A stretch of 64,000 nucleotides of DNA from Edaphobacter sp. 4G125 (GTDB taxonomy: Bacteria; Acidobacteriota; Terriglobia; Terriglobales; Acidobacteriaceae): positions 927,501 to 991,500 of the forward strand of contig NZ_CP060393.1 in assembly GCF_014274685.1 (NCBI RefSeq). The letters are read 5' to 3'. Position numbers and translations under genes: made by a program. This document shows, piece after piece, positions 1 through 64,000 of this stretch. The stretch's first letter is position 1; the number at the start of each line of letters is the position of its first letter. The notes beneath the pieces are model-generated. The model was not told where the DNA came from. It ran no database searches and saw only the letters and a list, made by a program, of their open reading frames with translations.

Positions 1-2374
<2,374 letters not shown>

Positions 2375-2502
2375 AGAATTTACTCTGCGCAGTGAGTATC
2401 ATTCGCGCTAGAGATTCTCAACACAAGCCATGTAGTTATAACTAGCTTGAACACTCAATCTATTCAGTTGTGAAGTATCGCGCGAGCGACATTTCGACAA
2501 TT

Positions 2503-2620
<118 letters not shown>

Positions 2621-2628
2621 TAATTTTG

Positions 2629-2654
2629 AAAACCCCATCTTCGGATGGGGTTTT
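2629..2654 (+). terminator. rho-independent terminator of the rrn operon
   Basis: An 11-bp perfect stem (AAAACCCCATC with GATGGGGTTTT) closed by a UUCG tetraloop begins 8 nt after the 5S 3' end. The T tract is part of the stem's 3' arm and continues as TTTTCTGTTTT. Confidence 0.93.
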
Positions 2655-2734
2655 CTGTTTTGAGCTATAGGTCTTTTCCTCGGATAAAGGAATAGATGTT
2701 GCGGTGTAGTGTGAGAGCGTGACTCTTTGGACCA

Positions 2735-3148
2735 TTACGCTTTATCTCCAGGATTCTTGCCGGATGCAGTCTCGCCCGGATAGTTGAAGAAGAGCTGATT
2801 GCCGTCGGGGTCATCGACCACCAGGAGCTGGTAACCCCATGAACCTTCCTTGACCGGGACGCCTCTTGCCTCGAACTCCGCACGAAACGCGTCCAACGCG
2901 GCGATCTGGGCCGCGTGTGTGTTCTGCTCGACGTTCATGGAGATGAACATCAATCCCTTGCCGACCTTCTCCGGCCACTGGTCGGACAGGATAAGCACGC
3001 ACCCCTGCCGCTCTACCTGAGCGACACGCACTCTGCCGTCCTCCTCGTAGCGCCAAGGGCTGGTGAAGCCGAGCTGACTCATGTAAAAGCGGAGCGACGC
3101 CTCAATGTTCGTTACGTGTAGGACGGGCCGCGCGAACCAATCTGTCAT
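2735..3148 (-). CDS. VOC-family (glyoxalase/bleomycin-resistance-like) protein
   Basis: 137 aa, a single vicinal-oxygen-chelate (beta-alpha-beta-beta-beta) unit pair as in small glyoxalase or bleomycin-resistance proteins. Visible family features are the N-terminal PVLHVTNIEASLRFY strand-helix, the central LFISMNVE-type strand (here GLMFISMNV) and the C-terminal DDPDGNQLFFNYPG loop that ends most VOC domains. The ATG at 3148 has GGGGAG about 9 nt upstream. Members bind and sequester drugs or carry out metal-dependent isomerase or dioxygenase reactions. The substrate cannot be read from sequence. It is a lone minus-strand gene between the rrn terminator and a DUF899 gene that is also on the minus strand but separated by about 50 nt, so the two may be cotranscribed. 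Confidence 0.85.
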   Translation of the reverse strand: MTDWFARPVLHVTNIEASLRFYMSQLGFTSPWRYEEDGRVRVAQVERQGCVLILSDQWPEKVGKGLMFISMNVEQNTHAAQIAALDAFRAEFEARGVPVKEGSWGYQLLVVDDPDGNQLFFNYPGETASGKNPGDKA

Positions 3149-3201
3149 ATGCTAGCTCTCCCCGAAGTGGCATGTTGTGTGAGTATGCCGGCTTATTTGA
3201 T

Positions 3202-3912
3202 CTATATAGGTTGCGCGTATTCGAGTTTGGGATACCAGTCTTTCCCTCGTCCTTCCGGGGTGAGATCAAGAATCCCCCAGAGTGGATCGGGGTCTGGAGC
3301 CCCGCGACCGTCCTGGCCGGGATCGGCCATTTCATTGCTCATCTCCCCAGCCCAGAAGTGGTAGATAGAGCCGTCACGGCGAGTAAAGACATTCAACGCA
3401 GGCACATCGCCATCTTCTGCATTTACGTATGTGCGGGTGTAATCTCCTTTTGTATCGGAGTAGAGAGGAAGGTTTCGCCAACCGCGGTCTTTCTTGAAAT
3501 CGAGAAAGCGTGCGATGGGTGAACGGGCAGTGACAGCGAGAGCGACCCGTTCTCGAAGATTTCTTGCGGTGCCGTCCCATGAGGTGAGCATCGCGGTGCA
3601 CATCGGGCATGCGTGCTGGCGTTGCGGGCCAAACATCATGCTGTAAATGACAAGAGTCTGTTTCTCTCCAAAGAGATCAGAGAGACGGACGGCACCGTGT
3701 TCACTCTCAAAGGTGTAGTCTTCAGGAATCTTTCCGCCGAGCGGTAGGGAACGCCTCATCTCAGCGACACGCTCGATGTGGCGGCGTAGTTCGATCTCTT
3801 CGGTGAGCAGTGCATTTCGAGCCTGACGATATTGGCTGGTTTCGTTGGGGAAGTGTGATTTATTCTTTGCCGCAAGTTCTGTTGCAGGAGTCAGAGAGAC
3901 ATGACTGGCCAT
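3202..3912 (-). CDS. DUF899 thioredoxin-fold protein
   Basis: 236 aa, matching the DUF899 family of thioredoxin-like proteins. It has an N-terminal helix rich in charged residues, then a peroxiredoxin-like LVIYSMMFGP strand and a C-x2-C pair (Cys102, Cys105 in HACPMCTAML), followed by a conserved segment with W-x-N-LPLYSD-x-K-x-DY and a C-terminal DPDPLWGILDLTPEGRG stretch. The ATG at 3912 is supported by AAAGGAG 7 nt upstream. Proteins of this family are annotated as redox proteins of unknown role. The CxxC suggests thiol-disulfide activity, but the reaction is not known. It lies upstream of the VOC gene on the same strand. Confidence 0.88.
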   Translation of the reverse strand: MASHVSLTPATELAAKNKSHFPNETSQYRQARNALLTEEIELRRHIERVAEMRRSLPLGGKIPEDYTFESEHGAVRLSDLFGEKQTLVIYSMMFGPQRQHACPMCTAMLTSWDGTARNLRERVALAVTARSPIARFLDFKKDRGWRNLPLYSDTKGDYTRTYVNAEDGDVPALNVFTRRDGSIYHFWAGEMSNEMADPGQDGRGAPDPDPLWGILDLTPEGRGKDWYPKLEYAQPI

Positions 3913-4015
3913 TCTATTTCTCCTTTGAGGTGCTCTTTTGAGGAGTCTGAGTAAGGATATGGAAAGTGTGTGACCTTGTCTGTCTAGTTCGTCACAGAAT
4001 GTTTTGTTGTAGCTT

Positions 4016-4393
4016 TTACTTAAGAGTCTCCCAACTGCGCAAGGGATGTTCGTAGATCTTCATGTCAATGCGTCGACCGCGAAACTTCACGCCTTCGATC
4101 TCAAGCCGAAGGCGTTGTTCTGCAGCGGCTTCTCCGCGAAGTTTAATTTCGCCTCCAGCGCCGACGATGCGTTGCCAGGGGAGGCCTTGGAGTGGAGCAT
4201 TGCGCAGTAAGCGGGCGACGGCTCGATGATAAAGCGGATAGCCAGCTGCAGCGGCGATCTTGCCGTAGGTAGAGACCTTTCCTTTAGGGACTGAACGGAT
4301 GATGCGGCGAAAGGCTGTGTCACGCTGCTCATTTTTTCGCAAGCTGTCCTTGAGGATTCTTCGCTTCAGATTCTGAGGGACGGCAGGGCGCAT
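4016..4393 (-). CDS. alkyltransferase-like (ATL) DNA-binding protein, Cys-less MGMT family
   Basis: 125 aa. The protein has the winged-helix DNA-binding domain of O6-methylguanine-DNA methyltransferases: RIIRSVPKGKVSTYGKIAAA, then the arginine-finger helix (H56-R-A-V-A-R) and PWQRIVG at 72-78. The reactive cysteine of true MGMTs (PCHR) is replaced by Trp73. This is the hallmark of ATL proteins (E. coli YbaZ, yeast Atl1), which bind and flag O6-alkylguanine for nucleotide excision repair instead of transferring the alkyl group. The N-terminal 25 residues are basic and not conserved. The ribosome-binding site is weak. A methyltransferase activity is therefore not expected. Confidence 0.88.
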   Translation of the reverse strand: MRPAVPQNLKRRILKDSLRKNEQRDTAFRRIIRSVPKGKVSTYGKIAAAAGYPLYHRAVARLLRNAPLQGLPWQRIVGAGGEIKLRGEAAAEQRLRLEIEGVKFRGRRIDMKIYEHPLRSWETLK

Positions 4394-4493
4394 GGTGAGA
4401 ATGTATCAAGTATTCAGGCTGAATCGACCTATAGGCGAAGATGAACTTTGTTTTTCCAATGATTTTGAGATATGGCATGGGCAAACCGCAGGC

Positions 4494-4526
4494 CCTTCGA
4501 CTTCGCTGCGCTCCGCTCAGGATGAC
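4494..4526. repeat. dispersed intergenic repeat, copy 1
   Basis: AGGCCCTTCGACTTCGCTGC then GCTCCGCTCAGGATGACAC. The same sequence family recurs near 9334-9385 and 11183-11255 in this window, always between genes. It has partial dyad symmetry. Such short repeats are frequent between genes in acidobacterial genomes. It sits in the 217-base gap 4394-4610, where no gene is seen. Confidence 0.6.
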
Positions 4527-4613
4527 ACTCTCTTGGAAAGATCAATTACTTGCGCTCTATATCTCGATCCGGCATGGAGACATGTGTCGGTAGAATGCCT
4601 GTAAGGAGCGATG

Positions 4614-5015
4614 ATGCAGTTATTGCTGGCGGTAGGTGTTCCTGAGGCATGCATGGTGGGAACCTTTCATTCTCATGGCTGGATCGCGCTTGCGATTACA
4701 GTTGTCGGGTTGATGGGGGCGATCTATTCGTTGGCGATGGGGTTCCGGTGGCTTCGCGAAGAGTCTGATTCAAAGAGACAGAAGAGAGAGCTACCAGACC
4801 GGCGGACAGCGAAGGGCTGGCTTCTTGGTTTGTGGGTTTTGCTTCCTCCTGCATGGCTCTATGTTGAATCTATCTTTCTTTATCGACATTACGGTAAGGC
4901 GGAATGCTTTGATCAGTTTCGGTATGCGCAGGAGCTGGTCTCAAAAGGGTGGATCGTTCTGGTTGCTGTTCTCGGTTTTCTTTATTTCGGCAGAGAGATT
5001 CTGCGCAAAGAATAA
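4614..5015 (+). CDS. small predicted membrane protein, unknown function
   Basis: 133 aa from the ATG at 4614. An ATG three bases earlier (4611) is also in frame, but AAGGAG at 4603-4608 gives it a spacing of only 2 nt against 5 nt for 4614. Three hydrophobic helices are visible: roughly residues 18-45, 70-90 and 110-130, separated by a charged loop rich in Arg/Lys/Glu. I recognise no family. It stands alone, with minus-strand genes on both sides. Confidence 0.6.
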   Translation: MQLLLAVGVPEACMVGTFHSHGWIALAITVVGLMGAIYSLAMGFRWLREESDSKRQKRELPDRRTAKGWLLGLWVLLPPAWLYVESIFLYRHYGKAECFDQFRYAQELVSKGWIVLVAVLGFLYFGREILRKE

Positions 5016-5097
5016 GCAGTGTTCTTCGAATGTTCCCACCTCATGTCGCTTCGCCCCATGAAGGGGTATCCAGGACCCGGCCAGGAGAAATTTCTCC

Positions 5098-5625
5098 TCA
5101 CTCGTTAATTCCTGAAGGTTCTGGCAGTGATTTTGTTTCGGCTGAGTTGGGAAGCCGAGGAAGTTCATCTTGATACTCCACGGATGAGTTGAAGGGAATC
5201 GGTTGACGAGGAAGCACTGTGTAGGCGTTGGTCCATGCGAGGTGAAGGCCATCGTCGGTGGTCGAGACTTCGCGGACAATCTCTTCCTGCTTCGGTTTCG
5301 GCGCAAGGCGCGTGATGTTGATCGAGGCAAGCTGTAGTCCGTAGAGAAGAGCCTTTGCCTTCTTCTCATCGAGCACTCCTACGGCCAGTGCGTTGACAAC
5401 GGCAGAGATTGCAACCTGAACTGATTCGGCGTCTTCAAGCGCATGGAGCTTGATATCGAAGACAGGCATCATGCTTCTTTCGGTGGTTTTAGTGAAGCGG
5501 TAATTTTTGTGGCGTGCGTGGAGGCGATCATGGAAGAAGCAGTAGTTGCTGCCTTCCATCTGAGGAGACTGGCACTGTGTTCCGTTCGTTTTCAAATGAC
5601 GGCATAGCAGTACTTTCACTTTCAT
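5098..5625 (-). CDS. conserved hypothetical protein with N-terminal Cys/His cluster
   Basis: 175 aa. The first 40 residues hold a putative zinc site: C8-R-H10, C18, C28 and H32 in a C-x-H...C...YCFFHDR pattern. It resembles short N-terminal motifs seen in many unannotated acidobacterial proteins (recognition from memory, no search run). The middle (about residues 65-105) is a helical segment, and the C-terminal 60 residues are Pro-rich and probably disordered. The ATG at 5625 has AAGGAG 6 nt upstream. The upstream DNA carries a striking repeat array (see 5712-5750). Function unknown. Confidence 0.7.
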   Translation of the reverse strand: MKVKVLLCRHLKTNGTQCQSPQMEGSNYCFFHDRLHARHKNYRFTKTTERSMMPVFDIKLHALEDAESVQVAISAVVNALAVGVLDEKKAKALLYGLQLASINITRLAPKPKQEEIVREVSTTDDGLHLAWTNAYTVLPRQPIPFNSSVEYQDELPRLPNSAETKSLPEPSGINE

Positions 5626-5643
5626 GGCATACTCCTTTGATCG

Positions 5644-5655
5644 AGGGGGCCCCCT
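5644..5655. repeat. 12-bp perfect palindrome AGGGGGCCCCCT
   Basis: It lies between the start of the 175-aa minus-strand gene and the AT-rich repeat array. In the mRNA leader of that gene it would form a very GC-rich self-complementary element just before the ribosome-binding site. No function is assigned. Confidence 0.5.
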
Positions 5656-5711
5656 GGGTCTTGATTCAGCAAGTTATTTCGTTACAATGATTTGCGTGGT
5701 TTTGGCCGCGT

Positions 5712-5750
5712 AAAATATTGAAAATAGGCTATTTGAATGCCAAAATATTG
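5712..5750. promoter_or_regulatory. candidate operator/promoter array upstream of the 175-aa gene
   Basis: Two copies of AAAATATTG (5712-5720 and 5742-5750) stand exactly 30 bp apart. They flank a perfect inverted repeat AAATAG-G-CTATTT (5722-5734). The block is markedly more AT-rich than its surroundings and lies 90-130 nt upstream of the minus-strand start at 5625. This organisation suggests a regulator-binding region, but the regulator is unknown. Confidence 0.45.
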
Positions 5751-5762
5751 ATTCTAAAAGGG

Positions 5763-5793
5763 AAAACCCCAGCCTCTTCCGGGCTGGGGTTTT
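5763..5793. terminator. rho-independent terminator (probably bidirectional)
   Basis: A 12-bp perfect stem (AAAACCCCAGCC with GGCTGGGGTTTT) and a 7-nt loop, followed by T-rich sequence in the plus direction and TTTTCCCTTTT in the minus direction. It would stop minus-strand transcription from the 429-aa gene ending at 6034 before it enters the 175-aa gene. The rest of 5794-6033 contains no gene. Confidence 0.8.
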
Positions 5794-6033
5794 TCATTTT
5801 TTGATTCAATTCCAGTATATGGGAGGAGAGGGTATGATTCTGCAATTTTAAGTTGGTTTATGTCATTGATATTGAGTGGTTTATGAAAATGGAGGGCTTG
5901 ACAAGCGTTTTGTGAGGGACAGCGGTTGGGATGATAGAGAGGAGGGCGTGGGGCATCCTATTCAACATTTCCTCAACGACTAAAACCGCTCCCCCTTATG
6001 CCGCGCATGGATCGGGCACCTGCAATTGTTTGG

Positions 6034-7323
6034 TTAAGGATTCAGCGTGTCGTTCTGCGCAAAGCCCTTCTCCAGCTCGCGTCGCACTTCAGGAGTGTCT
6101 TTCCGCACACCGCATCGCCCGAAGCTGAGTGGCGAGTCCTTGGTTACGAGTTGAGTCCTATCGTCATTCCCGATGGCAAACACGATGTATCGTCTTCCGG
6201 GAACCATGTGTTCGGCTTCGCTGGACGGCAAGTCATCTATTTCCCAATAAAGATCGTTGGTACTTACGATCGTGCCAGGCAGCCAGGGAGCAGGCTCCTT
6301 GAGTGAATTAACAACCCTTACCGTTGCGGCCTTGCGATACTTGCGATCATCCTCCTGATTCTTAACGATCTTCGTCGAAAGCGCCTCGACGGACAGAACA
6401 TAGCGGGCGTCCCGCGCCTGCGCCCAGACAGGAATTTTGCTGCAGGGTATGGGCTTTGGCTCAGAGTATTCGGACAATGGGCGTTCTTTTGGAAACGGAA
6501 CAGTGGGACCGGATTCGTATTCGCTGTCATAGAGGTGCCATTCTTCGGCCGCAGGCAGCAAATCTACAATCCGTGCACAAGGATGAAACCGGGTAAAGCA
6601 GGAAAAGTCATACGAGGTCAAACGCTCGATCTCGGCAGGTGGGGTACGGGTGGAATAGTAGACAGAAACTATCTGGCAGAGGACCTTGCAGCCACCAGGC
6701 CTACCTACTTTGTAGTATGGATGTCCGGCGAGACTCTCATCGCCGCCCATAAATAAAAACCAATTCTCTAGTGTCCGATGAAGCCGCTGGTAACTCCCAG
6801 CGCCAACGGAGAGGGTCCAGTCAAAGTCGTCGAAGGTGAGAATCGTGTCGGCATTGGTAACCCTTTTCATCCTCTTTCTTGGAACGCTAACGGCCATCGC
6901 AGTGCTTTCCCTCCAGATGGTCCCGTCGCGAACAGTAAAGGAGGCATGAAACACTGAGACGCGTCCACCAAACCATTGATAAAGATTCAACCGGTCGTGT
7001 CTGAGAAGCCAAATCAGCCACGCATGCGAAACATGGCGGCTATAAGAGGCGATGCTGGCTAGCTCGATCTCATACTTGCAGCTTGCCGCCGTGCAGCTTC
7101 CGTCGTAATAACCCCACGCTCCCCAGCGATGCATCAACCGCTGTGCGTCGGCCCAGGTGCTCTGGTAGAGGCGGATCTGGTGCATGTCCGCCAACAACCG
7201 CTCGGCACGCCAACGTAACATTCGTTGTTGAATTTGTACCGCTAGAAAGGTCAGAAGCACAAAGGCGAGAAATAACCCACCCACCAAGCAGACAATGCGT
7301 ACAGCCCACTTTCCAAGGGTCAT
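6034..7323 (-). CDS. hypothetical membrane-anchored protein
   Basis: 429 aa. One N-terminal membrane helix (about residues 8-32, WAVRIVCLVGG...LLTFLAV) precedes a large, Cys-containing domain. Cysteines cluster at SCTAASC, GCKVLC and SCFTRFHPC, which suggests disulfides in an extracytoplasmic domain (N-in topology expected). No catalytic motif or known family is recognised. The ATG at 7323 lacks a clear Shine-Dalgarno sequence. It is followed at some distance by the terminator at 5763-5793 and lies 60 bases downstream of the gamma-glutamyltransferase gene on the same strand, so the two could share a transcript. Confidence 0.7.
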   Translation of the reverse strand: MTLGKWAVRIVCLVGGLFLAFVLLTFLAVQIQQRMLRWRAERLLADMHQIRLYQSTWADAQRLMHRWGAWGYYDGSCTAASCKYEIELASIASYSRHVSHAWLIWLLRHDRLNLYQWFGGRVSVFHASFTVRDGTIWRESTAMAVSVPRKRMKRVTNADTILTFDDFDWTLSVGAGSYQRLHRTLENWFLFMGGDESLAGHPYYKVGRPGGCKVLCQIVSVYYSTRTPPAEIERLTSYDFSCFTRFHPCARIVDLLPAAEEWHLYDSEYESGPTVPFPKERPLSEYSEPKPIPCSKIPVWAQARDARYVLSVEALSTKIVKNQEDDRKYRKAATVRVVNSLKEPAPWLPGTIVSTNDLYWEIDDLPSSEAEHMVPGRRYIVFAIGNDDRTQLVTKDSPLSFGRCGVRKDTPEVRRELEKGFAQNDTLNP

Positions 7324-7383
7324 ATTTGGAGTTAGACACCGAGGGCGATGGAAATGATCCAGTGTTGGCCATCATTCCTGTGA

Positions 7384-9261
7384 CTAATATGTCAGCGCGA
7401 TAGCGTCGCAGCGCATCTCGGTGGCGGCTGCATAGACTCTCTGGTCTCCGCTGTGGCGGAGTTCGATGCACTCGTAGCGGCCATAGCCTCCGTCGGAGGG
7501 GCCGAGCGGATAACCAAGATCAGCAAGGGCCTTGCGCGTAGCTTCGGGGACTCCGGATTCAAGGTGCAGGATGCCTTTGGGGCCGAGACCTGCGGGATCT
7601 TCTCCCATCGATTGCGATGAGCCTTCGTGGTGCCAGCGCGGGCTGTCGCCTGCAGCAGTGATGTCGAGACCGTAGTCGACGCGATTGACGATGATCTGGG
7701 TTTGGCCTTGTGGCTGCATATCGCCACCCATCACTCCAAAAGACATCCACGGCTTTCCATCTTTGCAGGCGAAGCCGGGAATGATGGTCTGGAAGGGGCG
7801 CTTGCCGGGAGCGTAGAGATTGGGGTGTCCATCCTTGAGGGAGAAGAGCTGGCCGCGATCCTGGAACATAAAGCCGAGGCCGTCGGCGACGAGGCCGGAG
7901 CCCATACCGCGGAAGTTGGACTGGATCTGCGAAACCATCATGCCGTCGGAGTCGGCAGTGGTGAAGTAGGTGGTGTCGCCATGCGAAGGAGCCTGGCCGG
8001 GATAGATGGGCGTAAGGATTTGGCCGGGCTTGATGAGTTTCGCTCGCTCGGCGGCATACTGCTTGGAGTTGAGCCACTCGATCGGGATCTTCGTAAAGTG
8101 CGGATCGGCGTAGTAGCGTGCACGATCTTCATAGGCGAGTCGCTTGGCTTCGATCTGGGCGTGGAGTGAGGCGGTGGACTGGAAGCCCATTTGGCGCAGA
8201 TCAAAGTTCTCGAGAATGTTGAGCATCTGCAGGGTCGCCAGTCCCTGGGTGTTGGCGGGCATGGCGTAGACCTGAACGCCGCGATAGGTGGTGACGAGGG
8301 GATCGAGCCACTCGGCATGTTGCGCTGCGAGATCTTGTCTCGTCATCCAGCCGCCGATTCGTTTGAAGTACGCCTCGATGGTATCGGCGATAGGACCGTC
8401 GTAGAAGACGTCGCGTCCGCCTTGCGCAATGAGTTTATAAGTATGGGCGAGATCGGGATTGCGGAAGATCTCGCCTACTTCGGGAGCCTTGCCGTTGGGA
8501 GCCCAGGTGTGGAGTGCGTTGGCGGTCTCTTCAACGCCGGAGCCGGGACGAGTGAAGGCGGCAAGATTGCGCTTGATGTAGAAACCGATGCACTGAGGGA
8601 CGGGAACTCCAGTGTCGGCCATGTGGATAGCAGGCTCGAAAAGCTCGGCCCACTTGAGTTTTCCGTAACGTTGATGAAGCGTCCACCAGGCGTCGAGTGC
8701 ACCGGGAACAGAGACGGTGACAGCTCCAAGACGGGGTAGAGCGCCATTGACGGCGCGCGAGCGGGCGGTTTCGAGGGAGAGGCCTTTGGGAGAGCCGCCT
8801 GAGCCGGCAAGGGCCATGACTTTGGATTGTTTCGGGTCCCACAGGAGGACATAACAGTCGCCACCGAGGCCGGAGCTAACAGGCTCGAGGAAGCCGAGGC
8901 ATGCGTTGGCGGCGATGGCGGCATCGGCGGCGGAGCCTCCGCGCTTGAGGATGTCGATGGCAGCCATCGTGGCGAAGGGATGCGCTGTTCCTGCTGCTCC
9001 GTTGCATCCCATCACAGAAGAGCGGGTGGCGAAGCTGGCCCCAGAGACGCGGTCGCCGGTGTGGACATCGGGGCGGATGAAATGCTCGGCACCTTCAGGC
9101 TGGAACTTTGGAAGCTCGGCTTGTGGAGAGTCGCTGTTAACCTTTGCGGGGCGGTTGGAATTGGTGTTGTTCTTGTTGTCAGGAGCGCCTGATTTCTGTG
9201 CGATCGAGAGGGTTCCTGCGGCGGCGAGGGGCAGCGATGCGATGAAGGAGCGACGGCGCAC
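7384..9261 (-). CDS. Tat-exported gamma-glutamyltransferase-family Ntn hydrolase
   Basis: 625 aa from a GTG at 9261. This start is chosen because AAGGAG lies 7 nt upstream and the protein then opens directly with a twin-arginine signal (RRRSFIASLPLAAAGTL). The frame stays open to 9309, but only with a TTG and no ribosome-binding site. The body matches gamma-glutamyltranspeptidase: GGSAADAAIAANACLGFLEP, then the SSGLGGD loop, and the autoprocessing site where D-TTYF (Thr430) should be cleaved so that the Thr becomes the N-terminal nucleophile of the small subunit. Known members cleave gamma-glutamyl bonds of glutathione or acylate amides. Tyr replaces the usual His in TTH, so the substrate may differ. 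Expected location is the periplasm. Confidence 0.9.
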   Translation of the reverse strand: MRRRSFIASLPLAAAGTLSIAQKSGAPDNKNNTNSNRPAKVNSDSPQAELPKFQPEGAEHFIRPDVHTGDRVSGASFATRSSVMGCNGAAGTAHPFATMAAIDILKRGGSAADAAIAANACLGFLEPVSSGLGGDCYVLLWDPKQSKVMALAGSGGSPKGLSLETARSRAVNGALPRLGAVTVSVPGALDAWWTLHQRYGKLKWAELFEPAIHMADTGVPVPQCIGFYIKRNLAAFTRPGSGVEETANALHTWAPNGKAPEVGEIFRNPDLAHTYKLIAQGGRDVFYDGPIADTIEAYFKRIGGWMTRQDLAAQHAEWLDPLVTTYRGVQVYAMPANTQGLATLQMLNILENFDLRQMGFQSTASLHAQIEAKRLAYEDRARYYADPHFTKIPIEWLNSKQYAAERAKLIKPGQILTPIYPGQAPSHGDTTYFTTADSDGMMVSQIQSNFRGMGSGLVADGLGFMFQDRGQLFSLKDGHPNLYAPGKRPFQTIIPGFACKDGKPWMSFGVMGGDMQPQGQTQIIVNRVDYGLDITAAGDSPRWHHEGSSQSMGEDPAGLGPKGILHLESGVPEATRKALADLGYPLGPSDGGYGRYECIELRHSGDQRVYAAATEMRCDAIALTY

Positions 9262-9333
9262 GGGCTTTCTCCTTGAAGTGCGAAAGATGATGATCGCACA
9301 GTCTGGCAAACTTGTGCGTTTGGTAAGAGCTTT

Positions 9334-9490
9334 CAGGACAGGCTCTTCGATTTCATCCCTGCGTGATTTCGTTCAGGATGACAAGAGCATGGGTAGAGAA
9401 GCAGATTTCTCCACTCCGGCTCTGTGGGCCTTCGGTCGAAATGACACATTATCGGGGAGGGAGACGCAGATCCCTTCCAGGGCAGGCTCG
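9334..9490. repeat. dispersed intergenic repeat cluster, copy 2
   Basis: Fills most of the 328-base gap between the transferase start and the sulfatase stop. It contains AGGACAGGCTCTTCGATTTC and TTCGTTCAGGATGACAAG, which match copies at 11183-11255 and 4494-4526. A second module follows around 9400-9448 (AAGCAGATTTCTCCACTCCG, later CGGTCGAAATGACAC) and a degenerate one at about 9469-9490. No gene is seen here. Confidence 0.6.
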
Positions 9491-9589
9491 CTCTGACTCG
9501 CGAATATCCACTCATGTCGCGATAGAACCGCTCCATGAATGGGGCACCTGGCGATCATCCGTAGAGTCTGGGTTCGATGCGAATGCGAG

Positions 9590-11110
9590 TTATCTCTGGC
9601 TCAGCGCCTGTAGCCAGGGGCTTGCAGGAGTGGCCAGGGCTTGTCGATCGAGATTCATGCCGTCGTGTTCGGGTACGGTGTAGGTCGCAAAGAAGATCTG
9701 TAGCTGCCGACTTAATTTCTTGATAAGGACGGCGTATTCTGGCTTGGTGTAGAGGTTCTCTGTTTCACGAGGATCTGCCTTGAGATCGTAGAGCTCGTTC
9801 GGGAAGCTGACCCCACGATAGGGATAGCGAAGAATGAGTTTGTATCCATCCGTCCGAATCATTCGCGCATTCCCATATTCACAGACGATTGTGTTGCGTT
9901 CGAGCGTGGTTTTCCCGCGAAGGTGGCTGAGATAAGACATACCGGGTGAGTTGATCTTCTGCGCAACTTCAGTGGCGGGCGTGGCATTCGCTACTTCCAG
10001 CAGAGTGGCAAAGAGGTCGCAGTGATTCACGGGGAGTTCAGAGGTGAGTCCTTGCGGAATGGCTCCGTTGGGCCACGACAGAGCACATGGAACGCGAATC
10101 GATTCTTCGAGGAAGTTTTGCGGGATGGTGGCGTTGCCTTTCTCCCACATGCCGTGGTGTCCGGCGTTGAGCCCGTGGTCGCCGGTATAGATGACGAGCG
10201 TATTGTCGAGCTGCCCGCGTGATTCCAATTCGTCGAGGACTCTTCCAACTTCGCAGTCGATAGAAGAGGCAGCAGCGTAGTACTGCTCGTGCTTTGCTCG
10301 TTCCTCGGCAGGATTGGAGGAGACAGGAAGGATGGTTTTTCCGTGAACGCTGTTGAAGGTTTCGTGCGGAATGTCGCGGAAGGTCGCATCGTTGTATTGA
10401 GCGACGAGTTCGTTTGGCATCTGTGTGTGCGGAGAGTGCGTATCGGTGTAGCCAACAAAGAGGAAAAAGGGCTTGTTCCGAGTGGATGGATTCGATCCGT
10501 GGTCGCGAAGGAAACGAATGGCCTGATCGGTGAGCAGAGGAGACTGAAGGCCTTCGGCGGTGACGCGCTTTCCATTGTCGGAGAACTGCTGCGCACCGAA
10601 GTGGGGATACTGATTAACCCAGTAGCTGTACCAGGAATCGAATCCAGGGTGAGGTTCGCGCTCTTCTCCACAGTGCCATTTGCCGACGAGTCCGGTGTGA
10701 TATCCGGCGTCATGGAGTAGCTCGGAGAGGAGGGTTTGTCCCTTGAGCCAGGGATAGGCGTAGGCCTGTTTCGTCTCTTCGATCCAGTCGTGGATCCCGT
10801 GTTGCGAAGGCATGCGACCGGTGAAGAAGCTGGCGCGCGCAGGCGAGCAGACGGGGCAGGTAGTAAATGCGTTCTTCATGAGGACACCGCTCTGGGCGAT
10901 GCGGCTCATGTTGGGAGTGCGGACCTCAGAGTTGCCATAGGATTGCTGCAGCCATTGGCCGTGATCGTCTGTCAGAAAAACGAGGATGTTGGGCCGTGAC
11001 GCAGATGCGGACCTCTTCGTCTGAGCAGGAAGAGCAGCGGCATTTTCTGTGGTAGTGACAGAGAGTGCAGCGGTCGCGCTGAGTGATTTAAGAAATTGTC
11101 TGCGTTCCAC
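9590..11110 (-). CDS. Tat-exported type I sulfatase
   Basis: 506 aa from a GTG at 11110 with GGGGGG about 6 nt upstream. Residues 3-4 and following (RRQFLKSL) form a twin-arginine signal. Alkaline-phosphatase-superfamily features are clear: metal-binding Asp48-Asp49 in LTDDH, and the formylglycine motif C88-S-P-A-R92 in CPVCSPARASFFTGR. Cys88 is the residue oxidised to formylglycine by the maturation enzyme FGE/SUMF. Further landmarks are GKWHCG, the TGDHG metal-site loop and the C-terminal ELYDLKADPRETENL typical of arylsulfatase-like proteins. It removes sulfate esters, probably from glycans in the periplasm. The exact substrate is not readable. No FGE gene is in the window. Confidence 0.92.
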   Translation of the reverse strand: MERRQFLKSLSATAALSVTTTENAAALPAQTKRSASASRPNILVFLTDDHGQWLQQSYGNSEVRTPNMSRIAQSGVLMKNAFTTCPVCSPARASFFTGRMPSQHGIHDWIEETKQAYAYPWLKGQTLLSELLHDAGYHTGLVGKWHCGEEREPHPGFDSWYSYWVNQYPHFGAQQFSDNGKRVTAEGLQSPLLTDQAIRFLRDHGSNPSTRNKPFFLFVGYTDTHSPHTQMPNELVAQYNDATFRDIPHETFNSVHGKTILPVSSNPAEERAKHEQYYAAASSIDCEVGRVLDELESRGQLDNTLVIYTGDHGLNAGHHGMWEKGNATIPQNFLEESIRVPCALSWPNGAIPQGLTSELPVNHCDLFATLLEVANATPATEVAQKINSPGMSYLSHLRGKTTLERNTIVCEYGNARMIRTDGYKLILRYPYRGVSFPNELYDLKADPRETENLYTKPEYAVLIKKLSRQLQIFFATYTVPEHDGMNLDRQALATPASPWLQALSQR

Positions 11111-11182
11111 GCGTGTCCCCCCGATCTTTCTTTGACGTAGCTATGCTATCGGAAGATGGGCGGAAGGTCAGACAAACGCAGA

Positions 11183-11265
11183 TTCCTTCGACAAACTCAG
11201 GACAGGCTCTTCGACTTCGCAAGCCGCAAAAACACGGCTTGCTGCGCTCAGGATAACAACTATTT
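11183..11265. repeat. dispersed intergenic repeat, copy 3, with internal hairpin
   Basis: TTCCTTCGACAAACTCAGGA begins the copy. It then shares AGGACAGGCTCTTCGACTTC with copy 2 and ends CTGCGCTCAGGATAACAA. Between these arms lies an 8-bp hairpin, GCAAGCCG (11219-11226) with CGGCTTGC (11235-11242). It occupies the gap between the sulfatase start and the DUF4097 stop. Confidence 0.6.
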
Positions 11266-11278
11266 TGAATAACGTCGG

Positions 11279-13249
11279 CTAGCGGTTACGGGCGGCATCG
11301 CGATCGGCGGCTGCCTTGTCGGCGTCGCGTTCAGCCTTACTCAGGATCTTATCGATCTGTGACTGGGAGAGCGCACGGCCGCTGGGGCTGGTCGCGGTGC
11401 GTGTGCCATCGGTGCCGATAGAGATGCGAGTTCCATCTTTGCCGCGGTAAAACCTGGAGCCATCCGCGTTGCGCGTGTAGTGGGTTCCGTCGGCTCCCTG
11501 GTAGATGCGTGAACCGTCAGCTGCCGTGGTGAGGCGAGTGCCTTTGTTGATGTATGTGCTGGAACCGTCAGGGCTGGCGTTGATGCGGAGTCCGCTCTTG
11601 TCAATGATGACCGAGGTCCCGTCGTTGCCCTTGATGTTGACGCCGTTTCTACCCACGACGACGGATGAGCCATCGTTATCGTGGATCGAGATAGGAGGAG
11701 GCGGTGGAGGCGCAGGCGGAAGCGGCGCGATGGAGGCCTTCTTGATGGCGATGTCCCCATGGCTAGTGGTGATACGAACCAGTGGGCCGCCCTTGCCAAT
11801 CGTGCCGTTATAGCTCTTGTGATTGCTGTCGTCTGAACCCTGCTGCTGAAGCGAGAAGTCGTTTTCGAGGTCGCCATCGTTGGCATCGGCCTGTACCGAG
11901 AAGCTGGCCTTCTCCGGCATGGTCAGGTTGACGGAGCCGTTACGGTTCTCGACGGTGATGTTGCCAGCGGGCGGGGCACTGGTCAGGTCGATGCTTCCGT
12001 TACGGTTGGTAACTGAAATGTCGCCGGAGACGCGCTCAAGGTTGATGTCCTTGTTGCCGGTGGCGAGCGTGTAGGGGCCGACGATACGATCGCCGGAGAT
12101 ATCGGAAGAACTGATCTCCGTTTCGCCATCGAGCCGCGCAAGACGAAGGTCGGTGCGGCTGGTGTGGAACCGGATATCGCCGGTGATGCGCTCCAGGTGA
12201 GTGGTTCCGAAGAATTCGCCACTCATCGAGGCCGGACCGGAGATATCGGAGAGGGTGAGATCGCGGGCGCGACCTTCGATCGTGACAGCGCCGGTGATGC
12301 TATGGGCCGAGACGGAAGAATCGCCGTTGTTGATGCGCGTGTCGATGGGGCCCGTGATCGCTGTCAAGGAGACGTCGCCGTGGTTGGAGATGACGTTGAC
12401 GGGCGCCTTGATGGAGGCAATATGGACATCGCCACGATTGGCCGTTACGTTGACAGGAGCCGTTGCAGGCACGGTAATGCTGAGATCAGCCCGGCCACCG
12501 TCCATCGAGGGCAGTGTGAGCTTCAAGGTGGAGCCATCGGGTTCGAGCTTGGGAGAGAGCTGCTCGGCGCGTCTCTCAGCTTCGGAGTCGGAGCGGGTGT
12601 AGACCTGTTTGTGGACCTGAATATGGATCTGGTTATCGTCGCTGGTGCCGGCAACGACGACGTCGCCGCGAGGGCTGTTGATATCGAGCTTGGTCCCGGC
12701 GGTAAAAGCCTGGGTGAGGCTCTGATCGCTCTCGTGTTTGTCGCCGAGGAACTCGTCCATGTTGTCGGGATTCAGATTGAAGCTGTGACGGAACGCTCCC
12801 TGGTGAAAGCTTCCGAAAATCATTCCCAGGAAGCCGATCAGCAGCAGTAGAGCGAAGACTCCACCACCGAGCGAGCGGCGTCGAAACTGCGGCTCGCCAT
12901 CGTGGAAGTACCGGTCCCATCCCCACTCGAGAAGCATGACCGCACCGACACCGATCAGCAGCAAGGGCCACCAGTGTCCATACCAGGTCCAGAAGAAACG
13001 GGCCGAGATGTGGCCGGTCTGGATGAGAAAGAAGACGATTCCGATGGAGATGATCAGGAGCGGACCGACGATCGAGCTGCGGCGATTCGCGCGAAACTGT
13101 GCACGATAGGCTGCCTGTTGTGCGCGAACATACTCTCGCTGCAACCGGGCCTGATCACGCATGACACGGCGCTGATAACGCCAATCTCCCTGAGGCGGAG
13201 GGACCTGGGGGCCGGGGGGTGGTGGATAGGGCGGGGTCTGGTTTGCCAT
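11279..13249 (-). CDS. membrane protein with DUF4097 beta-strand repeats
   Basis: 656 aa from the ATG at 13249, 5 nt after the upstream stop; the open frame extends upstream without support. The N-terminus is Pro-rich, then charged. Three membrane helices follow (around residues 60-80, 90-107 and 120-140), resembling the LiaI/LiaF-like membrane region. The large extracytoplasmic part is a DUF4097 beta-helix-like domain built from GDV/GDI strands (SPRGDVVVAG, NRGDVHIAS, NHGDVSLTA and more). After a Pro-rich linker, the C-terminal 140 residues are tandem DG-centred repeats. It is the last gene of an operon with a B-box protein, anti-sigma factor and ECF sigma factor. By analogy to Lia/Psp-type modules it may act in envelope stress (inference). 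Confidence 0.82.
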   Translation of the reverse strand: MANQTPPYPPPPGPQVPPPQGDWRYQRRVMRDQARLQREYVRAQQAAYRAQFRANRRSSIVGPLLIISIGIVFFLIQTGHISARFFWTWYGHWWPLLLIGVGAVMLLEWGWDRYFHDGEPQFRRRSLGGGVFALLLLIGFLGMIFGSFHQGAFRHSFNLNPDNMDEFLGDKHESDQSLTQAFTAGTKLDINSPRGDVVVAGTSDDNQIHIQVHKQVYTRSDSEAERRAEQLSPKLEPDGSTLKLTLPSMDGGRADLSITVPATAPVNVTANRGDVHIASIKAPVNVISNHGDVSLTAITGPIDTRINNGDSSVSAHSITGAVTIEGRARDLTLSDISGPASMSGEFFGTTHLERITGDIRFHTSRTDLRLARLDGETEISSSDISGDRIVGPYTLATGNKDINLERVSGDISVTNRNGSIDLTSAPPAGNITVENRNGSVNLTMPEKASFSVQADANDGDLENDFSLQQQGSDDSNHKSYNGTIGKGGPLVRITTSHGDIAIKKASIAPLPPAPPPPPPISIHDNDGSSVVVGRNGVNIKGNDGTSVIIDKSGLRINASPDGSSTYINKGTRLTTAADGSRIYQGADGTHYTRNADGSRFYRGKDGTRISIGTDGTRTATSPSGRALSQSQIDKILSKAERDADKAAADRDAARNR

Positions 13250-13254
13250 GTCGT

Positions 13255-14430
13255 TCAGCGCCCTTCCTGGTCGGTGGAGTTGTCCTGAGTTGGAGGAACG
13301 ATAGAGGTTGAAACCGGTGGCGTGGCAGGCGGCACCGGAGGATAGACCGGCGCTCCGGAGGCCGGGTTGTACATGGTCTTCTCGGCGAGGATCATTACGC
13401 CGGCGACGATGATAAAGAGCGGCCAGCTGCGTCCCCACGAGAGGATGTCAAAGGAGGAGAGCAGAAACAGAACGCCGACCAGAATGACCCAGATGGAGCC
13501 TCGAAGAGCGGTGAAGAGGCGAACCCGGTAGAAGGCGGTTCCATCGTCGGCCAAAGTGCCTCCCATAGAGGTCATCTTGTGGACAAAGAGCCAGACGCCG
13601 AGCCCGATGAGAAAGAACGGGAAGAGCCGCTGCACGGGGAAGCCGTGAAAGAGTCCTACGTTTCCGACCAGGAAGAGGGCTCCCAGGCCGATGAGCCAGA
13701 TGGCTCCTGCAGGAAAACGGTTCCGCGGGTAGCCCGCATTGGGGTCAAAAGCTGGCGGAGTCACCACATAAGGTGCGGAATACGGCGTGTTGTACGGAGA
13801 ACCGCCGGTAAAGGTGTCCGCGGGGGCACCCCAGGTTGCTCCTGGAGGAGGGTAGCTGGCTGCTGGCGGAGTATAGGGCGCGGCGGGAGGCACCTCGGAA
13901 GCCGTTGTGCCGGAGGCCGGTTGGCTGGATGGCCATGATTTTCCAAAACCGAGGCGATCACCCAGGTCATTGAATCCGAATGGGTTGGGAAGAGCGGTGC
14001 CGTCGCGTCGGGCGCGAGCTGTCTGATAGGCCTCAAAGACTTGGTAGATCACCCAGCCAGCGACGAAGAGTCCAAAGATGCCATGTTCGTCCGAGAGGCT
14101 GACGAGGACGGCGAAGATGATGAGGTGGACAATTCCTTTGGCGTACTGGCCGTTGTACATGGCGCCTACACCGGGGATAAAGCCAAGCAGAGCAGCGAGT
14201 CCGGGGTTCGGTTCGCCGTTGGAAGGGGGCTGTCCGGCGGGTGCTCCTGGAGCGCCGGTCGGCGGAGGAGTGTAAGAAGAACTCTGTGAACCTCCGCTAA
14301 TCCGTGCCTCAAGACAAGGTTCGCAGAAAACGGCGGTACCGACGACGCGGGCGCACTCCTGGCAGAGAGCTTTGCCGCAGTTCTGGCAGAAGGCGATTCG
14401 TTCACGCTCTGGATGATTGGCGCAGTTCAT
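13255..14430 (-). CDS. B-box zinc-finger membrane protein
   Basis: 391 aa. Residues 1-45 hold a B-box-type zinc finger (C3, H6, C15, C18, C23, C26, C36, C39 in a CxxH...CxxC...CxxC...CxxC arrangement). A Pro/Gly-rich linker follows, then a helix pair near GFIPGVGAMYNGQYAKGIVH (a TM2-like motif), a second Pro/Tyr-rich linker, and four hydrophobic helices in the last 150 residues like the LiaF-type membrane domain. The ATG at 14430 overlaps the anti-sigma stop by 4 bases (ATGA), so translation is coupled. Bacterial B-box fingers are mostly found at the N-terminus of membrane proteins of unknown role. Confidence 0.82.
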   Translation of the reverse strand: MNCANHPERERIAFCQNCGKALCQECARVVGTAVFCEPCLEARISGGSQSSSYTPPPTGAPGAPAGQPPSNGEPNPGLAALLGFIPGVGAMYNGQYAKGIVHLIIFAVLVSLSDEHGIFGLFVAGWVIYQVFEAYQTARARRDGTALPNPFGFNDLGDRLGFGKSWPSSQPASGTTASEVPPAAPYTPPAASYPPPGATWGAPADTFTGGSPYNTPYSAPYVVTPPAFDPNAGYPRNRFPAGAIWLIGLGALFLVGNVGLFHGFPVQRLFPFFLIGLGVWLFVHKMTSMGGTLADDGTAFYRVRLFTALRGSIWVILVGVLFLLSSFDILSWGRSWPLFIIVAGVMILAEKTMYNPASGAPVYPPVPPATPPVSTSIVPPTQDNSTDQEGR

Positions 14431-15386
14431 GCCTGTCCCCCTTGCTCAATGGTGTTGAATATTATGGGAGTAAAAATAACAACAAAGGCTTGCTTTGGCT
14501 CATGACCGGGTCGGGGGGAAGATCCGGTCTGAGAGAAAGAATGTGATTCCGCGAGCGATGCGGTGAACTGCCGGGAGGGTTCGGGCCCAAGGGTACGGCT
14601 GCTGCCGGAGCGCTGACGAGAAGAGGGCTTTTGCTGGTTCTTCTGGCGCTGGTCGTTCTGGTTCTGATCTTGTGAAGGAGCATTCTGCGAGGGAGCCGGT
14701 GCAGTGTTGACCGGGGCCGAGGTGTCACTGTCACGCTGCAGATCGCGGACGCGAGACTCTAATTCATAGACAACACGTAGGTTATCGATGGAACGGACCA
14801 CTCGGGCGTTGGTGTCGTAGAAGCTGCGCTTGATGCTGGAGGGGGTGAAGTCGCTGACGCGGAGCTGCGTGATGCGGATTCCAGTCAGGTTGAGCGTGAG
14901 TGCGATCGAGAAGAACGCCATCGCCGCCGTCATGGCAAGACGGGGTTGCATCAGCGCCTGAGCCAAAGCCTGTGGCCGGAAGGCGTTCCGCATACGTTGC
15001 CGGAAAGAAATCACATTGGCTCTGCCATAACTTGCTGGAGCAGAAGCAACTGTTGCAAAGACCGGTTGCCCCAGAAGGGTATTGGGCTGTGCTGCCGAAA
15101 GCTCCGCGAGTGGGCCGGTTGTGGTCAGGATTCGCTCTAACAGAGCCGCGGAGGGTACCGGCCGCGCATCGTGCAGCTTGCTGAGCAGGTCAGCTCCCAG
15201 CTTGGCGTCGATGAACATGCGGGAGCAGTCCGGGCAAACAGAGAGGTGGCGGTCGAAGATGGCCTGGTCCTCAAGCGAGAGGGTCCGGTCAAGGGCGTCG
15301 GCCAGCATGGTCTCGCACTGAGCGCAGTGATCCGGGTCCGGAGACCGGGAAGGCTGCTTGCTACCGAATTGATTCATCTCTGCCAC
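14427..15386 (-). CDS. anti-sigma factor with zf-HC2 domain
   Basis: 319 aa from GTG 15386 (an in-frame ATG at 15377 is an alternative). The zinc anti-sigma motif H47-x3-C51-x2-C54 (HLSVCPDC) is preceded by H20-C21-x2-C24. One membrane helix lies around residues 148-170 (MTAAMAFFSIALTLNLTGI). The rest is a helical stretch with 'VVYELESRVRDLQRD' coiled-coil character and a Gln/Ser/Asn-rich disordered tail. It begins 24 nt after the stop of the ECF sigma gene, so it should bind and inhibit that sigma factor from the membrane. Confidence 0.87.
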   Translation of the reverse strand: MAEMNQFGSKQPSRSPDPDHCAQCETMLADALDRTLSLEDQAIFDRHLSVCPDCSRMFIDAKLGADLLSKLHDARPVPSAALLERILTTTGPLAELSAAQPNTLLGQPVFATVASAPASYGRANVISFRQRMRNAFRPQALAQALMQPRLAMTAAMAFFSIALTLNLTGIRITQLRVSDFTPSSIKRSFYDTNARVVRSIDNLRVVYELESRVRDLQRDSDTSAPVNTAPAPSQNAPSQDQNQNDQRQKNQQKPSSRQRSGSSRTLGPEPSRQFTASLAESHSFSQTGSSPRPGHEPKQAFVVIFTPIIFNTIEQGGQA

Positions 15387-15410
15387 CTGAAACCACCTCG
15401 CTCCCTATCC

Positions 15411-16229
15411 TTACATCATCTGTTGTTTTTCTATACGTTGTAACAGCCTTGCAAGTTCCCCGCGACCACGACTGATGCGGCTTTTTACGGTCCCTTCGGG
15501 GATGCGCAGAACCTGTGCAATATCTTTGTAATCCATGTCTTCAAGGTCCCGAAGGATAACAGCCTCGCGCAGTTCTGGGGAGAGCTGTTTCAGGGCGCTC
15601 TGAATCCGGGTCTTGAGTTCGAGAGAAGCAAACTGCTGCTCCTGAGACTTGCGCGTATCAGCCAACCGCTCAGCCATGGTGGGTCCATCGTCTTCGCCAT
15701 CGAGAGTTGCATCGAGAGAATCGGAAGCGCGATCGAGCCGGGTGCGGCGGAAGTGATCAACGAGAAGGTTGCGGGCCAGGGTTGTGATCCAAGTCTGGAA
15801 GCTGCCCTTCTGCAGGTCGAAGCTGGAGAGATTCTTATAGAGCTTGAGGAAGACATCCTGAGTGAGGTCTTCGGCATCGGTGGAGGATCCAGTAAAGCGA
15901 TAGCAGATCGCATAGATACGCCGATGCTGCGAGACGACGAGCTGCTGCCATGCCTGGCCGTCGCCGGCGATGCATTGCCGAACCAGCCGGTTTATGGCTT
16001 CCTGTGCCGCATCTTGTGCAGAGTCGTGTCCTGGCGTGCGCTCCAATGTGGCCTCAACCGATTTCGGCGGTTGTATGAGTTTACCGCGTGAACCAGTTGG
16101 AATCGCAGGAATAGACTTTGGGTTATCCGGGGTGAAACGGGCGGTGTTCGCGCGGAGCGATCTCGCGCGAATGGTCCGGCCAGTGATGCGGTGGCTCGGG
16201 GTAGGAAGCGCAATGGAAAGGACGCCCAT
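15411..16229 (-). CDS. ECF-type RNA polymerase sigma factor
   Basis: 272 aa if started at the ATG at 16229. Sigma region 2 is at about residues 85-155 (AINRLVRQCIAGDGQAWQQL, then DAEDLTQDVFLKLYKNLSSF and TWITTLARNLLVDHFRR). Region 4 is at about 205-262 (LSPELREAVILRDLEDMDYK and the recognition helix IPEGTVKSRISRGR). The first 75 residues are poorly conserved and basic, so the true start may lie further in. The proposed ATG sits inside a hairpin (16220-16253). It is the first gene of the four-gene operon that runs to 11279 and is presumably held by the adjacent anti-sigma factor. Confidence 0.88.
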   Translation of the reverse strand: MGVLSIALPTPSHRITGRTIRARSLRANTARFTPDNPKSIPAIPTGSRGKLIQPPKSVEATLERTPGHDSAQDAAQEAINRLVRQCIAGDGQAWQQLVVSQHRRIYAICYRFTGSSTDAEDLTQDVFLKLYKNLSSFDLQKGSFQTWITTLARNLLVDHFRRTRLDRASDSLDATLDGEDDGPTMAERLADTRKSQEQQFASLELKTRIQSALKQLSPELREAVILRDLEDMDYKDIAQVLRIPEGTVKSRISRGRGELARLLQRIEKQQMM

Positions 16230-16253
16230 GCGCAGGTATACGCAAGGGCGTCC
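16220..16253 (-). terminator. hairpin between sodC and the ECF sigma gene
   Basis: An 8-bp perfect stem (GGACGCCC at 16220-16227 with GGGCGTCC at 16246-16253), 18-nt loop. Read on the minus strand it follows the sodC stop by about 36 nt, and the 3' arm is followed by TTTCC. It could terminate sodC. The first possible ATG of the sigma gene (16229-16227) overlaps the 3' arm, so it may also affect translation. Confidence 0.5.
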
Positions 16254-16288
16254 AGATAGTTCAATCGAAGAGATCTGTTATTTACAGG

Positions 16289-16819
16289 CTATTTAGGGGC
16301 CACAATGACACCACAGGCGATACGGTTGCCAGCGTTGCCGGTGGGGTCGGTCTTCATGTCGTCCGCTTTCTCATGGACCATGATGGAGGTTCCACCATTG
16401 GCGAAGAGGGAATCGGAGGCGGTGGGGTCGAGCGAAAGATAGTCGACCTTGAAGGTTGATGAGGCAGTGCCATCGGGGCCGACTGCAACGTTATGGGGTA
16501 GGTCGCCGTTGTGATGTCCCATGGGATTTTCGATGCCATGCTTTTTCTCCGCAGGGTTGAAATGGCCACCGGCGGTCTTGAAATCGGGCGCATCGCAGAC
16601 AGCGTGTTCATGGATATGAACTGCGTGGTCTCCTGGGGGAAGGTTCTTCAGCTTCAGCTTGATGACGACGCCATTCTTCTTGGCTGGGCTGAAGCTCGCA
16701 GTTCCGGCGTCCTGACCGGAGCTGGTCTTCAGGGGAACGGTGATGCCCCCTTTGGCCTTGGCAAAGGCTGCGGGCGTGACGGCGAGGCTGACGGCGAGGA
16801 TTGCTGCGGAAATACGCAT
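16289..16819 (-). CDS. sodC: periplasmic Cu/Zn superoxide dismutase
   Basis: 176 aa with a signal peptide (residues 1-20, cut after AFA). It dismutates superoxide to peroxide and oxygen in the periplasm. Ligands are in place: copper His68, His70 (AVHIHEHAVC) and His149 (IMVHEKADD); the bridging His86 in GGHFNP; zinc His94, a His at 102/103 and Asp106. Cys75 and Cys169 can form the conserved disulfide. AGGAG precedes the ATG by 9 nt. Length is normal for bacterial SodC. It is probably transcribed alone. Confidence 0.94.
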   Translation of the reverse strand: MRISAAILAVSLAVTPAAFAKAKGGITVPLKTSSGQDAGTASFSPAKKNGVVIKLKLKNLPPGDHAVHIHEHAVCDAPDFKTAGGHFNPAEKKHGIENPMGHHNGDLPHNVAVGPDGTASSTFKVDYLSLDPTASDSLFANGGTSIMVHEKADDMKTDPTGNAGNRIACGVIVAPK

Positions 16820-16900
16820 CGTGCTTTTCTCCTGAAAATGGTTCGCTGATGGTTCAGATGCCCAGAACGCGTGGAGGGGGCCAGTAGCAAACAGAATAAC

Positions 16901-18265
16901 TTAGAAACCGCCCGCCGCATTGAAGACCACCGTGATCATGGTATTCACCTCCACTGGGATGCCATCTAAAAGGTACGGCTGGTACTTCCACTGCTTGACG
17001 GCATCGAGCGCGGGTTTTGTGAAAGAAGGATTGGATGATTCGATCACTACGACACGGGAGACGGAGCCATCAGTGGCAATTTTGGCGTAGAGGTAGACCA
17101 TGCCCGAAAGGTGCTGCACTGTAGCACTCGCCGGGTATATCGGCTTTATCTGTGAAAGAACATGGCGTCGTAGCTCATCCGTCGATAGAGATACAGCTGC
17201 GAGATTTTCTGGCTGATTTTTGATTGTCGTTTGAAAGGGTAATGTGTAAGGGCCGCTGATTTGGATCGGATCTCCTGCCTTGGTTTTGGCTGTTATCCAT
17301 AAAAAATGGAGCACTTGTTCGCGAGCAAACTCGTTGAGTCGCGCGTTGTCGGAGTTCAATACGGAGACCTCTTTTGTCTCTCCCAGGTTATCTACGGATA
17401 CAAGCAGTGTGATATTGCCAGATGTTTTGCCCTTTGGCACGGATGGCCATGCAATCTCGCCGTGGGGCTTCGCCATTTTCTGGACAGTTGTAGCCGCAAT
17501 CGTGAAGGAAGCAAGTGGATTGACGTCAACTGCTGAGGCTGGCGTTGCAAAGAAGTCTTCCTTCTCTTTTGCTGGTTCCAGAAGCTCGATGTTTCCGACG
17601 AGCAGAGTATTCAGAAGACGCGAGATGTAGAGGTGCGGAACGAATTTGTCGCCGAAACGCTGGTAATTGTTGAACTTCATCTGATAGTCGGGACCGGTGA
17701 TTGTGGGGAGGAGAACATCTTTGGTGTTGGAAAAGCATAAAGTGGCGAACGGAGCGGCAGTTTCGGTGAGATGAATATTCACTGCCGCACAAGCGACTGG
17801 GGGTACGCCAGGGCTAAGTTCCCTTTGTTGCAGGTGAAGTCCGGGTTGTGCCCACCGGTTCGCGGGAACCGGATCTTCGATTGCCGTGACGAACATGGAG
17901 AGCCACTGAGGAAAGTAGTCTCCGGTTGTCTCATAATGCAGCCCCGATGCGTTGTGCGTGGTGACCTGGCGCAAATTGGGCGCGGTGACGATGCGCTTCC
18001 ATAGTGTCGGAGAGAGCCAGTATTCTTCGATCTCTGCCTGCCTAAACGAGTTCTCATCGAGGACGTCACGAACCTTGAGCTTGATATGAAAAGGTTCTGC
18101 CTTCGGCGCAGTGAGCGAAGACCTCGCCAGTGCCTTAGGAAGAACATCGGCAAGTGGAATGGAGACGAACTTTTGGTTCGGATTTGCCGGTGTCTGTGGA
18201 GAGAGGAAGGTAGAGGAAGACAGCAAGATGACCCAAACGAATGCGGCGCGTGGCATGGCTGCCAT
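16901..18265 (-). CDS. secreted/anchored protein with C-terminal TonB domain
   Basis: 454 aa from ATG 18265; the frame continues to a GTG at 18322, and an ATG at 18256 is also possible. An N-terminal hydrophobic segment (AAFVWVILLSSSTFLSP) is a signal peptide or anchor. Residues of about 30-330 form an unrecognised domain. The last 80 residues are a TonB C-terminal fold: PIYPASATVQHLSGMVYLYA, then TDGSVSRVVVIESS and ALDAVKQWKYQPYLLDGIPV. A weaker copy of the same pattern precedes it (AWPSVPKGKTSGNITLLVS... VDNLGETKEVSVLNSDN...FLWITAK). Classical TonB has a Pro-rich linker after one helix. That linker is missing here, so energy transduction is uncertain. Window context includes four TonB-dependent receptors. 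Confidence 0.75.
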   Translation of the reverse strand: MAAMPRAAFVWVILLSSSTFLSPQTPANPNQKFVSIPLADVLPKALARSSLTAPKAEPFHIKLKVRDVLDENSFRQAEIEEYWLSPTLWKRIVTAPNLRQVTTHNASGLHYETTGDYFPQWLSMFVTAIEDPVPANRWAQPGLHLQQRELSPGVPPVACAAVNIHLTETAAPFATLCFSNTKDVLLPTITGPDYQMKFNNYQRFGDKFVPHLYISRLLNTLLVGNIELLEPAKEKEDFFATPASAVDVNPLASFTIAATTVQKMAKPHGEIAWPSVPKGKTSGNITLLVSVDNLGETKEVSVLNSDNARLNEFAREQVLHFLWITAKTKAGDPIQISGPYTLPFQTTIKNQPENLAAVSLSTDELRRHVLSQIKPIYPASATVQHLSGMVYLYAKIATDGSVSRVVVIESSNPSFTKPALDAVKQWKYQPYLLDGIPVEVNTMITVVFNAAGGF

Positions 18266-18365
18266 TATTCGAAAGCGTGCAGCGAATGACAAGAGAAATG
18301 GATTCTTACATTTATAGAGCACGGGATGTGGTGTAATTTAGCCGCGTCGAATCGGAGGATGGACG

Positions 18366-19943
18366 ATGAAGTATTTCCTGTGGGGAATGGTGGCAGCGAG
18401 TTCGGTGTATCTACCGGTGTGGGCGCAGCAAACTGTCTCGGCCACGCGGTGCGATGAGATGACAGCGGTGGTGTTGGAACATGCGAAGGTGGTCGAGGCA
18501 GCTCCAGCGGTGGAGGCCGACCTTGAGGCGTTGAAGGTGAGGGATGTAGCCAGTCTTCCAGCCTTCTGCCGTGTGCGGATCGTGGATACACCGAGTGAGG
18601 ACTCAGAGATTCATACCGAGGTCTGGCTGCCGATGACGGCATGGAACGGCAAGTTGCGGGCCCAGGGCAACGGAGGTTTTGCCGGAACGATCTACTACGA
18701 CGCAATGGGAGAGACGATTCGCCAGCGTTACGCGACGGTAGGAACTGATACGGGGCACACTGGGGGCAAACCAGAGTTTGCATTAGGGCATCCGGAGAAG
18801 GTGAAGGACTTCGGCTGGCGCGCCGTACATGACATGACAGTCGAGGCTAAGACTTTGATTGAGGCGTTCTATGGCAAGCCGCAGCAGAAGGCGTACTTCA
18901 CCAGCTGTTCGGATGGTGGGCGCGAAGCGCTGATGGAGGCGCAGAGATTTCCGGCTGATTATGACGGCATTCTGGCAGGCGCGCCAGCGTACAACTGGAC
19001 GGGACTGATGGTGGGGGCGGCGGAGAATACGAAGTGGATGCGAGCCGACGCGGCGAACTTTCTCCCGGCAGCGAAGGTTCCGGCGCTGGGTGCTGCAGTC
19101 AATGCAGCCTGCGATGCTAAAGATGGCGTGAAGGACGGTATTATCAACGATCCGCGCGCGTGCCACTTCGATCCTGCGGTGATCCAATGCAAGGCGGGAG
19201 ACGGTGAGAGATGTCTCCTGCCTGCACAGATTGAAACGGTGAGGAAGATCTATCGCGGGCCGGTGGATGATGCGGGAAAGGTGGTGCTGAAAGGATTGGA
19301 GTCGGGTGCCGAAGACGGGAAAGAGGGATGGGCGCAGTGGATCTCGGGCGATAAGCCGGGGTCGAACATGCCGTTCTTTGGGGAGGGCTTCTATGCGAAT
19401 TTCGTATACAGCAAGCCGGAGTGGAGCGCGAGCGAGTTCGACTTCGACCGCGATTACAAGCTGGCTCTGGAGAAGACGGCGGCAGATCTGGACGCGAAGG
19501 ACGTGGACCTTGCACCGTTTGTTGCGCGAGGCAACAAGCTGGTGATGTATCACGGATGGAATGATCCGGCGATTCCGGCGACGATGTCGATCGATTACTA
19601 CGAGGGTGTGGTGAAGAAGGTTGGCGAGGAAAAGGCGGAAGACGCGGTGCGCCTCTACCTGGTGCCGGGGATGCAGCACTGCGCGTTCGGGCCGGGAGCA
19701 ACGGAGTTTGGTCAAGGGATGGGACAGCGCAGCGATGCGAAGCACGATATCTTTACAGCTCTCGAGCAGTGGGTGGAGAAGGGAACGGCTCCGGACGTGT
19801 TAACGGCTGAGAAGAGCGAGGGCAAAGGTGCGGAGCGCAAGGTGGTAATGACGCGTCCGTTATGCCCTTATCCGCAGGTGGCGAAGTACAACGGGAAGGG
19901 GAACAGCAATAAGGCGGAGAGCTTTACCTGCGTAATGAAATGA
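18366..19943 (+). CDS. tannase/feruloyl esterase family hydrolase
   Basis: 525 aa with an N-terminal signal peptide (residues 1-20, cut near VWA-QQ). Tannase-family hallmarks: the serine nucleophile Ser182 in T-S-C-S-D-G-G (CS-x-GG), a catalytic-triad Asp candidate in HGWNDPAIP, and the His in GMQHCAFGPG. Paired cysteines next to Ser and His (Cys181 and the Cys of QHC) make the CS-D-HC disulfide typical of tannases and feruloyl esterases. Such enzymes cleave aromatic esters of plant polyphenols or cell-wall polysaccharides. GGAGG lies about 7 nt before the ATG. It is divergent from the TonB-domain gene by about 100 nt. Confidence 0.92.
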   Translation: MKYFLWGMVAASSVYLPVWAQQTVSATRCDEMTAVVLEHAKVVEAAPAVEADLEALKVRDVASLPAFCRVRIVDTPSEDSEIHTEVWLPMTAWNGKLRAQGNGGFAGTIYYDAMGETIRQRYATVGTDTGHTGGKPEFALGHPEKVKDFGWRAVHDMTVEAKTLIEAFYGKPQQKAYFTSCSDGGREALMEAQRFPADYDGILAGAPAYNWTGLMVGAAENTKWMRADAANFLPAAKVPALGAAVNAACDAKDGVKDGIINDPRACHFDPAVIQCKAGDGERCLLPAQIETVRKIYRGPVDDAGKVVLKGLESGAEDGKEGWAQWISGDKPGSNMPFFGEGFYANFVYSKPEWSASEFDFDRDYKLALEKTAADLDAKDVDLAPFVARGNKLVMYHGWNDPAIPATMSIDYYEGVVKKVGEEKAEDAVRLYLVPGMQHCAFGPGATEFGQGMGQRSDAKHDIFTALEQWVEKGTAPDVLTAEKSEGKGAERKVVMTRPLCPYPQVAKYNGKGNSNKAESFTCVMK

Positions 19944-19961
19944 GCTAAATAAATGCTGCGC

Positions 19962-20591
19962 TCAATTCACGGCGGGTAGTTCGAGTTGCTCGCTGTGCTG
20001 TTCGTCGACGTAGGGTTGGAAGTGTGCGCGGCAACGTGCCTCGTAAAGTCCTGCGGCTCCGACGACGACGAGTTCCTGGCTCTGGCCGAGGCGTTGCGTG
20101 TGAATCGCAGGCGCACCGCAGGTCATACAGACCGCGGAGAGCTTCATCACTTCATCGGCGAGCGCCATCAGATTGGGTACGGGGCCGAAGGGCTCATTGG
20201 CAAAGGTCGTGTCGAGCCCAGCAAGGATGACACGCTTGCCGAGATGAACGAGTTCGAGCGCGAAGGGGATAAGGTCGTGGTCGAAGAACTGGACTTCGTC
20301 AAGACCGATGACGTCGACTTCGTGAATCCTATTGCTGGCGAAGAGCTCTTCGCGGAGCCGGTCACTCGATGGCGGGATGGTAGCTGCATCGTGCGTCTGC
20401 GAGCTATGGCTGGCGATGGAAGTGCGGTGATAGCGGAGATCAATATCGGGTTTAAAGCAGGCGACGCGCTGGCGAGCGATGCGGGCGCGCTTGAGTCGGC
20501 GAATCAGTTCTTCGGATTTTCCGGAGAACATTGGCCCCGTGATGATTTCGAGACGGCCGATCTCGATGCGGCCTGGGAGAGGAGTGGTCAT
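19962..20591 (-). CDS. tdk: thymidine kinase (type II)
   Basis: 209 aa. It phosphorylates thymidine to dTMP with ATP (salvage pathway). The P-loop is G19-P-M-F-S-G-K-S26. The Walker B-like DEVQFF, the lasso region and the structural zinc site (CMTC plus the C-terminal C-R-A-H pair in YEARCRAHF) are all present. Length is normal. The stop lies 18 nt from the convergent esterase stop. The ATG at 20591 has no strong Shine-Dalgarno sequence. Confidence 0.95.
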   Translation of the reverse strand: MTTPLPGRIEIGRLEIITGPMFSGKSEELIRRLKRARIARQRVACFKPDIDLRYHRTSIASHSSQTHDAATIPPSSDRLREELFASNRIHEVDVIGLDEVQFFDHDLIPFALELVHLGKRVILAGLDTTFANEPFGPVPNLMALADEVMKLSAVCMTCGAPAIHTQRLGQSQELVVVGAAGLYEARCRAHFQPYVDEQHSEQLELPAVN

Positions 20592-20946
20592 GGATACAGA
20601 AAGAGCCCTCGTTTGTCGCTTTGTTGGTTATCGTAAATGGCGGTAACGGAAACCTTCGGTGGATAACGTGGGAGAAACTGCCCTGCTCCTCAAACCAAGG
20701 TGTATAGAAGGATAGACGGGCATACGGGATTTTCATTGACAGATGATGGAGTCAGCTTTAGCGTTGACTCCATTCCCCGGGTCCCTGACGATTCGAGTGT
20801 TTCTTCCGGTCGTGACCTCGCTGGTCCGATGGTTGCTCCCAGGCACCTCAGCCGCTCGTCTTCGTTGAAGACGCCTTCTCCGATTCGCAGGTGAAAGGCG
20901 CTCCAACCCAAACTGTATTCAACATGAAGCACTTTTGTGGAGGCAT
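20592..20946. other. 355-base intergenic region between tdk and a TBDT gene
   Basis: No gene is seen. Two perfect hairpins stand out: ATGGAGTCA (20746-20754) with TGACTCCAT (20765-20773), loop 10 nt; and CGTCTTC (20857-20863) with GAAGACG (20867-20873), loop 3 nt. They lie between the divergent starts of tdk and the receptor and could belong to the receptor leader. Confidence 0.6.
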
Positions 20947-23900
20947 ATGTCACGTCGTTGGCTGTTGTCGCTCTGTAGTGTCGTTTTGCTGGTCAGCGGG
21001 CTTACCCTGGGACAGGGAACCACGAGCCGCATCTCCGGAATCGTTACGGACTCTTCGGGAGCGATTGTCGCCAATGCGACGATTACGGCGGTGAATGAAG
21101 GAACCGGAGCGACCTATGTGATGAAGTCGTCGAACGCAGGGACCTACGCGTTTGATTTATTGCAGGTCGGCCGGTACACCATCAAGACCGAAGCTCCAGG
21201 ATTCAAACAGTTCATCTCGACGGGCAATGTACTGGCCATCGGTGTTCCTACGAACGTCAATCCAAAGTTGGAGGTCGGCGGCAGCACAGAGACGGTAACG
21301 GTTGAGGGCGGTTACGATCTGGTGCAAACGGAATCCTCGGGAAACCTGGGAGGCGTCATCGACAGTGTCACGATAACGCAGCTGCCGATTGTGGGATCGC
21401 GTGGAAGAAATCCCGTGGGGCTGGTGCAGTACATGCCCGGTGTGGTGCAGAACGGGGCTAATGCGAGTGGAGGTGGCATCAACGTAAATGGCTCCCGCGA
21501 CCGCGCATGGAACTATGTGATGGACGGTATTGACGCGAACGAGAGCTCCTCCGGCGGAGCCAATACCTCTCCGCCGCACCAGAACCCAGACATGCTGGCG
21601 GAGTTTCGCGTGATTACGGCCTCACCAACAGCGGAGTATGGGCGCAACTCCGGCGCGCAGGTGCTGATGGTGACGAAGTCGGGATCGAACCAGTGGCACG
21701 GCAATCTGTTCTGGTTCTATCAATCTCCGTTTCTCCGTGCGAATGCACCGGAGAACAAGGCAGCAGGGCTTCCGCGAGGACAGTTTGTACAGAACATTCC
21801 CGGCGGATCGCTGGGAGGGCCGATCTGGAAGGACAAGGCCTTCTTCTTTGTGAACGTAGAACTGTTGCACGCAGCCACCAGCACGGCGCTGACCCGCACG
21901 GTATATACACAGCAGGCGCGGCAAGGATTGTTCCGCTATGCATCGAGCGGACGCAACCAGCCGGCTGGAGTGGCAGGAGCATCTGTTGATGCCAACGGAA
22001 ATGCAATCGTTCCGGTAAGCACGTATGACATGGTGGCGAACGATCCCTTCCATAAAGGACTTGATTCGGCGATGCAGAGCTATTTCGCGCTAGCTCCGCT
22101 GCCGAACAACTTTCAGTCGGGTGATGGATTGAACTTTTCCGGCTACAGCTTTGTGGCTCCGTCGACTGACAAGCAGGTGGATGTTGCCTTCAAGATCGAC
22201 TACCGGTTCAACGAGAAGAATTCCGTGTACTTCCGTTGGCTTGGCGGTCATCAGAACACCTATGCGGATTCGACGAACGCTGGCTGGAGCACTTTTCCAG
22301 GGCTTCCTGTCGTTGTAAATACTCTTCGAACGCCACGGAACTTTGCGTTCAACTGGCGTTGGGCTCCGACGCCGAAACTGGCCAACGAATTTGTAGCCGG
22401 TATGAACCGGTTCGGTTATAAGTTCGAGAATCCTGGCTCGACGGCAAACGCCAAGTCTCCCTTTGTGACCAGTCTTGTGACAGCTCCTCTGGTCTCGGCA
22501 CTTGGAAATAATCGTTTCCTGACAACCTTTCAGTTGGTGGACAACGTGACCTATGTGCATGGCCCACACATCTTCAAAGGGGGAATCAACTTCCGATATG
22601 GCCGCGAAATTGATCAACGCGGCTCGGTGGGGAGTCTGAATGCTATTCCGCAGGTGACGTTCTCGACGGGAACCAGCGGCAATGCTCCGGATACAAATGC
22701 ATATAAGATCCCGAAGACGGGCATCAATACTAGCTTCGATCAACCCAACCTGAATACAGCGATCAATGAGTTGCTGGGGCGCGTTGGACAACTGCAAGAA
22801 GGCTATGTAGCAGAGCCGAACCTGAATGCCTTCAAGCCGGCAGGCACGCTCAATAACATGGATCACCGCTGGCCGGAGTACGACTTCTACGTGCAGGACA
22901 CCTGGCACGCGTTGCCCAACCTTGTGTTGGACTTTGGCATTCGTGTGGATGCCCGCCTGGCGCCAGACCTGCATAGTTTCCCAGGGTTGATACCGAATCA
23001 GTCGTTGGACTATGGCATGCCGTTGACCAGTGCGTTGCAGTTTGTCCACGGGCCGTTCATGTCGAACCGTTGGACGAACTTCGGGCCTTCGGCGGGTTTT
23101 GCCTGGGACCCATTGAAAGACGGAAAGACCTCGATCCGCGGCAGCTTCCGTATTGCCTATGACCGCATCAATCCCTTCTCGTTCTCGTCGTCGGTCTTCC
23201 AGGGAATGCCTGGATTGACCTATCAAGTCGTCGATGCAACCTCAGGTTTGGATAACTTCGCAACGAACACACCAGGAGTACGAGCTGCGAACTGGTTTGT
23301 GCCTCCTGCGGGCGCGACTCCGTTGAGCCTGACGACTCCGCCGCAGTACAGCGCTGCCTCATTGGTCGTTTCCGACCCGAACATGCAGACTCCAACAGTC
23401 TCGATGTGGGCTCTGAGCGTTCAACATGAGCTGGCGAGGAACACTGTGCTGACGGTGAGTTATATCGGCAATCATGGAACGCATCTGTACGGCGGATATG
23501 ACAGTAATCAGTCGGAGTTCCGTACGAATGGCTTCCTGGATGCTTTCAAACAGGTACAGGCAGGACAGGACAGCCCGCTGATGGACAAGATCACTTCTTC
23601 CGATACACGGCGTAAGTCCACTGAGACAGGAACGCAGTTTATTCAACGTGCCTATGCTTCCAATGTGGCGCTGAACAATGTGGCAGGACTGGCTAATTCG
23701 CTGGCTACCCGGCTACAGCCAGCGACAGGTTATCCCAATGGCAAGCCGCTGGTAACGTCCTCGGGGCTGCGGGATAACTTCTTCAAGCCATACTCGCAGT
23801 ATCTGGGTGGGCTCTTCGTTCTGCAGACAAGGGACTACTCGAACTACAACGGTCTGCAGGCGCAAGTAGAGAAGCGGTTCTCCTCGGGCTTTCTCGTGAC

Positions 23901-24624
23901 GGTGAACTACACATACTCGAAGTCTCTGGACACACGCTCGTTCGATCCGACCTTTACACTGGTCGGAACAGGGGGAACGCAGTCGGCTGCGGGAACTCCG
24001 TTCGACTATCACACTCCACGGTTAAACTATGCGGCTGCGGACTTCGACAATACGCATGTGATCAACGGCTACTACGTGCTCGATCTGCCGTTCGGCCACG
24101 GACGACATTATGGCTCGCAGTGGAACCGCGGCGTGGACTGGCTGGTGGGTGGGTGGCAGATCTCCGGCGATGGCTATTGGCAATCGGGGCGTCCGCTGAC
24201 GATCTACGCTGGCTCGAATACCTTCTCTGGCACAGTACAGACACCCGCTTCGTGCGATCATTGCGACGCCCACATGGGTAAGGTGCACACGGAGGCAGGA
24301 CAGACGTACTTCCTTTCAGCTGAGCAACGGGCGAAGTTCTATGTACCTGCGCCGGGTGAGTTCTCAAACCTGGGCCGGAACTGGCTACGACAGAATGCAA
24401 CCTGGAGCACGGATGCGAATCTGTCGAAGTCGTTCCACACTTGGAAGGAACAGTATCTGCAGCTTCGGTTCGAAGTGCAGAACCTGCTAAACAACGTGAC
24501 ATACGACACGATGGGATCACAGTCGATTCAGTCGTCGGTTTTCGGCCGCCTGAATGCCGGGACCGACGGTGTGGTCAATAGCTCGCCACGGCGTGCGCAG
24601 CTGGCTGCGAAATACGTTTTTTAA
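20947..24624 (+). CDS. TonB-dependent receptor, Oar-like
   Basis: 1225 aa from the ATG at 20947 (GGAGG 3 nt upstream; a TTG at 20935 is in frame but less likely). Signal peptide about residues 1-23 (RRWLLSLCSVVLLVSGLTLG). Residues 25-115 form a carboxypeptidase-regulatory-like (CarboxypepD_reg) beta-sandwich (SGIVTDSSGAIVANATITAV). A plug domain follows (about 120-235, with VGSRGRNPVGLVQYMPGV and NVNGSRDRAWNYVMDGID), then a long beta-barrel ending in the aromatic KYVF-COOH signature of outer-membrane proteins. Such proteins import large ligands powered by TonB. The ligand is unknown because no enzyme gene is linked. A hairpin follows the stop. Confidence 0.92.
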   Translation: MSRRWLLSLCSVVLLVSGLTLGQGTTSRISGIVTDSSGAIVANATITAVNEGTGATYVMKSSNAGTYAFDLLQVGRYTIKTEAPGFKQFISTGNVLAIGVPTNVNPKLEVGGSTETVTVEGGYDLVQTESSGNLGGVIDSVTITQLPIVGSRGRNPVGLVQYMPGVVQNGANASGGGINVNGSRDRAWNYVMDGIDANESSSGGANTSPPHQNPDMLAEFRVITASPTAEYGRNSGAQVLMVTKSGSNQWHGNLFWFYQSPFLRANAPENKAAGLPRGQFVQNIPGGSLGGPIWKDKAFFFVNVELLHAATSTALTRTVYTQQARQGLFRYASSGRNQPAGVAGASVDANGNAIVPVSTYDMVANDPFHKGLDSAMQSYFALAPLPNNFQSGDGLNFSGYSFVAPSTDKQVDVAFKIDYRFNEKNSVYFRWLGGHQNTYADSTNAGWSTFPGLPVVVNTLRTPRNFAFNWRWAPTPKLANEFVAGMNRFGYKFENPGSTANAKSPFVTSLVTAPLVSALGNNRFLTTFQLVDNVTYVHGPHIFKGGINFRYGREIDQRGSVGSLNAIPQVTFSTGTSGNAPDTNAYKIPKTGINTSFDQPNLNTAINELLGRVGQLQEGYVAEPNLNAFKPAGTLNNMDHRWPEYDFYVQDTWHALPNLVLDFGIRVDARLAPDLHSFPGLIPNQSLDYGMPLTSALQFVHGPFMSNRWTNFGPSAGFAWDPLKDGKTSIRGSFRIAYDRINPFSFSSSVFQGMPGLTYQVVDATSGLDNFATNTPGVRAANWFVPPAGATPLSLTTPPQYSAASLVVSDPNMQTPTVSMWALSVQHELARNTVLTVSYIGNHGTHLYGGYDSNQSEFRTNGFLDAFKQVQAGQDSPLMDKITSSDTRRKSTETGTQFIQRAYASNVALNNVAGLANSLATRLQPATGYPNGKPLVTSSGLRDNFFKPYSQYLGGLFVLQTRDYSNYNGLQAQVEKRFSSGFLVTVNYTYSKSLDTRSFDPTFTLVGTGGTQSAAGTPFDYHTPRLNYAAADFDNTHVINGYYVLDLPFGHGRHYGSQWNRGVDWLVGGWQISGDGYWQSGRPLTIYAGSNTFSGTVQTPASCDHCDAHMGKVHTEAGQTYFLSAEQRAKFYVPAPGEFSNLGRNWLRQNATWSTDANLSKSFHTWKEQYLQLRFEVQNLLNNVTYDTMGSQSIQSSVFGRLNAGTDGVVNSSPRRAQLAAKYVF

Positions 24625-24671
24625 GGAACAGGAAAAAGGGAGTGCGGGCTGACGGCTGCGCGTCCTGTTCC
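24625..24671 (+). terminator. stem-loop after the TBDT gene
   Basis: A 9-bp perfect stem, GGAACAGGA (24625-24633) with TCCTGTTCC (24663-24671), begins directly after the stop codon. The 29-nt loop is itself GC-rich. There is no T run, so it may stabilise mRNA rather than terminate. Confidence 0.45.
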
Positions 24672-24810
24672 TGTTGGAAGCGGATACAGTTCGCGCTTTT
24701 CGCGCGAATGCCCTTTCGTGCCACGACAAAACTGCGGCCATGAGTGGAGTACCCCGGCAAGAGCCATGTGAAGGCGACAAAAGGCAGGTCCCGAATGATT
24801 GCCGATGCAG

Positions 24811-25179
24811 TTAGATGCGTTCGACCACGACGGCGGTTCCATAGGCGAGCACTTCGGTGACACCCTGCATCAACTCGTTGGCATCGTAGCGGGTCGAGAT
24901 AATGGCGTTTGCTCCTCGTTCGGAGGCGTGCTGCATCATCATCAGAAAGGCATCCTGACGGGTCTTTTCACAGAGCTGCGAGAGCAGAGTGATATTGCCG
25001 CCGAGCACGGTCTGCAAACTGGCTCCGATAGTTCCGAAGATGGAGCGCGAGCGCACTACGATCCCGCGAACGACCCCGATGTTGCGGACGATACGGTAGC
25101 CGGGAAGTTCCAATGCCGTGGTGACCATGGCGGGATCAAGAAAGGCGTTGGGAGGCGGAGGATAAGTCGAACTGGACAT
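24811..25179 (-). CDS. YbjQ-family (DUF74) heavy-metal-binding-like protein
   Basis: 122 aa from the ATG at 25179, with AAAGGAG 10 nt upstream; the frame is open to 25230 but without a supported start. It matches the YbjQ/DUF74 family: an N-terminal YRIVRNIGVVRGIVVRSRS strand pair, a helix with QLCEKTRQDAFLMMMQHA, then GANAIISTRYDA and a final GTAVVVE strand. Family members are pentameric small proteins of unproven function. It follows trpD on the same strand (51 nt gap) and may be cotranscribed. Confidence 0.85.
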   Translation of the reverse strand: MSSSTYPPPPNAFLDPAMVTTALELPGYRIVRNIGVVRGIVVRSRSIFGTIGASLQTVLGGNITLLSQLCEKTRQDAFLMMMQHASERGANAIISTRYDANELMQGVTEVLAYGTAVVVERI

Positions 25180-25229
25180 GCGAGGTACGCTCCTTTGCGA
25201 AGTCAGGAAGAGGATACCTGACAACTCCA

Positions 25230-26276
25230 TCAGGATTTACGAGTCAGAGTTGCGATGAGTTCCGTAACGACTCCGGCGTCAATGGTGTGGGCCGCAAGAG
25301 CAACTCCCGTAGGAAGATCGGGGGAGAGATCGGCTGCGACCAGAACTGCCGCGGCGTTGAGCAGAACGATGTCGCGACGAGGGCCGGATTCTCCAGAGAA
25401 GATGGCACGAAGGATCGCGGCGTTCTGCTGTGAATCTCCTCCAAGAAGCGACTCCATGGGAGCACGGGTGAGTCCAACATCCTCGGGAGTGATGGTGGAG
25501 GTGGAGACGACACCATTTCGTACCTCAGCCAGGTGCGTGGGGCCAGAGATAGAGATTTCGTCCAGCCCGCGAACGATCCCGTCCTCATCCGGATCAGTGG
25601 TTCCATGGACGACGAAGGCGTGACGTGTTCCGAGCAGCGCCATCGCGTGGGCGACCAAGGGAACGGCATGGGCTGAGTAGACTCCCATGACCTGCGCTGA
25701 GGCCCCTGCGGGATTTGTGAGCGGGCCAAGCAGGTTGAAGACAGTTCGGACGCCGAGCGCACGACGCACCGGCATCACAGCCTTCATCGCAGGATGAAGC
25801 GACGGAGCGTGCAGGAAGGCAAAGCGGTGATGCCGAAGCGCTGTGGAGGCCTCCATTGGTGTGAGATCGACGGGGATACCGAGCGCCTCAAGGACGTCGG
25901 CCGAGCCGCACTGCGATGTTATGGCGCGATTGCCGTGCTTGGCGATAGAAGCACCAGCGGCAGCGGCGACAAGCGCAGATGCTGTGGAGATGTTGAAGGT
26001 CCGGCTGGCATCTCCGCCGGTGCCGCAGGTGTCGACAAGGAGGGCCTGTTCATCGGGATTGAGTGGTACGCGCGTGACAGCTGATCGCATCACATCGACA
26101 AAACCTGCAAGCTCTTCGGGGGTTTCTCCACGAGAAGCTAGTGCGCCGACGAGGGCGGCGATCTCGATGTCGGTGAGCTCGCCGGAGACGATCTGTTGCA
26201 TCAGATCGCGGGCCTGCTCCCGTGAGAGCGTGGCGCGACCCTCGATAAGGTGCTTGAGATGGGGCTGAAGGGGCAT
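25230..26276 (-). CDS. trpD: anthranilate phosphoribosyltransferase
   Basis: 348 aa from the ATG at 26276, which matches the usual family N-terminus (HLKHLIEGRATLSREQA). An ATG at 26312 preceded immediately by GAGGAGG is an alternative giving 360 aa. The enzyme joins anthranilate and PRPP in tryptophan synthesis. The glycine-rich PRPP site G85-T-G-G-D89 (VDTCGTGGD), the NISTASALVAAAAG helix, KHGNRA and the GSADVLEALG anthranilate-side loop are all intact. No other trp genes are adjacent. Confidence 0.94.
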   Translation of the reverse strand: MPLQPHLKHLIEGRATLSREQARDLMQQIVSGELTDIEIAALVGALASRGETPEELAGFVDVMRSAVTRVPLNPDEQALLVDTCGTGGDASRTFNISTASALVAAAAGASIAKHGNRAITSQCGSADVLEALGIPVDLTPMEASTALRHHRFAFLHAPSLHPAMKAVMPVRRALGVRTVFNLLGPLTNPAGASAQVMGVYSAHAVPLVAHAMALLGTRHAFVVHGTTDPDEDGIVRGLDEISISGPTHLAEVRNGVVSTSTITPEDVGLTRAPMESLLGGDSQQNAAILRAIFSGESGPRRDIVLLNAAAVLVAADLSPDLPTGVALAAHTIDAGVVTELIATLTRKS

Positions 26277-26494
26277 TGCCTTTAAAGGGTAGCAGGAAGA
26301 GTAATCCACCATCCTCCTCGGAAAGAGAGAGACGATGACGGGCCAGGATGTGCTATGTCCAGGTGGAGGCGTAGTCTTGTGCGTACTGGGCGTTCAGTCG
26401 GCGTTCAAACGCAGCCGTGGTGTGCCGCCGATCCCAGTTCTGCCAGATGAGGTGCCCTCGATAAGCCCGTTCAGCTTAGGTTGCCGGAGAAACG

Positions 26495-26518
26495 ACCCGG
26501 CTCTTAATAGAGTCGGGT
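26495..26518 (-). terminator. stem-loop overlapping the stop of the sigma-54 regulator
   Basis: A 9-bp stem (ACCCGGCTC with GAGTCGGGT, one G-U pair) and a TTAATA loop that contains the minus-strand stop codon. Only a few T follow. The remaining 26313-26494 gap shows no gene. Confidence 0.45.
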
Positions 26519-27604
26519 TCGGCTAGATGAATGGGAAGATGGCGTCGGGGCAGCCGGCGGGTCATTCTTCTTCAATCCGGAGGAGGAACGGATGGGACGA
26601 GGTGGAACCTCGGGCATACCGGCCTCGCTGAGTTTGTAAAGCAGGGAGCGGTAGCTGATCTGCAACCACTTTGCGGTCTTCTGCCGGTTCCAGCTATTGG
26701 CCTGGAGAACCTTGAGGATGATCTGCCGTTCAAGGTCATGGGTCGCCTGGCGAGTGATGTTTTTGAGAGACACCGGCTGGCTGAGGTCGATTTCTGCTGT
26801 AACTCCGCTGCGAGACTGGTCGGGGATCAATTCGGCGACCAGGGCGTCCTCGCTGCCGATCAGGACATAGCTGCGGATCAGGTTTTCGAGCTGGCGGATG
26901 TTTCCGGGCCAATGGTAGTTCTGCATCAGTCGCATGGCGCTCTTGGAGAGCAGCTCCGGGGTATGGCGGAAGGTACGCGAATAGTGCTCGATGAAGTAAT
27001 CAATCAGAATGGGGAGATCGGCGATTCTTTGACGCAGCGGCGGAAGGTTGATGGTTACAGCATTGATTCGGAAGAGGAAGTCGAGCCGGAAGGTACCGCT
27101 CTCCACCTGGTTTCGGAGGTCCCCGTTTGCGGCGGATACGAGCCGGGTAGCGATGGAGCGGGACTCATGGCCACCGACCCGGACGAAGGTCCCATCCTGG
27201 AGGACCTGCAGCAGCTTGGATTGAACATTGAGATCGAGGCTGCCGACCTCGTCGAGGAACAGGGTTCCATTGTGGGCCTGCTCCACCCGGCCCAGCTTGG
27301 TGGTGGTGGCGCCGGTAAAGGCCCCCTTTTCATAGCCGAAGAGTTCGGTTTCGAGCAGAGAATGGGGAATGGCCGGGCAGCTGACCTTGACCAGGCCTCC
27401 ACGGGAACGGAGAGAGAGAGCGTGTAAAAGCTGAACGCAGATCTCTTTGCCGGTACCACTTTCGCCCTGGATCAGGACGGGAACGTCGGTCGCGGCAACC
27501 CGCTCGATCTTATTGCGCACAGCCTGCATGGCTGCGGTTTTTCCAAAAAGGATATCCAAGGGAGGCAGATTGAAAGCGGCAGCGGACTCAGAAGAATGAA
27601 TCAA
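26504..27604 (-). CDS. sigma-54-dependent transcriptional activator without receiver domain
   Basis: 366 aa from a TTG at 27604 (the only long option; start uncertain). It is an AAA+ activator followed by a Fis-type HTH, as in PspF. Visible motifs: Walker A G47-E-S-G-T-G-K-E54, the sigma-54 contact loop GAFTGA at 94-99, Walker B LFLDE (115-119), sensor R-finger region PPLRQRIADLP, WPGNIRQLENL, and the HTH at about 300-330 (NRQKTAKWLQISYRSLLYKL). Without an N-terminal sensory domain its activity must be set by expression or a partner protein. The C-terminal 35 residues are Pro/Ser-rich. A good -24/-12 promoter match lies upstream (27658-27673). Confidence 0.92.
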   Translation of the reverse strand: MIHSSESAAAFNLPPLDILFGKTAAMQAVRNKIERVAATDVPVLIQGESGTGKEICVQLLHALSLRSRGGLVKVSCPAIPHSLLETELFGYEKGAFTGATTTKLGRVEQAHNGTLFLDEVGSLDLNVQSKLLQVLQDGTFVRVGGHESRSIATRLVSAANGDLRNQVESGTFRLDFLFRINAVTINLPPLRQRIADLPILIDYFIEHYSRTFRHTPELLSKSAMRLMQNYHWPGNIRQLENLIRSYVLIGSEDALVAELIPDQSRSGVTAEIDLSQPVSLKNITRQATHDLERQIILKVLQANSWNRQKTAKWLQISYRSLLYKLSEAGMPEVPPRPIRSSSGLKKNDPPAAPTPSSHSSSRTRLY

Positions 27605-27657
27605 GGTTGTTTTCCGGTCTTAGAAATGTCGGATCAGAGTTGCAACACATTTCACTT

Positions 27658-27673
27658 AGCACGTGGCTCGCCA
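27658..27673 (-). promoter_or_regulatory. candidate sigma-54 (-24/-12) promoter
   Basis: Read on the minus strand: TGGCGAGCCACGTGCT. It has GG and GC separated by exactly 10 nt, TGGC at -24 and TGCT at -12, as in the consensus TGGCACG-N4-TTGCW, with three or four deviations between. It is placed about 54 nt before the TTG start at 27604. It suggests that the sigma-54 activator is itself sigma-54 dependent. Confidence 0.5.
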
Positions 27674-27969
27674 ATCTCGTTTCAGAGAGTTAGAGTTTTG
27701 GGGAAGAGGGGTGTTTTACGAATACCGGCCGCAGCAGGAAGGGAAAATGTGAGGTGGTAGGGAGGTTTACAAGAGGATTTGTAAGGTAACATTAGATTTC
27801 ATTACTTTAGTCATGATAAAAATGACTTCTCCAATGAAAGGAAAAGAGAAGAAGAATGGCTCCTTTTTTACCTGGGGTGGTAAACGTTTTTCTCTTTTGT
27901 CGGCAAAATTATTAACATTTTTGTGTCATAGTTTGCGCATTCGAACTAGAATCTCGCTAGGCTAGTAGC

Positions 27970-28082
27970 TCACCGGAAGTTTCCCCACTTCCTGGGTGGT
28001 GATATTTGAGATACAAGGCTGGGAAGCAAGCACGATTGAAGACCAGCCGGGCTCGCAAGGTTCAGGCGAAAGAGCCTGAACC
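27970..28082 (+). ncRNA. structured 5' leader with three hairpins
   Basis: H1: TCACC-GGAAGT (27970-27980), loop TTCCCC, ACTTCC (27987-27992), 5-nt bulge, GGTGA (27998-28002). H2: GGCTGG (28017-28022) with CCAGCC (28043-28048). H3: GGTTCAGGC (28059-28067) with GCCTGAACC (28074-28082), loop GAAAGA. All stems are perfect. The array ends 20 nt before the ATG at 28103, next to the ribosome-binding site GAGGGG. I could not match it to a riboswitch class I know. Confidence 0.5.
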
Positions 28083-28102
28083 GGCATTAGAGGGGTATTG
28101 GT

Positions 28103-29527
28103 ATGTCGGCTTCTCCGTCTTATAGTATGTCTGCTTTGAAGTCTGTTTCTAAGTCCCGCCCACAGGTTCTTATCCTGGAACCTGATCTGGCTGTGCTGGA
28201 TTATCTCCGTCTTACGCTGGGCGATCGTTATGCGCTCAGTTTGTTTTCAGAGGAGCAATCGCTTCTCGATCGCCTTTCGCAGAGCGATGAACCGGATATG
28301 CTGCTGGTGGCCCTGCACTCGGGCCGCGATTCTTCGCTGCTGACGCAGATCCGGTGTGCGCGTCCGAACCTTCCTGTCGTCGTGCTTTCCTGCTCGGCCG
28401 ACCTGCGCGATATGGAGCATATTATTCGCTCCGGCGTCCGTGCGATTGTGATGAAGCCCTTTGTGGGGTCGGATGTTGAGGAAACGATTGAGGAGCACCT
28501 CGACTCTCCGGAGCGGAGGAGCGCGATGGCGGATTCGCCACGCGAGGTTCCTCTCAATGACACTCACTCGTTTGTGCGTTCCAGCAAGAGGATGCGAGAC
28601 CTGGAGTCCCAAGCCTCGCTGGTAGCTCGGGCGGATATTCCGTTGCTGATTCTGGGAGAGAGTGGCACCGGTAAAGAGATTCTTGCGCTCTATACGCATA
28701 AGATGTCGTCGCGGAGCGCGAATACTTTTCTAAAGGTGAACTGTGCCGCAGTTCCGGCGGATCTGCTGGAAAGTGAGTTGTTCGGGTACGAGCAGGGCGC
28801 GTTTACCGGAGCGGTCAAGACCAAGCCTGGAAAGTTTGAGATCTGTTCGGGAGGGACGATCTTCCTGGACGAGATTGGTGAGATGCCGGCGATTTTGCAA
28901 GCCAAGCTGCTACAGGTGCTGCAGGATGGAACCTTCTCGCGCCTAGGAAGCCGCTCTCCAATGAAGGTAGACGTGCGGGTTATTGCCGCGACCAATATCA
29001 ATATGAAAGAGGCGATGGCGAATAAGACGTTTCGCGAGGACCTCTATTACCGCCTGAATGGCTTTACGCTGAATATCCCTCCGTTGCGCGAACGTCAGGA
29101 AGAGATTCCGGTATTGGCCGAGTACTTTATGCGGAAGGGCGCGAAGCGCTATGGCCGTGATCCGCTGCCTTTCTCGCAGAGGCTAATGGATGTTCTGATG
29201 GTCCATAGCTGGCCGGGAAATCTTCGGGAACTTGAGAATGTGGTGAATCGTTATCTTGTTCTGGGAGATGAACGGTCTATTCTTGACGAGTTGGCTCCGG
29301 CTTCTGCGCAGAGTTCGAATGGAGCTGCCGCAGAACCGTCTGGAAGTGCCGGACTGAAGGCGATGGTCAAGAACCTTAAAGGTGGAGCCGAGGCGGCTGC
29401 AATTGCACAGGTGTTGGAGGAGACTGGATGGAACCGCAAGGCAGCGGCAAACGATCTGCAGATCAGCTACAAGGCACTCCTCTACAAGATCAAACAGTAC
29501 GATCTGTCTCCACAAAGTCGCGCGTAG
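28103..29527 (+). CDS. sigma-54 activator, NtrC architecture with degenerate receiver domain
   Basis: 474 aa: receiver-like domain (about 20-135), AAA+ domain (155-390), Fis HTH (about 430-470). AAA+ motifs are intact: Walker A G185-ESGTGK-E192, GAFTGA 232-237, Walker B IFLDE 253-257, PPLRERQEEIP, WPGNLRELENV. In the receiver the acidic pair is Glu26-Pro27, the phospho-acceptor position is Ala70 (LLVALHSG where LLxDxxMPG is expected), the Thr position is Ser97, and only Lys118 (MKPF) remains. Phosphorylation is therefore not expected. GAGGGG lies 8 nt before the ATG. No histidine kinase is nearby. The next gene starts 17 nt downstream. Confidence 0.92.
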   Translation: MSASPSYSMSALKSVSKSRPQVLILEPDLAVLDYLRLTLGDRYALSLFSEEQSLLDRLSQSDEPDMLLVALHSGRDSSLLTQIRCARPNLPVVVLSCSADLRDMEHIIRSGVRAIVMKPFVGSDVEETIEEHLDSPERRSAMADSPREVPLNDTHSFVRSSKRMRDLESQASLVARADIPLLILGESGTGKEILALYTHKMSSRSANTFLKVNCAAVPADLLESELFGYEQGAFTGAVKTKPGKFEICSGGTIFLDEIGEMPAILQAKLLQVLQDGTFSRLGSRSPMKVDVRVIAATNINMKEAMANKTFREDLYYRLNGFTLNIPPLRERQEEIPVLAEYFMRKGAKRYGRDPLPFSQRLMDVLMVHSWPGNLRELENVVNRYLVLGDERSILDELAPASAQSSNGAAAEPSGSAGLKAMVKNLKGGAEAAAIAQVLEETGWNRKAAANDLQISYKALLYKIKQYDLSPQSRA

Positions 29528-29544
29528 CTGCCAAGATTGCGGCG

Positions 29545-30036
29545 ATGGCGGCGGCAGCTTCGGAAGGGGTTTATCGCGTTGTGGTCCGCTTTGAGGATCG
29601 GACGGTTCGAGGAACGGTCCCAATCCATGAATTGGGAACAATCGAACAGCTTCTCCATAGCGAATCGAGGTCTCCGTTAGAAACGGTTCGACTGAGCCTG
29701 GTGGATACGGGCGAGGTCGAAGAGATCCCGACGCACGGGGCCAAGGCGGTCTTCTTTGTGAAGACCTTCGATGGCGATGAACGCCACCAAGCGCTCCACT
29801 TCCATGAGAATGCGCCGATCGTACCCGGGCTATGGGTTCGGGTGTATTTCTATGATGGTGAGATGGTGGAAGGCATCATCAGCAACACACGGGATTTTGT
29901 GTTGGAGGGTGGCTTCTTCCTGATCCCGACTGACCCCAATGGAAATAACCAGCTGGCCTATATCAATAAATCGGGCCTGAAGGATTTCCATGTTTTGGGG
30001 ATGCGGAATATGCCCAAGAACCTGCATCGACTTTGA
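29545..30036 (+). CDS. conserved hypothetical protein downstream of the sigma-54 regulator
   Basis: 163 aa from the ATG at 29545, 17 nt after the regulator stop. The frame is also open upstream to 29428 inside the regulator gene, which I regard as overlap noise. The sequence is beta-rich: two halves each contain a 'RVVVRFEDRTVRGTVP' or 'WVRVYFYDGEMVEGIISN' pattern, i.e. a repeated small-barrel strand pair, and the C-terminus has FFLIPTDPNGNNQLAYIN. It resembles unannotated acidobacterial proteins (from memory). Likely cotranscribed with the regulator. Function unknown. Confidence 0.75.
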   Translation: MAAAASEGVYRVVVRFEDRTVRGTVPIHELGTIEQLLHSESRSPLETVRLSLVDTGEVEEIPTHGAKAVFFVKTFDGDERHQALHFHENAPIVPGLWVRVYFYDGEMVEGIISNTRDFVLEGGFFLIPTDPNGNNQLAYINKSGLKDFHVLGMRNMPKNLHRL

Positions 30037-30054
30037 TTTGCAACTCAGAAAATT

Positions 30055-31005
30055 TCAAGCGGAGACGACAGATTCTTTTGCCCAGGCGATGGTTTGCTCG
30101 AGCCCATAGGCGAGATCAGCGACGACCTTATAGCCAAAGGCGGACTTTGCGGCAGAGATGTCGGCGACGGAGTGCTTGATGTCGCCTTCACGTTCCGGTG
30201 CATGGTTGATGCCGCCTGGGTAGCCGGTGATGCGCTTGATCTCGGCGAAGGCGTCGAGCAATGTAATGCGATCTCCTGTGGCGACGTTGAAGACGCGGCC
30301 TGCCACCTTTTCCGCCGGAGCTTTGGCGGCGAGCAGATTGGCGCTGACGACATTGTCAATGTAGGTAAAATCACGGCTGGTTAGACCATCACCGTAGATG
30401 GTGGGAGTCTGGCCGGCGAGCATGAGAGAGATAAAGCGGGCCAGCACTCCGGAGTATTGAGATGAGGGGTCCTGGCGCGGACCGAAGATATTGAAGTAAC
30501 GCAACGATACGGTTTCGAGCCCATAGACGCGGGTGTAACTGGAGAGGTAGTGTTCTCCCGCGAGTTTCTGAACAGCGTAAGGAGAGAGCGGAGCGGGAAG
30601 CATCGTCTCGGATTTGGGAAGTTCGGGGGAGTCGCCATAGGCAGCCGAGGAGGCTGCGTAAAGCACGCGTTTTACGCCTGCTTTGCGCGCAGCTTCGAGC
30701 AGGTAGAGAGTTCCGGTCAGGTTGGGGCCGTTGGTTCCGATTGGATCGTCGACTGACTTGGGGACGGAGGGGATTGCCGCTTCGTGAAAGACGTAGTCCA
30801 CGCCGTGGCAGGCTTCGTCGATGGCGTGCTGATCGAGCACATCGACGTTGCGGAAGTCGATGCTTGAGCGGATCTCTTCGATATTGGCGGTCGAGCCAGT
30901 AGAGAGATTATCAACGCCGCGCACCTTTGCGCCTTCGGCCAGAAGAGCCCTGGCGATGCTCGATCCAATAAATCCAGCAATCCCGGTAACGAGAACGGTA
31001 GACAT
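30055..31005 (-). CDS. NAD-dependent sugar-nucleotide epimerase (SDR, UDP-glucose 4-epimerase-like)
   Basis: 316 aa from the ATG at 31005, GGAGG 3 nt upstream. An extended short-chain dehydrogenase: Rossmann motif G8-x2-G11-x2-G14, VDNLSTG for NAD binding, catalytic Ser near 119-120 and Y143-x3-K147 (SPYAVQK), then RYFNIFGPRQDP, the usual substrate loop. It probably interconverts UDP-sugars for cell-surface polysaccharide. The family also includes dehydratases, so specificity is open. It converges on the gene ending at 30036. Confidence 0.9.
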   Translation of the reverse strand: MSTVLVTGIAGFIGSSIARALLAEGAKVRGVDNLSTGSTANIEEIRSSIDFRNVDVLDQHAIDEACHGVDYVFHEAAIPSVPKSVDDPIGTNGPNLTGTLYLLEAARKAGVKRVLYAASSAAYGDSPELPKSETMLPAPLSPYAVQKLAGEHYLSSYTRVYGLETVSLRYFNIFGPRQDPSSQYSGVLARFISLMLAGQTPTIYGDGLTSRDFTYIDNVVSANLLAAKAPAEKVAGRVFNVATGDRITLLDAFAEIKRITGYPGGINHAPEREGDIKHSVADISAAKSAFGYKVVADLAYGLEQTIAWAKESVVSA

Positions 31006-31217
31006 GAGCCTCCAGAAGATAAGGGGGAATAGATCCGACCCAAACATTACAAGGTTATCGTATGGAGGTCTTCCTCTGCGCTCTCGAACGCTACATCAAA
31101 AGTGGGAGAAGATTTATCTCACACATCTCTAAGGGGAGAGGATCCAGACACGAAGTGATCGGGAGCAAATATCGCATCTGCCGGAATGCGGATGACATCA
31201 TCTTGTAAAGAAGCAGT

Positions 31218-31901
31218 TTAGCCTTCTACGGAGATTCCCGAAAAGGTCATAACAACGCGACTGCGTACAGGGGTTCCGAAGACCCGCGCGGGCTCAAAGA
31301 CGCTGAGGAGCAGTTGGTCGATAACCTGGCTGCGCACGGAGGAGTCTTCCGGACCAGAGACGATATGGTAGTCGTAAACGCGTCCCTGATCGTTCACGAA
31401 AGCCTCGACAATAATGGCCGAGTCGTGGGAGGTGACGATGGGGCGCGGCATAACTGCAGAGTAGAGATAGTGCGCCGAGGTCATGGCTCCCAGTGGCTCG
31501 TCGTTTGCCATAACCGCCTGTGGCGCGGCAAACAGACCCAGTAGAACCATGATGGTTCCGACGAGAGCAACGGAGCAGGCCGCTCCAGCAGAGATCTGAA
31601 CCGCCCAGGGGCGAATCGTGTTTTCCCAACACAGGGCGAGGGTATCGCGCCAGCTGTGATTTCGTGTAGCGATCTCGTGCGAGATGGCTACACGCAGACG
31701 GGTTCCAAGATCGGCGGGAGCCCGGGTGGGACCGAGCGAGGCCAGAGCATTCTGCATTTCACGCAACGACGCAAACTCTTCGCGGCAATCTTCACAGTTC
31801 TCAAGGTGCCCACTGATGGACTGCATCTGCACACCATCTACCGCACCATCCAAATAGGCTGAGAACAAGCAGCGGATATTGTCGCACTGTGGGGAGTTCA
31901 T
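31218..31901 (-). CDS. anti-sigma factor with zf-HC2 domain and TonB-C-like periplasmic domain
   Basis: 227 aa. The zinc anti-sigma motif is H32-x3-C36-x2-C39. A membrane helix lies at about 97-120 (ISAGAACSVALVGTIMVLLG). Residues of about 145-225 read like a TonB C-terminal fold: PIVTSHDSAIIVEAFVNDQG, then RVYDYHIVSG and a closing VRSRVVMTF strand. This is the same pattern as in the protein at 16901-18265. The ATG overlaps the sigma stop by 4 bases (31898-31901), so the pair is translationally coupled. It should sequester the sigma factor at the inner membrane. The periplasmic part may sense an envelope signal. Confidence 0.85.
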   Translation of the reverse strand: MNSPQCDNIRCLFSAYLDGAVDGVQMQSISGHLENCEDCREEFASLREMQNALASLGPTRAPADLGTRLRVAISHEIATRNHSWRDTLALCWENTIRPWAVQISAGAACSVALVGTIMVLLGLFAAPQAVMANDEPLGAMTSAHYLYSAVMPRPIVTSHDSAIIVEAFVNDQGRVYDYHIVSGPEDSSVRSQVIDQLLLSVFEPARVFGTPVRSRVVMTFSGISVEG

Positions 31902-32611
31902 CGTGTCACCGTCTCCGGGCTGGAAATCCCGGCCTGAAGGTTGGATGGAGAGGGGTTGAGGGAAGAAGCAAATTTTTTCGATTCAGTGACCAGAAGGACA
32001 CGGAGTGCAGTGCGACCGCGGGTCAAGCGCGATTTCACTGTGCCAACGTTGATATCGAGAATCTCGGCGATTTCTTCGTAGGCAAATCCTTCGATCTCGC
32101 GTAGTACGACAACATTCCGGAAGGACTCTGGAATCTGCTGAAGCGCCTCTTCGACGTTGCGACGGAGTTCAGCCTGGGCCGCAAGATCGAAGGGCGAACC
32201 TCCGCGATCGGCCAGGGTGGCAGCCAATGGGATACCGTCATCTTCGGAGTCCGCAGAATCGAAGGTAGAATCGATGGTCAGCTCCTGCTTCTTATGACGA
32301 CACCACCAGCGGCGCTGGTTCGAGGCCTCGTGCAATGCAATTCGATAGAGCCATGTCCGCAGGCTGGATTCACCATGAAACCCGCGAATGCTGCGGAAGA
32401 CCTTGATGAAGACCTCCTGCGTAATATCGGCGGCGTCGGCAGGATCGGTGAGGCTGCGGGCGATCAGAGAATAGAGAGGCTGATGATACTGCGCGATCAG
32501 AATGCCGAACGCATCTTCGCTGCCGGCCTTAAGATCGGCGACGAGAGCTGCTTCTTCGGTAGTGATGCCTATCGCGCTGGTCAGATTTCCCACGAATGTT
32601 CCCACCTGCAT
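31898..32611 (-). CDS. ECF-type RNA polymerase sigma factor (RpoE-like)
   Basis: 237 aa. Region 2 (about 22-100): AFGILIAQYHQPLYSLIARS, DAADITQEVFIKVFRSIRGF, SSLRTWLYRIALHEASNQRR. Region 4 (about 150-210): LQQIPESFRNVVVLREIEGF, YEEIAEILDI and NVGTVKSRLTRGRTAL. The linker is acidic (DSADSEDDG). GAGG lies 7 nt before the ATG. It heads a two-gene operon with its anti-sigma factor and has the normal length for RpoE-like factors. Confidence 0.93.
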   Translation of the reverse strand: MQVGTFVGNLTSAIGITTEEAALVADLKAGSEDAFGILIAQYHQPLYSLIARSLTDPADAADITQEVFIKVFRSIRGFHGESSLRTWLYRIALHEASNQRRWWCRHKKQELTIDSTFDSADSEDDGIPLAATLADRGGSPFDLAAQAELRRNVEEALQQIPESFRNVVVLREIEGFAYEEIAEILDINVGTVKSRLTRGRTALRVLLVTESKKFASSLNPSPSNLQAGISSPETVTR

Positions 32612-32834
32612 TGGGTGACCTCTACACTAAAGCTTTTGTGGAACGCATGGCAAATGCACGTCTCGGTACGGAACCGAGCGAGAAGCTATACCGCCGGCGG
32701 TCGAGTGCCTCGCTCACTCTAAAGACTTAGACACCAGTGAATTCAACAAAGTTCCCGACTATGGGCGTTTGAAGAGTTATTTTCCGGGGCGAAAACTTGT
32801 TAGAAAAAGATCGGATAAGGGGAATCAGCGAAGT

Positions 32835-32863
32835 TTGACGAATCGAACCCCATATCAGAGAAT
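32835..32863 (+). promoter_or_regulatory. candidate sigma-70 promoter of tRNA-Ala
   Basis: TTGACG (-35, 5 of 6) and GAGAAT (-10, 4 of 6) with a 17-bp spacer. The implied transcription start is about 15 nt before the tRNA. The preceding 32612-32834 shows no gene. Confidence 0.45.
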
Positions 32864-32886
32864 AGAAGAGTCCTTCCCCTACGAGT

Positions 32887-32962
32887 GGGCCTGTGGCGCA
32901 GTTGGGAGCGCGCTTCCATGGCATGGAAGAGGTCATCGGTTCGATCCCGATCAGGTCCACCA
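32887..32962 (+). tRNA. tRNA-Ala(GGC)
   Basis: 76 nt with encoded CCA. Acceptor stem GGGCCTG pairs with CAGGTCC and contains the G3-U70 pair that specifies alanine. Anticodon loop ATGGCAT is closed by CTTCC/GGAAG, giving anticodon GGC. The T-loop GGTTCGATCCC is canonical. Confidence 0.95.
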
Positions 32963-33441
32963 AATAATCCCTACAAAATCAAGCGTATGCCGGAAGCGGA
33001 GCACCCCCTCCTCTTTAGTGATTTGGTGTAACTTTCGGGACTATAGTCTTGGCTGCGGCTTCAGCAGTTCGTAGGATGCACCTGGCAGGTTTCTCTCTGT
33101 TTCCACGGAGAAGATACTCATCTTCTTGGTGAACTGCTCCGGCCACAAGGCAGCTCATCGCTCTAATATTTGGTGTCAAAGACCACCCCCAAGAGGCTGG
33201 GTATGCCGGTTTATAACTGTTTCCGTCAATAACTTAGAGCGGTCCATGGCGTGGAACAGGTCATCGGTTCGATCCGATAAGGTCCACCAAATCATTTCAA
33301 TAACTTCGCCCACAACCGCCGAAGGAACTGGCGACCCGTGGGATTCCGGTTTCCGCTTTCTTTTAATAGGGTGTTCTTCAATCTCAATTCCTGTGAGAGT
33401 TATGTCTATATATCCGTTCTGTAAGCAGCAAGAGTGAAGTT
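32963..33441. other. 479-base non-coding stretch holding a tRNA remnant
   Basis: No convincing gene. It lies between tRNA-Ala and the stop of the 436-aa regulator, and contains the partial tRNA-Ala copy at 33237-33292. The remainder (for example 32990-33230) has no recognisable feature. Confidence 0.6.
33237..33292 (+). pseudogene. partial, degenerate copy of the tRNA-Ala 3' half
   Basis: GAGCGGTCCATGGCGTGGAA and then CAGGTCATCGGTTCGATCC-GAT-AAGGTCCACCAAAT closely follow tRNA-Ala from the D-stem end to 3 bases beyond CCA. There is a deletion in the anticodon arm, single-base losses in the T arm, and no acceptor 5' strand. It cannot fold as a tRNA. Such 3'-end duplicates are usual at att sites of integrative elements, but no integrase lies between the copies. 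Confidence 0.75.
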
Positions 33442-34752
33442 TTACCAGGACGTCGATGCAATCACTGATGGTGGGCCGGGCTCTCCATTAATGGTATTGG
33501 TGGCAAGGACGAGTTCGAAGTTTTTGCTGGGAGTCAGGCCTTTTTCTACCATCCAAGACTTCAGCTCGTCATTGCTGGTGACAAATTCGGCGGCGGCTTG
33601 AGTTCCGCTTTTCCCGATGCCGGCGGCGATGAGAACGTGTTGTCGGATTGTGGGATCGAAGTAGTTTGCGACTATGGCATAGTCGCGCGAGTCGCTATGG
33701 ACAAGCTGCATGTTATTAAATGTCAGGATTTTGGATGGCTGCTCGTGGTCGAGGATGGAACTTGATAAGTGACCGTTACGGGAAAAGTAAAAACGTAATC
33801 CCGAGGTGAGTCGAATGGTCCAAATGTTGTCCAGGCCGCCAATGAGGATCACAGGCCCTTGGCGCAGCTCCTCGAGTGAGGTATCGGAAGAGCCTTTAAG
33901 GCGATAGCTGCGCGGGGCCCGCGTGAGCAGATCCGTGACCTTGCTATAGCTGGCAATATCACTGATTGGAACCATATCCCATTCAGTCATGCTGTCCAGC
34001 ATGGATTGCGGACCAGTGTTTGAGGAGCTAGCTGCAGGTTGATCTGTGGCGATATCGCCGCCCTGGGGACTGAGGGAGTGAACTCCCATCACGATGAGGA
34101 CCTGCTGACCTGATGAGAGGATGGGAGCCCAGAAAGTGCGAATTGGCTGCTGCTCTTTATAGCGCTTGATAAACAGGCCGGTGCACCCGAGAGCCAGTGC
34201 AGAGGCGACGATCACGAGCAGACCCCACCAAGGAAGGCCCTTTCGATCGGAAGAAGAAGCAAGGAGAGACGGGGGTACAGGATCGGAGATGGTGGTTTCT
34301 TCGGGTAAGGGCGCCACGATTTCCGTTTCGGATGTGGTGAGGTGCTCGGCAAAAGACGGCGCATGTTTTGCATGCAGAAATTGCGGGACATAGGATCCAA
34401 CGGGAAGGTAGACACGAAGTTCTTCCTCGTGGCCGGACTCCTGATAGTACTGTGCGATACGCTTACGGATCTCTCCAGCAGTGACGCGGACAATCGGATC
34501 AGCATTGGTGTCGTAATCGCTAGGCCTCCCAAAGACGTCGGTGCCGAGAGTCCGCTCTTTAAGGAGATGGGTTGCTCCGGCCAATGTCTGTTCGACGATG
34601 AAGCTCAGGAAAGAGGGGTAGCGTTTGCTGTTACGGAAGTGTCTGCTATCAATGATCTTCTCGACCTGCAGAATGATGTCTGCGCGACTAAAGGTCTCTC
34701 CCTGAATCGAGATATCACCATCGTCTGAGGGTAGGGTCTGTTGAGTTGCCAT
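33442..34752 (-). CDS. predicted membrane-bound regulator (wHTH-like / TM / periplasmic domain), TBDT-linked
   Basis: 436 aa from the ATG at 34752 (a TTG at 34770 is in frame). Residues 20-125 form a conserved domain: IDSRHFRNSKRYPSFLSFIV, LKERTLGTDVFG, then VRVTAGEIRKRIAQYY followed by LRVYLPVGSYVPQF. The last two segments look like a recognition helix and a beta-hairpin wing. One membrane helix at about 174-195 (WWGLLVIVASALALGCTGLF) precedes a 240-residue C-terminal domain. Residues VILIGGLDNIWT and HVLIAAGIGKSGTQAAAEFV align with the paralogue at 49486-50826. It diverges from the TBDT at 35003, so it probably controls it. The regulatory role is inferred. Confidence 0.75.
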   Translation of the reverse strand: MATQQTLPSDDGDISIQGETFSRADIILQVEKIIDSRHFRNSKRYPSFLSFIVEQTLAGATHLLKERTLGTDVFGRPSDYDTNADPIVRVTAGEIRKRIAQYYQESGHEEELRVYLPVGSYVPQFLHAKHAPSFAEHLTTSETEIVAPLPEETTISDPVPPSLLASSSDRKGLPWWGLLVIVASALALGCTGLFIKRYKEQQPIRTFWAPILSSGQQVLIVMGVHSLSPQGGDIATDQPAASSSNTGPQSMLDSMTEWDMVPISDIASYSKVTDLLTRAPRSYRLKGSSDTSLEELRQGPVILIGGLDNIWTIRLTSGLRFYFSRNGHLSSSILDHEQPSKILTFNNMQLVHSDSRDYAIVANYFDPTIRQHVLIAAGIGKSGTQAAAEFVTSNDELKSWMVEKGLTPSKNFELVLATNTINGEPGPPSVIASTSW

Positions 34753-34944
34753 GGCAGGACTTTTTCTCAACTCCAGTGCAGGCGAAACTTAATACTTACT
34801 ATCGGGGCGTATTATACGTCGGTTACAAGGAGTCGCGTTTCTCTATATCTATCAATAACTTAAATCACATTTTCGTATGTGTTTACCGTAAGTACCTTGG
34901 TCAAAAGTCCATCGCCTGCCTAGTGTGTTTCAACTGAAAAATCC

Positions 34945-34980
34945 CGCCCCGCCGTTCTGCATATGAAAATCGGCGCGGCG
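34945..34980 (+). promoter_or_regulatory. GC-rich hairpin before the TBDT ribosome-binding site
   Basis: CGCCCCGCCG (34945-34954) pairs with CGGCGCGGCG (34971-34980) with one mismatch. It ends 13 nt before GGAGAGG. It could control translation of the receptor or terminate upstream transcription. The rest of 34753-35002 is AT-rich promoter-like sequence. Confidence 0.45.
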
Positions 34981-35002
34981 GAGTCTGGTATCTGGAGAGG
35001 CT

Positions 35003-38000
35003 ATGATGACTGCAACAGGAGAGAGAAAGCCAGCACTTAAGAGAGAGCTATTTCATACTAAGGTGTTCAATAGAAGACACCTGTACTATCAGGCAAGGTG
35101 CCTGATACTTCCTCTGATGATCCTTCTGTTCGCTGTTTCTGCGTCGTATGGGCAGCTGATGACGTCTGACATCCTTGGAACGGTAACGGATAGCTCAGGA
35201 GCCGAGCTACCGAATGCTACCGTCACGTTGCGCAATGTTAATACAAACGATGTTCGTATCACGACGACCAGCAGCAGCGGCGATTACTCCTTTAGTCTTC
35301 TGAAGCCCGGACGTTACAGCATCAAAGTGGAGGCCACTGGGTTCAAGACCTCAAATACCGAGTTATCGGTTGAGGCTGGCGACCGCGCACGCGCAGATGC
35401 GCACCTTGAGGTGGGTGTTGCCAGCGAAACTGTCAATGTCGAGGCGCAAACCCCGCTGCTACAGGCTGATAATGCGACCGTAAGCTCCACAGTGACGGCA
35501 AAGGCAGTGCAGGATCTGCCTCTGAATGGGCGGAACTTTGTCCAGTTGGTGCAGATTGTTCCTGGTGCTAATGAGGGGCCGGGAAATGGCCTGACCAGTG
35601 GCGGACGCCCGGATGATCGGCGTACCAATGCGGCAGGTTTTTCGGTCAATGGCCAGGATGACACGCTGAACAACTGGGTGGTCGATGGAATCGACGACAA
35701 CGAGCGCGTCATCGGCACGATTGGTATCAAGCCGAACGTTGAAGGTATCCAGGAGATCACAGTCCAGACCAACAGCTATGCTCCAGAGGCCGGCCGTACG
35801 GCAGGAGGCGTAATCAATATCACCACGCGCTCGGGCTCAAACCAGTTCCATGGCAGCCTATATGAGTTCTTCCGAAACGATATTTTCGACGGACGCAGTG
35901 TGTTGCAGACGAACGGCAGTAAGCCGGAGCTGCGCCAGAACCAGTTCGGCGGCAGCATCGGTGGACCGATTATTCGCGACAAGACCTTCTTCTACTTCGA
36001 TTACGAAGGCCTGCGGCAGGTGACGGGCGTGACGTATACGAAGACGGTTCCTACGCTGTCGGAGTACAACGCGATTAACAGCATTGGCGGGAGCTCACCC
36101 CAGCAGCTTCTGTCGGCGGCTAATGGCACGGCCGGTCGTGCCATCGATCCAATTGCATTGAACTACCTGAAGCTCTTCCCCGCGCCGAACGCCGGCCCGG
36201 TCGGACAACTGACGAACAACTACATCACGAGTCCGAATAAGACTCAGACCAGCAACACCTATGACGCTCGTGTCGACCACAAGATTGGTGCAAATGATCA
36301 ACTGTTTGGCCGGTTCTCGTACAACACAGTCAATACGTTTACACCTCCTGGACTGGGGACACAGAGCGGCTTGCAAATCAGTGGCGGTCGTTATGACTTC
36401 GATGGTCCCGCGACGGATGTAGCTCAGCAATATGTTATTGGGTATACGCATCTCTTTACATCGAACCTCGTGCTCGACCTGAGAGCAGCGTTTACACGCA
36501 TCAATAACCTCTCGCTTCCGCTGAACTATGGCAAGAATGCGAATACACAGGTTGGTTTCCCTGGGAGTCACACATTCACGGCTGTGGCGAATTCGCTGAC
36601 TCCGGTTTCGGTTGGTCCGTTCGCGGATATTGGTGACGGGGCGTATGTTCCGCTGCAAGACATTGATAACACCTTCCAATATGCTGGCACACTGAGCTGG
36701 ACTAAGGGCACTCACAATATCAAAGTGGGAGCGAGCTACATCCGCAGGCAGGCGCGCAATGTACAGAGCGCGTCAGCGACGGGAGCTTACCAATTCAATC
36801 TTCCAACCGATAGTAATGCCGACCAGTTGACACAGCAGAACAATCAACTGGCATCGACGCTGGTAGGGGCATACGCCAGCATGACACGTAACTATAACTT
36901 GTTTGCGCCGGACTATCGCACTTATGAGCCAAGCTTTTTTGCGCAGGATAGCTGGAAAGTGGTTCCAAAGCTGACCTTTGTCTATGGTGTGCGCTATGAC
37001 ATCTTCACCCCGTTTACTGAGGCACACAACCACATCTCAAACTTTGATTACCTGCAGGCGCTGGCGTCAAATGCATCGACGATCAACTCAGCGCTAAAGG
37101 TTGCTAATCAGAACGGTGTTGATGGGAGAGTGAACATTCCAATCGACTACACAAACGTGGCTCCTCGCATCGGCTTCTCGTTGTCAGTAGCTCCTACTAC
37201 TGTGGTACGCGGCGGCTATGGTCTGAGCTTCTTTCCGGGCAACTATACATCGAATGCAGACCTGAAGAATGCTCCGTTTACATCGAACTTCAGCCCTGCC
37301 TGCCAGTCTGCATTGGCAGTCCAGATTGAGACGCAGCTGGGACAACTCGCAGGACAAAACCCAAGCTGCGCAACAATTTCTGGCGCACCTACCGCCCTGG
37401 ATCAAGGTCTGCCGGTTCCGGTAGCTCCTGATATCACTAACCTTGCGGGTATTCCGGGACTCTCATTTGTGGCAGAGGCTCCGAAATTCCGCTCGGCGAT
37501 GATTCAACAGTTCAATCTGCAGATCCAACAGCAGTTTGGTGCGAACGTCTTCACGATCGGTTATGTCGGCAACATCGGCCAACATCTACCGGAGTCGATC
37601 AACAACATCAATCAGCCGAAGCCGTACAATCCACTTGCTCCGCTGGGAAGCCCAACGAATCCTGTAGGCGGCGCGCGGCCTTTGAATCCACTGCTGCCAA
37701 ATCTTTCCGGTGTCAGCTATATCGACAGTGGTGGTGTTTCGAACTACAGCGCATTGCAGGCTTCATTGCAGCGCCGCTTTACTAATGGGCTTGCCTTCGA
37801 CGCGAACTATACCTGGGGCAAGGCGATGAGTGATATCACCGGCTTCTCGCAACAGGGTTCGAACCAGGGATGGAGCAACGCCGATCCGACTCGCATTCGC
37901 CAAATCGAATACGGCATTGCCGAGAACGATATTCAGAACCGCTTCGCTCTCTCGCTGAACTACGAACTGCCGTTTGGCAAGAGCTTTACGGGAATGAAGA

Positions 38001-38521
38001 AGTTTGCTTTGGGCGGATGGCAGATGAACACGATCACCATCTGGCAGAGCGGAAAGCCATTCACAATTACCAGCACCGGAAGCGGTGCAGACAATCCTGT
38101 GGAAAGCGATGGCTTGAGGCATGGTTACAGCAACCGTGCAACACCACAGAACAGCGGCGGTAATGATCGTCCTAACCAGAATGGCGATGCTCGCGGTTCA
38201 AGGTCGAATTCGCAGTTCTTCAACACGGCAATGTTCTCTCCGCAACCTCTGGGAACAGTTGGAACTACGCATCGTAATGCGCTGTTTGGTCCTAACTTCC
38301 GTCATGTCGATCTTTCGCTATTCAAGAACTTCCCGTTAACGGAGCGGTTGAACCTGCAGTTCCGTGCAGAGAGTTACAACATCTCAAACACACCGAATTT
38401 CTATATCGGGAACGGAACTTCAACGTCACAGTTCGGCAGCGCAACCTTCGGACAAATCTCGCAGACTGATCCTAATTACACGCCACGGCTGTATCAATTT
38501 GCTCTTAAATTGCAGTTCTAA
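35003..38521 (+). CDS. TonB-dependent receptor, Oar-like
   Basis: 1172 aa from ATG 35003; a second ATG at 35006 has better spacing (5 nt) from GGAGAGG. There is a long basic N-region before the signal-peptide core (about residues 32-50, LILPLMILLFAVSASYG). The carboxypeptidase-regulatory-like domain is at 55-145 (LGTVTDSSGAELPNATVTLR). The plug is at 150-270 (LPLNGRNFVQLVQIVPGANE, then FSVNGQDDTLNNWVVDGIDD). The barrel ends in QFALKLQF. It diverges from the membrane regulator at 33442-34752. Ligand unknown. A long hairpin follows. Confidence 0.93.
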   Translation: MMTATGERKPALKRELFHTKVFNRRHLYYQARCLILPLMILLFAVSASYGQLMTSDILGTVTDSSGAELPNATVTLRNVNTNDVRITTTSSSGDYSFSLLKPGRYSIKVEATGFKTSNTELSVEAGDRARADAHLEVGVASETVNVEAQTPLLQADNATVSSTVTAKAVQDLPLNGRNFVQLVQIVPGANEGPGNGLTSGGRPDDRRTNAAGFSVNGQDDTLNNWVVDGIDDNERVIGTIGIKPNVEGIQEITVQTNSYAPEAGRTAGGVINITTRSGSNQFHGSLYEFFRNDIFDGRSVLQTNGSKPELRQNQFGGSIGGPIIRDKTFFYFDYEGLRQVTGVTYTKTVPTLSEYNAINSIGGSSPQQLLSAANGTAGRAIDPIALNYLKLFPAPNAGPVGQLTNNYITSPNKTQTSNTYDARVDHKIGANDQLFGRFSYNTVNTFTPPGLGTQSGLQISGGRYDFDGPATDVAQQYVIGYTHLFTSNLVLDLRAAFTRINNLSLPLNYGKNANTQVGFPGSHTFTAVANSLTPVSVGPFADIGDGAYVPLQDIDNTFQYAGTLSWTKGTHNIKVGASYIRRQARNVQSASATGAYQFNLPTDSNADQLTQQNNQLASTLVGAYASMTRNYNLFAPDYRTYEPSFFAQDSWKVVPKLTFVYGVRYDIFTPFTEAHNHISNFDYLQALASNASTINSALKVANQNGVDGRVNIPIDYTNVAPRIGFSLSVAPTTVVRGGYGLSFFPGNYTSNADLKNAPFTSNFSPACQSALAVQIETQLGQLAGQNPSCATISGAPTALDQGLPVPVAPDITNLAGIPGLSFVAEAPKFRSAMIQQFNLQIQQQFGANVFTIGYVGNIGQHLPESINNINQPKPYNPLAPLGSPTNPVGGARPLNPLLPNLSGVSYIDSGGVSNYSALQASLQRRFTNGLAFDANYTWGKAMSDITGFSQQGSNQGWSNADPTRIRQIEYGIAENDIQNRFALSLNYELPFGKSFTGMKKFALGGWQMNTITIWQSGKPFTITSTGSGADNPVESDGLRHGYSNRATPQNSGGNDRPNQNGDARGSRSNSQFFNTAMFSPQPLGTVGTTHRNALFGPNFRHVDLSLFKNFPLTERLNLQFRAESYNISNTPNFYIGNGTSTSQFGSATFGQISQTDPNYTPRLYQFALKLQF

Positions 38522-38573
38522 AAAGTCTCCCTCCAGTGCGCATAAATTGCTTCTAGCGCTGGGGGGAGACTTT
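38522..38573 (+). terminator. long stem-loop after the TBDT gene
   Basis: AAAGTCTCCC (38522-38531) pairs with GGGAGACTTT (38564-38573), and the stem extends inward through TCCAG/CTGGG and GCG/CGC. The A and T tracts at its base make it usable from both strands, between the convergent receptor and mannosidase genes. Confidence 0.7.
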
Positions 38574-38655
38574 GCACGCTTTGGCAATGAAGTAAAAGCG
38601 AACTGTCTATACGAACAGTTCGCTCCACGTAATTGTCTTATCTAAATTCTTGAAT

Positions 38656-41600
38656 TCAGCGAGTGTTGTTGGTTGAAATTTTACGGGAATGCCAGAAAGT
38701 CTCTCCGCGCGTTGGATATAGGAGGCGGACAGTATTAATGGAGTAAGCTCCTACATCAACCCCAAGTTCATTCCCGTGAAGAGAGGGGTGTGAACTGGTA
38801 GCGCTATCATCTCGTTCCATCAGGTCTGTCTCGGATGCCTTTGTCGCCCCACTGGGGATTGTGAGCTTGGCCTGCGTATCTTTTCCAGCCCACTCGTAGA
38901 AACGAAGGATCAGGCTATTGCCGTCCTCGCTCTTTTTCATTGCGGTTAGAACCAGGTTTTGCGGAGTAACGCGGATAAGGGATTGTTGTGCTGGAAGGTC
39001 ACCGACGTGAGATTCGGTTTGCAAGGCCTGCATCTTGTAGTTGAATTCGTAGGCACGCAGCACAGTGTCGGCCTGCTTCCATGAACCGCCGTGCGGATAG
39101 AGCGAGTAGCTGAAGTGCTGATGCCCGCGATCGGCAGTCGGATCAGGATAGAGTGGGGCACGCAGCAGCGAGAGGCGGAGTACGTTTCCGAGCGCGTCAT
39201 AACCATACTTCGAGTCGTTGATGAGGCTGAATCCATGTTCATTGTTCCCGAGATCGGCCCAGCGTAGTGCTGGAACTTCGAAGCGAGCCGCATCAACGGA
39301 ATTATTGCGGGAGGTACTGCGCTCAATGCTTCCATAGGGAATCTCGTAGGTAGCCGTAGAGCTGGTTGCGGTGAGGGGGAAGCTGGCCTTGAGAAGAACA
39401 TGTGTCTCGTGCCAGTCGATGTCGTTGACTACGTCGACCTGAGGGGTGGCAGCGTAGAGAGTGATGTCCTGCACAAATGTGGATTTGCTCCAGTGGCGAG
39501 TGATACGAATAACTTCACGAAGCGGGCCGCGCTCGATGGTCTCGATGCTAGAGACCGCCATAAGGTCGGTTTCCTGCTTGCCGTAGTCCTTATCGATGTT
39601 CCATGCGTCTTCGACGCGGATGCTATCGAGATTATGTTCGGTAAGGCTGCGTCCGGTATCGACGAAGGTTTCAAGCTTGTTACCGCACTGACCCGGCATG
39701 ATGCTTTCGAACTTCTCGGCTTTCTGATAGAGGCTGGTGATGCAGCCTGTCTTCGGATCGAGCGTGACGCGGAGGAATGCGTTCTCCATGGTGGTTCCAT
39801 GCAGCGCGAGATCGCTCGTAACCTTGCGCTGGCCGGGGACTGCGTGGAGGACGGTATATCCGACAGAGGGTACGTTTCTGGGCTGGAGAAGCAGATGATA
39901 GGTGTTCGTTGCTTCGTCTTTGGACAATACCTGCATGAGCACAGGTTGATTGTCGGCGCCGAGTACGCTGATGCCATTGGGGGTGGGCTGGGGCATCTGC
40001 ACGGAAGCAGTGACGATGCCGGAACGGTCCCAGCTCAATGGATTCCAGATAACGATGGGTATGCCGGGTTGTGCCGCTGTGTTGATGTGACTGTTGAGTT
40101 CACGGAGTGCATCCCCTGTTGCTTCGTTGGCGATCCGATGTGCTTCGTCATAGTCGCGTTGCGCGTCCTGATATACGGCGGCGATGGCGGTTCCGGCGGC
40201 GACGTCATGGAACTCGTTGAAGGCCTTTTTCTTCCATGCTTCAGTGAGTTGTTTACCAGGATATTCGAGGCCGCTGAGCCATGCGAGCGAGGAGTATTTC
40301 TCGGCATCGAGCAGCCATTCATCACTGTGGCGCATGTTGGACTTTTGGATTGCCTGGCTGGTAAATGTACCGCGGTGATGCTCGAGATAGATTTCGTCGT
40401 TCCACACGGGCAGGTGAATCTTGCCATCGAGTTGAGCAGGAAGGTGCGTGTCACCGGCGGCTAGGGTCTTATAGTTCCAGACAGGCACTCCGGATGTGCT
40501 AATGCGCGGGTTCATATCGTTGAAGAACGATTGCGAGGTGCGGAACTCGACGCGCGGGTAGATGCGGTTGGGGTTGGACCAATGGATACCGTTCTCAATC
40601 GACTCGCGCGCGCCGGTGATGTTGAGCCGCCCGAGGCTGGGGCCGTAGACGTGCATCAGTTCTTGTTGACCTGGATTGAGCTTGATCGCAACGGCGAGGT
40701 CGCGTGCCATCTCATCGGCTTCGGTTCCTTGCACGATGTCGTGCGGGAAGTAGGAGAGGACACGGCTGCCATCGGGTGACTGCCACCAGAAGAGCTTGAG
40801 CGGGAGTTGATTGGTGTCGTTGTAACGAAGCTTCTGAGTGATGAAATAGTCGATGCCCGACTTCTTATAAATCTGCGGGAGCTGCCAATCGTAGCCGAAG
40901 GAGTCGACATTCCATCCAATTTTGACGTCGACGTTGAACTTTTGCTGGAAGTAGCGTTTACCAAGCAAAAGCTGACGGACCTGCGATTCGCCGTCGGTCA
41001 TGTTGAGGTCAGGTTCGACCCACATGCCGCCAACTAGCTCCCAGCGTCCTTCTTTTACACGTTTCTGAATTTCAGCAAATATCCCAGGGAACTTCTCTTC
41101 CATCCATTCGTAGTACTGCGCGCTGGACTGCGACAAGGTGTATTGAGGGTATTCGCGCATCATTTGAAGCGCGCTGGAGAAGGTATAGCGTACCTGGTCG
41201 ACGGCTTCGGAAGCTGTCCAAAGCCAAGCTGCGTCAATATGTGCGTCGCCGGTGAGCTGGATGAAGAATTTCTTGAGTAGCGGTTTCAAAGGCTCGAGTG
41301 CAGCTTGTGCCTTGATGAGCGAAGCGTCGAATGCAGGCTGATCGTTGCGATCGAGTGAGGCGAGACTGACAGAGGTGGCTGCGGAGTCGAGAAGCTTTTC
41401 CTGTGAGGCGAGCTCGGCCGGATCTTTGATGATGGTGGGGAGAAGTTGCGCGGCTGAGACCAACTCAGTGGCAAATGCAGTGGGATCGGGGCGAGTGGGG
41501 AGGAAGTTGACCGCGACAAAAGCACCTTCGAAATGCTTGACCTCATAGGTGAGCGGCATATGTACAGCGATCAGGACCTTATCGCCCGGCCTCGCGCTTT

Positions 41601-42087
41601 CGATGAGAGTGCGTCGCGTGAGGTATGTGCCTTCGTCGACGCGCTGGCCATTGAAATAGATAGTTTCGTAAAAATAACCGCGACCCGGACCGAAGCCGCC
41701 GACATCAATCTTGAAGGTAATACCGGTACCAGTGAGATCGTATCCGTTGAGAGTTTTGGGGATCTCGATCCAGCGGCGAAGCCAGAGCTCTTTCGGAGAG
41801 GCGTAGAAGGGGAGCTGGACTGTCTTCCAGCTGGAGGTATCGAGATCGGGGCTCTCACCGTGTTCAACAGGGCCTTCATGGTACTGCCAGTCGCGCGCGT
41901 CGAGTGCATCAAAGGAGGAGAGACGCTGGACAACAGCCTGAGCCGGAGCGGAGAACTGATAGGAGTTCGGAGAAGGGGACTGTGCCAGCAATGGAGCATA
42001 AAGGATAAAGACCGCAATCCAACCAAGTATGGAATGCTTTGCAGACAACCGAGATCTATCTGTGGAACTGTGATTTACCGAATGCAC
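38656..42087 (-). CDS. secreted GH38 alpha-mannosidase
   Basis: 1143 aa from a GTG at 42087 with GGAGG 7 nt upstream. Signal peptide core about residues 20-36 (ILGWIAVFILYAPLLA). An N-terminal beta-sandwich region (40-270) precedes the GH38 catalytic barrel: zinc ligands His283 and Asp285 in DAHIDAAW, the WVEPDLNM loop, and nucleophile Asp395 in GWNVDSFGYDW. Residues of about 530-1120 are the helical bundle and beta-domains of GH38. It cleaves terminal alpha-linked mannose and is probably periplasmic. It is the last gene of the operon that starts at 49229. Calcium- or zinc-type specificity cannot be read. Confidence 0.92.
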   Translation of the reverse strand: MHSVNHSSTDRSRLSAKHSILGWIAVFILYAPLLAQSPSPNSYQFSAPAQAVVQRLSSFDALDARDWQYHEGPVEHGESPDLDTSSWKTVQLPFYASPKELWLRRWIEIPKTLNGYDLTGTGITFKIDVGGFGPGRGYFYETIYFNGQRVDEGTYLTRRTLIESARPGDKVLIAVHMPLTYEVKHFEGAFVAVNFLPTRPDPTAFATELVSAAQLLPTIIKDPAELASQEKLLDSAATSVSLASLDRNDQPAFDASLIKAQAALEPLKPLLKKFFIQLTGDAHIDAAWLWTASEAVDQVRYTFSSALQMMREYPQYTLSQSSAQYYEWMEEKFPGIFAEIQKRVKEGRWELVGGMWVEPDLNMTDGESQVRQLLLGKRYFQQKFNVDVKIGWNVDSFGYDWQLPQIYKKSGIDYFITQKLRYNDTNQLPLKLFWWQSPDGSRVLSYFPHDIVQGTEADEMARDLAVAIKLNPGQQELMHVYGPSLGRLNITGARESIENGIHWSNPNRIYPRVEFRTSQSFFNDMNPRISTSGVPVWNYKTLAAGDTHLPAQLDGKIHLPVWNDEIYLEHHRGTFTSQAIQKSNMRHSDEWLLDAEKYSSLAWLSGLEYPGKQLTEAWKKKAFNEFHDVAAGTAIAAVYQDAQRDYDEAHRIANEATGDALRELNSHINTAAQPGIPIVIWNPLSWDRSGIVTASVQMPQPTPNGISVLGADNQPVLMQVLSKDEATNTYHLLLQPRNVPSVGYTVLHAVPGQRKVTSDLALHGTTMENAFLRVTLDPKTGCITSLYQKAEKFESIMPGQCGNKLETFVDTGRSLTEHNLDSIRVEDAWNIDKDYGKQETDLMAVSSIETIERGPLREVIRITRHWSKSTFVQDITLYAATPQVDVVNDIDWHETHVLLKASFPLTATSSTATYEIPYGSIERSTSRNNSVDAARFEVPALRWADLGNNEHGFSLINDSKYGYDALGNVLRLSLLRAPLYPDPTADRGHQHFSYSLYPHGGSWKQADTVLRAYEFNYKMQALQTESHVGDLPAQQSLIRVTPQNLVLTAMKKSEDGNSLILRFYEWAGKDTQAKLTIPSGATKASETDLMERDDSATSSHPSLHGNELGVDVGAYSINTVRLLYPTRGETFWHSRKISTNNTR

Positions 42088-42159
42088 TCAATGTCCTCCG
42101 TAAAGATGTGTAGTGTGTTTCGTGACGGCCGGCCTTATTAATAGGAGCGGTTTCCGATT

Positions 42160-44169
42160 TCATTTCCAGAAGATAGGCGTCGGGTTTTCTTCATAAAAAT
42201 TGATCGTTGTTGGTGTAGCCAAATCGATCAACTGGCTCAAATCAAAGGCTTGATAAAGATCGAGACAAACTAATTCGGGAGTTTCTGCGTAAGAAAACTT
42301 TCCGTTAAATAATTCAGACAAAGAAGTGATTCCTTCCTCCGCTTTGAGGGAAGAGAAGCGCTTCGGTTCCAGTGCTGCTGCTACCAGTGCCACGGCCTCG
42401 GAGCGAGGACCTTGAGTCAAGAGATCGATCTTTTGTCCTGAATAGGGAGCAGTGTATTTCACGGCTCCAGGCGAGGAACTTCCATCAGTATTTGAATCGG
42501 ATAGCCATTGGGTGACGCTAACTACTTGGGCCGCTTCGATTCCAAGCGGGCGTTCACCGACGGTATTCAGCATCTGGGCCGCGTTGCTGAGATTCGGACG
42601 TTCCGGGGTTCCGGGTATGCTATCTCCAAATAGAATCGGGTCAAGCAGTAGGACGCGATATCCCCGACTCAGCAGATTCCCCGCTTCGACTGCGAGAGAA
42701 AGGCGTCCCTTATCGGAAATCAAAAGGGCAGTCTTGTTCGTAGCTCTGACCGACGACTGCACCAGAACGCCTGTAGCGCTTAGGCCATTGCTGAACTCAA
42801 AGCGATATCCCCGACTCTCGATCCCTTTATCGCGGGAAGCACTTACCGGCCAGGCATGCGTTACATTAACTGTTTCAAATCGTGTGATGCTGCGAAGCAC
42901 TTCCCGGCTCTTCTCCAACTCAGATGGTCGGATGCGATTGTGATGGATTTGCTCCGCCATTTTTCGTGCGAGGCCGATGATCGTGAGGTTATCTTTCGGA
43001 AGACCGACAATCAGGTCTTCTGCAGAGAGCACCTCTTCATCAGTATCTGGATCTTCTTCGGCGGAGGTTTGCAGATGGAACTGGTCTTTTAAAAAGCGGT
43101 ACGATTGAAGGCGGCTATCAAGTTGATAATTGTGCGTTCCAGGATCGTCATTCTGGTACCACTGAAGATTGTCCGGATGATGGACCGCTGCATAGAAAGG
43201 CTTGATGTCATCGTAGACTCCTTGCTTTACTATGCCGGAGCGGAAGCAGCAATCATCCATCGAGTTGTAGATCAATAAGGTCGGCCGAGGTACTCGCAGC
43301 GTCATCAACTGAGCATAGTCAGCGCTCGCACGCACATCGGGGGCGTTCTGTTCAGCATCGCCTGCATATTCTGGATGCTCGACCGCAGTGGTTAACGAGC
43401 TGAACCCGGCAACTGGAATCGATGGACCAATGCGCTCATCGAGCGTGCTGAGAAGCATGGTCTGCCACCCGCCTCCGGAGAGACCTGTCATCGCGATACG
43501 TTTCCGGTCAACACGTGGATCCTCGTAAAGGAAGTCGAGTCCACGACGCATGGCGAGATAAAAGAGTCCAGCGCCATTCGCCCCTGCAAGATCAAGCAGT
43601 CCAATATTATTGTGGGCGTTTTCGCCGGAGGCCAGTTCGCCGAAGCCTATCCATTCCAAGTTCAACGCCAACATCCCGTGGCGGGCTTGATTGATGCAGC
43701 GTTTCTGTTTGTGTTCCACGGCCTTTCCACCCGGCCCGTGGCCATTCACATTCAATACGGCAGGCATGTTGGGAGTTAGATGGTCGGGTTCATAGAGCAG
43801 AGCTGCGGAATAGAAGCCGGGAACAATTTCGTAGCGATACTTGACGATTCGGTAACCTTTTCGCTCGATGACTCCGACGCGTTCAAACTTTGGGGCAGAA
43901 TTGATCCACTCTTCCGGCCAGCCATGATAGATGGTCGCAAGAGCATGTTTTCGCAATGTCTCCGCTTGTTGGTGAAGAGCTGTCTTGGAACTAGCAGGAG
44001 GAAGTGCCGGAACTTTCTTCAAAAGGAAGTGTCGCAGCTCATCGGTGACGACGGTTGGGTCCTGTAGCTTCTGTTGCAGCAGAGGATCCAGTACCTTGCG
44101 AGTGGTCTGCGCCGATAAGCCGATTGAACAGGCAAGAAGAGATAAGCCGAGTGTCCCAATCTTTTTCAT
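42160..44169 (-). CDS. secreted tandem alpha/beta hydrolase (acetyl-xylan-esterase-like)
   Basis: 669 aa from the ATG at 44169; the open frame reaches a TTG at 44226 without support. Signal peptide is residues 1-20. The first half is an alpha/beta hydrolase like CE7/CE15-type or dienelactone-hydrolase-like esterases: PAVLNVNGHGPGG, NLEWIGFGE, nucleophile Ser231 in G-L-S-G-G-G, Asp in YNSMDDC and a His candidate in DPGTHNYQLD. From about residue 450 the fold seems to repeat without a nucleophile elbow (KTALLISDKGR, GYRVLLLDPILFGDS). It follows the TBDT in the operon (70 nt) and precedes GH38 (72 nt). It may remove ester groups from the glycan. Confidence 0.82.
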   Translation of the reverse strand: MKKIGTLGLSLLACSIGLSAQTTRKVLDPLLQQKLQDPTVVTDELRHFLLKKVPALPPASSKTALHQQAETLRKHALATIYHGWPEEWINSAPKFERVGVIERKGYRIVKYRYEIVPGFYSAALLYEPDHLTPNMPAVLNVNGHGPGGKAVEHKQKRCINQARHGMLALNLEWIGFGELASGENAHNNIGLLDLAGANGAGLFYLAMRRGLDFLYEDPRVDRKRIAMTGLSGGGWQTMLLSTLDERIGPSIPVAGFSSLTTAVEHPEYAGDAEQNAPDVRASADYAQLMTLRVPRPTLLIYNSMDDCCFRSGIVKQGVYDDIKPFYAAVHHPDNLQWYQNDDPGTHNYQLDSRLQSYRFLKDQFHLQTSAEEDPDTDEEVLSAEDLIVGLPKDNLTIIGLARKMAEQIHHNRIRPSELEKSREVLRSITRFETVNVTHAWPVSASRDKGIESRGYRFEFSNGLSATGVLVQSSVRATNKTALLISDKGRLSLAVEAGNLLSRGYRVLLLDPILFGDSIPGTPERPNLSNAAQMLNTVGERPLGIEAAQVVSVTQWLSDSNTDGSSSPGAVKYTAPYSGQKIDLLTQGPRSEAVALVAAALEPKRFSSLKAEEGITSLSELFNGKFSYAETPELVCLDLYQAFDLSQLIDLATPTTINFYEENPTPIFWK

Positions 44170-44239
44170 AACGTTACTACGGTAAAGAGATTGACCTTGC
44201 GACGGAAGAGCAAACTTCCGCCGCAAGGTGTTGAGGGTA

Positions 44240-47200
44240 TTAGAAGATCAATTTCAGACCAAGCTGGCCGATGCGTGGATCGCCAGCCGACAGGATGTTT
44301 CCAAAGCCGCCACTGTTGATGGTGGCTACTGGGTCGGACAGGTTGGTGTGGTTGAGCACGTTGAAGAACTCCGCACGGAATTGGGCATGGAAGCGCTCGG
44401 CCGCACCGAAGTTCTTATAGAGGCTTACGTCCCAATTCACAAATCCCGGCCCGCGCAATGCACCTTTGCCGATGTTTCCGTACTTGTATGGATAGGCAGC
44501 ATAGGTTCCGGGATTTGTTCCGACGGCGGGAAGGGGCAGGGCGAACGAACTTTTGTTGAGCCAGTTTGCGCATGCGGTAGTTGTCGTAGCGCAGCCATTG
44601 CCACCATACGGCTTCCCTTGCAGGATCGCGCGTGGTGCGGCTCCGGTTGCGGCGACGTCCGTACCGGTGAAAATCGTATATGCATCTCCGGTGGACGCGG
44701 AAAGAAGGCCACTGGTTCCCCAGCCCCCGATCACGAATCGTGCTGCTCGTGGTACCGCATTGAAGCTTGGAAGAGTTAGGACATAGGACCCATTGAAGAT
44801 GTGGGTTCGATCGAACGGCGACGCTCCATACTCGAAGTCGCTGAATCCCGACATATAGATTGGCTGACTGAAGCTACCGCCTCCACCATTCTGTAGCGTC
44901 TGGTTCTGCGGGATATTATCCAGTGATTTTGAGTAGGTGTAGCTTGCCTGCACCGTAAAGTTGTGAGCGAAACGATGCTGCAGTGCAGCCTGGAAGGAGT
45001 GGTAACTCGAAGCTCCTGTTTGGGTGAGCATGTTGATGTTGGAATAGTTCGGCGCATACTTGGTGCGAGACATGATCGAAGCACTGGGGTTGCCGAAGAT
45101 GCTCGGATCACCCGGTATGTAGATGCCTGGATTGAGTTGCATGTCACGACGGATATGGCGACCCGATGAGCCAACATAGGAGGTTCGCAAAGACCACTGC
45201 TGGGTCAACTGCCGCTCGACGGAGAGGTTCCAGTTGTAGCTGAGAGGAACCTGGAACTTCTGTAGAGGATTGAAGGTCAGGACAGTAACCGGCAACGGAA
45301 AGGTAAAGTCCGCTGGTGCAGGATAAGGGAATGGAGGATGAGAGCTCAAACCCTGATATGGGTTGCTGAACGTTCCCGGCAACGTGGTGATAGAGATCGA
45401 GGGGCTGAAAGGATTGTTGCTGACGATTGCCTGTGTGATCTGAGAGATACCACGGGAATCGAAGAAGAGTCCAAAACCGCCGCGAACACTTGTTTTGCCA
45501 TCGCCGGTAACATCATAAGCAAAGCCGATACGAGGAGCGAAGTTCTTATAGGAAGCATTCGTGCCGCCGCGTGGGAAGCCCTGGTCGCCCGGGAACAGGA
45601 GCCCTGGAGGAGCGTTGTAATAAACCGATGAACGCCGTCCAGCAGCATAAGCGTCAGGAGAAAAGAGCTCCAGTCGACCATTGATCTCGTTCCAGGGGCG
45701 GAACGGATCGTATCGCATGCCGAGGTTTAAGGTCAGGCGAGGGAGCGGATGATAATCATCCTGGAAATATAAGCTCCAGATAGTATTCCGCGCGTTCTGG
45801 AATTGGCCACTGCTCTGGGTAAAGCTGCGCACGCGTCCGAGAAGAAAATCGGACATTGCATAACCGGTTGCATCGCCGGAGAAACCAAAGGATCCAAATC
45901 GGCGATAGTTGTTCATTACATCGAGACCGGCATTCTGCACGGACCCGCCGAAGCTGATGGAGTGACGTCCATGAACCCACTTCACATCATCGTCGAAGAT
46001 ATAGTTGACGCGAGTAAATTTTCCGAAGGGATAACTTCCAAATGAGAATAGTCCTGAAATATTGATTGATTCAATCGCTTTTGGAATTCCTGTCGGCTGA
46101 TACATATTAACGCCAAGATCGGCGTAGTTGGGCGCGTTGGATGGAGGATTCTGAGAACCGTCGACAGACGAACGCGTAAACCGGAAATCATTAAGCCACG
46201 AATTATTGAAGATATGACTTTCGCTGAACAGCAGATTCTGTGAAATGTTCGGAAATCCATCCTTATACGTCAGGATATTTCCGTTTTCATAGATCGCGGG
46301 ATTGATATAGGTGTCTCGGAAGTAACGCCCCGTAATCCGATCATGGCTGCTTAGCGTGTGATCAATGCGAATCAGTTCTTCATGGAAGTTCTGCGGTGCA
46401 TTTGGTTGAATATAGCTGGTTAGCCCATTGGGAGAAGCTGCTGAAGGCAACAGTTTTAAAGTATTGAGTGCGGCAGCATCAAAGTCCGACGTTGGAACGA
46501 TGTTTCCAGGATAGGGTTGGCCTGTTACCGGATTTTTGATTGTGATGGCCCGGCCGAGCGGATTTGCTGGATTACTTGCTGAGAGCATGGCCGAAAAATC
46601 GCCATTTAGATTGGCTGTTGTCGGCAGATAGACCCTATTTGTTGCGCTGGCACTATGGAAGATCGTGCCCTGGAAGCCAAAGAAGAAGAATGTCTTTTCA
46701 CGGCCGTCGTAGAGCTTGGGCAGGAAGACGGGGCCGCCGATCGTTCCACCAAACTGATTGCGCTTAATCGTGTCACGGCTGGTTGCTGCCCAGTTGCGAG
46801 CGTTTAATGCCGAGTTACGGATGAATTCAAAGGCAGTTCCATGCAATCGATTGGTGCCTGAGCGTGTCACTACGTTCACCACTGCACCGGAGTTTCCGCC
46901 ATATTGTGCGCTGTAGTTGCTGGTCTGAACGCTGAACTCACGAATGGAGTCTGGCATAGGAAACGGCTGGTTGACATTGGTGTACTGATCCATGTTGTCG
47001 CTGCCATCCATCAGATAGTTACTGCTGGTCTGGCGCGATCCGTTCACGGAAATGGTGACTGCTGCAGCCTGTCCGCCGACGGCTTGATTGCCGAAAGTAG
47101 ACGATTGGATGGCTCCATTTGCAGGAGCATTTACGGCTCCCGGCGCAAGCGTTGTCAGCGTAGCGGCATTCCGGCCGTTTAGTGGCAGCTCCACGATGCG

Positions 47201-47662
47201 TTCCTGATCGACGATCTGGCTGATAGTAGGTGTCGTTGTATCAATCTGAGGAGGAGCATCGCTCACCGTAACGCTTTCCGCGGTGGACTCCATATTCAAG
47301 GTGACGTCGACGGACAGCGTTTTGTCTGCTTGTAACAGGACACCGGTACGAATTGCCTGAGCGAAACCTTTGATCTCGACCTTGACCTGATATTCACTCG
47401 GGGGCAGCGAACTGATGACGTAATATCCTTGGTCATTGGTCGTCACAGAACGGGTTCGTCCCGTTGCAGTTTCAAGTGCAGTTACATGCGCAGATCCCAG
47501 AACCGCTCCAGTAGGGTCGGTGACTGTTCCGACGATCGTGCCGGAGTTCTGTGCATATGCGCTGTTCCCTGCAAAGAGAGCGAGGCAAACAAGAGCGAGC
47601 AACAGAGCCCTGATCCATATAGCTTCTGACCGTACGATCTTAAGACCGTGCGAAAGTGACAT
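44240..47662 (-). CDS. TonB-dependent receptor, Oar-like, in glycan operon
   Basis: 1140 aa, ATG at 47662 with AGGAG 6 nt upstream. Signal peptide core is about residues 18-37 (ALLLALVCLALFAGNSAYA). The carboxypeptidase-regulatory-like domain (40-125) starts with GTIVGTVTDPTGAVLGSAHV. The plug is at 140-260 (ELPLNGRNAATLTTLAPGAV, TISVNGSRQTSSNYLMDGSD). The barrel ends GQLGLKLIF. It starts 13 nt after the GH28-like gene, so the two are cotranscribed. The linked hydrolases suggest that it imports oligosaccharides. No SusD-like binding protein accompanies it. Confidence 0.94.
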   Translation of the reverse strand: MSLSHGLKIVRSEAIWIRALLLALVCLALFAGNSAYAQNSGTIVGTVTDPTGAVLGSAHVTALETATGRTRSVTTNDQGYYVISSLPPSEYQVKVEIKGFAQAIRTGVLLQADKTLSVDVTLNMESTAESVTVSDAPPQIDTTTPTISQIVDQERIVELPLNGRNAATLTTLAPGAVNAPANGAIQSSTFGNQAVGGQAAAVTISVNGSRQTSSNYLMDGSDNMDQYTNVNQPFPMPDSIREFSVQTSNYSAQYGGNSGAVVNVVTRSGTNRLHGTAFEFIRNSALNARNWAATSRDTIKRNQFGGTIGGPVFLPKLYDGREKTFFFFGFQGTIFHSASATNRVYLPTTANLNGDFSAMLSASNPANPLGRAITIKNPVTGQPYPGNIVPTSDFDAAALNTLKLLPSAASPNGLTSYIQPNAPQNFHEELIRIDHTLSSHDRITGRYFRDTYINPAIYENGNILTYKDGFPNISQNLLFSESHIFNNSWLNDFRFTRSSVDGSQNPPSNAPNYADLGVNMYQPTGIPKAIESINISGLFSFGSYPFGKFTRVNYIFDDDVKWVHGRHSISFGGSVQNAGLDVMNNYRRFGSFGFSGDATGYAMSDFLLGRVRSFTQSSGQFQNARNTIWSLYFQDDYHPLPRLTLNLGMRYDPFRPWNEINGRLELFSPDAYAAGRRSSVYYNAPPGLLFPGDQGFPRGGTNASYKNFAPRIGFAYDVTGDGKTSVRGGFGLFFDSRGISQITQAIVSNNPFSPSISITTLPGTFSNPYQGLSSHPPFPYPAPADFTFPLPVTVLTFNPLQKFQVPLSYNWNLSVERQLTQQWSLRTSYVGSSGRHIRRDMQLNPGIYIPGDPSIFGNPSASIMSRTKYAPNYSNINMLTQTGASSYHSFQAALQHRFAHNFTVQASYTYSKSLDNIPQNQTLQNGGGGSFSQPIYMSGFSDFEYGASPFDRTHIFNGSYVLTLPSFNAVPRAARFVIGGWGTSGLLSASTGDAYTIFTGTDVAATGAAPRAILQGKPYGGNGCATTTTACANWLNKSSFALPLPAVGTNPGTYAAYPYKYGNIGKGALRGPGFVNWDVSLYKNFGAAERFHAQFRAEFFNVLNHTNLSDPVATINSGGFGNILSAGDPRIGQLGLKLIF

Positions 47663-47675
47663 GAGATTCTCCTGG

Positions 47676-49229
47676 TTATTGTGTTGTGTGTTGGATGGAA
47701 CCAGCCTTCACATCGGCGGAGATCTCTACTCGATTATGAATGGCCGCGGAGGTTGCGCTAGGAAATCGCAAGTCCGCGCTCCGTGAGCCGCTGATACGGC
47801 AGAAGTTGGTCTCTGCAAGCTCCACGCTGGAGTTGCGGTTGTTATGAAGCCAGAATGTCGGCTTGGATTGGGCAGAGGTTTCGACCGAGGCGAGTTTGAG
47901 ATTCACCGTATCGTCGGCCACTATGATTGGTAGTCTCTCGTCCTCTGTTGCCTCGACGGTGAACTGGCGAATGCTCACATCGCTGACGTGTCGAAGAAAT
48001 ATTCCATGCGCAGGCAGAGGGCCAAACATAACGGGTTCGGGATAGCTGCCAGGATGTTCGGGAATATCGCTGATGGACGAGGTCCCCTTGATCTTACCCG
48101 CTAGGGTGACCTGGATACCCTGAATCGAGACTCCGACAACGGGCGCATCTGGAAGACCAGCGATCACGCTCGGCAATTTTGCTTCCGTCGCAACGATGTC
48201 AGAGATCCTAATCGAGGTTACGCTTCCAGGACCGGCACCAAAACCGCAGCGATCGCGATTGCCGCGTAGAACAGTAAATGGGGTTCCGACGCGGTTCATC
48301 ACGATATTAGAGGCGGAAATATTGGAAAGTTCTCCTCCGTCTACCGTGTAAAAGGCGAGCCCAGGGTTTCCATGCCGCATCCCCACGCCTCCCTCGAAAA
48401 CGCAATTCGAGATGGCGATCTGACGAAAATTCCCACAGCTTTCGGTACCGCATTTGAAGTAGCAGCTGGCGGTTCGCAGTATGCAGTTGTCGACGGTGAC
48501 GTACTCCGTTGCTCTTCGTTCGCCGAGTGCTCCGCTGGCCTTCAATACAATCGTGTCGTCGTAGGACTCAACAAAGCAGTTGGATATGCGTACATGGCGG
48601 CAGCAGTCTGGATCGATCCCATCGGAGAGGCCGTTCCGAATGGTGACATTATCAATAGTTACAAAGTCGCACCCAAGCAGGCTGATGTTGTAGCTTGGGG
48701 CGTTCCGTATCGTAATGTCCCGCACCAGAACGTTGCTACAACGGCGAAGCGCGATCGGTTTGGGGCCACCAGACTTGGTATATTCGCAGTCAATCTCTCC
48801 ATCACCAATAATAGAAACGTGTTCGAGCCCATCCCCCACGATCAGGGCGACGCGGAAGTTTGAGGTTGCGAAGTTGGCCTTCGGATCATAAGCGAGCCTC
48901 TCGGGAGGAAGAAATTCCGCTGAATTCTTGCTCATCACCAGCGTTGCCCCATTTCCGAGCCAGAGGGTTACCCTAGAGCGCAGCTGGAGGGTTCCGGAGA
49001 TATATCTTCCAGCGGGGAGATAAACCGTCCCTCCCCCGGACTTAGAAATCTGATCGATCGCCCTTTGAATGCGAGGGGTATCTGTTTGTTCTGTCGGCCG
49101 ACTTGACCCTGGCGTGATACTGGCGATTCCAGCCGGAGCAGCCATCGCCACAGGAAGTCCGACGGCAGCCTTCAGGAACTGTCGCCGCGACGGTTGACTG
49201 TGGCCCGTTGATTGTCCTTGTTTCAGCAC
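47676..49229 (-). CDS. Tat-exported GH28-like right-handed beta-helix protein
   Basis: 517 aa. Twin-arginine signal SRRQFLKAAVGLP (14-26). The body is a pectin-lyase-like beta-helix: GGGTVYLPAGRYISGTLQLR, IIGDGEIDC, and many NVTIRN-type turns. GH28 landmarks are partly kept: D203-G-I-D206 (SDGIDPDCC) and D224-D225 (YDDTIVLKAS). The catalytic His of the polygalacturonase GHG motif is replaced, as the equivalent segment reads KCGTES. It is therefore GH28-like with a divergent active site. It heads the operon, and the regulator diverges from it. Possible substrates are pectic or other acidic glycans. Start at 49229 not strongly supported by a ribosome-binding site. Confidence 0.83.
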   Translation of the reverse strand: MLKQGQSTGHSQPSRRQFLKAAVGLPVAMAAPAGIASITPGSSRPTEQTDTPRIQRAIDQISKSGGGTVYLPAGRYISGTLQLRSRVTLWLGNGATLVMSKNSAEFLPPERLAYDPKANFATSNFRVALIVGDGLEHVSIIGDGEIDCEYTKSGGPKPIALRRCSNVLVRDITIRNAPSYNISLLGCDFVTIDNVTIRNGLSDGIDPDCCRHVRISNCFVESYDDTIVLKASGALGERRATEYVTVDNCILRTASCYFKCGTESCGNFRQIAISNCVFEGGVGMRHGNPGLAFYTVDGGELSNISASNIVMNRVGTPFTVLRGNRDRCGFGAGPGSVTSIRISDIVATEAKLPSVIAGLPDAPVVGVSIQGIQVTLAGKIKGTSSISDIPEHPGSYPEPVMFGPLPAHGIFLRHVSDVSIRQFTVEATEDERLPIIVADDTVNLKLASVETSAQSKPTFWLHNNRNSSVELAETNFCRISGSRSADLRFPSATSAAIHNRVEISADVKAGSIQHTTQ

Positions 49230-49485
49230 AGGAAATCCGATCCTTCATCACGGCCTTCGTTTCAAAGGAAAGGAGTGATGGCTTTGGTTTATGCGTGGCT
49301 TAAGGGCAACATAGAGATTTGTTTGCGGGGGTTCCAGTCAATTCACCGAAACATAAATATGACATTTATTTTCAGTAAGATGACCGATGTGAAAAAGGTT
49401 AAATCAGGGGATAAACATGTGGTGTTCATGTGATTGCCTTCTCTTTACAGAGAATCAGTAGAATGAAAGACATTCATTCAAGGGT

Positions 49486-50826
49486 GTGAGGCAATCCTGC
49501 TTGCAATCACAAGAGACATTGTCTCCAACGACAAAGCGCGAACTGGTGCAACGCATTATTGCTTCAGGACCATTCAGCAAGTCAGAGCGACTTTCCAGTT
49601 TTTTGTTGCACATCTGTGAACTTGAAATACAGGGACGAGCCGCCGAATTGAGTGAAAAGGAGATCGGCCACTCAGTCTTTCGGCTGCCGATTGACTACGA
49701 TCCGAGTGCCGATGGAATCGTTCGTTCCCATGCCAGCCGCCTGAGACGCAGACTTGAAATGTATTACATGCGCGAAGGGTGTGAAGAACACCTTCGCATC
49801 GTCATTCCCCGGGGAAGTTACCAGCCGAGATTCGAACGGATCGAGCGTAGTTCTGCGGCAATGCAGGCAGGTCAAGCGGAGACTTTAGCAGAAAATGATG
49901 GCATTGAGCCCTCGTCTGCTTCTTTAAAAGAGCTGCAGAAGGGTGCTGATCTACCGAAACCGGTTGAGGTTGCTTTCCGTGGTGTACCTTGGCGCGGGAT
50001 TGCAGCTGCGTTCATCGTGGCTAGCCTGATCGCTGCAGTTTTGCTTTTTCGACACTTCCGTGCCGTGGATCGGACGCAAGTCTCGCCGTTAGCGGCAATG
50101 TTTACGAAGGATAGACCTACGATTCTGGTACCAGGGGACAGCGGCCTTGTCGTATGGCAGGAAACACAACACAAGAACCTGACCCTGTCGGACTACTTGG
50201 CTTCCAACTACGACAAAAACCACGAAGGGCCCATCAGTCCGGAACAGCAACTAGCGCTCACACTGCTGGGCCGACGGTATACGTCGATGGTTGATCTGGA
50301 GATCGTTCAGAATCTCTCAAATCTTGCACGAAGCTATAACGTTGAACCTCTTCTACGTTTTGCGCGTGATGTTCGTCCGAACGATCTGAAATATAACAAT
50401 GTAGTTCTCATCGGCAGCAGCGAAACGAATCCCTGGAATCAGATGTTTCAGGGAGCAATGAATTTTGTGCTGACGAAGGATCAGCAAAGAACCGTCTATA
50501 CGATCGAGAACCGACATCCCACGCATGGAGAACCAGACCGGTGGCTTTCGGACCCGGCGGAGCGGTTACGGACCGCCTATTGCAAAGTGTCATTCCTGGC
50601 GAATCCTTCGGGAGAGGGAAATGTTCTTGTCCTCGAAGGAACTTCCATGGCTGGAACGGAGTGCGCATGGGAGTTTATCTCGAATCAGGAGAGGCTAAAA
50701 CAGTTTCTGAGGGCGGCTGGTTGGACAGCTCACCAGGCCCCGCATTTTGAAGCTCTTCTTTGGACCAGCAATCTCGGTGGGAACGCTGCCACAAGTGCAA
50801 TCGTTGCATGGCGCATCGGAAATTAG
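49486..50826 (+). CDS. predicted membrane-bound regulator (wHTH-like / TM / periplasmic domain), glycan-operon-linked
   Basis: 446 aa from a GTG at 49486 (start uncertain; a TTG at 49501 is possible). Residues 15-117 carry the domain shared with 33442-34752: KSERLSSFLLHICE, LSEKEIGHSVF, DYDPSADGIVR, recognition-helix-like SHASRLRRRLEMYY and wing-like LRIVIPRGSYQPRF. The order and the helix-wing spacing resemble OmpR/ToxR-type winged helices. A membrane helix (170-188, GIAAAFIVASLIAAVLLF) is followed by a 250-residue periplasmic domain with NVVLIGSSETNPWNQ and NVLVLEGTSMAGTECAWEFI. It diverges from the GH28-like gene by 256 nt and is expected to control that operon (inference). Confidence 0.75.
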   Translation: MRQSCLQSQETLSPTTKRELVQRIIASGPFSKSERLSSFLLHICELEIQGRAAELSEKEIGHSVFRLPIDYDPSADGIVRSHASRLRRRLEMYYMREGCEEHLRIVIPRGSYQPRFERIERSSAAMQAGQAETLAENDGIEPSSASLKELQKGADLPKPVEVAFRGVPWRGIAAAFIVASLIAAVLLFRHFRAVDRTQVSPLAAMFTKDRPTILVPGDSGLVVWQETQHKNLTLSDYLASNYDKNHEGPISPEQQLALTLLGRRYTSMVDLEIVQNLSNLARSYNVEPLLRFARDVRPNDLKYNNVVLIGSSETNPWNQMFQGAMNFVLTKDQQRTVYTIENRHPTHGEPDRWLSDPAERLRTAYCKVSFLANPSGEGNVLVLEGTSMAGTECAWEFISNQERLKQFLRAAGWTAHQAPHFEALLWTSNLGGNAATSAIVAWRIGN

Positions 50827-50864
50827 TGGCTGCGCCTCACTAAGATCGAGTTCCTTAAAATCTT

Positions 50865-51098
50865 CTAAAACACTAAAACGAGAACTGAGACAGCATCGAT
50901 AAAGCCACCAATTGCCCCAACAATCTGGAAGATCCTGCCGGTGTATATGAAGAAATTTCTTCTGCGGTGAAGAGAAATTTTGGCATAGGAGATCGGCAAC
51001 GAGTCAGAAAATCGATTTGGCCTCTCGATCATTACCTTTCCGAGCAGGAAAACACCACAGTAAAGGCAGACTCCCAAAATGTATTTCAGAACTAGCAT
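50865..51098 (-). CDS. small membrane protein, unknown
   Basis: 77 aa from the ATG at 51098, which has GGAGG 8 nt upstream; the in-frame TTG at 51113 overlaps that ribosome-binding site and is rejected. Two hydrophobic helices (about 2-20 and 55-77) flank a basic loop with HRRRNFF. No family recognised. It converges on the regulator gene (38 nt between stops). Confidence 0.6.
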   Translation of the reverse strand: MLVLKYILGVCLYCGVFLLGKVMIERPNRFSDSLPISYAKISLHRRRNFFIYTGRIFQIVGAIGGFIDAVSVLVLVF

Positions 51099-51217
51099 GA
51101 AATCGTCCTCCAATGAGAGCTTTATAGGAGCATCTCAGGAGCCAATCTTTTGAAAAAGGGAAGATTTAGCCGATTCAAAGAGGAAAATCGCTATTCTTTG
51201 CACGCAATTTGGTGGAA

Positions 51218-51294
51218 TGGTCGGGGCGGAGGGATTCGAACCCCCGACCCTCTGCTCCCAAAGCAGATGCGCTACCAGACTGCGCTACGCCCCG
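51218..51294 (-). tRNA. tRNA-Pro(TGG)
   Basis: 77 nt including encoded CCA. Acceptor stem CGGGGCG with CGCCCCG, anticodon loop TTTGGGA closed by TCTGC/GCAGA (anticodon TGG), T-loop GGTTCGAATCCC. Confidence 0.95.
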
Positions 51295-51322
51295 ACTCCT
51301 TCTAGTCTATCGTACCCTTCGG

Positions 51323-51865
51323 TTAAAACCACTTCGGAAAGTGGACTTCGACGCCAAACATCGTATGCATCAGTCCATTAGCCAGCCACGCGATCAGCAG
51401 CATGGGTAACAGCATCAGGGCGATCAGGGTGACGCAAAGAAACAGAAGAAAGATCCAGCTCTGGACGGTATGTTTTCGTGGCTGGTAGAGGCTTCCTGTA
51501 AGAAGGGCATAGTTGCGACGGTTCGCCCGCCATGCGATGTCGAAGGCATCCCCAACCACGGGGATAGTTCCGATACCTACCTCGATCACGATATTTGTGA
51601 CCATACGGGCGAGGACGACATAAGGAACTCCACGAGCCCATGCAGCAATAATGATGATGCAGGAGGCGATTCCTCCAATAACGTCACCGATGCCCGGAAT
51701 AAGGCCAACAATTCCGTCGAGCCCAAAGCGGATGGAGGTGCCCGGGATCTGGATGAAGTCGTCCAGAATATGGGAGAGGATGTCGAGATTTTCGTCGTCA
51801 AAGATCCCGCGACCTTTACGGTTGCGAGGAGGGAGTACCTCAGGCGGTGGAGGCGGCTGGTGCAT
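51323..51865 (-). CDS. DUF4112 membrane protein
   Basis: 180 aa. The DUF4112 core is clear: LDILSHILDDFIQIPGTSIR, then FGLDGIVGLIPGIGDVIGG and GTIPVVGDAFDIAWRANRRN. Three hydrophobic segments (about 60-80, 90-110 and 140-165). The ATG at 51865 has AGGAA 8 nt upstream. Function of the family is unknown. It is read away from tRNA-His and towards tRNA-Pro. Confidence 0.88.
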   Translation of the reverse strand: MHQPPPPPEVLPPRNRKGRGIFDDENLDILSHILDDFIQIPGTSIRFGLDGIVGLIPGIGDVIGGIASCIIIIAAWARGVPYVVLARMVTNIVIEVGIGTIPVVGDAFDIAWRANRRNYALLTGSLYQPRKHTVQSWIFLLFLCVTLIALMLLPMLLIAWLANGLMHTMFGVEVHFPKWF

Positions 51866-51935
51866 CTTTATTTCCTGCAGGGCGGGGGAGTCCTCTCCGG
51901 GCCCGACATCTGAATGCTACAATTGAAGACGATAC

Positions 51936-52012
51936 GGCGGCTATAGTTCAGTGGCAGAACGCCGCTCTGTGGCAGCGGATGTCGTGGGTTCGAACCCCAC
52001 TAGCCGCCCCAG
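51936..52012 (+). tRNA. tRNA-His(GTG)
   Basis: 77 nt with the extra 5' G(-1) opposite C73, diagnostic for tRNA-His, and encoded CCA. Anticodon loop CTGTGGC closed by CCGCT/AGCGG; anticodon GTG. T-loop GGTTCGAACCCC. Confidence 0.95.
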
Positions 52013-52066
52013 ATTCCCTTTCACTGTTGCGCGGGAGTTTGTGGGCATACCGTATCCTAATGCGCC

Positions 52067-52867
52067 GTGGCTCCCTCGAAGCAAGTTCCGTTTTCTCTGA
52101 ACGAAGCTGCCGTTGCTGCGGCCGCTAGGCATATCTTTGCCGGAACCTCAGGCTGGGCTTATCCCACATGGAAGCCTGCCTTTTATCCGGATCGTACTCC
52201 CGCCAAACGCTTTCTTGAGTTTTATTCGAGTCAGTTGAGTTCGGTCGAGGTGAATTACACATTTCGTGCTTTTCCGTCGCCGTCGACCCTTGAGAACTGG
52301 CTGAGTGCAACACCTGATTTCTTTCGGTTTAGCTTCAAAGCGCCACAACGGATCACTCATATTAAGCGCCTGGCAAATTGCGAATCCGACGTTGCATACT
52401 TCGTCTCGGTACTGGAGGTGGTTCGGCAGGCAGGCAAACTTGGCCTCTTGCTCTTTCAGCTTCCTCCTACGATCAAGGCCGACGCTGCAAGGCTCGACAG
52501 CTTTCTCTCATTGCCTGCGTTCAGTGGAGCAGGCGCGCCTTCGCTCGCCTTTGAATTTCGTCATGAATCCTGGCTCAACGACGAGATCTATAGCGTGCTG
52601 CGGAATCATAATGCCGCTCTCTGTATCGCTGAGAGCGACGAGTTCGAGACACCCGAGGTGCATACCGCCCGTACCTTCACCAGTTTTCGCCTGCGCCGTA
52701 CCGGAGCTTACACTTCAGCTGAGATTGCTGCCTTTATTGATCGTTTTACCAAGCTGGCGAAGGATCGCGATGTCTACATCTATTTCAAACATGAAGACGA
52801 ACCGACAGGTGCGTTGAATGCTGTCTCTTTTCTTGCCGGCATTACTGGCGGAAAGGCGAATCAGTAG
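52067..52867 (+). CDS. DUF72 (YecE-like) protein
   Basis: 266 aa from a GTG at 52067, 54 nt after tRNA-His. DUF72 TIM-barrel hallmarks: IFAGTSGWAYPTWKPAFYP at the N-terminus, FYSSQLSSVEVNYTFRAFPS, FRFSFKAPQRITH, LLFQLPPTI, AFEFRHESW and the closing VYIYFKHEDE with the family's Phe/His residues. The biochemical role of the family is not established. Its stop overlaps the GTG of the next gene by one base (TAGTG), so the two genes are coupled. Confidence 0.9.
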   Translation: MAPSKQVPFSLNEAAVAAAARHIFAGTSGWAYPTWKPAFYPDRTPAKRFLEFYSSQLSSVEVNYTFRAFPSPSTLENWLSATPDFFRFSFKAPQRITHIKRLANCESDVAYFVSVLEVVRQAGKLGLLLFQLPPTIKADAARLDSFLSLPAFSGAGAPSLAFEFRHESWLNDEIYSVLRNHNAALCIAESDEFETPEVHTARTFTSFRLRRTGAYTSAEIAAFIDRFTKLAKDRDVYIYFKHEDEPTGALNAVSFLAGITGGKANQ

Positions 52868-53910
52868 TGGCAGCAACGCTTGAATCTTTACTGCAGCGAA
52901 TCGCACATGCAGAGGAGTTTGTTCCTCGGCGGTTCTTTTCCAACGGCCATCTGCAGACGATCCTGGGAAACTTTCTGCGCCGGACTGATTCGCTTCCCTC
53001 GGCCGAGCAGGTCCTCCTTGAAGTTGCCCCTGCATTAGGTGACCAAATTGCCAGCCGTGTCCGCTGCGACTGCCACTGGCAGCCAGAGGAGATACGTGCC
53101 GTGCGGCCGACAGCCATTATCGTGCATGGCCTTGAAGGTTCTTCAAATTCGCAGTACGTCGTTGGCAATGCTAACAAGCTGTGGCAAGCGGGAGCCAATA
53201 TTGTTCGCATGAACATGCGCAACTGCGGCGGAACTGAAGGACTGAGTTCTACGCTTTATCATTCGGGTCTCTCTGGTGATGTTGGTGCTGTGATGCGCTA
53301 CTTCACGGAGCTGTATGGCCTGACTTCCTTTTCGTTGATTGGGTACTCGATGGGAGGCAATCTTGTCCTTAAGCTAGCGGGCGATCTTGGTGCTTCGGTC
53401 CCCAAAACGCTACGGTCGGTGATTGGAGTCTCTCCCGCGATCGATTTGGGCCCGTCGGCAGATACATTACACGAGCCTGGCAACCGCATCTATGAGATGA
53501 AGTTTCTCTATGCACTTCTTGCGCGCTATCGTCGCAAAGTCGCCTTGTTTCCGCGTGCCTTCGATCCGAATCGTGCCGAGGGGATTCACTCGATTCGGGC
53601 TTTCGATGAGCGTATTACAGCCTTTTACTCCGACTTTACGGGAGCAGATGATTACTATTACCGGGCTGCGAGCGCCCGTGTGCTTGACAGGATTGCAGTG
53701 CCTACGCTGATTCTCAATGCAGCAGATGATCCTTTTATCCGGTTGCTTCCTGAGAGCCGGGCGAAGATTGCTGCGAACCCGAAGATCACCTTTACTGAAA
53801 CAGACCATGGCGGCCATTGCGCATTTCTGGCCACACCAGACCCGACCTGCAACTATGACGGCTACTGGGCTGAACATACGCTGATGCGTTTTCTACTGGA
53901 ACACGCCTGA
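52867..53910 (+). CDS. YheT-type alpha/beta hydrolase
   Basis: 347 aa from a GTG sharing one base with the previous stop. The N-terminal FSNGHLQTILGNFLRR is the signature of the YheT/EstA-like family. HGLEGSS (87-93) forms the oxyanion loop, Ser161 in G-Y-S-M-G-G is the nucleophile, and Asp in LNAADDPF and His in DHGGHCAFL complete the triad. Substrates of this cytosolic esterase family are poorly known. Likely an operon with the DUF72 gene and possibly the following gene (25 nt gap). Confidence 0.91.
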   Translation: MAATLESLLQRIAHAEEFVPRRFFSNGHLQTILGNFLRRTDSLPSAEQVLLEVAPALGDQIASRVRCDCHWQPEEIRAVRPTAIIVHGLEGSSNSQYVVGNANKLWQAGANIVRMNMRNCGGTEGLSSTLYHSGLSGDVGAVMRYFTELYGLTSFSLIGYSMGGNLVLKLAGDLGASVPKTLRSVIGVSPAIDLGPSADTLHEPGNRIYEMKFLYALLARYRRKVALFPRAFDPNRAEGIHSIRAFDERITAFYSDFTGADDYYYRAASARVLDRIAVPTLILNAADDPFIRLLPESRAKIAANPKITFTETDHGGHCAFLATPDPTCNYDGYWAEHTLMRFLLEHA

Positions 53911-53935
53911 TCTCTTCTGAGGCTAAGATAAAAAG

Positions 53936-54529
53936 ATGCTCTCTGAGTGGTCCGCAGAATGCGGGCATGATGATCCGGTTCTCGTTGTTCCCTGGTCAGA
54001 CCCTGAAAACCCAGGACGTCGCTTTATCGACCTTCGCGAGAATCCTTATGACTTGGACTGGCTTGAAGAGGCCGCAGAGCATCCACCTTTGCTGCATGTT
54101 CTGCGAGCGCTCAATGCTCCACGTTCGCCTGTATATACTGCAAAATGCGATGTGTGGCAAATGAATGACAGCGAAGTAGATCTTCTGCGGGTGGAGCTTG
54201 ATCTCATTCCTGAGGATGTCTCCAATGGGTTAGTAAGTTACATCGACCTGATATGGCGGGAGCGTTCGATCTTTGCTTCGCTGCATCAGCATGAACAGCT
54301 TATGGATCGAATCGTGCGTTTGGCAGCGCCACTTGAACATTCCTACGCTGCCCTCGAATGTATCCTGCGACCTGCAATGGTCGATTTTTCTGGCCCGCAA
54401 GAGGGGTTTGCCGTCAGCCTCTATATCAAAGCAGTCGGTCATAGCCTGGAGGCTGCAAAAGAACATTGGGCCGCAGCATTGACAGATGTCTCTGCGTTAC
54501 TGCGGAGTCGCGCTTTTGCAGGAGCATAA
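53936..54529 (+). CDS. conserved hypothetical protein
   Basis: 197 aa, soluble, acidic, with no membrane segment. The N-terminal half contains PVLVVPWSDP and FIDLRENPYDLDWLEEAAEHP. The C-terminal half is helical. It resembles uncharacterised proteins of Acidobacteriaceae (memory only). It follows the hydrolase by 25 nt. Its TAA is directly adjacent to the convergent kinase stop (TAATTA, 54527-54532), so no terminator separates the genes. Confidence 0.75.
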   Translation: MLSEWSAECGHDDPVLVVPWSDPENPGRRFIDLRENPYDLDWLEEAAEHPPLLHVLRALNAPRSPVYTAKCDVWQMNDSEVDLLRVELDLIPEDVSNGLVSYIDLIWRERSIFASLHQHEQLMDRIVRLAAPLEHSYAALECILRPAMVDFSGPQEGFAVSLYIKAVGHSLEAAKEHWAAALTDVSALLRSRAFAGA

Positions 54530-55501
54530 TTATTCAGCTATTCTGGCGATCCTCTCGAGTAATGAGACCTCAAACTGTTTGGAAGACGCCCGTAACAGTT
54601 GAATAATATCTTCCAGTGTGGGGAGAGCATCCCAGCCTCTCATCGTCCCATTTTTTCCGACAGCCTTAACAGCTGCTGCTGCCGAGGCAAAAAGGAGCGC
54701 ATCATCGAGAGAGAAGTTGCGCGCTATTGCGAGCGCAAATGCTCCATGAAAAGTATCGCCACAGCCATTTGTGTCGAAGGCCTTAATCCTGAAAGCCGGG
54801 AGATGTGTGATTGAACTGGAGCCCCCTTGGAGGTAGTAGCAGCCTTCCTGTCCAGCCGTGATCACTGTGGCAGTACGTTTAGTTTGGGCCAGATAGGCAC
54901 AGGCCTCTCTTGGGTCTCGAGCATTGCTGACCCACTGAGCAAATTCGGAAGGGACAACCAAATAATCGACGAGATCCGCCAATTGCTTCGATTCTTCAGA
55001 GCACCCTTCTATGTCGCCTATGATAGGAATGCCAAGAGCGCGAATTTTTTGCGCTACTCCTGTCAGCGGTAAGCCAGACACATGGTCAAGAAGAACGACC
55101 TTTGAAGAGAGAACGAGATCTTCGGAGAGGTCCTCAGGCGTGATCTCTTTGAAGCATGAGGCGCTATAGAAAACGTTCCGGTTTCCTGCCAGATCCACGG
55201 CGATTGCGCTGTGATAGGGAACTGCAGAAGGATCGTGAACGATATGCGCGGTGTCAACGTGGTGCTGCTGAAGCTGTTGCTTGATGTACAGCGAAAGCTC
55301 ATCCTCGCCAAGACGAGCACAAAAAGCCGTGCGGCCATGAAGCATAGCGACCGAAACAATCGCCGTACAGGCGGGACCTCCACCGTGGCGTTCTTTTTGT
55401 GAAACCGGCACTTTGGCATTCGGTGGCGGATAAGAGGAGATATACATCAGATCATCGACTGCGGCGACTCCAATCGCGAGGACATCATAAGACTTGGTCA
55501 T
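54530..55501 (-). CDS. PfkB-family carbohydrate kinase
   Basis: 323 aa. Ribokinase-like fold: the N-terminal IGVAAVDDLMYISSYPPPNA, the GG hinge at R38-H-G-G-G (HGGGPACTA), and the PfkB signature 2 at D243-T-N-G-C-G-D249, where Asp249 is the catalytic base. GGAGG lies 5 nt before the ATG. It begins 15 nt after the aldolase stop and is the third gene of an isomerase-aldolase-kinase operon. It probably phosphorylates the ketose made by the isomerase (D-xylulose or D-fructose). The position of phosphorylation is not readable. Confidence 0.9.
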   Translation of the reverse strand: MTKSYDVLAIGVAAVDDLMYISSYPPPNAKVPVSQKERHGGGPACTAIVSVAMLHGRTAFCARLGEDELSLYIKQQLQQHHVDTAHIVHDPSAVPYHSAIAVDLAGNRNVFYSASCFKEITPEDLSEDLVLSSKVVLLDHVSGLPLTGVAQKIRALGIPIIGDIEGCSEESKQLADLVDYLVVPSEFAQWVSNARDPREACAYLAQTKRTATVITAGQEGCYYLQGGSSSITHLPAFRIKAFDTNGCGDTFHGAFALAIARNFSLDDALLFASAAAAVKAVGKNGTMRGWDALPTLEDIIQLLRASSKQFEVSLLERIARIAE

Positions 55502-55516
55502 GCCATCCTCCGCGAG

Positions 55517-56542
55517 CTACAGTGGCCCATATTTAAAGCAAGACGATGTGAGTTGCAGATCTTGATCGATAGATCGAGTAGGAGCGATCTTTAGTTTTGC
55601 CAATGTGGAGTGATACGATTTCACGGCTTCAACGGGAGAGAGTGCATCATCTGCAACCCGCCGCAAATGCTCCACAAACGAGAGCTGATGTTCAGCTGCA
55701 TTGATCTTTCGCCCAAATAACGCCACACGAGCGCCATGCTTTTTAGCAGAATGTAGAAGCTCGAAGGCGTCATGCGTTGTTCCAGCAGAACCCCCAAGCA
55801 CTCCAACCACAAGCGAAGGATCGTACGAACAGATCTCCTCCATTGCTGCGGGGCCATAGTAGGGAATCTTAAGGAAGAGCGGTCGAGATACAGAGGGAAT
55901 TCCCGCAAGTAATCGAACGATATGATCGTTGAGAAACGAAGGAATCAACTCTTCAGGGATTCCATGAACTGAAGAGGGAACATTGGGACCGAAGACTTCA
56001 AGGAAGTGATGAAAGCCTTTTTCTTCCGCCTCTAGGCGAAATGCTTTGTAGCTTGTTAAGGTCTCGAGGTCACGATCAGAGTGATTGTTGAAAGTGACTG
56101 AATACAGACCAAGATTGACATGAATTTTTGCATCCTCTTCGGAAATAACTCTTTTACCAATTTGGATGTGATCGATCGTCGTTGACGAAAAAGGCCTTGA
56201 TGGAGCCTCCGGATAGTTAGAGCCGCGGATTACATGAATATCTGTCGTATCATTGGCGCGAGCGGCAGGTGTGACGGACGACTGCGCAAAGAGTCGTTCC
56301 TGAATCGCGAGGATCTCGGAAGTGCTGGTAGACATCAGCATGATGTCTACTAACCCCTGCTCAACGATCTCACGAATCTGATCCCGGAATTCACTAAGAG
56401 AACGGTAACCTCCCGTGGGATTTTTCCCGGGAGATGCTATTCCGAATGCCATGTCAGCATCTTTAGCGTCGGCGAGAATAAATGCGCAACTGGAAGTGGA
56501 TTCCTTAAAAGCTGTGAGTTTGGTGTCGAGTGACTTTTGCAT
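55517..56542 (-). CDS. DhnA/LsrF-like class I aldolase
   Basis: 341 aa. TIM-barrel pattern of DeoC/DhnA-type aldolases: LVDIMLMSTST early, the candidate Schiff-base lysine Lys225 in PLFLKIPYYGP, and the phosphate-binding end SLVVGVLGGSAGTTHDAFEL followed by GARVALFGRKI, as in LsrF or FbaB. N-terminal FILADAKDADMAFG also fits. It overlaps the isomerase gene by 38 bases and is followed by the kinase. It would split a phosphorylated ketose. The family call rests on motif order and is less certain than those of its neighbours. Confidence 0.72.
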   Translation of the reverse strand: MQKSLDTKLTAFKESTSSCAFILADAKDADMAFGIASPGKNPTGGYRSLSEFRDQIREIVEQGLVDIMLMSTSTSEILAIQERLFAQSSVTPAARANDTTDIHVIRGSNYPEAPSRPFSSTTIDHIQIGKRVISEEDAKIHVNLGLYSVTFNNHSDRDLETLTSYKAFRLEAEEKGFHHFLEVFGPNVPSSVHGIPEELIPSFLNDHIVRLLAGIPSVSRPLFLKIPYYGPAAMEEICSYDPSLVVGVLGGSAGTTHDAFELLHSAKKHGARVALFGRKINAAEHQLSFVEHLRRVADDALSPVEAVKSYHSTLAKLKIAPTRSIDQDLQLTSSCFKYGPL

Positions 56543-57248
56543 GATTTAGCACTTCGCGCTGGTCTTGGGGGTTCTTGGGATCTGGATATTCCGTACATAA
56601 CAACCGCAGAGGCGCTTCGTCTTCAACGATTTGCGGAAAGCGGCCCAAGGGTTGATAGAAATGGTTATCCTCAGCATCGTTATTGATCGAGGAGACTTCG
56701 CCAATCAAAGCATCTCCATTGACGGCATGAAATGCGTGATAGATACCCGGGGTCAGGGTTATGGATTCACCGGCTCTTAGAGTGATCGAACCGCCTGGCT
56801 CGATATGCCTCATGACACCATCGCAGAAGACGCTTACTGGGGTATCAGCCAGGCCGCCGTTATCATCAGCCTGGTATAGCTGTACAAAAAGATCGCCAGT
56901 TGAGGCGCTACCCCGATTAATGATGTCCTCTGTCTTCCGATAATGACGATGAAGGGGCGTGATCTGCCGTTCACGAACCATCATAATTTTTTCGGCATAG
57001 CCGGTATTTTCGTTGTGAGGCTGGCCATTGCGAAGGGTAAAGAGGATGAGCCCTTGCGCAGTGAAGTTGCCAGAATGGAAGTCGGTTACGTCCCAACCTA
57101 ATTGACGGATGCGGATCTGATCGGATTTTTCCCCGATGTTATTCCACATGTCAGGTGTCCAATGAGCGAATGGCGGAAGAGAAAAGAGATTCGCTTCAAA
57201 GAATTTAATAGCCTGAGTGATAAATAGATTGATTTCAGATCGCTTCAA
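56505..57248 (-). CDS. D-lyxose/D-mannose ketol-isomerase
   Basis: 247 aa from a TTG at 57248 (GAGG 4 nt upstream), which gives the family's usual MKRSEIN start. Cupin-type isomerase close to YdaE/E. coli D-lyxose isomerase: FSLPPFAHWTPDMW, LGWDVTDFHSGNF, GLILFTLRNG, and metal ligands His100, His102 and Glu107 in TPLHRHYRKTEDIINRG plus His171 (GIYHAFHA). These enzymes convert D-lyxose to D-xylulose and D-mannose to D-fructose. It heads the operon read towards 54530. The upstream region has a perfect palindrome (57302-57313) shared with the divergent regulator. Confidence 0.9.
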   Translation of the reverse strand: MKRSEINLFITQAIKFFEANLFSLPPFAHWTPDMWNNIGEKSDQIRIRQLGWDVTDFHSGNFTAQGLILFTLRNGQPHNENTGYAEKIMMVRERQITPLHRHYRKTEDIINRGSASTGDLFVQLYQADDNGGLADTPVSVFCDGVMRHIEPGGSITLRAGESITLTPGIYHAFHAVNGDALIGEVSSINNDAEDNHFYQPLGRFPQIVEDEAPLRLLCTEYPDPKNPQDQREVLNHAKVTRHQTHSF

Positions 57249-57301
57249 GGTTCCTCTGGAGCATTGCTAATTCAACGTCTTTCAAAGAACAGGCACCAAA
57301 A

Positions 57302-57313
57302 TAATTCGAATTA
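57302..57313. promoter_or_regulatory. palindromic candidate operator
   Basis: TAATTCGAATTA is a perfect 12-bp palindrome, and ATTA-CA-TAAT (57310-57319) overlaps it. It lies in the 222-bp region between the divergent isomerase and regulator genes, 54 nt from the isomerase start. It could bind the IclR/PBP-type regulator. Confidence 0.45.
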
Positions 57314-57470
57314 CATAATTTTGCTTTCTTTATTTCGCTGCCCTCTATTCGTTTTACTGTGTGAAATATAAAAGATTGTGGATGAGGGAGATTTAGCCAT
57401 CGAGAATAAGAAATAAGCCAATTTTGCGGGAATTTCTTTTCTCTTGAAGGATGCTAGACTGTTTTGCGAA

Positions 57471-58643
57471 ATGGAATCAAAGAAAAGCGCAACTCCTGGA
57501 CAGTATCCCGTGCGCAAACGCTCCTACACTGTTCAAGCAGTTGTTCGAGCAGTGGCCGTATTGAATGCCTTCTCCTCCACCTCAGAGGTTTTGGATCTGC
57601 ATGTTGTGGCAGGGCGAGCTCGACTCAATCGTGGTACAACGTTTCGTTTGCTCGAAACGTTAGTAGAGACAGGGCTGCTGGAACGGGCCGGAAAACAGGG
57701 GTATCGGTCCTCTATACAAACGACAAAGTCCAGAAGGTTCCGATTAGGATATGCCTCTCAGAGCAATTTGCTCCCATTTACTACAGTTGTGACCGATGGG
57801 CTGATTACTGCTGCAAGTGCAGCGAATGTCGATCTGCTAATCCTCAACAATAAATTTAGTTCTCGGATTGCATTGCAAAACGCCGAAACCTTTGTGTCTG
57901 AAAATGTGGATCTAGTTATCGACTCGCAGATCAATCTAAATGTGGCAGCACAAATTGCCGCGAAATTTTCGGACGCGCGTATCCCGTTTATAGCACTTGA
58001 TATCCCTCATCCTGGAGCTGTTTATTTTGGTGCGGACAACTATAAAGCGGGGCGTCTCGCGGGTCGTTACTTAGGAAAATGGACGATTAAGCATTGGAAG
58101 GGCCAGGCAGAACAATTGATTCTATTGGGAGTCGATGCTGCTGGGCCACTTCTTAATGCGCGCCTTACCGGGATTGTTGACGGTCTTGCGGAGGCATTGC
58201 CGAGTGCCGCGGCGATTCCGCACCATCACTACGATACAAAAGGGGGACAATTCGAGGCGACCCTGGATTTGGTGCGAAAGCATTTGCGACGCCGGAAAGT
58301 TGAACGTGCACTGGTGGGTGCAGTGAATGACACGACTGCGATGGCGGCACTCCAGGCATTTCGAGAGGCCGGCTTAGAAAGAGAGTGCGCTATTGCTGGA
58401 CAGGATGGTAGTCCTTTGGCCCGAGAAGAAATGCGGAGACCCTCTAGCCGGCTGGTCTGTTCAGTTGCTTATTTTCCCGAAACTTATGGAGTACGAATTA
58501 TTCAATTAGCGCTCGATATCCTGAATCGAAAACAGGTATCGCCCGCCATTTTCGTCGAGCATGAAGTGCTTACTCCAGACAATGTGAATAAGGTTTATCC
58601 GAACGATGCATGGATGAAACTGCCTCCGCGCCGATTAGGTTAA
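57471..58643 (+). CDS. fusion regulator: IclR-type wHTH plus periplasmic-binding-protein-like sensor
   Basis: 390 aa from the ATG at 57471; an in-frame TTG at 57444 has no better ribosome-binding site. Residues 19-80 read as an IclR HTH (YTVQAVVRAVAVLNAFSS, then LDLHVVAGRARLNRGTTFRL, LLETLVETGLLERAG). From about 90 to 375 the protein is a type 1 periplasmic-binding-protein domain of the RbsB/LacI kind: FVSENVDLVIDSQINLNV, IPFIALDIPHPGAVYFGADN, KAGRLAGRY, GAVNDTTAMAALQAFREAG, AIAGQDGS. There is no signal peptide. It diverges from the lyxose-isomerase operon and should sense a sugar. The combination is unusual, as IclR proteins normally carry a GAF-like sensor. Confidence 0.85.
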   Translation: MESKKSATPGQYPVRKRSYTVQAVVRAVAVLNAFSSTSEVLDLHVVAGRARLNRGTTFRLLETLVETGLLERAGKQGYRSSIQTTKSRRFRLGYASQSNLLPFTTVVTDGLITAASAANVDLLILNNKFSSRIALQNAETFVSENVDLVIDSQINLNVAAQIAAKFSDARIPFIALDIPHPGAVYFGADNYKAGRLAGRYLGKWTIKHWKGQAEQLILLGVDAAGPLLNARLTGIVDGLAEALPSAAAIPHHHYDTKGGQFEATLDLVRKHLRRRKVERALVGAVNDTTAMAALQAFREAGLERECAIAGQDGSPLAREEMRRPSSRLVCSVAYFPETYGVRIIQLALDILNRKQVSPAIFVEHEVLTPDNVNKVYPNDAWMKLPPRRLG

Positions 58644-59126
58644 TGGATCGCGCTCCGGGAGATGGCTTGGTTTTCGGACGATCCTGATTTTACTAGACAA
58701 AACAAATTAGCGTATTCATCGCCACGGTTTTCTGTGGGTACGAATCAATGTGCTTTGAGATGCGAAGAGGATGTATCCCCTCTTATTAGCGAGCGTAATT
58801 CGCTTCTTTAAGAGATTTTCTCGATAGTTTCCCGGTCCTGATGGGGTCAGCTTTCGAAATTTGAAGAGATCCGATGAGGGATTCAAAAATAAAACAAATG
58901 TCACTTTCTGTAAAAGGCACAACGAGCATGTTGACACTCCATCATCACGCACAATACAAACCGTTGTCGGAATCATGAATAACGTATCTGGCAGGGTGAC
59001 GGCTCGTTCCCATCGTTGTATCCGTTCCATCAAACTGCTGAAGGTTGTTCGTGATTGAGGAAAATGCGGGCGAAATGCATTGGCGTTGATAGGGGCCGTC
59101 AGTAGTCGGTCCAGGAGGATTTGAGG
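58644..59126. other. 483-base leader/intergenic region before the fourth TBDT
   Basis: No credible gene. It contains a sigma-70-like promoter (58931-58960) that would give a leader of about 160 nt for the receptor. The segment 58644-58900 shows nothing recognisable. Confidence 0.6.
58931..58960 (+). promoter_or_regulatory. candidate sigma-70 promoter of the TBDT gene
   Basis: TTGACA (perfect -35) and TACAAA (-10, 4 of 6) with an 18-bp spacer, about 165 nt before the ATG at 59127. Confidence 0.45.
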
Positions 59127-62100
59127 ATGGCCATTTTGAAAAATTTCATGTTCCGGATGATCTGTCGGGAACACACAGGTCGGGGTGTACAGCACGTATT
59201 CCAAATGTCCGGTTTGCTCAGTGTATTGATGATTGCGATGGTTCTGCTTTCAGGGAATTTAATTGCACAGACAGGACAGGGTTCGATTGCAGGGACTGTA
59301 CGAGACTCGAGCAGCGCATTTATCCCAGGTGCTGACGTCGAGGTTCTTAATACGGCAACAGGAGTTAAGCAGGTCACAAAGACGAATAGCGCGGGAGCTT
59401 TCAGTGTGGTCTCGTTGAATCCTGGGAATTACAACGTAACGGTTTCAAAAGAAGGATTCGATCGTGCTGTTACCAATGCTGTAACTGTTAGCGCGGCACA
59501 AGCGACAACATTGAATGTGGCGTTGCAGATTGGCGCATCTACGCAAACGATTACAGTCAATTCAGACGCTGCTCTTCTTTCGAAAGACACGTCAGACGTG
59601 ACGACGACAGTGGATCATGCCATTGTTGAAGCTTTGCCTTATCCAGAACGAAGTTCTCTTGGAGCGACGCTGTTAGTGCCCGGCGTCAATGGCGACCCGC
59701 TGCAGCCAGGAGGTATTGCGACGGAGAATCCAAACGCCTATACAAGCTATGTTGTGCCAGGCGCGAGCATCAGCATTGGTGGCGCGCCTCCAGGAACAGC
59801 GTCGATTCTTGTGGATGGATCAGATGTGACGCAGGGAAGTTATGCCAGGGCCGGCGTAAATCTTTCGGGGCGCGATGTGCAGGAGACTACCGTAATTGTG
59901 ACAGGTCTGTCTGCCAAATATGGTCGCACCAGCAGCGGTGTGATTGTGCAAACCAGCGCTCCGGGAACGAATGCTTACCATGGCGCGATTACGTGGCGTC
60001 ACACGGATCCGTATTTCAACGCATATCCGCTGGGCTCGAGTATTCCAAATGCACAGCATGAGAATTACTACGGTTTTTATGTCGGTGGCCCTGTGTGGCT
60101 TCCCAAGATTTACGATGGGCATGACAAGACTTTCTTTTTTGTGGGTGCGGAGCCGGCGCGCATGAGGAACCAGTTTGCGTTTCGAGGCACCTTCCCGACG
60201 CCGGATGAGCTAGCAGGTCACATGCATAATTCGTTGACCCTATTGAATCAGTCCGTGCTAAAGAGCCAAGGCTATGCTGCCGCGCTCGCAGCTCCGAGAA
60301 TTGGTGGGATCAACTATCAGTCGACTGTGGATGCGAATGGCTTTCCGAACGGCCCTTATAGCCAGTCGCAGATACGGGCCATTCCTGGAGATGACGTCTC
60401 TCAACAGTTAGCGAACAATCCTTTCGCGAAGATGGTTCTGTCGTATTTCCCGACACCAAGCAATCCTGGACCGTACATTCAATTTGATAATTCCACAGCG
60501 GCTTCGCAGAATGATGGATCTAACGCGGTATACCGGCGAGGTGTTCTGAACCAGGACAATCGCTACTCCTTCCGCATCGATCATCAATTCAGCAACACAG
60601 ATCAGATTTTTGGCCGATATACATCGATTCCTGTGACTGCGAATCGCTTCTTTGCTGTGGATGCGAATAACCCGCTGACGATTGTGCCGACCGATTCGGC
60701 GCGCACGCACGATGTGGCGCTGGGTTATACGCACATGTTTTCGAACTCGGTGGTGAATGTCTTCCGTTATTCGTTTATGCGTGTGAATCAGCAACGGCTT
60801 TCTCCACCAAGCGCACAGACGCAGGATTTTGCAGCGAAATACGGTTTGACCCCGGCAACCTTCGGCAAAGGATTTCCCAGCCTGGGGAACCTGAATGCGA
60901 ATGGTGTGGGGTATACGATGCAGATGGGCCTGGGGACTGCCGCGATCCAGGTGGACCAGAATTTTATTGCCGGCGACGATGTGACCTGGACGCATGGCCG
61001 CCACGTCTTCCAATTCGGCGGCGATATCCGCTGGATTCAGTCGAACCAATATGATTTGAGCGGTGCGACGGGCGGCAAGTACACGTTCTCTGGAAATCAA
61101 ACCAACAATGGAATTGCGGGCGGCGCTCCCCTGGCTACCTTTATCTTGGGTACGATTTCGACCTTCTCAAATACTCCGCAACAGGTGCCGGGATACTATC
61201 GGTGGCACTATTACGCGGGCTACTTCCAGGATGACTGGAAGGTGTTGCCGAACCTTACGTTGAACCTTGGCGTGCGATATGAGGTAGAGACTCCGCGTTC
61301 GGAGAAGTTCAATAACCAGGCGTATCTGAAGCTGGATGTTCCGGGAACGTTGAATGGGCTGCCGACGGCGGCGGCGTTCTGCTTCTCAGGCGCTTGCGGT
61401 TTGCCACATTCGATGTGGCCAACTAATTATTACGGATTGGAGCCACGCATCGGCATCTCGTATGCGCCGACAGAAAAGTCGACGATCCGTGCGTCTTATG
61501 CGATGTCGCGCTTGCCACTGACCGGTTACGAGAATGTGCCCGACCCGAACTTCAATGTGGCTTCGCAAACGGTCACCTATCTGGCGGGTGGTGTTTCGCC
61601 GAGCGCGATGACTAACTACATCACCAATCCGGTGGGGTCGCTGACCTCGGCTTTCACGGCATTGAATGGAAACCGTGGGCCGATCCTTTTCTCGACGGGG
61701 CTGGCTCCTGTGTATGTTTCGCAATCGAATGCGGTGCCGTATTCGCAAACGTGGTCATTGACGGTACAGTATCAGCCGGCATCGAAGACGTTGTTGCAGG
61801 CAACGTATCAGGGGTTGAAGGGCACGCACCTGGCTGGGGCGTTCAATGGAACGAACCCTAATAATGCGGGCAATAAGCTGTTGAATGTGCCAAATCTTGG
61901 CAGGCTGATTACAGCGGTACAGAACCATGAGAACCTCGGCGGTACAAGTCCGAATCCTTACGGCATCACGCAAAACGGAGTGGTGGTTACGGAGAGCAAT
62001 CTGCAACTGCTCAACCCGTATCAGAACTTCTTCAATCAGTCGTTGCCCGAAGTCTTTCCGCGGTTTGGAACCTCGGAGTATCACGGCTTTTATGTCAGTG

Positions 62101-62969
62101 TGAACCAGCGGTATGGCAGCGGTTTGTCGCTGTTGGCGAATTACAGCTGGTCGAAGGTGATGGACAACGTTCCGGATACGAATACCGGGGCGAACTCCGG
62201 TGGATTTGGAGCTGCCGTGGCGCAAAACCCGCTTGATCCTTCGAGTGAGTGGGCGATCGCCAGTTTTGATCAACCAAGCCGCTTGAAGGCAGGTTATGTC
62301 TACCAGCTTCCGTTCGGCAGGGGGCAGAGGTTCGATACTCATGTTGGGATTCTGAATCAACTGATTGGGAACATCTCAACTTCGGGAATCTTTACGATGG
62401 GTTCTGGTTTCCCCAGCCAGGTTGCACTTGGAACGACGGGTTACTTCACGTCGTTTACCCCAAAAGGGACGGCTGGTTGCACAACAACGGCAAACTACTG
62501 CAGTGCAGCGGCTCTGCCAGCGAGTTACAGGCTGAGACCTAATATTGTTCCGGGAGTTCCGCTGATCAATAAGAACTGGAAGAAGAACGCGTTCAATCCG
62601 CAGTTCACGCCGTATTTGAATCCTGCTGCGTTCACAACGCCGGGGTCGCCAAACGACCCTGCGCTTGGGAATGCTCCGCGTACTCTTGCGGGGGCGAGGA
62701 GCCCTCGTGAGACGATGTTTGATGCGATGGTGAGCAAAGGCTTCAGCTTTACCGAGAGGTATAAGTTGAACGTTACGGGAACCTTTAGCAATGCTTTCAA
62801 TCATCCTGTGTACTACGGATCGAATGGTACTTTGCAAAGCTCGATTGCAGCGAACAACAATACCGGAACGGTTACGCTGAACGGATCATCCAATTTCGGG
62901 CAGTTCAACTCCAGCAATACGGCGGGCATGTCGCGCATCATCCGGGTGGGAGCGGAGTTTATCTTCTAG
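59127..62969 (+). CDS. TonB-dependent receptor, Oar-like
   Basis: 1280 aa from the ATG at 59127, with AGGAGG 8 nt upstream; the TTG at 59121 is too close to it. The signal-peptide core is preceded by an unusually long basic N-region (core about residues 29-47, GLLSVLMIAMVLLSGNLIA). Carboxypeptidase-regulatory-like domain 50-140 (SIAGTVRDSSSAFIPGADVE). The plug (about 150-270) includes ALPYPERSSLGATLLVPGVN and SISIGGAPPGTASILVDGSD. The barrel ends RIIRVGAEFIF. It lies downstream of the lyxose-type sugar operon and its regulator on the plus strand, and upstream of a secreted protein. It is followed by a strong terminator. Confidence 0.93.
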   Translation: MAILKNFMFRMICREHTGRGVQHVFQMSGLLSVLMIAMVLLSGNLIAQTGQGSIAGTVRDSSSAFIPGADVEVLNTATGVKQVTKTNSAGAFSVVSLNPGNYNVTVSKEGFDRAVTNAVTVSAAQATTLNVALQIGASTQTITVNSDAALLSKDTSDVTTTVDHAIVEALPYPERSSLGATLLVPGVNGDPLQPGGIATENPNAYTSYVVPGASISIGGAPPGTASILVDGSDVTQGSYARAGVNLSGRDVQETTVIVTGLSAKYGRTSSGVIVQTSAPGTNAYHGAITWRHTDPYFNAYPLGSSIPNAQHENYYGFYVGGPVWLPKIYDGHDKTFFFVGAEPARMRNQFAFRGTFPTPDELAGHMHNSLTLLNQSVLKSQGYAAALAAPRIGGINYQSTVDANGFPNGPYSQSQIRAIPGDDVSQQLANNPFAKMVLSYFPTPSNPGPYIQFDNSTAASQNDGSNAVYRRGVLNQDNRYSFRIDHQFSNTDQIFGRYTSIPVTANRFFAVDANNPLTIVPTDSARTHDVALGYTHMFSNSVVNVFRYSFMRVNQQRLSPPSAQTQDFAAKYGLTPATFGKGFPSLGNLNANGVGYTMQMGLGTAAIQVDQNFIAGDDVTWTHGRHVFQFGGDIRWIQSNQYDLSGATGGKYTFSGNQTNNGIAGGAPLATFILGTISTFSNTPQQVPGYYRWHYYAGYFQDDWKVLPNLTLNLGVRYEVETPRSEKFNNQAYLKLDVPGTLNGLPTAAAFCFSGACGLPHSMWPTNYYGLEPRIGISYAPTEKSTIRASYAMSRLPLTGYENVPDPNFNVASQTVTYLAGGVSPSAMTNYITNPVGSLTSAFTALNGNRGPILFSTGLAPVYVSQSNAVPYSQTWSLTVQYQPASKTLLQATYQGLKGTHLAGAFNGTNPNNAGNKLLNVPNLGRLITAVQNHENLGGTSPNPYGITQNGVVVTESNLQLLNPYQNFFNQSLPEVFPRFGTSEYHGFYVSVNQRYGSGLSLLANYSWSKVMDNVPDTNTGANSGGFGAAVAQNPLDPSSEWAIASFDQPSRLKAGYVYQLPFGRGQRFDTHVGILNQLIGNISTSGIFTMGSGFPSQVALGTTGYFTSFTPKGTAGCTTTANYCSAAALPASYRLRPNIVPGVPLINKNWKKNAFNPQFTPYLNPAAFTTPGSPNDPALGNAPRTLAGARSPRETMFDAMVSKGFSFTERYKLNVTGTFSNAFNHPVYYGSNGTLQSSIAANNNTGTVTLNGSSNFGQFNSSNTAGMSRIIRVGAEFIF

Positions 62970-62979
62970 CTGCGTGTCG

Positions 62980-63014
62980 GGGCGCGATCAGGTGCAAATG
63001 ATCTGATCGCGCCC
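62980..63014 (+). terminator. rho-independent terminator after the fourth TBDT
   Basis: 12-bp perfect stem GGGCGCGATCAG with CTGATCGCGCCC, 11-nt loop, followed by T-rich sequence (TTGCTACTGTTCTATGTTGTTTC). Confidence 0.8.
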
Positions 63015-63080
63015 TTGCTACTGTTCTATGTTGTTTCTCTTTAAATGAAAGACCTCAAATTGAGTTGTATTGCGAATTGC

Positions 63081-64000
63081 ATGACAGGAAGACTGAGTTA
63101 CTTGTTGCAGTCGTTATGGTTGTCTACGGCGCTTCTTTGCATAAGCAGTCATGCCCAGATGACGACCGGGGCAAAGATGCCGGGGTATGCAGAAACATTT
63201 GGTCTTACGACAACCGAACAAGCCATCGACTATGCAGTGCAGCAGATCACTGTAAAAGCAGGGAATAGCACAATGGCAAATGTGTTGCTCCCAAATGAGC
63301 ATGTTGAGCTGACGTATCGATTTACGAATAAAACAAAGCAGCGCCTTCAAGCTAAAGGCGCTGTGCATCTTATCCGTTATCGCACGAGTGTTCCTCCAGG
63401 CGATATTTGGGTGCCTCATGTTTTCAAAATTGCAGAAGAGAGTTCAACTCCGATAGATGTCGACCTGCCAGCATCCGGATTTCAGGACATAACCGTACAT
63501 CCGGAGGTCCCTGAAAGCTTTGGCGGATATGTATTGGTGGTTGATCTTTCGGGACATGGACGTGCTTTTGCCTCGGCTCTGGTTCGTTCGATCAAACCAG
63601 ATGCGGGACGTGTGCAGTATCCCACTTATGCGCTCGATGCTACGTGGCCGCAATACATGAATGAAGGGGTGCTTGTTCTTTTCGAGAAGCTCGGAGTGAA
63701 AGGGATGCGTTTAAGCGCTTCGTATAGTCCGGAGAATGCTCCCGAATATGCGAAGAACATGCAAGACCTCGACCGTTACATGCAATGGACGAAAAAGCAT
63801 GATGTCACGGTGATGTTGACGCTTGATAACGGAAGCATGGTGACCCAGCCTCTTGGCAGGCCGAGACCCTGGTTGACCCCCGATGGGAAGATGCTGAAGA
63901 CCAAGTCCGATATGGCATGGCTTCCGCAATATGATTCCGATTTCCAGAACTGGGTGCAGCGTATCTCAACACGTTATGGTTGGCCGAATGGAAACCTTAA
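63081..64000 (+). CDS. secreted protein, probably glycoside-hydrolase-like, truncated by window end
   Basis: Open from the ATG at 63081 to the window edge (306 codons and two bases). I translated it by hand. Signal peptide residues 1-26: TGRLSYLLQSLWLSTALLC then SSHAQ, with cleavage after HAQ. Residues of about 45-180 form a beta-sandwich-like region (NEHVELTYRFTNKT, GYVLVVDLSGHGRAF). From about 190, VLVLFEKLGVKGMRLSASYS, YMQWTKKHDVTVMLTLDNGS and MAWLPQYDSDFQNWVQRIST look like the first strands and helices of a TIM-barrel as in GH39- or GH5-like enzymes. No catalytic residue is visible in the available part. It follows the terminator, so it is probably a separate unit. Confidence 0.65.
   Translation, partial: MTGRLSYLLQSLWLSTALLCISSHAQMTTGAKMPGYAETFGLTTTEQAIDYAVQQITVKAGNSTMANVLLPNEHVELTYRFTNKTKQRLQAKGAVHLIRYRTSVPPGDIWVPHVFKIAEESSTPIDVDLPASGFQDITVHPEVPESFGGYVLVVDLSGHGRAFASALVRSIKPDAGRVQYPTYALDATWPQYMNEGVLVLFEKLGVKGMRLSASYSPENAPEYAKNMQDLDRYMQWTKKHDVTVMLTLDNGSMVTQPLGRPRPWLTPDGKMLKTKSDMAWLPQYDSDFQNWVQRISTRYGWPNGNL

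Follow-up and report, generated by a model that had tools for sequence, protein, structure and literature searches.

P0001, a single-pass membrane transcription regulator encoded in the window (the whole 64-kb stretch of DNA analysed), belongs to a large family whose genes nearly always lie beside genes for TonB-dependent receptors (TBDTs), and an identical 20-mer found at P0001 and at a distal TBDT gene suggests a control circuit that had gone unseen and that can be tested. We consider it probable that the family members are ToxR/CadC-like transmembrane one-component regulators (as defined in PMC5430869) that exert feed-forward control through regulator-specific operators, and that the distal TBDT was the ancestral target of P0001. 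More tentatively, and leaning slightly against it, we entertain a broader proposal in which this regulator family, present throughout Acidobacteriaceae and sparsely in other Acidobacteriota, connects single TonB receptors with their substrates by regulator-specific operators, regulators are swapped between receptor operons and the sensor may read the receptor's cargo or transport state. The genes concerned are as follows.

49486-50826, plus strand: P0001, single-pass membrane transcription regulator of 446 residues with a GTG start, having a paralogue in P0002 and orthologues elsewhere
33442-34770, minus strand: P0002, paralogous membrane regulator, 26% identical to P0001 over its whole length (E=3e-32)
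47676-49229, minus strand: GH28-like enzyme, first gene of the operon divergent from P0001 (PF00295, E=1.5e-11)
44240-47662, minus strand: Oar-type TBDT of the GH28 operon (PF25183, E=1.6e-212)
42160-44226, minus strand: esterase-like alpha/beta hydrolase (sub-cut-off matches to Abhydrolase_7, Peptidase_S9 and AXE1)
38656-42087, minus strand: GH38 alpha-mannosidase (PF01074, E=3.6e-70)
35003-38521, plus strand: Oar-type TBDT divergent from P0002 and 232 bp from it (PF25183, E=6.1e-220)

P0001 and P0002 are full-length paralogues, their BLASTP alignment (114 bits) being nearly full-length. An earlier note on this DNA had claimed a common three-part design and had quoted segments of the two periplasmic parts, and these segments do align by BLASTP. 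That note had placed the second protein at 33442-34752 with no strand; the protein exists on the minus strand, and its 442 residues are obtained by taking the longest possible start, at 34770. Gene order and strands confirmed that P0001 diverges from the minus-strand run of GH28-like, TBDT, esterase-like and GH38 genes and that P0002 also diverges from a TBDT gene, giving the two divergent regulator-TBDT pairings that had been reported. For the GH28-like enzyme the nearest NCBIfam models, under cut-off, are rhamnogalacturonidases, and the TBDT of its operon has a PF25183 barrel plus a CarboxypepD_reg domain. Scans of P0001 and P0002 gave no Pfam or NCBIfam matches, including none to kinase, receiver, AraC-type or FecR domains in Pfam, and 50 homologues of the family likewise gave no NCBIfam matches. 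A search of the literature outside paywalls found no description of the family.

Both regulators are predicted to span the membrane with one helix, which joins a winged-helix-like domain in the cytoplasm to an unclassified domain in the periplasm. The parts of P0001 are as follows.

49531-49836, plus strand: cytoplasmic winged-helix-like DNA-binding domain, residues 16-117 (AF2 model, structural match to SaeR)
49990-50055, plus strand: transmembrane helix, about residues 169-190 (AF2 model, hydropathy)
50071-50823, plus strand: putative periplasmic sensor domain, residues 196-446 (domain profile)

In the AF2 model residues 16-117 fold into a helical domain that ends in a wing (pLDDT 80-90), followed by a long helix (169-199) and an alpha/beta domain of lower certainty. 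Structurally, the N-terminal part came closest to the DNA-binding domain of the response regulator SaeR (83 residues, rmsd 3.1, Z 6.9), and the model has no N-terminal beta sheet of the kind that OmpR-type domains usually carry. At the sequence level Trans_reg_C was a weak top match in 7 of 41 homologues (E=0.023, under the Pfam threshold), hhalign gave the OmpR-type assignment a probability of 3.6%, and PDB sequence searches, including one with the wHTH, gave no match. The homologues have a pattern, R-x-x-A-x-x-LR-x-RL...IPRGxYxPxF, which we take to resemble the OmpR recognition helix and wing and which also aligned to a response regulator found in the same loci. A hydropathy scan detected exactly one transmembrane segment in 94 of 103 family sequences. 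The roughly 250 residues that follow the helix in P0001 are conserved as a domain by profile and are predicted to act as a periplasmic sensor. Structure prediction took only the window proteins and loci L044-L047 as input, giving shallow seven-row alignments, and the sensor model was poor (pLDDT 60) because only seven sequences were usable. Fold searches with this low-confidence model yielded nothing usable (the best E from Foldseek was 0.009 and VIA-align stayed under Z 5), and a gelsolin-like fold was rejected since its rows reached only Z 4 and were regarded as noise. Note that the sensor of one homologue (L074, residues 297-399) gave a weak match to archaeal S_layer_C (E=4e-4, under cut-off), as was seen in 6 of the 50 homologues.

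Acidobacteriota abound in soil as decomposers and encode dozens of TBDTs in each genome, and in the literature searched, which lay outside paywalls, we found no description of how these TBDTs are regulated. Of 297 Acidobacteriota genomes, 32 matched the sensor-domain profile; 27 of the 32 belong to the same family as the window and five do not. The homologue scan of the genome collection used a single protein as query. The nearest named relatives are from Edaphobacter (78%) and Terriglobus (59%). The source genome (G000) has 64 TBDTs and seven members of the regulator family, six of which lie less than 3 kb from a TBDT (about one expected, p about 5e-5). One of the seven is divided between two frames that overlap (L011:4311-5704, G000:1662810-1664203), a 229-residue wHTH part and a 275-residue sensor part; it adjoins a TBDT and is a pseudogene, a frameshift or a sequencing error.

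The earlier note had proposed a recurring "regulator plus Oar-type receptor" module and had named random scatter of homologues relative to TBDT genes as the finding that would speak against it. We therefore took 20-kb regions round family members irrespective of their neighbours, with genes defined as longest ORFs and TBDTs detected by a profile built from the source genome. A TBDT lay within two genes of 72 of the 87 family members but of only 4 of 98 control genes, which were taken from regions placed arbitrarily in these genomes (Fisher p about 7e-31). Such a TBDT was present for 40/51 members from the own-genus set, 22/26 from the family's other genera and 10/10 from beyond the family, and 32 of 40 regulators were so placed after clustering at 40% identity. 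In orientation 59 of the 72 pairs are divergent and 13 have the TBDT downstream on the same strand, with no convergent pair and none with the TBDT upstream of the regulator. The module is thus real. Regulators and their adjacent TBDTs agreed in nearest neighbour in 34 of 67 pairs, where within-genome permutation would give about 6, and therefore recent pairs were inherited together; the correlation of regulator with TBDT divergence over all distances was about zero, only the nearest-neighbour test being informative. Proteins in which the wHTH is joined to other periplasmic parts lay near a TBDT in 7 of 19 cases. Those with PD40 beta-propellers adjoin TBDTs, whereas most TPR types and the malectin type do not. 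Four of the PD40 fusions (L090, L091, L106 and L099) are divergent beside TBDTs with upstream regions lacking the family operator, and the fusion to malectin, a carbohydrate-binding domain (L097:8460-10106), has no TBDT near it.

Among 49 scanned operon neighbours the recurrent families were phosphodiesterase (6), GH92 (5), sulfatase (5), GH106 (2) and PI-PLC (2), and none of these five appeared in the family list of 45 control genes. As phosphodiesterases, sulfatases and PI-PLC recur alongside GH92 and GH106, "glycan operon" covers only part of the targets. It had also been suggested that the module could replace the regulators of Bacteroidota. As a general statement this fails because about seven regulators for 64 TBDTs cannot be a general replacement and leave most TBDTs to other control; what stands is that FecR-type coupling is nearly absent, the source genome having two FecR domains, neither of them near a TBDT.

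De novo analysis of 65 non-redundant regulator upstream regions gave the partly palindromic motif TTTcACnGTGAAtnnnCTg, with a log-likelihood of 168 against 90-98 in four shuffles. When trained on the own-genus set, the motif scored at least 12 in 7 of 28 upstream regions of other genera and families and in 0 of 85 control divergent regions (p=9e-7); half of this training-independent set scored under about 7. The comparison on the TBDT side gave p=0.017 one way and 0.35 the other and is weak because there were only four controls. With the window and the P0001 orthologues left out of training, the best match in the 64 kb fell at 49333-49356, in the gap between P0001 and the GH28-like gene, and the fifth-best at 34878-34901, between P0002 and its TBDT. 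Intergenic DNA is AT-richer than genes, which somewhat favours an AT-rich motif, a bias that the divergent-region controls guard against.

49333-49352, minus strand: putative P0001 operator GTTTCGGTGAATTGACTGGA, reading towards the GH28-like gene (top motif match of the 64 kb)
34878-34901, plus strand: putative P0002 operator TGTGTTTACCGTAAGTACCTTGGT (fifth-best motif match of the 64 kb)

The 20-bp core of the putative P0002 operator has no second copy in the genome even when three mismatches are allowed. The motif is not a general mark of TBDT promoters: with the source genome left out of training, 38 of 40 TBDTs having no adjacent regulator scored under 12, and the two scoring at least 12 carry the site of a specific regulator, L206 the 20-mer of P0001 and L219 the site of the regulator at G000:2950903. 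The latter match explains that regulator's apparent want of an adjacent TBDT. The site of the 2950903 regulator also precedes the operon divergent from it and another gene close by. Three copies of this variant lie within 13 kb (L010:7338, L010:10868 and G000:2961464) and precede a glyoxalase/3-keto-disaccharide hydrolase gene, a sugar isomerase-like/MFS operon and a TBDT, an arrangement that suggests a local regulon.

The 20-mer GTTTCGGTGAATTGACTGGA has only two copies in 4.25 Mb (8e-6 expected), one beside P0001 and the other at G000:1827029-1827048, about 140 bp before a TBDT gene (G000:1827190-1830681, L206) 850 kb from P0001. Genomes G001, G012, G242 and G272 each have exactly one copy, beside the P0001 orthologue, whereas five genomes without an orthologue have none, and the reversed pattern was never found. 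The TBDTs divergent from the G001 and G012 orthologues are 81% and 79% identical, respectively, to the distal TBDT, and each is followed by a type I phosphodiesterase gene (with Pfam support in G001). The TBDT of the GH28 operon is only 26-27% identical to these orthologue-facing TBDTs and 27% identical to the distal one. Moreover, in G012 an operon of GH28 (64% identity) and TBDT (81% over the first 490 residues) faces another family member (L260). The high identity of the distal TBDT, the low identity of the GH28 TBDT and the G012 synteny therefore mark the distal TBDT as the ancestral partner of P0001. The GH28 operon as conserved partner of P0001 was ruled out by synteny, as the G001 and G012 orthologues face the other TBDT. 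Hence P0001 does adjoin the operon at whose head the earlier note had put it, but that operon is not its conserved partner. In the stretch L250:9691-13771 (G000:1827190-1831270) a cupin gene comes after the distal TBDT, the phosphodiesterase of the relatives being absent there. The gap beside P0001 contains a further shared element.

49300-49416, minus strand: conserved promoter block common to the distal TBDT promoter (alignment of seven promoters)

This block has local matches at 77-84% identity to the distal TBDT promoter and stops some 70 bp short of the start codon of the GH28-like gene. The GH28 operon thus seems, from the sequence comparison, to have come under the P0001 promoter later. 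In the simplest history P0001 parted from its own TBDT and kept the promoter block, and the GH28 operon moved in behind, P0001 taking the place of that operon's own former regulator.

In the mechanism that we propose, each family member would recognize its own variant of TTTcACnGTGAAtnnnCTg beside its own gene and, in the traced cases, a further copy ahead of the TBDT operon under its control. The TBDT would import a substrate into the periplasm, or its enzymes would release a product there; this substrate or product would be bound by the sensor, and the wHTH would then activate transcription of the TBDT and enzyme genes with neither phosphorylation nor a sigma factor. The analysis shows the paralogy, the architecture, the co-localisation, the motif, the sharing of operators and the exchange of synteny, and from these we infer direct DNA binding, activation rather than repression, a periplasmic ligand and feed-forward control. 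Of the possible modes of action, the most likely is that a one-component regulator in the membrane senses a periplasmic product of uptake and activates transcription.

The regulator could instead repress the promoter until a signal releases it. In G242 and G272 no TBDT adjoins the P0001 orthologue and the upstream operator is still conserved, which suits autorepression, and partly palindromic sites fit repressors and activators alike. Repression is nevertheless rather unlikely, as CadC, a studied membrane-bound regulator of like architecture, is an activator (PMC5430869). Moreover, in the traced cases some 100 to 145 bp separate the candidate site from the start codon downstream of it, and a search of the P0001-GH28 gap revealed no promoter of the sigma-70 type, both of which suit an activator-dependent promoter. 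Somewhat less likely again is that the sensor contacts the TBDT itself, through the plug or the CarboxypepD_reg domain, and so detects the state of transport, much as FecR receives its signal from FecA, with the DNA-binding domain in the same protein. Close gene pairing and co-inheritance would agree with such contact, and the plug was the only TBDT part to track regulator divergence above permutation, weakly (16 and 18 of 500). However, with eight tests made the plug signal is marginal, overall regulator and TBDT divergence are uncorrelated, and the distal and GH28-operon TBDTs, unrelated at 27%, would both have to signal to one sensor. Finally, it is improbable that some other transcription factor, encoded elsewhere, uses the operator and that the membrane protein merely adjoins it: operators were assigned from sequence, and a palindromic motif is unusual for OmpR-type proteins, but the P0001 variant occurs only in genomes with a P0001 orthologue and beside it, the variant of the 2950903 regulator is found in that regulator's own 13-kb neighbourhood, and strong sites are absent upstream of the wHTH-only proteins of beta-propeller, TPR and malectin types.

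The proposed regulator-specific operators make a specific prediction: P0001 should bind its 20-mer both beside its own gene and at the locus 850 kb away, and if the circuit is true, binding of its wHTH to GTTTCGGTGAATTGACTGGA at both loci should depend on TTTCGGTGAA. Together with this prediction the analysis supplies a set of regulators and their likely operators. Should the operators be confirmed, regulator-receptor pairing could link orphan receptors to regulators and to substrates.

Like ToxR and CadC, P0001 has a single transmembrane helix and no phosphorelay domain, and it is predicted to have an N-terminal winged-helix-like DNA-binding domain and a C-terminal periplasmic domain. Unlike them, its putative DNA-binding domain falls under the Trans_reg_C cut-off and is predicted without the N-terminal beta sheet, the putative family sensor is unrelated, unclassified and tied to TBDT operons, and there are several paralogues per genome, each with its own putative operator. 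As the beta sheet is missing from the model, we describe P0001 as working like ToxR/CadC rather than filing it as a member of that group. The FecA/FecR/FecI system (TBDT, anti-sigma and ECF sigma) resembles the P0001 family in that a membrane regulator gene adjoins the TBDT that it would control, but the P0001 system has neither a FecR domain nor a sigma factor. The hybrid two-component and SusR-type regulators of Bacteroidota PULs differ in that P0001 is a one-component protein with a single transmembrane helix and no kinase or receiver, and a Pfam scan of the four GH28-operon proteins, which include a TBDT, detected no SusD. As with those regulators, periplasmic sensing is predicted here to drive the transcription of an operon that encodes a receptor and CAZymes. 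If this is true, the P0001 family would provide a third route coupling outer-membrane uptake to transcription, beside the FecR/ECF and hybrid two-component systems.
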